Of a stretch of DNA of 23,488 bases, positions 1 to 23,488 are shown in pieces (the stretch's first letter is position 1; each line of letters opens with the position of its first letter). The translations under genes were made by a program, and so were the position numbers. The notes under the pieces were generated by a model. The model saw only the letters and a program-made list of their open reading frames with translations. It did no database searches and had not been told where the DNA came from. The stretch comes from a virus. The stretch lies in IMG/VR virus record IMGVR_UViG_3300044953_000875, positions 1 to 23,488 of that record; one strand, written 5' to 3'.

Positions 1-1330
1 TGTGGATAGCCTTCCCCATCGTTGCGGTAGCTGCTGACGCTTTTGCATCTGCAACGGCTTTTGCGGCGGCGGCGGTGGCGGTTGCAGCATCGTCGTCGGC
101 AGGAGCATCTGCACTGGGACTGACCGCCGGAGCTCCTGCGTCATCGACGTCTAGACCTTTTAACTTTAGGAATTTCACCGCTTTTGCTGCCAGCCCCTCG
201 GCGTCTTTCTTTTCCACACCTGGTGTGCCCTGGGCTATTTTTAGCAAGTCACTGTAGCTTGGTGCTTCAAAAATGACGTATGACAGCGAAGGCAGATTTT
301 TTCCAGGCTGGTGAATGCGCGCCTCCAGCATTTGCTTTGTCAGGTCGTGACCTTTTAGCGCAGCGACGAATGCCTTTGCTTTTTCGTCACCGCCTAGCTC
401 CGTCTCCAGCTCGCCAGACTTGGCTTTTTTGCTGGCCCCGCCTGCGGCATTTTCTTCGGCAGGTTTTGCTCCTGCAGCGACAGCAGCAACATTGGAAGAT
501 TCTTCGGTGGCATCAGCGACAGAGGCCACCATTGCTCTGCCCTTGTCCATCTTGATTTTGTTCGCCGCAGCAAGGAAATCAGCGGGTGTTGATGCTGTCA
601 CGTACGTAGAAAATGCCTTCAAAAGTTTGGGATATGCTTCACCAGGTGGTTTCTCAAAAAAGCCACCCAAAAATTTTGTCGCCGTGGAGAAGAATTTTCC
701 CAGTTTACTTTTGGCGTCACCGCTGGAGGTTGCAGCCATCTCTGACCCTTTTTTGAAGGCGTCTTTAAATGTTTTTGAAGGAATGAATGCCTTTTTCATT
801 CCAGCAGCAAGCTTGTCAGACGGAATAAAAACGCCTTTGTATGTCGGGTCAGACTTGGCTTTCTCAGCCAGTTCTCCGATTGTCAATTCGACAGCGTCAT
901 CAGGCAACCTGTCGATGAGCGGCGTGATGTTTTTCGCCAGCTCAGCCATGGCTGAAATTACAGATGAGACGCCTATCAACGAAGAATTCATCTTTGTGAC
1001 AAAAGTCTTTGCAAGCTTTTTTGTGTTTTCCTCATCGTCACCGTAGGCCGCGCTCAGCAGGCCTGATGGGTTGGGAATATTTTTTGCCAACTGGGCAATT
1101 TCAGTCGCCAGGTCAGCAGCTTCAGGTCCGAGGCCAGCGTAAAATTTTGAGACGTTCATGATGTCGACCTTCGCTTTGTCGACACTTGCCGTCACGTCCT
1201 CCAAGTCAACCTGTTCACTGAGAAACCTTGCTTCCTGCAATGACCTACTTTCAAAGAAAAAATCTCTGTCAAGCTGTGTTCTGACGTAGAACTCAGTCAA
1301 AAATTTTGCGTGTTCAGTTAAATTTAGCAT
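1..1330 (-). CDS. Ala-rich protein of unknown function, 3' end beyond the left edge
   Basis: An open reading frame runs from ATG at 1330 to the left edge without a stop (443 codons visible), so the C-terminus is missing. An AGGA lies 11 nt before the ATG. The N-terminal half is helical in character. A Gly/Phe-rich stretch (TKFLGGFFEKPPGEAY) lies near residues 225-240. From about residue 290 the protein becomes Ala-rich and low in complexity, ending in an Ala/Thr/Asp-rich linker at the window edge. I recognise no enzyme motif. Its size and low-complexity composition would fit a virion or scaffold-like protein, but that is only inference. The plus-strand ORFs over the same DNA are Ala/Ser-rich shadows of it. 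Confidence 0.75.
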   Translation of the reverse strand, partial: MLNLTEHAKFLTEFYVRTQLDRDFFFESRSLQEARFLSEQVDLEDVTASVDKAKVDIMNVSKFYAGLGPEAADLATEIAQLAKNIPNPSGLLSAAYGDDEENTKKLAKTFVTKMNSSLIGVSSVISAMAELAKNITPLIDRLPDDAVELTIGELAEKAKSDPTYKGVFIPSDKLAAGMKKAFIPSKTFKDAFKKGSEMAATSSGDAKSKLGKFFSTATKFLGGFFEKPPGEAYPKLLKAFSTYVTASTPADFLAAANKIKMDKGRAMVASVADATEESSNVAAVAAGAKPAEENAAGGASKKAKSGELETELGGDEKAKAFVAALKGHDLTKQMLEARIHQPGKNLPSLSYVIFEAPSYSDLLKIAQGTPGVEKKDAEGLAAKAVKFLKLKGLDVDDAGAPAVSPSADAPADDDAATATAAAAKAVADAKASAATATMGKAIH

Positions 1331-1365
1331 GTGTAAGTCATTCCTGTTCGCAACTAAATATCTTG

Positions 1366-1773
1366 CTACTGTACGAACTGTCTCACACCGATGCCAGAAT
1401 TTTGCAGTAGTTGCAGACCAGATTCGTCCCTGTATTTCTCCAGAAAAATGACTTCACTGATATTGGCGTTGACAATCGCTTTGGCACACATCTTACAGGG
1501 TGACAGTGTCACATACATTTTTTTCTTTTTTGGGTTGTTGTAATCCAATTTAATTAACGCATTAATTTCCGCATGAATGCAACCGCTCAATCCTGGTTCA
1601 AGAGATTCAACTTCGTTGGAGCCGCCGGCATGGTCACCATTGTAACCCACTGACAGAACCTGTGTGTTGTCTTCTGTGGCCACCACAGCCCCCACTTTGA
1701 AACGTGGGTCTATGCTTCTTCTCGATATGATTGTGGCAAATGATGACCAGACTTCGTCCCAGCTAGGCCGCAT
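1366..1773 (-). CDS. dCMP deaminase (zinc-dependent cytidine/deoxycytidylate deaminase family)
   Basis: A 135-aa protein beginning MRPSWDEVW. It carries the two zinc-binding deaminase motifs: HAE in GCIHAEINAL (zinc His and catalytic Glu) and PCxxC in LSPCKMCAKAI (two zinc Cys). A GYNGD motif precedes them, as in phage and bacterial dCMP deaminases. These convert dCMP to dUMP, feeding dTMP synthesis. The frame could be extended upstream to 1890, but that extension lies inside the DHH gene and has no family resemblance. ATG at 1773 gives the normal family N-terminus and an 11-nt overlap with the preceding gene, implying translational coupling. It fits functionally with ThyX, thymidine kinase and dUTPase elsewhere in the window. 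Confidence 0.9.
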   Translation of the reverse strand: MRPSWDEVWSSFATIISRRSIDPRFKVGAVVATEDNTQVLSVGYNGDHAGGSNEVESLEPGLSGCIHAEINALIKLDYNNPKKKKMYVTLSPCKMCAKAIVNANISEVIFLEKYRDESGLQLLQNSGIGVRQFVQ

Positions 1774-2629
1774 TTTGCTCCTTGTCAAAAATTGTCTCAA
1801 CATGTGTGCCGTCCGGAAGCTCAAACCCAGCCGACTGTTTGTGCCCGCCCCCGCCGTAAATCTGCGCAATTTTTGAAACATCGATCTCATCGTGGAACGC
1901 TCGCAATGAGACCTTCGTCCTGTGCCGTTTGTGGTCGTAATACCAAATCACCACAAAATCACAGTCGGGTGCCAGCCTATGTCCAATCTCTGACATCCAG
2001 TGAGACGAGTTGACAACCATCACTTTTTTGTTCCGCCACTTCCTCTCTGAGGCGTTGTCAGCAACCTTTTTGATGACTGTCTTGGAGTAGGCCAGGATGT
2101 ATTTGCCGCGGTTGATTGCGTCGGAGACCACAGAATCGTCCTCGAACTTCTCGAACTCAAAAAAATCGAAAGGGACCATGTCGAAAGCTGCAGAAAATTC
2201 TTTGGAGTAGGGCAGTTTCCATTTCCAAAGGTCTCTGTCTTCAATGTACTTTATGAAATGCGGAGGTTCTTTGTTAGGGTGAAAAAAATTCCATGACAGG
2301 ATTGCACCGCTGTGGCTGTTGTCAAAATGAAGCTCGGGCATGTTACCGAGACGTTCGAACGCCGTCTTGTGGTGGTCTAAGATGACCAAAGACGAAGCCT
2401 GCTTCACCATGCGCTTGGTCGTCCTGCGGTCGTAAGAAAAATCCAAGATGGCGACATTCTTGCCAGTCACATCAGGCGGATTGTCACCGTGGCGGCCTGC
2501 GAAATATGTCGCCTTGTTCCCTAGCAACTTGTGTGCGGCCCAGCAGGCCCCAAAACCGTCAGAACAGTCACCGTGATAAATGACAAAATTTATCGAATGT
2601 GGATCAATTGGACCAGTTTCTGCTTTCAA
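1763..2629 (-). CDS. DHH/DHHA1-family phosphoesterase
   Basis: The N-terminal domain has the metal-site motifs of the DHH superfamily: YHGDCSDGFGACWAAH, ILDFSYDRR and the signature ILDHHKTA. The C-terminal DHHA1 domain ends with GGGGHKQSAGF, the substrate-binding glycine motif. Family members hydrolyse short oligonucleotides (nanoRNase-like) or cyclic dinucleotides; the exact substrate cannot be read here. I prefer a TTG start at 2629: AAGG lies 5 nt upstream, it avoids overlapping thymidine kinase, and it gives a 288-aa protein starting just before the first motif. ATGs at 2665 and 2701 are in frame, but they have no SD and overlap thymidine kinase. The stop overlaps the dCMP deaminase start by 11 nt. 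Confidence 0.85.
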   Translation of the reverse strand: MKAETGPIDPHSINFVIYHGDCSDGFGACWAAHKLLGNKATYFAGRHGDNPPDVTGKNVAILDFSYDRRTTKRMVKQASSLVILDHHKTAFERLGNMPELHFDNSHSGAILSWNFFHPNKEPPHFIKYIEDRDLWKWKLPYSKEFSAAFDMVPFDFFEFEKFEDDSVVSDAINRGKYILAYSKTVIKKVADNASERKWRNKKVMVVNSSHWMSEIGHRLAPDCDFVVIWYYDHKRHRTKVSLRAFHDEIDVSKIAQIYGGGGHKQSAGFELPDGTHVETIFDKEQNAA

Positions 2630-2636
2630 ACGAACC

Positions 2637-3200
2637 TTATTTAGCCATAAAAGGCGCAAGGGCATGACACCGAGGAATGTACTTTTCAGCTCCTCCCACA
2701 TCTATCTGGTTGAGGCCGTCCACCTTCGCCACCGTGTAGTACGCGTCCAGGCCAGTTTCAGAACAGACTGCGGGGCACACCTCGATTCGAGTCGCCCATG
2801 GGAACATCTTTTGGACCTCTTCAAATGTCTCACCACGGGCTGACAGTTGGATGGATGACACATACACTGACTTGCCCATCCTAAAGAGGTCGATGACGGC
2901 GTCAGCAATGCCATCGATCATGAATGCCTCGTCAACCGCCACAACATCTGCTTCTAGCGCAATCTTGAACGCTTCCTTACCTGACGACACACAGTGCGCT
3001 GGCAATCGGTGACCCGTGTGGGTAACTATCTCATCGGAAGCATAGCGGTGGTCAATTTTTGGTTTGAACGCGGCAATGTGTTTGGATTGGTACTTTGCCC
3101 GATCCAAGGCGGCGAGCATACGTGAAGTTTTTCCACCGAACATTGGGCCAGTGTAGATCACAAAATCTGGATTAGCATTCATAGGTTTATTGCCAAACAT
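2637..3200 (-). CDS. tdk: Thymidine kinase (type II, TK1-like)
   Basis: A 187-aa protein with the TK1 order of motifs: P-loop TGPMFGGKTS near residues 17-26, a Walker B-like VVAVDEAFMID in the middle, and a structural zinc site formed by CPAVC and a later CH pair. It phosphorylates thymidine to dTMP (salvage). An AAGG sits 7 nt upstream of the ATG at 3200; an in-frame ATG at 3182 is a less likely alternative. The C-terminal GGAEKYIPRCH is the usual substrate-binding end. It is followed at once by the DHH phosphoesterase and dCMP deaminase genes, a compact nucleotide-metabolism run. Confidence 0.93.
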   Translation of the reverse strand: MFGNKPMNANPDFVIYTGPMFGGKTSRMLAALDRAKYQSKHIAAFKPKIDHRYASDEIVTHTGHRLPAHCVSSGKEAFKIALEADVVAVDEAFMIDGIADAVIDLFRMGKSVYVSSIQLSARGETFEEVQKMFPWATRIEVCPAVCSETGLDAYYTVAKVDGLNQIDVGGAEKYIPRCHALAPFMAK

Positions 3201-3241
3201 TGATGAACCTTATAATATCATAGACAACAAGGAAAAAATGT

Positions 3242-3379
3242 TCATGCATTGTCACAGGGATTTTGCCCACATTTCAGTGGCTTGAGGTTTCCTCCCTGCT
3301 CACGCAGCACAGTTTTTTCTTTATTTTCTTGCAAAGCACCTTGGATAAATTTTCTAAGCTGACTTTCTGTCACTTTCAT
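3242..3379 (-). CDS. Small protein of 45 aa, unknown function
   Basis: This short reading frame sits in the gap between thymidine kinase and the epimerase. It starts MKVTESQLRKFIQGALQE and ends with a two-Cys tail (KCGQNPCDNA). AAGGTG lies 6 nt before the ATG, which supports real translation. From memory, N-termini of the form M(K/R)(V/L)TESQLR..I..AL.E recur in proteins of marine phages, sometimes on otherwise unrelated proteins; this is recollection, not a search. No catalytic motif is visible. Confidence 0.6.
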   Translation of the reverse strand: MKVTESQLRKFIQGALQENKEKTVLREQGGNLKPLKCGQNPCDNA

Positions 3380-3448
3380 CTTGTTCACCTTAGTTTGTAA
3401 ATATCACCGACTTACATAACATTTCTGCATGTTGGTGGCAGAGGTGAA

Positions 3449-4462
3449 TTAAATGTCAGCTGCAGGAATGCCCCACCACTCAAGCGTCCTACGAAGACCA
3501 TCGTCAATGTAGACTTTTGCCTCCCATCCCACCGTGTTGGAAATGCCAGTGACATCCAGCAGCGTGTGTCTGACGTCTCCTGTCCTCGCAGGGGCGTGCA
3601 ACACATCAAAATTGCCTGCAATCCGCTTGATTTTTTGCAGGATTTCATTGTTGGTGTAGGCTATACCTGTGCCCACATTGAACGCATGAAAGTTGTCCTT
3701 GGTGTCTTTTTCTGCACACAGCCTGAGCGCCGTGACTACGTCTTCCACATAAATCATGTCACGTGACTGTTCACCGTCACCGTCGCTCCGAAGAGGCTGC
3801 CCCAGCTTCAGTTTGTTGCACCAAGCACCTATCGCCGTGGAATATGGGCTGCTGCCGTCGCTGTTGGGGCCGTAGACGTTGGCGAACCGCGCTGCGACAC
3901 CCTTGAAATCGTAAAGGCGGCTGTACAGTTCCATGAACTCTTCAATCACCCACTTCTGCAAACCGTACGGGCTCTGTGTTTTCGCAGGCGCATCGGACTC
4001 CGGCGTTGGCAGGTGTGCAGGGTCGCCGTAGACTGCAGAAGACGAAGCAAAGACGAACTTTTTTACCTTGGCATTCTTGCAGACAGTCATCAGTTCGACT
4101 GTCTTCTTGACATTGACATCGGTGGTGGTGGCCGGGTACTGCACACTGTACTCCACCCGTGGGTTAGCAGCCAGGTGAAAGACGTGAGTGTAACCGTGGT
4201 TGTGAATGTGGTGCACCACGTTAGAATCCACGAAGTCGCCGGTGATGACTAGGACCTGTTCCTTCTCCAACTTCACCTGGCTGAGGAACTGCTCGATCAT
4301 TGGCGGCAGAACTGTCCGAAAACTGACTTTGTCAGATAAATTCTCCAGCTTGCCTGCAGACATGTCATCCACCACTGTCACGGTCCACCCGTTGTCGACC
4401 AGGGACTTCACCAGGTGGCAACCGATAAAACCTGCTCCACCTGTCACTATACATTTACGCAT
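3449..4462 (-). CDS. NAD-dependent sugar-nucleotide epimerase/dehydratase (extended SDR)
   Basis: A 337-aa extended short-chain dehydrogenase. It has the Rossmann motif GGAGFIG at residues 8-14, a Ser-rich catalytic strand FASSSAVYGD, the catalytic YxxxK in SPYGLQK, and substrate-domain motifs FANVYGP and RDMIYVEDV. Members interconvert or dehydrate nucleotide sugars (UDP-glucose 4-epimerase-like); the precise sugar is unknown. A phage copy could serve glycan decoration of virion or DNA, or host surface modification (inference). AGGAG lies 8 nt before ATG 4462 but only 2 nt before ATG 4468, so I choose 4462 (start MRKCIVTGG). It lies just downstream of the last dnaE fragment. Confidence 0.9.
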   Translation of the reverse strand: MRKCIVTGGAGFIGCHLVKSLVDNGWTVTVVDDMSAGKLENLSDKVSFRTVLPPMIEQFLSQVKLEKEQVLVITGDFVDSNVVHHIHNHGYTHVFHLAANPRVEYSVQYPATTTDVNVKKTVELMTVCKNAKVKKFVFASSSAVYGDPAHLPTPESDAPAKTQSPYGLQKWVIEEFMELYSRLYDFKGVAARFANVYGPNSDGSSPYSTAIGAWCNKLKLGQPLRSDGDGEQSRDMIYVEDVVTALRLCAEKDTKDNFHAFNVGTGIAYTNNEILQKIKRIAGNFDVLHAPARTGDVRHTLLDVTGISNTVGWEAKVYIDDGLRRTLEWWGIPAADI

Positions 4463-4498
4463 CGTCATGACTCCTGTGATTATTTTGAAAAAATGGTC

Positions 4499-5830
4499 TC
4501 ACACGACCTTCTTTATTTTGAACATTTGTGTCGAAAGGCCCCACTCGGCATCATTGTGTGCCTGAACCAACCAGATTGTGTATGGTTCGATGGGCGTCTT
4601 TTCGTTCCCCCAGATGCGAAGCCAGGCGGAACGAGACTCGTCATCGATGATCTTGGCACGAATGAATGGCTTGCCATTCTTCGTTTTCTTACGTTGGATT
4701 TCTTGGATGCAGCACCACCCGATGCCTTCAGTGCCAGGCTCAATGTCTGTCAGCTTCTCCACGTTCTTTTCACGAAGCTTGCGCATCAGATCAGATGGAA
4801 ACAGAAGTTCCACATCCGCAGAGGCTGTAAGCTCGTAGGACATCTGAATTTTTTCTGCACGATTCCAATCTGGTGTATCTCGCAAACGTTCGAGTTCCTG
4901 AGTTAGGAAAGGATTGGGGGCTTCACCTTTCTTCAGGGTTCTTTTCATCTGGGCGGAAGTCATTCCGTACTTACCACGCTTTAGAAGTCCGTAGTTCTTA
5001 TCCTCGGTGATTGCAGACAGAAGTTGGTTGTAGTTGACCACTTCACCGTTCTTTACTTCATCAAGTGAATCGAAAGCCTCGATCTTGCAAAGCGCCACCA
5101 AACATGTTCGATTGACCTTGCCAAGTTTCCACTTACCTTCCTCATCGAAGAACATATCGTCCAGAGACTTGAAAGGACGCTGTTCCATGATTTCTTCGAC
5201 CGCGGCCCGGCCGATACCCTTTACCGCCGTGAGCGGAGGAACGAAAGCCTTGATTTCTTCAGAATAAGTCCACTCGGTACCTGAGTAATTGATGTCCACC
5301 TTAGCGAAGGAATATCCCATCTCTCGGATTTCGTTGATGGCCTTTGCCAATCCGGTGTCGCTACCGTTTTCAATTTGCAGAACAGTTGCCAACCACTCCT
5401 TCGGATAGTAGGTGGAGAACCAGGCGCCGTAGTAGGAATCGATTGCGTAAGACACCGCATGGCTCAGATTGAAACCGTACAGCGAGAAGAAGGCAATCTT
5501 ATCGAAGAGGTCCTTGGCTTTCTTCCTGTCAAGTCCTGACACATTCACACAACCATCGATGAACTTGGTTTCCAAAGCCACCTTCTCATCGGCCTTCTTG
5601 TCCAGTGAGGTGAGATCCTTCTTCACCAAAGTCTTTCGCATTGCGTCAGATTCACCAGGTGTGAATCCGGCCAACTGCTGTGACAGAAGCATAAATTGCT
5701 CCTGAAAGCAATTTGAGACAACGTGACCATTTGCAAAAAAAGTGTGATTATTCTTCACACCTATGTCATACACTTGTTGTAATGAGCCGCGAGAGATCGA
5801 CTTGATTTTTGTCGTACGAACCACAGGCAT
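4499..5830 (-). CDS. dnaE: DNA polymerase III alpha, fragment 5 of 5 (intein-4 C-part plus C-terminal extein)
   Basis: A 443-aa polypeptide. Residues 1-40 are an intein C-part ending FFANGHVVSN. The extein starts at Cys41 (CFQEQFM), matching the DnaE motif usually written TYG..YQEQVM. The 403-aa extein has the finger-region AGFTPGESDAMRKTLVKK, the FNLSHAVSYA and YYPKEWLATVLQ motifs, a helix-hairpin-helix at TAVKGIGRAAVEEI, and an OB-fold near the end (IQRKKTKNGKPFIRAKIIDD). ATG 5830 is chosen because GAGGG sits 9 nt upstream; an in-frame TTG exists at 5845. To take part in replication this piece must be trans-spliced to fragment 4. It ends 36 nt before the epimerase ATG. Confidence 0.92.
   Translation of the reverse strand: MPVVRTTKIKSISRGSLQQVYDIGVKNNHTFFANGHVVSNCFQEQFMLLSQQLAGFTPGESDAMRKTLVKKDLTSLDKKADEKVALETKFIDGCVNVSGLDRKKAKDLFDKIAFFSLYGFNLSHAVSYAIDSYYGAWFSTYYPKEWLATVLQIENGSDTGLAKAINEIREMGYSFAKVDINYSGTEWTYSEEIKAFVPPLTAVKGIGRAAVEEIMEQRPFKSLDDMFFDEEGKWKLGKVNRTCLVALCKIEAFDSLDEVKNGEVVNYNQLLSAITEDKNYGLLKRGKYGMTSAQMKRTLKKGEAPNPFLTQELERLRDTPDWNRAEKIQMSYELTASADVELLFPSDLMRKLREKNVEKLTDIEPGTEGIGWCCIQEIQRKKTKNGKPFIRAKIIDDESRSAWLRIWGNEKTPIEPYTIWLVQAHNDAEWGLSTQMFKIKKVV
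5711..5830 (-). other. Split intein 4, C-part (40 aa)
   Basis: Block F is VYDIGVKNNHTFFANG and block G is HVVSN followed by extein Cys+1. The terminal Asn is present. The usual penultimate His is Ser, which occurs in some functional inteins that also vary at that position. Its partner is the N-part at 5956-6240. Confidence 0.9.
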
Positions 5831-5951
5831 TGCGTATTCCCTCAAGATTTTTCATGAAATTTTGACTATCTGAATGCCAGATACGTGAAATATTGTATCC
5901 ACAATTTCTAGCATGTTCAGTGTGAAGCCTATACGATGCGATCGTAAACGT
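5826..5951 (-). pseudogene. Remnant of a Vsr-like homing endonuclease tail between intein-4 halves
   Basis: In one minus frame this gap reads TEHARNCGYNISRIWHSD and then QNFMKNLEGIRNA. That resembles the C-terminal end of Vsr-like homing endonucleases (R...GY.I.RIW.SD......LE.I). The tail of the intact endonuclease at 7646-8704 is similar in pattern (GTKIQIIWESAW then KRLQELIL). No start, catalytic motif or upstream part remains. The preserved end carries GAGGG, the SD of fragment 5, which may be why it survived. Inferred from pattern; not tested by alignment. Confidence 0.6.
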
Positions 5952-5952
5952 A

Positions 5953-6540
5953 TCAAGCAATGTGCAAAATTTCATCATCCAAAGCAAGTTCACCAGCACA
6001 AACCCATCCTCTTGTTGTCATGACTTTGTGATTTGGTGTAAGTTCCAATTTACCGTCTTCGGTTTCAATGATGATAGTTTCATGAAAACCTTGATCGAAG
6101 AATTGTGTAATTTCATCGAGTTCCACTTCACCTGTTTTCACATTATATGATGGCAACTTTGCAGATAATTTCTTATCAACAATTTCCTTGATGGGAATTT
6201 CCCCATTCTCAGTGAGAACCAACGTATCACCTGTCAGGCAAATGTGGCCATAAGTAGAGCCCAGAACATTCTCAATGGCAGGATGATCATACATGATTTT
6301 GCTAGCGTCCTGCTTAGCTTGGACGTACATCTTGTGGACGTTAGCCTTCAGAGGACCGGGACGGTAAATTGCCGTGATCGCTGAAAGGTCAGTGATGTTA
6401 TCGGGTTGTGCCTCGAGGCAGAATTTTCTGGCGCCTGAATTATGAGCAACAATTCCATTTGCTACAAAATTTGCAGTGTCAGGCACTGTCAAATCATACA
6501 CATTCATTTCACCTACGGGTCTTTTCGCAATAACTTTCAA
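5953..6540 (-). CDS. dnaE: DNA polymerase III alpha, fragment 4 of 5 (C-part intein 3, 66-aa extein, N-part intein 4)
   Basis: A 195-aa polypeptide. Residues 1-34 are the C-part of intein 3 (VYDLTVPDTANFVANG, then IVAHN). Residues 35-100 are a very short extein starting SGARKFCLEAQPDN, containing the DnaE motif TAIYRPGPL and ending STYGHI. Residues 101-195 are the N-part of intein 4. The start is TTG at 6540, with GAGGTG 4 nt upstream; the next in-frame ATG (6507) would cut into block F. Two trans-splicing reactions are needed to place this 66-residue piece in the polymerase. Both junctions fall in conserved DnaE motifs (GIFQFTS^S and TYGHI^C), the usual choice of inteins. Confidence 0.92.
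   Translation of the reverse strand: MKVIAKRPVGEMNVYDLTVPDTANFVANGIVAHNSGARKFCLEAQPDNITDLSAITAIYRPGPLKANVHKMYVQAKQDASKIMYDHPAIENVLGSTYGHICLTGDTLVLTENGEIPIKEIVDKKLSAKLPSYNVKTGEVELDEITQFFDQGFHETIIIETEDGKLELTPNHKVMTTRGWVCAGELALDDEILHIA
5956..6240 (-). other. Split intein 4, N-part (95 aa)
   Basis: It starts at Cys1 with block A CLTGDTLVLTENGEIPIKEI. Block B is LTPNHKVMTTRGWVCAGEL with the catalytic TxxH (TPNH). It ends at a TGA stop after DDEILHIA, a normal length for a split-intein N-part. The extein upstream ends TYGHI. Confidence 0.93.
6439..6540 (-). other. Split intein 3, C-part (34 aa)
   Basis: Block F is VYDLTVPDTANFVANG and block G is IVAHN; the next extein residue is Ser. It is the only one of the four with Ser+1 rather than Cys+1. 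It initiates at TTG 6540. The gap to the N-part stop is only 53 nt and has no endonuclease gene. Confidence 0.92.
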
Positions 6541-6593
6541 GGGTCACCTCGTTCATAAACAACTTTTGTAAATCTTCTTTGAAGAGCATTACT

Positions 6594-7649
6594 TTAGGGG
6601 ATGTCAGGATAATCATACTCGACAATATCGTCACTGTCTGTCAAGTCTTTCGCCTCAACCCAACCTCTATTTGAGGTTAGAAATTTGTGATCCAACGTAC
6701 ACGTGAGTGCGCTTCCGTTTTCAAGGGTCAATTCGACACATTCCTTCTTGCCTTGGTCAAGGAAATCACTGACAACTTTATGTTCGAATTGCTGTAAGTT
6801 TTCATTGAATGATACGACCACATCGTTTGCCCTGACTTCATCAATTCTTTTTACTTCACCGTTTGCCATGGTGATTTGTGTGTCACCTGTTAGACAGCTC
6901 GTGAACTGGAAGATGCCAGGCCACCGACCTTCCTTGAAGACATTGTTGAAGACTTTCATATCATTTGGTTCCACATACCGACAGTTGATCTTGTCATCGT
7001 AGAACTTCTTGATTTCCTCGAACCTGGGTTTCCGCTTGAGTTCCTTGGTCAGAATCCTGCGAATGCAGTCTTCCACCATTTTCATTTGTGCGAGACCGAG
7101 AAAGTCGAACTTTAGGAAGCCGTTGTCTTCCAGGTTTCGAATGTTGACGCCTTCGGTCCATGGTGTTTGGAGTTCGCCTCGGACCGTGATCAGAGGCATG
7201 TGCTTTTCCAGTTCAGGACAGATGAGGACGCCACCGGCATGCCGACCGACTGAACGGTTCATCATGAAGAGAGTCTTGACCTTGTCCTCCACCTGTGGGT
7301 ATTTGGTCATGAACTCATTGTACCGCTTGGAGTATTTCATACAGTCCTCGTGCTTGAGGACGAACATGGACTTCTCCATGTTCGGGTCGTGGGACAAGGC
7401 TGCCACCTCATCTTCCAAAGGACCGGTTACAGCATTGACCTCATCAAATGGAATCTGGTAGAACTTGGAGATGTCCTTGACCAGAGACTTCAACTTTAGC
7501 GTGTTGAAGTTGGACACCGGAACCACTGAATTTTCACCAAAGATTTCCTGAGCCGCTTTGATCAACTCATCACGGTCACCGACATCGCAATTGTGAGATC
7601 CGACCCAGGTACCGTTCTCTTTCATTTTGTGAATTTTGGCAGTAATCAA
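6594..7649 (-). CDS. dnaE: DNA polymerase III alpha, fragment 3 of 5 (short C-part intein 2, extein, N-part intein 3)
   Basis: A 351-aa polypeptide if it starts at TTG 7649. AGGAG lies 7 nt upstream, and the TTG overlaps the TGA of the upstream endonuclease gene (TTGA). Residues 1-20 end in GTWVGSHN, an intein block G. The extein (231 aa) starts CDVGDRDELI, completing the DnaE motif PDxDxD...RDE. It contains SVGRHAGGVLI, KFDFLGLAQMKM (the third catalytic Asp) and ends GIFQFTS. Residues 252-351 are the N-part of intein 3. An ATG inside (7625) would leave only 12 intein residues. Extension to an ATG at 7739 would run inside the endonuclease gene with no SD role. Confidence 0.88.
   Translation of the reverse strand: MITAKIHKMKENGTWVGSHNCDVGDRDELIKAAQEIFGENSVVPVSNFNTLKLKSLVKDISKFYQIPFDEVNAVTGPLEDEVAALSHDPNMEKSMFVLKHEDCMKYSKRYNEFMTKYPQVEDKVKTLFMMNRSVGRHAGGVLICPELEKHMPLITVRGELQTPWTEGVNIRNLEDNGFLKFDFLGLAQMKMVEDCIRRILTKELKRKPRFEEIKKFYDDKINCRYVEPNDMKVFNNVFKEGRWPGIFQFTSCLTGDTQITMANGEVKRIDEVRANDVVVSFNENLQQFEHKVVSDFLDQGKKECVELTLENGSALTCTLDHKFLTSNRGWVEAKDLTDSDDIVEYDYPDIP
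6597..6896 (-). other. Split intein 3, N-part (100 aa)
   Basis: Cys1 and block A read CLTGDTQITMANGEVKRIDE. Block B is LTCTLDHKFLTSNRGWVEA with TxxH (TLDH). It ends at a TAA stop after YDYPDIP. The extein before it ends GIFQFTS, a conserved DnaE finger-region site. Confidence 0.93.
7590..7649 (-). other. Split intein 2, C-part, unusually short (20 aa, or 12 from ATG 7625)
   Basis: Only block G is recognisable (GTWVGSHN before extein Cys). There is no block F, unlike the 34-42-aa C-parts of the other three inteins. A block-F-like segment instead appears at the end of the N-part. The endonuclease gene directly upstream leaves no room for a longer C-part with its own frame. Confidence 0.65.
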
Positions 7650-8704
7650 AGTATCAGCTCCTGAAGTCTTTTCAGTATGAGGGGTTTGTTTGCTTTCCAA
7701 GCACTTTCCCAGATGATTTGTATCTTTGTGCCTAGGCACTGTTCAATCTTTTCTATTCGAGCAGCGTCATTTGCCTGTATGTCACAAGCGCGAAGAGTCG
7801 AATAGACGACTTTGTCACTAGCGAAATGTGAAGGATTTGCATGCCAAAAGTCTCCGTAAATCTCTACTGCTACGTTTAGACCTGGAACAAAAAAGTCAAG
7901 ATAATATGACTTTCCATCGACAGACACCCTGTGCCTTCTTGTCTTGTAAGAAGACACAGAAAAATTCTTGAAGATGCTGTTGAGTTCTTCGACAACATCT
8001 TTTTCTAGTTTTGACGTCTGAAGGTATGCATTAGAGCTCGGAAGAACACCTGCATTCATCCCGAACCAATAGTTTTCGTATCCACACTTTGACAGCATCG
8101 TGCATTTTCTCTTTTCATTGCTTTCAACGCACTGAATCGAGAATCTTTTCCCATACCTTGAAATCATCGTTTGTTGCGCTTTCTCAAGTATTTCTTTGTC
8201 TTGGAACGGACGACGGACTCCGTAAGTCGACATCATCGCATGTTCATATTTCTGTTTATACGATTTGCATTTGTGCAAAACACTTTTCTGACACGATTTG
8301 CAAAATGGAGAATTTCGGCCGAACACTTTCACAGCAAGAGGCAAAAAATAAGACTTTTGGCAGTCAGGACATACAAATTCGAACTGAAGTCGTACGGTCC
8401 GACTAATTGTTAGTTGTTGCTCATCTTGTGTGACAATGAATTTTCCCCTGCGTACGTACTTGTCTGTTTTCAAAGAAACATGAATGCCATGAAGAATGAC
8501 ACCATTTTCCCAGGCAACACTATGTTGGTTGAAATTCTCCAGAGACATTTGGATGGTGCCATTGAATCCTACACCGATAATCTTCGCTTCATCTTCATTT
8601 GCGAAGATGAAACCGGCATTTTCAGACGCTTCACGCTTGATCTTGTCCCAGTCGTTCCACTGGTTAATCTCAGCTATTTCAGCTAACTTCACTCGTTTCA
8701 GCAT
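7646..8704 (-). CDS. Vsr-like (EDxHD) homing endonuclease inside fractured dnaE (intein 2)
   Basis: A 352-aa protein. The middle has a zinc-ribbon (CPDCQK... then CKSCQKS) and two similar basic repeats (STYGVRRPFQDKEILEKA and SRYGKRFSIQCVESNEK), as in homing endonuclease DNA-binding regions. The C-terminal nuclease domain has YLDFFVPGLNVAVEIYGDFWHANPSHF split over about residues 270-296; the E...D..H spacing is that of Vsr-like EDxHD enzymes (I-Bth0305I type). It lies between the N- and C-parts of intein 2, the arrangement reported for fractured genes with split inteins. Its start overlaps fragment 2 by 26 nt (GGGTG upstream), and its last codons carry the SD of fragment 3. No disabling mutation is visible. 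Confidence 0.85.
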   Translation of the reverse strand: MLKRVKLAEIAEINQWNDWDKIKREASENAGFIFANEDEAKIIGVGFNGTIQMSLENFNQHSVAWENGVILHGIHVSLKTDKYVRRGKFIVTQDEQQLTISRTVRLQFEFVCPDCQKSYFLPLAVKVFGRNSPFCKSCQKSVLHKCKSYKQKYEHAMMSTYGVRRPFQDKEILEKAQQTMISRYGKRFSIQCVESNEKRKCTMLSKCGYENYWFGMNAGVLPSSNAYLQTSKLEKDVVEELNSIFKNFSVSSYKTRRHRVSVDGKSYYLDFFVPGLNVAVEIYGDFWHANPSHFASDKVVYSTLRACDIQANDAARIEKIEQCLGTKIQIIWESAWKANKPLILKRLQELIL

Positions 8705-10223
8705 TTTTCACCCATTCATCGACAACATCAGTGTCGATGGTATAGGTATGGATGCATCGAAAAATTGTTTCATTCTTTTTTGAGATTTCGGCAACGCTGA
8801 AAGGAGCAACAGTAAATGTAGAACTGGTGTCGACTGAAATGTCGACAAGCGTAAAGTGATTAGCACTTGTCAGAACTTTCTTCATGACAGTCACACGATA
8901 ACCATCGCTAGCAAAAAGCATATCGCACTCTGCAATATGGCGTACTTGAATTTCGGTTCCGTCACACAAAAGCAGCCTATGATTTTCGCTAGCTGTGATT
9001 ACGCCTACTTCACCGTCTTCGTTTTGAAGAAAGATGTCAAAGACGTTCTCGTCTTCTTTCGGGTTTCTCGTGCATGTGAAGTTGACGATTCTGACATACC
9101 CGTTGGCGTCAAAAATTTCATCACCACTGACAAGAGATCCGATCGTTTTCTCACCTTCAGGTGTTTTCACAAGGTGCGCAGAATGTAGGCAATCTACATC
9201 GGGCCATCCCGCCTTGTTGCGGTGCAAGAACCGTTCCCAGAGGAGTCCGTACTTGATGGGATCCACGTGAGTAATGCCTAGCAGGTAGTTGACCAACGAA
9301 CCGGCGCCTGAACCGCGGCCAGCACCTGGCAGCGTCCTGTTTTCAGCCAACTTGAAGACCTTTTGTAAGGTCAAAAAGTAGTCCGAAAACTTGAGGTACT
9401 TGATGTCCGACAGTTCCATCTTGGCACGTTTGATGTATTCTGGCTTGTCGTCCAGTCCTTCTGACTTCAGGGCTTCCTTGACCAAGTCGCAAAGTTGGCT
9501 GAAGGATGACTTTTCCGCAGTGTCAAAGCTCGGAAGCTTTGCAGAAGTATCGAACCACACCTGTTCACACTTGTCCCAGACCACATCGTAACCAGTTTCA
9601 ATGGCAGTCCGTACCACATCTTCTTGGCCATGGTACCAATCGAACTTTTCACGGCGTTGCAGGAATTCCTGCCACATCTGGTCGGCATTCTTAGGGTACA
9701 GCAGCGCCTTGAGCTCCTCCTTCTTCGGAAGCATCGGAACCGAGCCGTCGTTCTTAATTCGACCAGGCTGTAGCATTCGGTACATTTCACGTGCTTCCCA
9801 CAATTCAGGTCCTGGGAAGTGTGAATCTGCAGTTGCGATGAGTGGAATGCCTGTCTTTTTCGAGGTCTCAATCAGCACTCGATTAGTGAAATCTTGCGCA
9901 TCGATAGCATGAAATTGAGTCTCTAAGAAGAAGTTGTCTTTGCCAACGCAATCAACAAATCGGTCAATTGCGTTTTCTACCTTGCCAACCAGCTTTCTCA
10001 TCACAGCAGGATCGTCTGCCAAAGCAGGTGAAAGCTCATTGAATTTCAGACCTGGGAACTCGCTATAGATGAGACCTGATGGGTAACCACCGACGCAGTT
10101 ATGAACAAGAATGCCATCAGCAAAGAAATTATGGGTCTCATCAACAGTAATGTCATACACGTCTTCTTGTTGCTCTAGAACTTCGATACTTTCGATTTCT
10201 AGAAATTCACAATTTTTGTTCAT
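8679..10223 (-). CDS. dnaE: DNA polymerase III alpha, fragment 2 of 5 (C-part intein 1, extein, N-part intein 2)
   Basis: A 514-aa polypeptide from ATG 10223, with GAGG 10 nt upstream; an upstream in-frame GTG (10298) lacks a spaced SD. Residues 1-42 are the C-part of intein 1. The 302-aa extein starts CVGGYPSGL. It contains the remaining PHP motifs (FFLETQFHA, ATADSHF), the polymerase nucleotide-binding loop LPGAGRGSGAGSLVNYLLGI, and ends ERFLHRNKAGWPDVD, which holds the first two catalytic aspartates. The last 170 residues are the N-part of intein 2. The break falls directly after the second catalytic Asp, so this fragment alone cannot form a polymerase active site. Confidence 0.92.
   Translation of the reverse strand: MNKNCEFLEIESIEVLEQQEDVYDITVDETHNFFADGILVHNCVGGYPSGLIYSEFPGLKFNELSPALADDPAVMRKLVGKVENAIDRFVDCVGKDNFFLETQFHAIDAQDFTNRVLIETSKKTGIPLIATADSHFPGPELWEAREMYRMLQPGRIKNDGSVPMLPKKEELKALLYPKNADQMWQEFLQRREKFDWYHGQEDVVRTAIETGYDVVWDKCEQVWFDTSAKLPSFDTAEKSSFSQLCDLVKEALKSEGLDDKPEYIKRAKMELSDIKYLKFSDYFLTLQKVFKLAENRTLPGAGRGSGAGSLVNYLLGITHVDPIKYGLLWERFLHRNKAGWPDVDCLHSAHLVKTPEGEKTIGSLVSGDEIFDANGYVRIVNFTCTRNPKEDENVFDIFLQNEDGEVGVITASENHRLLLCDGTEIQVRHIAECDMLFASDGYRVTVMKKVLTSANHFTLVDISVDTSSTFTVAPFSVAEISKKNETIFRCIHTYTIDTDVVDEWVKNAETSEVS
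8682..9191 (-). other. Split intein 2, N-part, unusually long (170 aa)
   Basis: Cys1 begins CLHSAHLVKTPEGEKTIGSL (block A). Block B is VGVITASENHRLLLCDG, with SxxH (SENH) in place of TxxH. A block-F-like segment, LVDISVDTSSTFTVA, follows near residues 114-128. About 40 further residues without an intein motif precede the TGA. The length exceeds the other three N-parts by about 70 residues. Confidence 0.8.
10098..10223 (-). other. Split intein 1, C-part (42 aa)
   Basis: Block F is VYDITVDETHNFFADG and block G is ILVHN before extein Cys+1, a textbook C-terminus. It starts at ATG 10223. The partner N-part ends 131 nt upstream. Confidence 0.94.
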
Positions 10224-10307
10224 TTCAGAATTTCCTCTAATGGATTCTTGGTGCCTATAAAAGCCTATTCTTTTCAGCTGGGATTTTGGTTTCTTCACTA
10301 CGTTTTA

Positions 10308-10349
10308 TAGCATGCCTCCCGACATGCTAACAAGAGTGCATGTAGGAGG
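10308..10349 (-). promoter_or_regulatory. Two overlapping inverted repeats between intein-1 halves
   Basis: TAGCATG (10308-10314) pairs with CATGCTA (10323-10329) around an 8-nt loop. Alternatively CCTCC...ACATGC (10315-10327) pairs with GCATGT...GGAGG (10338-10349) as 6+5 bp with a small internal loop. The two share CATGC and cannot form together. In the minus-strand transcript one exposes and the other hides GGGAGG. No start codon is properly spaced after it, so its function is unclear. Confidence 0.4.
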
Positions 10350-10354
10350 GAATT

Positions 10355-11236
10355 CTAAACAAGGTTAGTTGAAAGAATTTTCACACCTGGATGTGACGTC
10401 AAATCTTGAGCTTCCATCCACCCCTTGTCAGTGAAGACCTTGTGGTCCGGCGTGACCTTGACTTTTTTTCCACCTTTGAGGGTGATTTGCAAAAGAATGG
10501 CATTTCGCCGAGTGACATCACCCCAAGTTGCCTGTTTGTAAATTGCTCGTTCCTGAGATTCGTCGTAAGAAAGAACACTTACCCATTCACCGCGATTGAC
10601 CTTATCAACCACATCACGCAGACTCAATTTTCCAGCTGATGTTTGCAACACTGCGTCGCCTGATACGCAGGCCGTGCTCACCACCAGACCTTCACCGTGT
10701 TGCTTCAGCAGGTCGAAATCGATTCGTGGAAACTTGTAGAAGCCGTCCTTGAAGGACTTCTTGACCAGGGTGAAGAGGTTGGAGAGACCGATTCGGTTCT
10801 TGGCAATGACAACTAGGTGATAACGCTTGTAGATGTCGTTGACAGAAACCTCTGTACGAGTCTGGTCGGCATCCTCAACCACCAGACCGGCTTCCTCCTC
10901 GTCCTCAGGAGCATCATCCGACTTTGCAGCTTCGGCATCTGCCTTCTTTTGATTGTAAGCCCTCTGCCAATCCTTCAATGATGGAACGAAGTAAAATTCC
11001 ACACCAAAGATCTGGCGGAACTTCTGGCCTTTCTTGTAGAGCTTCTTGGCGTGAGCATGAGCGTGTGCCAGGCCGTTGCCGTTACCGTGGTCCGTTAAGG
11101 ACCAACCATCTAGTCCGTTGTTGATGGAGAAGTCGATGTGTTCCTGGGGATGGCCGAGACCATCATAGGGACTGAAATCGCTGTGGTTGTGTATTGAAAT
11201 AAACCTACTCGGCGGACGTAGAACTCCGTTTGTCAT
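10355..11236 (-). CDS. dnaE: DNA polymerase III alpha, fragment 1 of 5 (PHP domain plus N-part intein 1)
   Basis: A 293-aa polypeptide from ATG 11236, with GGGAGAGG about 5 nt upstream. The 189-aa extein is the N-terminal part of the PHP domain: SIHNHSDFSPYDGLG (HxH metal motif), SLTDHGNGNGLAHAHAHAKK, and KFRQIFGVEFYFVP. An acidic insert follows (residues about 107-125). The extein then ends GEGLVVSTA, where DnaE normally continues C.GG. Residues 190-293 are the N-part of intein 1, ended by TAG. The 3' end of the upstream homing endonuclease overlaps the first 32 nt and contains the SD. Confidence 0.93.
   Translation of the reverse strand: MTNGVLRPPSRFISIHNHSDFSPYDGLGHPQEHIDFSINNGLDGWSLTDHGNGNGLAHAHAHAKKLYKKGQKFRQIFGVEFYFVPSLKDWQRAYNQKKADAEAAKSDDAPEDEEEAGLVVEDADQTRTEVSVNDIYKRYHLVVIAKNRIGLSNLFTLVKKSFKDGFYKFPRIDFDLLKQHGEGLVVSTACVSGDAVLQTSAGKLSLRDVVDKVNRGEWVSVLSYDESQERAIYKQATWGDVTRRNAILLQITLKGGKKVKVTPDHKVFTDKGWMEAQDLTSHPGVKILSTNLV
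10358..10669 (-). other. Split intein 1, N-part (104 aa)
   Basis: Cys1 and block A read CVSGDAVLQTSAGKLSLRDV. Block B is VKVTPDHKVFTDKGWMEAQDL with TxxH (TPDH). It ends with ILSTNLV and a TAG stop. The 131-nt gap to the C-part holds the paired inverted repeats at 10308-10349 and no recognisable gene. Confidence 0.94.
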
Positions 11237-12149
11237 TTTTCCTCTCCCAATTAGGGATGATGTTGCTATACTTGGTCTCAATTTGATTGTATTCAGTTAC
11301 ATCCACAATTTTCATCTGAATGTGTTGAAATTGTTGACGAAACATCTCAAACTTCTCTTTAGCACTGTCGGTCCACCGACCCTTGACTTCGAAGTAAGTT
11401 TCACCCACCTTGAAATCTGGCGTGTAAGTTCTCCCATCAGAAAGAACAAAACTCTCGGGTTCATATTGAAACTGTTGATTGGTGTAAATGAGGTACCTGG
11501 CAAAATTTGCTTCCCATCTGCTTCTGACATAGAATCCGATGTCTTCTCTAATTCCTCCGCGACCATAAAACTGTGTGCGATTTCTGCCTTCACGAAGTCT
11601 TCTCGCGGCACCTTCTCTCATTTTGAGGCAAGCTTCTTCTGAAAGTTTTTGCCCCTTTCGATCGAGACTCATTTTCTTTTTGCCTTCTGCAGTCTTCGTC
11701 CAATGTTCAGACCCATAGTTTTCGACATACCCACGTTTTACTTTTTCACGAAATTCTTCAGACTTCCATTTTTGAGATAGATTCTCAGACATTCTGGACT
11801 TTGTTTCATCTGAAATTTTCCATGTCCCATCTGCTATCATACGCTTACGTGTTACGCCTAATTTTCTGTTCTGTTCTTCGGTCCTCACGTAAGAACCGTT
11901 ACTTCGCCTTTTTGCAACACCTTCTTTTCTAAAACAGGGTGTGCATTTAGCAACTAACTTCTTTTTGCTTTTGTCGAGAAACTTTTGGTCGCAAGTGACG
12001 CACGCTTTTTCTACTACGTCACGCTCAACTTGATATCGTTCTTTTGATCGAAGCTTGTAACTACAGGATTTACTGCATGTCCTAACTGCAGGATTTTCGT
12101 TCAAAACTTCTGATTCACAGATTTCACATTTTCTAATGTTCACACTCAT
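11205..12149 (-). CDS. PD-(D/E)XK homing endonuclease with zinc fingers and NUMOD3-like repeats, upstream of dnaE
   Basis: A 314-aa protein. The N-terminus has two Cys clusters (CEICESE...CSKSC and CVTCDQKF...CTPC). The middle has basic NUMOD3-like repeats (SDETKSRMSENLSQKW; SEEACLKMREGAARRL). The C-terminal nuclease domain has SRWEANFARYL, YTPDFKVG and FEVKGRW, i.e. the Asp and ExK of a PD-(D/E)XK site. The ATG at 12149 has a strong GAGGAGG but lies in an 18-bp inverted repeat. It is free-standing, not inside an intein, yet directly abuts the fractured polymerase and overlaps its ATG by 32 nt. It may target the dnaE region without being in it, but its cleavage site is unknown. Confidence 0.85.
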   Translation of the reverse strand: MSVNIRKCEICESEVLNENPAVRTCSKSCSYKLRSKERYQVERDVVEKACVTCDQKFLDKSKKKLVAKCTPCFRKEGVAKRRSNGSYVRTEEQNRKLGVTRKRMIADGTWKISDETKSRMSENLSQKWKSEEFREKVKRGYVENYGSEHWTKTAEGKKKMSLDRKGQKLSEEACLKMREGAARRLREGRNRTQFYGRGGIREDIGFYVRSRWEANFARYLIYTNQQFQYEPESFVLSDGRTYTPDFKVGETYFEVKGRWTDSAKEKFEMFRQQFQHIQMKIVDVTEYNQIETKYSNIIPNWERKNDKRSSTSAE

Positions 12150-12201
12150 TCTTCCTCCTCAAATGTAAATATCACAAAAGAAAAGGAAGAATGAGTGTGA
12201 A
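12139..12201 (-). promoter_or_regulatory. RBS/start-codon-sequestering hairpin of the homing endonuclease gene
   Basis: TTCACACTCATTCTTCCT (12139-12156) is the exact reverse complement of 12184-12201: 18 bp, loop 27 nt. In the minus-strand mRNA the downstream arm contains the endonuclease ATG and half of its SD (AGGAAGAATGAGTG). Folding would block initiation. Comparable RBS-hiding hairpins control I-TevI in phage T4. No run of T follows, so it is not a standard terminator. Confidence 0.75.
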
Positions 12202-12219
12202 TGTCAAATCTTTGATCTT

Positions 12220-12675
12220 TTACTCGATGTTGCCACCGTAAGGTTCGACCAACATTCGACCGGCCACCTTGCAGCGGTCCAGGTAATCCACCAACTGTTC
12301 AAAACTGGTGCAGACCTTGATTCCTGAACGTGACAACATCAGGTTGAAAAGAGCACCCGGCGGAAGTCCGTTGCAGAAGTAGACGATTGGTTTCTTGTGG
12401 GCAAAACCGTAGCCAGCCTCCCAGATGGTGCCGATGTCCTTGTCACGGGTATTGATCAGCAAAAAGTCTGCTGTCTCGATGTGGTGGAGGTTGCCTGAAA
12501 AGACACCGTCTTGGACGTCCTTTGGGGCATCCGGAGGACACACGAAAATGCGGCGTGGTGATGCCAGGTCGATCCAGTCTGCACGTTTGTCAAAAATTGC
12601 TTCCAGCTTTGTCAATTCATCGGCCTGGATCGGATTGAACCAGCCTGATGCTAAATACATCTTCAACTTATTCAT
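12220..12675 (-). CDS. Nucleoside 2-deoxyribosyltransferase-like protein
   Basis: A 151-aa protein with the family N-terminus MYLASGWFNPIQ. The central motif DKDIGTIWEAGYGFAHKKPIV contains the conserved D.GT.WE.G (catalytic Glu and substrate Asp region). Family members transfer or release deoxyribose between nucleosides or nucleotides, a salvage or base-exchange step. Length matches the family (about 150). AAGGAG lies 7 nt upstream of the ATG. It follows the GMP reductase/IMPDH gene by 24 nt, so it is probably in the same transcript. Confidence 0.85.
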   Translation of the reverse strand: MNKLKMYLASGWFNPIQADELTKLEAIFDKRADWIDLASPRRIFVCPPDAPKDVQDGVFSGNLHHIETADFLLINTRDKDIGTIWEAGYGFAHKKPIVYFCNGLPPGALFNLMLSRSGIKVCTSFEQLVDYLDRCKVAGRMLVEPYGGNIE

Positions 12676-12699
12676 TACGTTTCTCCTTTTGCTATTTTT

Positions 12700-13791
12700 C
12701 TATGCAAAAACTTTCTTGACATTCCGAGAAAAGTCTTTCAAATTTGTGCTCCCAGCATACGAAAGTCCGCTCTTGATTCCTTTGAGGATTGTATCAACAG
12801 TCTGTTCAAGTGAACATTCCTTCAGAGGAACAAGAATCTCCCGACCTTCTGCAACAGAGACCCGGCCACGCCAGTCCTTCTGGGCGCTCTCTGACGCCAT
12901 GCCTCTGAATCTCTTGAAGTGTCCGTCACCGTTGTTGACAATTTCACCAGGAGACTCGCGGTGACCTGCTAGCATGGATCCCAACATGACCATGTCAGCG
13001 CCGCAAGCAAGCGCCTTCACAATGTCTCCACTGTCCCTGATGCCGCCATCTGCGATGATCAACGAATCGTAGGTCGTCTGTTGGCATCGTACAACCGTTT
13101 CCAGCGTAGGAAGACCAAAACCAGTCTTTGTCTTCGTCTCGCAGACGGAGCCACCGGCAACGCCACACCTGATAAACTGTGATTCCTGTGAGGCGAGGAA
13201 TTCAAACCCGTCTAAATCTGCGACATTACCAGACATGATCCATACATCGCTATTATTAGACTGAATCTTATAGATTGCTCGCTTGACATTCTCATGGTGC
13301 CCATGCGCCACATCGATGCAGAAAAATCGACAACCGACATCCCAGAGCTTGCTACACCTTTCGAAGTAGTCACCGGTCGCTCCAATTGCGCAGAACACAC
13401 CGTAACGTAAGTCTTCTGGGATCTTTAGGAACTCTTTGACTTGATCATCGATCGTCATGTACCGGTGCAGGACCGCAGTTCCCCCTGATTTCCTCATAAT
13501 CGTCGCGACTTCTGCATTGACAACCGTGTCCATGCAGGATGCGATCAGAGGATTTGTGAACACTGTCTTCAGTTTGTCAGGCAAATAACATGGAGTCAAA
13601 TCTACATCGTGCCTAGACTCCACGTCGCTGTGCCCAGGCACTAGGTACAAATTGTCAAAACTAGCAATAGTTTTCATAGCGTGTTTTGTTGTAGAAGTAT
13701 AAAGCATCAGGTCTTTGATCCCCTTTAGTCCATAATGTTGATATGCTTTACGAAACATAGTTCTGTCTGCAATATCAGAAAAGTCAGTCAC
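12700..13791 (-). CDS. GMP reductase / IMP dehydrogenase family protein
   Basis: A TIM-barrel purine oxidoreductase without CBS domains. It has SRHDVDLTP and IASCMDTV near the N-terminus, and IDVAHGHHENV. The catalytic-Cys loop is GVAGGSVCETKTKTGFGLPT. IADGGIRDSGDIVKAL and GADMVMLGSMLAGHRES follow. The end, AEGREILVPL then TILKGIKSGLSYAGS, is more GMP-reductase-like. GMPR makes IMP from GMP; IMPDH makes XMP from IMP; the family is sure, the direction is not. The loop reads VCETK where most members have VCTTR. The GTG at 13791 has no SD and gives about 40 residues more than typical GMPR; ATGs at 13758, 13704 and 13677 are alternatives. Confidence 0.85.
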   Translation of the reverse strand: MTDFSDIADRTMFRKAYQHYGLKGIKDLMLYTSTTKHAMKTIASFDNLYLVPGHSDVESRHDVDLTPCYLPDKLKTVFTNPLIASCMDTVVNAEVATIMRKSGGTAVLHRYMTIDDQVKEFLKIPEDLRYGVFCAIGATGDYFERCSKLWDVGCRFFCIDVAHGHHENVKRAIYKIQSNNSDVWIMSGNVADLDGFEFLASQESQFIRCGVAGGSVCETKTKTGFGLPTLETVVRCQQTTYDSLIIADGGIRDSGDIVKALACGADMVMLGSMLAGHRESPGEIVNNGDGHFKRFRGMASESAQKDWRGRVSVAEGREILVPLKECSLEQTVDTILKGIKSGLSYAGSTNLKDFSRNVKKVFA

Positions 13792-13836
13792 ATTGTGAGA
13801 TTTTAAGCCATCAAAATGACAATGTCATTATTATTT

Positions 13837-14430
13837 TTAATAGTTGAGGTGGAAATTTTCATCTGGGACATTCAGCTCTTTGCACTGTTCTCGGACTGCG
13901 TCGACTAGACTTTTCGGTCCAATCACAAAAATGTGAGTGTTGGTAAAGTCGTACTTCCAGTCGCTTCTGACGCGCAAAAGATCAAGCGGCTTGGAAGGTC
14001 GACCTTTTGCTTTGGTGTTCCAGTGAGTGATGGTGGAAAGGTGAGGAATTGCACCCAACATTGTCGCAATTCTAGAATAGCAAGGTTCGGTATGTGAGTA
14101 GAAAAGTAGGTGTGTCTCCTGGTCTTGCTTTCGAGCATTCATCAGATGAATTGCTGCGCCGATGCCAGTTCCACCTGCCACCACAATCGCCTTCAGCGCG
14201 TCGTGGTTCTTAAAACCATTGCCAATGGGACCCTCGAACTCGTAAGTGTCCTTACTGAAACCATCCAACCAGGAACCGACCTTGGTGACGAATGAGACCT
14301 TGTTGTCCTTCCAGTTCGCCACCGCCATGTAATGACCGTCAATCTTGAAGATCTGGCCTTGAGTTGCTGGGATTGGCGATTCCCTGGTCGCAACACAAAA
14401 TTCATCAATGTGTTTGAAAGTGAAATTCAT
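13837..14430 (-). CDS. FNR-like flavin/NAD(P)-binding oxidoreductase
   Basis: A 197-aa protein resembling the ferredoxin-reductase superfamily. An N-terminal beta-barrel part includes YMAVANW and YEFEGPIGNGF. The NAD(P)-binding motif is KAIVVAGGTGIGAAIHLMNA. Near the end come IFVIGPKSLVDAVREQCKE and a terminal aromatic (FHLNY), typical of this fold. No iron-sulfur cysteine cluster is seen. It may reduce a flavin or another phage protein; it lies among dTMP-synthesis genes, so a link to the FAD of ThyX is possible but unproven. The ATG overlaps the stop of the upstream kinase gene (ATGA), with GGAGG 10 nt before. Confidence 0.75.
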   Translation of the reverse strand: MNFTFKHIDEFCVATRESPIPATQGQIFKIDGHYMAVANWKDNKVSFVTKVGSWLDGFSKDTYEFEGPIGNGFKNHDALKAIVVAGGTGIGAAIHLMNARKQDQETHLLFYSHTEPCYSRIATMLGAIPHLSTITHWNTKAKGRPSKPLDLLRVRSDWKYDFTNTHIFVIGPKSLVDAVREQCKELNVPDENFHLNY

Positions 14431-15086
14431 CGGTCAGTCTCCTCCAAGAATTGCATGGTATCCTTCATTTCCAGTTCCAGGTCCTCGTGGTCCACTTGCA
14501 ACATCAGGGTCTTACATTTGGTCCATTTGAAGAACTCGTGGTAAAGATCGTGAATCTTTTGAATATTCTTGTTTACTACCTCATAGTCGTCAACGACCCT
14601 GTCACGGTTTTGTCGGTAAGGAATGATGATTCGAGTTCCAAGTGCACAATGTCGTTCATCCAGCTCTCGGAGAATTCCCATGTCAGTGGGACGATTTAAT
14701 GCCTGACTGTACACCCATTCAGAAGGATACGCACGGTCCAAAATCACAGAGGCGCCTGACGACTCGAGGTACGAAGTGAAGTATGTGTCAACGTACCGAA
14801 TGGCGTTGATGAAGTATTCGGGGTTCTTTAGAAAGTGAGTATGTTCTGCACCGTTCTTGAAGTATGGGACACCGATTCGATGTGACAGTTCTTTTGCCAT
14901 CTCAGTTTTACCGCATCGATCCATACCATCATATACAATAATTTTTTGTTTGCGCATTTGAGTTCCATTATCACAGTGTTTACAAAAATGTGCACCATTT
15001 CCATGTGTTTGTAACTGAGAGTACCGAATTGTTCCTTCTCTTTTTTCGAGATAGCAACATTCTCCGTTACAGTGAGAACACTTCAT
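14427..15086 (-). CDS. dTMP-kinase-like P-loop kinase with N-terminal zinc ribbon
   Basis: A 219-aa protein. Residues 1-43 hold paired CxxC motifs (KCSHCNGEC... and FCKHCDNGT), a small zinc ribbon. The remainder starts MRKQKIIVYDGMDRCGKTEM, a P-loop like that of thymidylate kinases (EG.D..GKT). ASVILDRAYPSEWVYSQ is the DR motif region. The kinase domain has no second clear family mark beyond these, so the nucleotide (dTMP or another dNMP) is inferred. A start at the internal ATG (14957) would give the kinase alone, but its SD is weak. The ATG at 15086 overlaps the stop of the KOW-like frame (ATGA), favouring the long form. Confidence 0.75.
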   Translation of the reverse strand: MKCSHCNGECCYLEKREGTIRYSQLQTHGNGAHFCKHCDNGTQMRKQKIIVYDGMDRCGKTEMAKELSHRIGVPYFKNGAEHTHFLKNPEYFINAIRYVDTYFTSYLESSGASVILDRAYPSEWVYSQALNRPTDMGILRELDERHCALGTRIIIPYRQNRDRVVDDYEVVNKNIQKIHDLYHEFFKWTKCKTLMLQVDHEDLELEMKDTMQFLEETDR

Positions 15087-15261
15087 TTCGATTCCTCGCC
15101 CAGCCTCAGTTGGGATTCAGCAAACACTGCGTAATTCATAGTGTTTGACTTGACTCTGATGGGGAACAGGTTGGACTTATTACTTGATACGCTGATCACC
15201 TTGCCAGACTTCTCCTTTCATAAAGTCCGTTAATGATTTCTACGGCATCTCCGACTTTCAT
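15083..15261 (-). pseudogene. KOW-motif small protein, interrupted by a -1 frameshift
   Basis: ATG 15261 has AAGGAG 5 nt upstream and starts MKVGDAVEIINGLYE, then drifts to a TGA within a few codons. In the -1 frame the DNA continues KEKSGKVISVSSNKSN, then FPIRVKS, then VFAESQLRLGEESK, ending in a TGA that overlaps the next ATG as ATGA. The joined protein (about 58 aa) has the KOW pattern VGD.V.I..G...GK.G.V. The break lies about 20-40 nt downstream of the start, near TATGAAAGGAGAAGTC. It may be a real mutation, programmed frameshifting or a sequence error. Confidence 0.6.
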
Positions 15262-15334
15262 TTTGTCTCCTTGGTGTAATCCAACAGTTCTGCTCACAAA
15301 GCACCTGATTCTCAAATGGTTTTGAGAAGTTGTT

Positions 15335-15823
15335 TCATCTGTTTGTTTTGTTCTTCAATCTCTTTAATTCTTTGACCTCTTCCTTGAAAGGTTTCTCTGT
15401 TGTTATCTGATCTTGTCCGGGAACGACTTCGACACCGCGTGTGACAAGGAAGTCATTTGATTCCTCATCTGGAAACAATCCGTTGTGGATTGCCATATAT
15501 CCACAGTTCATGCCAACCGCATATGCTTCTGGTCCAAAACCAAACACATCATAAAGAACATAGCGATATGTTCCACGCTTTGCAATGTCACCCTCATGAA
15601 TACGTTTGCAAACTGAATAAAAACATTTGAGTTGGTCTTCTTTTGAAAGAGAGTTCCAAAACTCATCTGCATCATTTTCATAAGCAATTTCAGCTTGTTC
15701 TTGAATCTCGCGAATTTTAGCGAAATCTTTTTCTAGCTTTTCGTTTGGTGGATAATCAAACGCCCCACAATCGCAGCTATGCCAATCTTTATGCCAACTA
15801 CAAATAGAAGAATGTGTTTTCAT
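15335..15823 (-). CDS. Conserved hypothetical protein
   Basis: A 162-aa protein. The N-terminus has a Cys/His-rich segment (CSWHKDWHSCDCGAF) that could bind zinc. The centre reads RYVLYDVFGFGPEAYAVGM, a pattern I recall from many phage proteins of unknown role. The C-terminus is charged (KEEVKELKRLKNKTNR). No SD is visible before ATG 15823; the upstream DNA is a run of AAATA/AAATG units. It follows the next gene upstream by only 6 nt, so it may be translated by reinitiation. Confidence 0.75.
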   Translation of the reverse strand: MKTHSSICSWHKDWHSCDCGAFDYPPNEKLEKDFAKIREIQEQAEIAYENDADEFWNSLSKEDQLKCFYSVCKRIHEGDIAKRGTYRYVLYDVFGFGPEAYAVGMNCGYMAIHNGLFPDEESNDFLVTRGVEVVPGQDQITTEKPFKEEVKELKRLKNKTNR

Positions 15824-15829
15824 TTCATT

Positions 15830-16099
15830 TTATTTTATTTCATTATTCATAAACTCAATGAAATTATCCTCTCCGTAATCACCAGAATAAAGATAGTCAA
15901 TTGCTTTCATGATCTTTGCGACCCTATTAATTTCCGGGATCTGCTTTTTTAGAATCTCGATAATTTCTGGGGTGTACGATGGCGAGTAGCCATACCTGTC
16001 TTCTTTGTTGTTGTTCTCGATCTCGTTTTCAAGTTCATCGGCAAACTGCTGGACTCGATAGTAAACATAAGGGTTATCGTTGAAGTGCCCACCGCTCAT
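15830..16099 (-). CDS. Conserved SGGHF-type small protein, function unknown
   Basis: An 89-aa protein starting MSGGHFNDNPYVYYRVQQFA and ending with YLYSGDYGEDNFIEFMNN. Small proteins with an MSGGHF start and a D.LLSGD.GE..F end are common in phages and prophages; their role is not known to me. An AAGGA lies 6 nt before the ATG. A motif ATATTATAAAGG precedes it at 16107-16119. Confidence 0.8.
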   Translation of the reverse strand: MSGGHFNDNPYVYYRVQQFADELENEIENNNKEDRYGYSPSYTPEIIEILKKQIPEINRVAKIMKAIDYLYSGDYGEDNFIEFMNNEIK

Positions 16100-16201
16100 T
16101 TTGATTCCTTTATAATATTGAAATGCTCTTTAGTCACCTGACAGAGAAGACCCCTTCGAGGAACTGCACGCAATTGTTTTTGCGGTGCTTTTGGCTCATT
16201 T

Positions 16202-17125
16202 TTACTTGCTTCCAACCTTGCGAAGACGTCCTTCGTATCCGATAGTCTTCCAATCTTGAATCATTTCCTTTTCACCTGGGAATAGTAGGTCATCAGGTAG
16301 CTCCTGGAGTTCGTAGTACCAAGCCGACTTGCTGAAGTCCCAGTCGGCTTTGTTGTCCTCATTGATCGAGGACGGAATGTGTTTGCCGGCGCTTGGTGAA
16401 CGACCAGTGTTGCCAAAGACCTTGTCGGTATTGAGGCAAACCTTGTCGGCGCCCATCGCCTCCAGCTTGGTAAGAAGAACCGACCAACCTGAACCGAAGA
16501 CCTTGTCAGTTCCATTCTCATTGAGGTGAACCTTGCGGAGCTCCTTCAGAATGAGACGACCGATGAAATTGAGCTCATCAGTCAGGCCGTTCTCACAGCG
16601 ACGAGCGAAGTAACCGCGAAGGGCCATGAAGTTGACCACACAGACCAGGTTGGTGACCTGGCCGTGAATAGTCATGTACCGACAGTCCTGTGGTGGAATT
16701 CCTTCCGACACCATCTTGTCGTACAGTGCCTGTGACTTTGTGACCAACTCACGGGCCTCGTCACCGAACTTTGATTCGAAAATGTTCTTCGGAATGATGA
16801 CTTCGTGCTTAATGTTTTCAGGCATTTGGGATGTCACACAGTACGCCCACCCGACGCGGCCCCGTGTGAACTGGGCCAGGCCCACGCGACTGATTCCCTC
16901 CACCCTGACCTGAAAATTTAGTGCTTCCTGCGGAACAGGAAGCGCGGTTCCTGCAATGACTTCCTTTGCCGCCTCAATGTGCTTTGGATTGTGCGGATCA
17001 AAATCCTGATTACGAAGCGAGTACCATGTCTCCCTGTACCAGTCCCAGAACATTTTGAAAGGCTCAGCATTACCTGAGTCCAGGAGTGTCACCTTGATGT
17101 GGCGAAAACCGTTATGCGTGCTCAT
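16202..17125 (-). CDS. thyX: Divergent flavin-dependent thymidylate synthase (ThyX-like)
   Basis: A 307-aa protein from ATG 17125, with AGGAG 4 nt upstream; the frame's longer start at 17146 has no SD. The ThyX region aligns by eye at GISRVGLAQFTRGRVGWAYC (residues 78-97) with ISR..L.QL.RHR.G in canonical enzymes. VNFMALRGYFARRCENGLTD (165-184) aligns with the N...L..F...R..AQ.E segment. The signature RHR is RGR here, and the usual Ser/Gln positions differ. ThyX makes dTMP from dUMP using FAD, NADPH and methylene-THF. Catalytic competence is uncertain. The start lies inside the end of the preceding small gene (14-nt overlap). Confidence 0.65.
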   Translation of the reverse strand: MSTHNGFRHIKVTLLDSGNAEPFKMFWDWYRETWYSLRNQDFDPHNPKHIEAAKEVIAGTALPVPQEALNFQVRVEGISRVGLAQFTRGRVGWAYCVTSQMPENIKHEVIIPKNIFESKFGDEARELVTKSQALYDKMVSEGIPPQDCRYMTIHGQVTNLVCVVNFMALRGYFARRCENGLTDELNFIGRLILKELRKVHLNENGTDKVFGSGWSVLLTKLEAMGADKVCLNTDKVFGNTGRSPSAGKHIPSSINEDNKADWDFSKSAWYYELQELPDDLLFPGEKEMIQDWKTIGYEGRLRKVGSK

Positions 17126-17378
17126 TGTTCTCCTGTTGCTCATCAAGTAGTTTCAGCACCACCAGCCGGCGTCGAATCATTTCCAACGCTTCGCCTTTGG
17201 AGGTAAGGACCTCAGGTATGCTGTCTCGATACTGTTTCATGTGCCTGACATAATCGATGTATTCTGGCAAAATCCTTTTCATGTAAGAATTTGGCAAAAA
17301 CTTCAGGTCATAGTTTGCATTCGTTTCAGAAAGACAGTGAATAAGAGTAATCAAACACGATGCATTTTTCTTTTTCAT
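17112..17378 (-). CDS. Small protein of unknown function
   Basis: An 88-aa protein, start MKKKNASCLITLIHCLSE, with a helical, charged C-terminal half (KGEALEMIRRRLVVLKLLDE). GGGGTG lies a few nt upstream of ATG 17378. Its 3' end overlaps the thyX start, so translation is probably coupled. I do not recognise a family. Confidence 0.65.
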   Translation of the reverse strand: MKKKNASCLITLIHCLSETNANYDLKFLPNSYMKRILPEYIDYVRHMKQYRDSIPEVLTSKGEALEMIRRRLVVLKLLDEQQENNEHA

Positions 17379-17398
17379 TACACCCCCATTGTAGAATT

Positions 17399-17773
17399 TT
17401 AGTAACCGTTGTTCAAGCGGTCGTGAATCACTGCATCCTTCTTCTTGTAAGCCTCAAAGAATTCTTTCGAGTCGACCCCTGTCAAGATTAGAAGCGCAAA
17501 GAAGTAATTGAACGAATCAACTACCTCCTCCAGGAAGGCATCTCTGTCAAATTCTTTGATTTCAGTTTGCCGGTGCTCACGTGAATTTTTCAGACACGAC
17601 ACAGCCTCGAACACTTCCTCGACCCCCTTGAAACAGAGATTTCGCACCTGTTGTTGGGCTTTCTTTTCACGCATGTCCAACGGCCACGCGGAATAACTGC
17701 CTGGTTTTACCGCATCGAGCGCATGCATGTATGCTTCTCTCAGGGCAAAAATTTCGTCCAACTTATCGCTCAT
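17399..17773 (-). CDS. Dimeric-type dUTPase / MazG-like all-alpha NTP pyrophosphatase
   Basis: A 124-aa all-helical protein. It has the metal-binding helices of the family: GVEEVFEAVSCLKN (ExxE) and LEEVVDSFNYFFALLI (ExxD). The closing FEAYKKKDAVIHDRLNNGY matches the end of dimeric dUTPases. The likely reaction is dUTP to dUMP plus pyrophosphate, which supplies ThyX and keeps uracil out of DNA. AGGAG lies 9 nt before the ATG. Confidence 0.82.
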   Translation of the reverse strand: MSDKLDEIFALREAYMHALDAVKPGSYSAWPLDMREKKAQQQVRNLCFKGVEEVFEAVSCLKNSREHRQTEIKEFDRDAFLEEVVDSFNYFFALLILTGVDSKEFFEAYKKKDAVIHDRLNNGY

Positions 17774-17801
17774 TGGCGCTTTCTCCTGGGTATCCTTCGA
17801 G

Positions 17802-18053
17802 TCAATTGAGCCCGTTGAACCCGACGGGCTTGTTGCTGGACAGCGTGTCCACTTGGTCCTGAAGCTTTTGCAGGTTGTTTTCCAGCGTCTCCAGGTAGTC
17901 TGGGGACGGGTACAGTTTGTTATTTTCGACTACAAACTCCAGTGTCCGAAAGTTGTCAGCAATGTCAGTGCCTGACAGTATGCCCAGCTGCAAAAGCTTG
18001 ACGACTTGAGCAATTGCATCGTCGCTCAGTTTGTACACCTTTTTCTTAGCCAT
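17802..18053 (-). CDS. Small coiled-coil-like protein, unknown function
   Basis: An 83-aa protein. It starts MAKKKVYKLSDDAIAQVVKL, followed by a segment FRTLEFVVENNKLYPSPDY and a heptad-like helix (LETLENNLQKLQDQVDTL) that could form a coiled coil. An ideal SD (AAGGAGG, 4 nt before ATG) suggests strong expression. A candidate promoter lies just upstream. No family recognised with certainty. Confidence 0.75.
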   Translation of the reverse strand: MAKKKVYKLSDDAIAQVVKLLQLGILSGTDIADNFRTLEFVVENNKLYPSPDYLETLENNLQKLQDQVDTLSSNKPVGFNGLN

Positions 18054-18076
18054 TTTTCCTCCTTGGGATATGTTAT

Positions 18077-18105
18077 ATCTTATCCGCAGTGTGACATTTG
18101 TTCAA
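18077..18105 (-). promoter_or_regulatory. Candidate sigma70-like promoter
   Basis: On the minus strand TTGAAC (18100-18105), a 17-nt spacer and TAAGAT (18077-18082) precede the strong SD of the 83-aa gene. Both hexamers match consensus at 4 of 6 positions. It overlaps the stop of the glycosylase gene. Weak evidence by itself. Confidence 0.3.
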
Positions 18106-18992
18106 TTTTGGACAGCAGGGCACCAGTGTGTCACCCGACCGTCCTTCGTTTTTGTCCTCACGACACCGTTGCCGCAGGGGTCAAACTTCTTCCCGTAGAC
18201 CTTGAACTTCGTCGACGCCTGTCCTTTTTCTCCGTCAGTCGTGACATAGTCCCGAATCGATGCCCCACAATCTTTGTATGAGGCTTGCAGGACTCCTTTC
18301 ACGGCCTCGCAGAGGTTCTCGTAGTCCTCGTCCTGCAGGGTTATGACCTGGCGGTCGGGGCTCAGGCCCGCCAAGTACAGTGCTTCTGCCTTGACATAGT
18401 TGCCGACACCTGACACGATGTTCTGCGCCATCAGGACTTCAGCCAAAGTGCTGTCAGGTTTGGTCACCAACCTGTCTCGAAACTGGTCGACAGTCACATT
18501 GTCAGAAAGCATGTCAGGTCCCAGACTGGCAAGTTTGTCCAGCAACGCCTTCTTTCCTTTCACAAACTTCAGTGTCCCAAAATTCCTGGTGTCATTGAAG
18601 AAGACTAAAGTCCCGTCATCGAACTCAAACCTGACGCGGGAATGCTTTCTAGCTGTAGTCGACCAGCCTCCTGTCATGCCCAAGGTGTTGAAAAGAAACG
18701 AACTGTTCTCGAAGATCCAGTAGATGAACTTACCTTTGACACCGACACCAGCGACTTTTTGCGGCCACAGGTTAGGGTCTGACGAGTAGCCTTCGATGGG
18801 CGTTTTCAGGAACCTGCCTGACAGCGGTGTGACCGTGACCAGTTCTTTACCGCAAACCGCCCTGGCGAGGCCCTCACCGATGATTTTGACTTCAGCGCCC
18901 TCAGGCGGAGGCTTTTCAGCTTTCTTTTTCTTTCTTCGCATGTTGTTGCTCGCGGCCTGTGAGGCCTTCCTCATTCTTGTTATTTTGCTCAC
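18102..18992 (-). CDS. Fpg/Nei-family DNA glycosylase homologue with atypical N-terminus and zinc-less finger
   Basis: Family motifs are present in order: PEGAEVKIIGEGLA, VGVKGKFIYWIFEN, FFNDTRNFGTLKF, the H2TH region QNIVSGVGNYVKAEALYLAG, and a C-terminal finger VYGKKFDPCGNG then DGRVTHWCPAVQN. Two features are odd. The catalytic proline, normally residue 1 after Met removal (MPEG), is internal here behind a Lys-rich leader, and no start codon lies at that point. Two of the four zinc Cys are Gly and Val. The finger Arg is kept. The GTG at 18992 gives 296 aa; ATGs at 18974 and 18941 are alternatives and none has a good SD. Role, if active, is removal of oxidised bases. Confidence 0.8.
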   Translation of the reverse strand: MSKITRMRKASQAASNNMRRKKKKAEKPPPEGAEVKIIGEGLARAVCGKELVTVTPLSGRFLKTPIEGYSSDPNLWPQKVAGVGVKGKFIYWIFENSSFLFNTLGMTGGWSTTARKHSRVRFEFDDGTLVFFNDTRNFGTLKFVKGKKALLDKLASLGPDMLSDNVTVDQFRDRLVTKPDSTLAEVLMAQNIVSGVGNYVKAEALYLAGLSPDRQVITLQDEDYENLCEAVKGVLQASYKDCGASIRDYVTTDGEKGQASTKFKVYGKKFDPCGNGVVRTKTKDGRVTHWCPAVQN

Positions 18993-19106
18993 GGTGATAC
19001 GAGGATGACTCCTGAGACATTATCCTTTTTGTCGTATGGTAACCATAATACGTATGCAGAGAATGTTCCAGAAGTAAACGTGGGTCACCAGAGTGACATT
19101 TTGGTT

Positions 19107-19211
19107 TCAATCCTCCCAAAATTTCTTCCAGGCACAGTACAGAATGCCAACAGTCACAGAGGCGTACACGCCTTCGGGATTTTGTTTCATCAAACAAAAT
19201 ATTTCGTACAT
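19107..19211 (-). CDS. Possible 34-aa protein between ligase and glycosylase
   Basis: ATG 19211 opens a 34-codon frame (MYEIFCLMKQNPEGVY, then a hydrophobic stretch VTVGILYCAW and a charged tail). A weak GGA lies 6 nt upstream. The 240-nt gap 18993-19235 otherwise has no clear gene; an alternative GTG frame across it lacks protein-like character. Low confidence. Confidence 0.3.
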   Translation of the reverse strand: MYEIFCLMKQNPEGVYASVTVGILYCAWKKFWED

Positions 19212-19235
19212 TTTTGTTCCGTTTTTTGCTTGTTC

Positions 19236-20456
19236 TCACTTGTCAGTTCGCCAACAGACGAACGTAGGGAAGCGAAGACTGCCGTCGGGGGTGATTTCCT
19301 GGTAACGAATTTCCGCCGTCATACCGAGGAACTTTTCCTTGTCAGCCCAGACTTCGGCGCGGTCAGTATCACCAAAACCCGACCCTACACGGACCTTGAC
19401 GCCGTTAAAATTCACCAGAATTGCGCCTAGCGAACCCTTGTGACGGCCGCGGCCTTCAAGAAAGCCGGTGACCCTGAGGTCCACATCGTTGAAAGCCTTG
19501 ACCTTGACGACTGCGTCCGAGCGGCCGAAACAGTAAGGCATGGTCGGATTCTTCAGCATGGCGCCTTCGAACCCGACGGCAACACATTCGCCGTGGTACG
19601 CCATGATGGCTTCAAAGTTAGAATCGATTTCCTTGTGCTCAATGAGTCGAAGGAACTCAAACTCTTTGCTACCAAGAATCGTTTCCAACTTTTGGCGACG
19701 GTAAGTCAACGCCTGTTGGCCTTCTCGTTCCTCCCATTCCTCCAGGGAAACCACATCGAAGAGCATGTAGTACGACTTGCTGACGTTGGTCTTCACCTTC
19801 CGGTGGACCTGGCGCATCAGTGAGTTGAAATCTTCGTCCATGATTTCGCCGTCGTAGACGCCATCAGGCAAAGTTGACAGTTCCTTGCCAACCGTGTCCT
19901 GGAAGTTTGTGATGGGCTTGCCTGCGCGGCTGAGCATTTCCACCTGACCATTGCGAACGATGGAGACCAGGCGAACGCCGTCGAGCTTTGGTTCCACGCG
20001 GACCTTCGAAGGCAGGTCCTCCAGGGTGCGGTCGTGCCACTTGGCAGCCAACTGGACAGAGAAAGTCTTCACCAGGCCTTCCCAGACCTTGAAGGCCGTC
20101 TTCTTAGAAACTCCAATGTTGAAGTGCTTCAGAAGAATCCGGCGCATCCAGCGTTCGGTGGATTCATCGGTGAGAGCAAGAACTGCCTGAATGGTGTGGA
20201 TGGCCTTGTTGCCGGTCAAAGTACGAGCGGCGCAAAGGTCAAGAACATCAAAGAACTGGTTCCACACATTCTCATCAGATGGGTTGCGAATTTCGGTAGG
20301 TGGGATCTTGACCACACCGAACTTGCGGTAAGAATCCAGGCCGTATTCCAACGCCTTCTTCAGGTGAGAATTATCCTTGTTGGCACGAAGAATTGCCAGC
20401 TTGGCATTTGTGCCACGGGCCTCGTCGACCGCGTTAAGAATCTCAGCTACCGTCAT
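19236..20456 (-). CDS. ATP-dependent DNA ligase
   Basis: A 406-aa protein with the nucleotidyltransferase motifs in order: motif I EPKLDGVRLV (adenylated Lys), motif III YDGEIMDE, IIIa YYMLFDVVSL, motif IV GFEGAMLKN, and motif V VVKVKAF. An OB-fold with GRHKGSLGAILV follows. It seals nicks in duplex DNA using ATP and would join Okazaki fragments made by the phage polymerase. ATG 20456 is preferred over GTG 20468 (start MTVAEILNAVDE). The N-terminal 130-residue helical domain is as in phage T4-type ligases. Confidence 0.93.
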   Translation of the reverse strand: MTVAEILNAVDEARGTNAKLAILRANKDNSHLKKALEYGLDSYRKFGVVKIPPTEIRNPSDENVWNQFFDVLDLCAARTLTGNKAIHTIQAVLALTDESTERWMRRILLKHFNIGVSKKTAFKVWEGLVKTFSVQLAAKWHDRTLEDLPSKVRVEPKLDGVRLVSIVRNGQVEMLSRAGKPITNFQDTVGKELSTLPDGVYDGEIMDEDFNSLMRQVHRKVKTNVSKSYYMLFDVVSLEEWEEREGQQALTYRRQKLETILGSKEFEFLRLIEHKEIDSNFEAIMAYHGECVAVGFEGAMLKNPTMPYCFGRSDAVVKVKAFNDVDLRVTGFLEGRGRHKGSLGAILVNFNGVKVRVGSGFGDTDRAEVWADKEKFLGMTAEIRYQEITPDGSLRFPTFVCWRTDK

Positions 20457-20493
20457 TGCTTTTACCACCAGGCCACCACGGCCTTACGTGTAG

Positions 20494-20522
20494 ATTGTAC
20501 CACAGTTTTCAAAGGCTTTACA
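20494..20522 (-). promoter_or_regulatory. Candidate extended -10 promoter before the ligase
   Basis: On the minus strand, TGGTACAAT is an extended -10 (TGnTACAAT; hexamer 20494-20499). A poor -35 (TGTAAA, 20517-20522) lies 17 nt upstream. It sits in the short gap between the methyltransferase and the ligase. Suggestive only. Confidence 0.3.
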
Positions 20523-20523
20523 C

Positions 20524-21351
20524 TTACAACCAAGCAACGAGTTCTTTAATGCTGCCTCTGGAATTTCCATTCGATGACAGGCTTCTGCTTGCATTGATGC
20601 ATTCAATGTTGAAGTCTTTGTAGAGTTCTAGCGTGTCATTACACCAGGAATTGCTGGTGACAACTCGTGCACCTCTCTTTGAAGCGGCAAGAAGTTCATC
20701 TCTAAGTTGTACTTGGGTGGTCCAGCCAAAAGATCCGACGTATCCTCCAAATTCGTTGTGAGGATTTTTCAAATCAACGTATGGAGGATCACAGTAAAGA
20801 ACGTCGCCTTCTTTTGCATCCCGCACAGGGAGTTTCCAATCAGAACATGATACGCTGGCTCTCTCTAGAATTTGTAGCGCCTGCACATTATCTGTCACCT
20901 TGATCTTCACTTGCTTCGTTGGATGTCCCCACGGGGTGGTGAAATGACCATGTCGATTAATTCGAAACAATCCATTGAAACAGTTTCTGTTCAAGAAAAG
21001 CGTCCTTGCTGCTATTTCCTGCAGAGAGTGCTGATCCTTCCAAAGAGGATTTCGATCCCAGTTTCTAATTTCGTAGAAACTTTCTTTAGAGTTGTTCCAA
21101 CTGTTTGCAATCTCTTCAACACGAACGGCGTGAAGTTTTACCTGTTCGTAGAAATTGATGAGCTCCCAGTTAGAATCACTCAAAATAATCTGAACACTTG
21201 AAGGTGCGTCCACATTGAGACTCGAACCCATTGCACCGCAAAAAGGCTCAATGTACCTATTGGCAACATTCAAATCACCAAAAAATGGTGAAATAAGTTG
21301 CATGATATTTCTTTTGTTACCGGCATATTTTAGTAAAGTTTTGTTAGCCAT
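20524..21351 (-). CDS. dam: Dam-type DNA adenine N6-methyltransferase
   Basis: A 275-aa protein with the D12-class order of motifs: LLKYAGNKRNIM (AdoMet-binding FxGxK-like motif), RYIEPFCGAMGSSL (motif I), FNGLFRINRHGHFTTPWG, GDVLYCDPPYVD (catalytic DPPY) and VVTSNSW. Members methylate adenine, often in GATC, but the target cannot be read here. It starts 3 nt after the stop of a putative PD-(D/E)XK nuclease gene. The pair therefore looks like a restriction-modification system, though a phage could also use the methylase for self-protection. Confidence 0.92.
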   Translation of the reverse strand: MANKTLLKYAGNKRNIMQLISPFFGDLNVANRYIEPFCGAMGSSLNVDAPSSVQIILSDSNWELINFYEQVKLHAVRVEEIANSWNNSKESFYEIRNWDRNPLWKDQHSLQEIAARTLFLNRNCFNGLFRINRHGHFTTPWGHPTKQVKIKVTDNVQALQILERASVSCSDWKLPVRDAKEGDVLYCDPPYVDLKNPHNEFGGYVGSFGWTTQVQLRDELLAASKRGARVVTSNSWCNDTLELYKDFNIECINASRSLSSNGNSRGSIKELVAWL

Positions 21352-21354
21352 GCC

Positions 21355-21879
21355 TCAATTATATCCTACACACTGATGTTGTTTTGCCCAATCTCGCAAT
21401 TCTGATAGCTTTACAATGTCAAAGATTTTTTCTCTGACTGCATTAACAAGAGCCAACATTCCAGGTGAGGTGCAGGTCTCAGGTGTGTGAAACGCTGTCC
21501 AGATTTTGTATGATGGATCATCATTAAGAAGTTCGTGTTCACCACAAAAAATAATAAGAACCTTCTTGTCGTATTCTTCCGCTTTCAACAGAAAATTTGG
21601 TAACTTTTCTCCTGCGGTTCCAGAACTTCCGAAAAGGTAATTTTTGACTTCGACGTAAGTGTTTAGCAACGGAATGAATCCGTCAGCATGATATGTTGAT
21701 GTTCTTTTGGTGCTTGACTTTCTCTCTATGATTCTAGATTTGCCATTCGTCTTGATCTGATTTCCAAACACCTCAGAGACGCATCTTTCGGCAAATTTTC
21801 CTGACTTAAGACCAGAAAAAGCTTTGTCTATTTCCTTTTCACTAGCAAAACTTTCACATTTCTTTCTTCGCTCATACAT
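21355..21879 (-). CDS. Putative PD-(D/E)XK nuclease, possible restriction endonuclease partner of the methylase
   Basis: A 174-aa protein. The centre reads YHADGFIPLLNTYVEVKNYL: an Asp followed 11 residues later by ExK fits a PD-(D/E)XK nuclease core. GKFAERCVSEVFGNQI precedes it, in the position of the first catalytic helix. KVLIIFCGEHELLND is a likely core strand. No family recognised; the restriction role rests on the fold-like motif and on the methylase 3 nt downstream. No SD is seen before ATG 21879; the TnpB element begins within about 40 nt upstream, so the native leader may have been lost. Confidence 0.55.
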   Translation of the reverse strand: MYERRKKCESFASEKEIDKAFSGLKSGKFAERCVSEVFGNQIKTNGKSRIIERKSSTKRTSTYHADGFIPLLNTYVEVKNYLFGSSGTAGEKLPNFLLKAEEYDKKVLIIFCGEHELLNDDPSYKIWTAFHTPETCTSPGMLALVNAVREKIFDIVKLSELRDWAKQHQCVGYN

Positions 21880-21922
21880 AAAAGTATTAACTTTGCATAA
21901 AATCAGACTATTTAATAGTAGA

Positions 21923-23116
21923 ATGAAGACGATTTTTAGGACATATCAATTTGAATTACAGCCAACACAAGAGCAAAAAGTGTTGTTGGATAAGCATTTT
22001 GGTTGTGTTCGGTTTGTATTCAACCACTTTTTAAATGAAAGGAAAGAGCAATATCAAACCGATAAAAAGTCTGATAATTACTATAAACAGGCAGCTACCT
22101 TAACTGAACTTAAAAAGAAAGAGGAAACTGCTTGGCTAAAAGAAGTGAATAGTCAATCACTACAATTCGCTTTAAGATGTTTAGATACTGCTTATGTGAA
22201 CTTCTTTAGGGGTAACGCTAAATTTCCACGATTTAAGTCTAAAAAGAAAAAGAACAGTTTTACTGTTCCACAGTTCGCAAAACTTGAAAATGGAAGATTC
22301 TACGCACCAAAGTTTAAAGAAGGTGTTAAAGTAAATGTTCACCGAGAAGTTAAAGGTGAAATTGGTAAATGCACTTTGAGTAAAACACCAACAGGTAAAT
22401 ATTTTGTATCAATACTATCAGAAGAACAATATCAACCAAAAGAAAAAACAGGTGCTGTATGTGGAATAGATTTAGGATTAAAAGACTTTGCTATCACTTC
22501 TGATGGGATTAAATTCAAAAACAACAAATACACAAAAAAATATGAAAAAGAGTTAGCGAAAGCACAAAAACATCTTTCTCGTAAGACAAAAGGCAGCAGT
22601 TCGTTTGAAAGACAAAGACGAAAAACTGCAAGACTTCACGAAAAGATAACCAACTCACGAATGGATAACTTACACAAGATATCCTACCAATTAGTATCAG
22701 ATTATGATATAATCGCATTAGAAGATTTGAATGTAAAAGGTATGGTAAAAAACCATAAACTTGCTAAACACATATCCGATGCAAGTTGGGGAACTTTTGT
22801 TAGATTGCTTGAATACAAGGCCGATTGGAACAATAAACAGATTGTAAAAATCAATCGTTTCTATCCTTCAAGCAAAACCTGCTGTGAGTGCGGTTGGATA
22901 AATCAAGACTTAAATCTTTCAATAAGAGAATGGACTTGTAAGAATGGGCACGTCTTAGACCGTGACCTTAATGCTGCAAAAAATATTCTTAAAGAAGGAT
23001 TAAAAATAATATCGTCAGGAACTGGCGATTACACGGGCGGAGACTTAAATCAGACTTCTTTTAAGAAGCACAAGTCTGTGAAACCCGAAGCCCATTTGTC
23101 TTTAGCAAATGGGTAG
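21923..23116 (+). CDS. tnpB: TnpB RNA-guided nuclease (IS605 OrfB family)
   Basis: A 397-aa protein starting MKTIFRTYQFELQPTQEQ, the standard TnpB N-terminus. RuvC-like catalytic residues are seen in CGIDLGLKDFA (Asp), IIALEDLNVKGM (Glu) and DRDLNAAKNIL (Asp). The zinc-finger region is SSKTCCECGW followed by WTCKNGHVLDRD; the second pair is CKNGH where many members have CxxCG. TnpB uses an omega RNA from the element's 3' end to cut DNA next to a TAM. All catalytic residues are present, so it may be active. The frame is open further upstream to 21824, but that part overlaps the nuclease gene and is not TnpB-like. Confidence 0.95.
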   Translation: MKTIFRTYQFELQPTQEQKVLLDKHFGCVRFVFNHFLNERKEQYQTDKKSDNYYKQAATLTELKKKEETAWLKEVNSQSLQFALRCLDTAYVNFFRGNAKFPRFKSKKKKNSFTVPQFAKLENGRFYAPKFKEGVKVNVHREVKGEIGKCTLSKTPTGKYFVSILSEEQYQPKEKTGAVCGIDLGLKDFAITSDGIKFKNNKYTKKYEKELAKAQKHLSRKTKGSSSFERQRRKTARLHEKITNSRMDNLHKISYQLVSDYDIIALEDLNVKGMVKNHKLAKHISDASWGTFVRLLEYKADWNNKQIVKINRFYPSSKTCCECGWINQDLNLSIREWTCKNGHVLDRDLNAAKNILKEGLKIISSGTGDYTGGDLNQTSFKKHKSVKPEAHLSLANG

Positions 23117-23121
23117 TTCAC
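23041..23121 (+). ncRNA. Likely 3' part of the TnpB omega RNA / right-end structure
   Basis: The last 75 nt of tnpB are rich in stems: AGACTT/AAGTCT (23052-23057, 23072-23077), an internal CTTCTT/AAGAAG, and the terminal CCCATTTG/CAAATGGG hairpin. Omega RNAs overlap the tnpB 3' end and run to the element end. If the element ends at TTCAC (23121), the guide would begin TTCAATTTCTTC in the neighbouring topoisomerase gene. The 5' limit is unknown. Confidence 0.5.
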
Positions 23122-23488
23122 TTCAATTTCTTCAGCAGCTCTTTGAGGTCAGCAACATACATTTCTTTCGCTGTGGTACCCAGTGTCCTGTTGTGTTCTT
23201 CTTGCTTTTTCTTCAGCTGTGCCTGCAGCTCATCGAACTTTTCCTGGGTCAAGCTGTGAATGGGCATGCGCAGGAGGTGGTCATAGCTGCCGTCTTCCTG
23301 GTCAAATTTCATTGCCTGCAAGTCAGCTACGATTTCTGACTTCTTTCTACGATTGACCTGCAGCTTCTCGTCAAGGATGGCCTGAATGAACCTACATTTC
23401 ACGTTCAGGTCGTTCATTTCACCTGCCAGCCGTCCCAGAAGTTTCTGCTTCCGCTTGTCGTAATACTTCAGACGAAAATCCACAAAAT
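23118..23488 (-). CDS. Type IIA DNA topoisomerase subunit (T4 gp52/GyrA-like), C-terminal part; 5' end beyond right edge
   Basis: The frame is open at the right edge, leaving about 122 C-terminal residues. It includes LKYYDKRKQKLLGRLAGEMN, VKCRFIQAILDEKL, SYDHLLRMPIHSLTQEK and a coiled-coil end (TTAKEMYVADLKELLKKLK). This is the characteristic GyrA/gp52 C-terminal coiled-coil and connector, in particular the SYD.LL.MPI.SLT motif. The GTG near 23483 is internal to the gene, not its start. The TGA stop lies within the TTCAC at the right end of the TnpB element, so the original C-terminus may have been altered by the insertion. Confidence 0.85.
   Translation of the reverse strand, partial: FVDFRLKYYDKRKQKLLGRLAGEMNDLNVKCRFIQAILDEKLQVNRRKKSEIVADLQAMKFDQEDGSYDHLLRMPIHSLTQEKFDELQAQLKKKQEEHNRTLGTTAKEMYVADLKELLKKLK

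Follow-up and report, generated by a model that had tools for sequence, protein, structure and literature searches.

Fractured genes and split inteins

Fractured genes, in which the halves of a split intein flank a homing endonuclease gene, were reportedly described by Dassa et al. in 2009, with one break per gene. The AceL NrdHF split intein belongs to class 3 and combines a single break and a GIY-YIG endonuclease with halves of 98 and 48 aa (PMC7891396). Splits near the C-terminus are represented by the engineered S11 and short-C split inteins, whose C-parts comprise 6-15 residues (PMC3620165; PMC2664965). For several inteins in one replication gene, haloarchaeal MCM offers an example, with four insertion sites (PMC10643990).

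Here we analyze a single metagenomic viral contig of 23,488 nt (IMG/VR IMGVR_UViG_3300044953_000875; hereafter the window), whose dnaE occupies positions 4499-11236 as five minus-strand ORFs that are consecutive parts of one phage DnaE. The sequence, together with comparison to relatives, makes it very probable that this DnaE is made as five separate proteins which four split inteins unite by trans-splicing. As in fractured genes, a phage replication gene is affected and a Vsr-like endonuclease lies between intein halves (at break 2, and at most breaks in relatives); unlike in them, there are four breaks, three of which lack an endonuclease gene. With the cyanobacterial Ssp and Npu DnaE it shares a split intein in DnaE and, for inteins 1, 3 and 4, the canonical split place, but it is a phage gene with adjacent ORFs and four inteins. 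None of its four sites is the cyanobacterial split DnaE intein site, between Y and CFNKSHA; the equivalent in extein 5, YGFNLSHA, is uninterrupted. AceL NrdHF likewise comes from a fractured gene on a phage-like metagenomic contig with an endonuclease between the halves, whereas the window's inteins are of class 1, the endonuclease is Vsr-like and the breaks number four. The MCM abstract speaks of insertion sites, not of splits, while the present inteins are split between ORFs. The arrangement is an extreme new form of the known fractured gene.

A dnaE gene in five pieces

An earlier note had read the five ORFs as parts of one DnaE; their positions and lengths were confirmed, and the domain matches follow in order. 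All on the minus strand, the pieces are: extein 1 (10670..11236; 189 aa), a PHP domain (PF02811, 1.4e-23) with GGGAGAGG upstream of its start; extein 2 (9192..10097; 302 aa; PF07733, 3.8e-27), whose C-terminal end is the catalytic motif PDVD; extein 3 (6897..7589; 231 aa; PF07733, 1.3e-18); extein 4 (6241..6438; 66 aa), from the finger domain (PF17657, 1.3e-15); and extein 5 (4499..5710; 403 aa plus stop; PRK05673, 1.1e-47; HHH_6, 3.9e-11). The Pfam and NCBIfam order along the pieces is PHP, DNA_pol3_alpha (two halves), DNA_pol3_finger and HHH_6, with DNA_pol3_finger divided between pieces 4 and 5 and a weak edge of it in piece 3. The ORFs begin at ATG 11236, ATG 10223, TTG 7649, TTG 6540 and ATG 5830, each preceded by an AGGAG/GAGG-like sequence, and would be translated separately from one operon-like unit. 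TTG accounts for two of the five starts. The exteins have a GC content of 48.6-51.3%, versus 34-46% for the intein parts. No Rfam family, introns included, matches within the window, and group I or II introns were rejected on this ground. A free-standing endonuclease-like gene (11205..12149, minus strand; Phage_endo_I, 7.4e-4) overlaps the dnaE start; its homologues, 41-49% identical, lie immediately before dnaE in L092, L107, L117, L098 and others.

Three inteins with canonical splits

At every break, as the earlier note had proposed, a stop closes the intein N-part and a separate ORF, preceded by its own SD, begins with a C-part; what did not hold is a uniform split place, intein 2 being the exception. 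The N-half of intein 1 (10355..10669; 104 aa plus stop; TIGR01445, 9.1e-11) carries Cys1 and the block B motif TPDH and is 41-49% identical to the N-halves at the same site in L023, L024 and L116; its C-half (10098..10223; 42 aa; TIGR01443, 1.8e-10) has GAGG before ATG 10223 and ends in VHN before Cys. Intein 3 consists of an N-half at 6594..6896 (100 aa plus stop; TIGR01445, 5.2e-11; Spl DnaX mini-intein, 1.5e-7) and a C-half at 6439..6540 (34 aa; TIGR01443, 3.5e-10) ending in VAHN before Ser. Intein 4 combines an N-half at 5953..6240 (95 aa plus stop; TIGR01445, 7.2e-13), which shares 56% identity with its L106 counterpart at that site, with a C-half at 5711..5830 (40 aa; TIGR01443, 1.2e-5) that has GAGGGA before ATG 5830 and ends in VVSN before Cys. 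All six of these features are on the minus strand, and the lengths in separate ORFs (104+42, 100+34 and 95+40 aa) fit the typical N-half of about 100 aa and C-half of about 35-48 aa (PMC10189870).

The halves of these three inteins match Intein_splicing, TIGR01445 or TIGR01443, and when fused reach E=1.9e-19, 5.6e-20 and 2.1e-12 for inteins 1, 3 and 4 against intein profiles. They display the class 1 features: Cys1, a block B TxxH, a C-terminal Asn and Cys or Ser at +1. No endonuclease gene was found at breaks 1 and 3; inspection by eye of the gap at break 3 gave no clear relic of one. The minus-strand spacer D/E between the halves of intein 4 (5831..5952) includes a candidate relic of an endonuclease C-terminus, GYNISRIWHS; against an HMM of related endonucleases this spacer scores 9.3 bits (E 0.035), second in the window after the real endonuclease. 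Since the endonuclease gene is missing at three breaks, the elements there are probably immobile now. The four N-halves are mutually 19-37% identical and differ in charge pattern, with which four mutually orthogonal splicing reactions are plausible. From the charges, -10 for the C-half of intein 1 against -12 and -11 for the N-halves of inteins 3 and 4, that C-half would be predicted to pair with neither of the two.

An intein split close to its C-terminus

The search of intein families with the halves, suggested by the earlier note, thus succeeded for inteins 1, 3 and 4, whereas the intein 2 N-part (8679..9191, minus strand; 170 aa plus stop) matches Hint-type families alone, PT-HINT being the best (1.7e-6, barely at the Pfam cut-off for the whole ORF); the NCBIfam intein models gave no match to intein 2. 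This N-part contains Cys1, the block B motif SENH and also block F (VDISVD), so that the split is not the canonical one between blocks B and F. The remaining C-part, about 20 aa (7590..7649, minus strand; LITAKIHKMKENGTWVGSHN followed by Cys), has AGGAG 8 nt 5' of its TTG. Between the two lies a minus-strand homing endonuclease ORF of 352 aa (7646..8704), Vsr-like and F-LimIII-like (tblastn to Dickeya phage F-LimIII, 3e-8), whose stop overlaps the C-part's start at TTG 7649; Foldseek finds weak matches to Vsr (1cw0/1vsr) and I-Bth0305I (3r3p) at E of about 0.01-0.02 and prob 1.00. The unusual split place, the short C-part and the intervening ORF correct the earlier description of intein 2.

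Fusing the N- and C-parts raises the PT-HINT score from 19.4 to 26.6 bits (model positions 1-134 of 137), and in hhalign the N-part aligns with the inteins that related phages carry at site b (E 2.3e-6, columns 1-129 of 140). A structure model of modest confidence (pLDDT 56) matches the gp41-1 intein at Foldseek E=7.7e-8. Intein 2 has Cys1, a His in block B, an Asp in block F and a terminal HN before Cys; block F has Ser where His is usual. On sequence and model, intein 2 would appear to belong to the class 1 split inteins with a Hint fold and an end-shifted split. In the open-access papers searched we found no natural intein split near the C-terminus in this manner, only engineered ones; intein 2 would be the natural counterpart of the S11 and short-C designs.

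Intact, contiguous and split relatives

The closest relative in viral metagenomes, L090, has an intact dnaE that is 70% identical and flanked by the same gene order. The same type of break recurs in 12 further loci on separate contigs, where a Vsr-like homing endonuclease usually separates the intein halves, and insertion sites across the clade number seven, all in dnaE. The dnaE of L116 bears three split inteins; the four-fold arrangement was seen in one record. L107, split and occupied, and L092, intact and empty, share 98-99.7% DnaE identity with a clean DNA junction (dN/dS about 0.025 and 0.008), and L112 and L108 form a near-matched pair of contiguous and split states. In L024, L110, L113, L115 and L179 the split lies at most a few residues from the cyanobacterial DnaE intein site. 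Neither the C-terminal extein alone nor the intein 2 N-part retrieved close relatives, and none occurred in bacterial or archaeal genome contigs; annotated phages have distant DnaE proteins, all below 60% identity and at 25-29% among the matches listed. Loci L118-L157, from the intein 3 query, have weak intein similarity. A further intein in L199-type genes was rejected, the extra segment being in-frame and without a break.

We propose that inteins invaded one phage dnaE at four sites, all now split. At a conserved site, an intein would first have inserted and would then have been interrupted and split by a homing endonuclease gene. The endonuclease may later have been lost, surviving here in intein 2 alone and perhaps, as a relic, in intein 4.

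The spliced product and alternative readings

The claim that the exteins join without gap or overlap held: their lengths sum exactly to the 1191 aa of the in silico product, and when the window's spliced DnaE is aligned with 75 relatives, the 6 residues to either side of all four junctions are gap-free. As a DnaE profile check, likewise anticipated by the earlier note, the product scores 571.5 bits against TIGR00594 (curated cut-off 434.35 bits), which no single piece passes. In the trans-splicing model, every N-half would bind its cognate C-half, and protein trans-splicing at the four breaks would release the intein halves and ligate the exteins into one DNA polymerase III alpha of about 135 kDa, presumably active; the predicted junctions read GLVVSTACVGGYPSGLIY, GWPDVDCDVGDR, FQFTSSGAR and TYGHICFQEQF. 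Counted against this model were the divergence of intein 2, the two TTG starts, the single 23.5-kb metagenomic record and the synonymous saturation with L090.

That the pieces are never ligated, the intein halves holding parts together or cleaving without splicing so that the polymerase is a non-covalent complex, is improbable. Phage genes can be divided by homing endonucleases into functional separate parts (a nucleotide reductase example is cited in PMC10448857), Aeh1 mobE in nrdA provides a precedent (PMC2988022), and intein 2 is divergent. Against this, the Asn and the +1 Cys or Ser are kept at all four junctions, and the breaks fall within conserved core motifs, one inside the catalytic PDxDxD. 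Moreover, the +1 Cys at site d accompanies intein presence (both interrupted genes versus 1 of 74 others). Other sites add support for the trans-splicing model: site c of the relatives has +1 Cys in 2/2 interrupted genes versus 0/74 others, and site b' has Cys in the window versus T, S or L in 75 others.

Even less probable is a decaying dnaE with at least one dead intein in a phage that uses another polymerase, as might be read from the endonuclease gene gone at three of four breaks and the weak conservation of intein 2. The catalytic aspartates and common motifs are kept (invariant columns include D489, D491, D493 and D653), the exteins are without frameshift or premature stop, and all five have a low pN/pS of ~0.12-0.31 versus L090, a comparison in which synonymous sites are saturated; the exteins, by this measure, are under purifying selection. 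An assembly artefact, in which sequencing errors or chimerism would have disrupted a continuous gene whose inteins are contiguous, is suggested by the single metagenomic contig but hardly credible. Every break shows a stop codon, then a spacer or an endonuclease gene, then a fresh start codon behind an SD-like motif; 12 other contigs share the organization; and at three breaks the halves match those of known split inteins in length.

Within the trans-splicing model, there is a small chance that repeated invasion has left the replicative polymerase dependent on four separate trans-splicing events and that the splits outlived the endonucleases because assembly serves to control replication; intein 2 would then also be the first natural intein with a split between its last two motifs.

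Implications

The open-access papers searched describe no natural gene that carries at least three split inteins, in keeping with the novelty that the earlier note had claimed for four; the case is not isolated, as L116 has three. The clade is a source of natural split inteins, probably mutually specific, for multi-piece protein assembly, and the very short C-part of intein 2 would suit chemical synthesis. The clade spans empty, contiguous, split, and split plus endonuclease states; with seven sites in several states, the origin of split inteins is therefore directly testable in pairs such as L092/L107 and L112/L108.

A DnaE encoded in five pieces

The record is complete at 23,488 bases, all of which lie in the window. 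On the minus strand (4499–11236), consecutive parts of DnaE are spread over five ORFs, as the earlier note had it, and their exteins of 189, 302, 231, 66 and 403 aa sum to 1191 aa once the intein parts are taken out. The note's further reading that these pieces join in sequence into an orderly DnaE is confirmed: the protein spliced in silico passes the TIGR00594 profile (571.5 bits against a cut-off of 434.35, residues 12–1045 covered), which none of the separate pieces does; aligned with four intact phage DnaE proteins, it keeps the catalytic aspartates D489, D491, D493 and D653 and the other common motifs; and no gap falls within 6 residues of any of the four junctions among 76 alignment rows. 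The closest relative, an intact sister gene from a viral metagenome contig (locus L090), is 70% identical, and its neighbors, named by similarity to genes of the window, follow the window's order (thyX, a kinase and a deoxyribosyltransferase-like gene; then an epimerase, thymidine kinase, DHH and dCMP deaminase). Against it, the five exteins show pN of 0.10–0.27 and pS of 0.80–0.99. GC is 48.6–51.3% in the exteins and 34–46% in the intein parts, the lower value being what acquired elements would show.

The four inteins

Judged by sequence, inteins 1, 3 and 4 are the standard split inteins that the earlier note saw at all four breaks: all three match intein profiles, their N-halves (104, 100 and 95 aa) carry Cys1 and TxxH, and their C-halves (42, 34 and 40 aa) have HN or SN as the last two residues, followed by Cys or Ser. 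Each C-half opens a separate ORF with a start codon of its own and an SD-like sequence upstream. The standard layout does not hold for intein 2, whose N-part (170 aa) aligns to inteins of related phages over columns 1–129 of 140 (hhalign E 2.3e-6), so that block F (TLVDISVDTSSTF) lies in the N-part; the best PDB match of an N-part model of modest confidence (pLDDT 56) is the gp41-1 intein. It is the next dnaE ORF that supplies the final strand with the HN terminus (KENGTWVGSHN); that ORF probably starts at TTG 7649, which overlaps the endonuclease stop and lies 8 nt downstream of AGGAG. With the two parts fused, PT-HINT scores 26.6 bits instead of 19.4, a supportive value only, the fusion point having been picked by us. 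In the literature consulted, the C-parts of natural split inteins measure about 35–48 aa, or else the N-parts are unusually short (PMC10189870; PMC7891396); very short C-parts are reported as engineered (PMC3620165; PMC2664965), and intein 2 would be a natural counterpart.

Most likely, each intein half would bind its specific partner, bringing the five proteins together for ligation. The N-halves share 19–37% pairwise identity, and charges of the N- (IN) and C-halves (IC) vary in sign and size (IN1 +3/IC1 −10; IN4 −11/IC4 +4); such divergence and differing charges may keep pairing specific.

Relatives, insertion sites and junction residues

Scans of viral contigs yielded DnaE relatives at 50–73% identity. 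Distinct loci at least 50% identical to one or another of three query proteins number 85, and the alignment falls into several segments in 13 of them; 11 of these and L115 (45% identity) make up 12 split relatives. Of the remaining two, L199 was rejected as a split gene, having only a longer extein segment, and in L112 one ORF encloses its intein uninterrupted. The insertion sites (slash, junction) are a (STA/C; window, L023, L024, L116), b (GRHR/; L107, L108, L112, L113, L114, L116, L117), b' (PDVD/C; window only), c (NRS/C; L116, L117), d (TYG../C; window, L106), e (YGFNK/S; L024, L110, L113, L115, L179) and f (FQFTS/S; window only). L116 has three split inteins, and at most breaks in the relatives an endonuclease ORF sits between the halves. 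Site e N-halves seem to open with Ser (Thr in L115) rather than Cys, if splicing gives YGFNKSHA. Sites a to e each show 2–5 state changes on the DnaE tree, consistent with repeated intein gain and loss.

Site d has Cys at +1 in both genes interrupted there, and only one of the 74 others has it too. That exception is probably L116, whose spliced DnaE (...TYGYFCFQEQF) has the Cys with no intein there, possibly as the footprint of a lost one. At site a, Cys occupies +1 in every row; at b' the window has Cys where the other rows have T (39), S (34) or L (2); at f the window has Ser and the others vary. Because Thr or Ser can likewise act as the +1 nucleophile, b' and f carry less weight than d.

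Endonucleases and an in-frame stop

The 352-aa endonuclease at break 2 (7646–8704) resembles F-LimIII of Dickeya phages, its low-confidence model giving weak matches to Vsr and I-Bth0305I, and in the break 4 spacer (5831–5952) a match of 9.3 bits (E 0.035) may be the relic of an endonuclease. The elements thus have the look of homing elements, past or present. A free-standing endonuclease-like gene directly before dnaE (window 11205–12149; e.g. L092:9114–10001; L117:6070–6954; L098:152–1039) is common to many relatives, including several with an in-frame stop, an arrangement that we liken to T4 gene 60 with its mobA insertion (PMC2988022). The window also encodes a TnpB-like IS605 OrfB (21824–23116, plus strand), on the strand opposite to dnaE.

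The stop in relatives' dnaE lies right behind the PHP motif HSTFS (TCC TAG GTA TCT; in L190 TCG TGA CCT AAA TCG) and is absent from the window. It occurs at L023:9965, L113:10052, L117:7131, L098:1217, L163:1399, L164:8043, L168:8043, L220:3496 and L190/L191:8043, and further in L235, L236, L238, L243 and L245. Relative to intact genes it is a short insertion, and it sits within a predicted long hairpin (about −37 to −48 kcal/mol), which in L190 folds from different sequence; the likeness is to translational bypass of the T4 gene 60 type or to programmed readthrough.

Novelty and matched pairs

Fractured genes and split inteins are of an already known kind; the novelty lies in how many split inteins one gene holds, in the series of states across the clade and in a natural split close to the C-terminus. 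The open-access literature searched yielded no earlier case of at least three natural split inteins in one gene. Two pairs of relatives are instructive. In the first, L107 (split at b and carrying an endonuclease) and the intact L092 have exteins with 98.1% and 99.7% identical residues (dN/dS about 0.025 and 0.008), their DNA alignment breaking off and restarting at the insertion. The contiguous 141-aa intein of L112 (11492–11914) and the L108 halves (from 2899–4275), once joined, are 93% identical; in L108 this intein is split around an endonuclease, which makes L112 and L108 a matched pair for studying the origin of split inteins.
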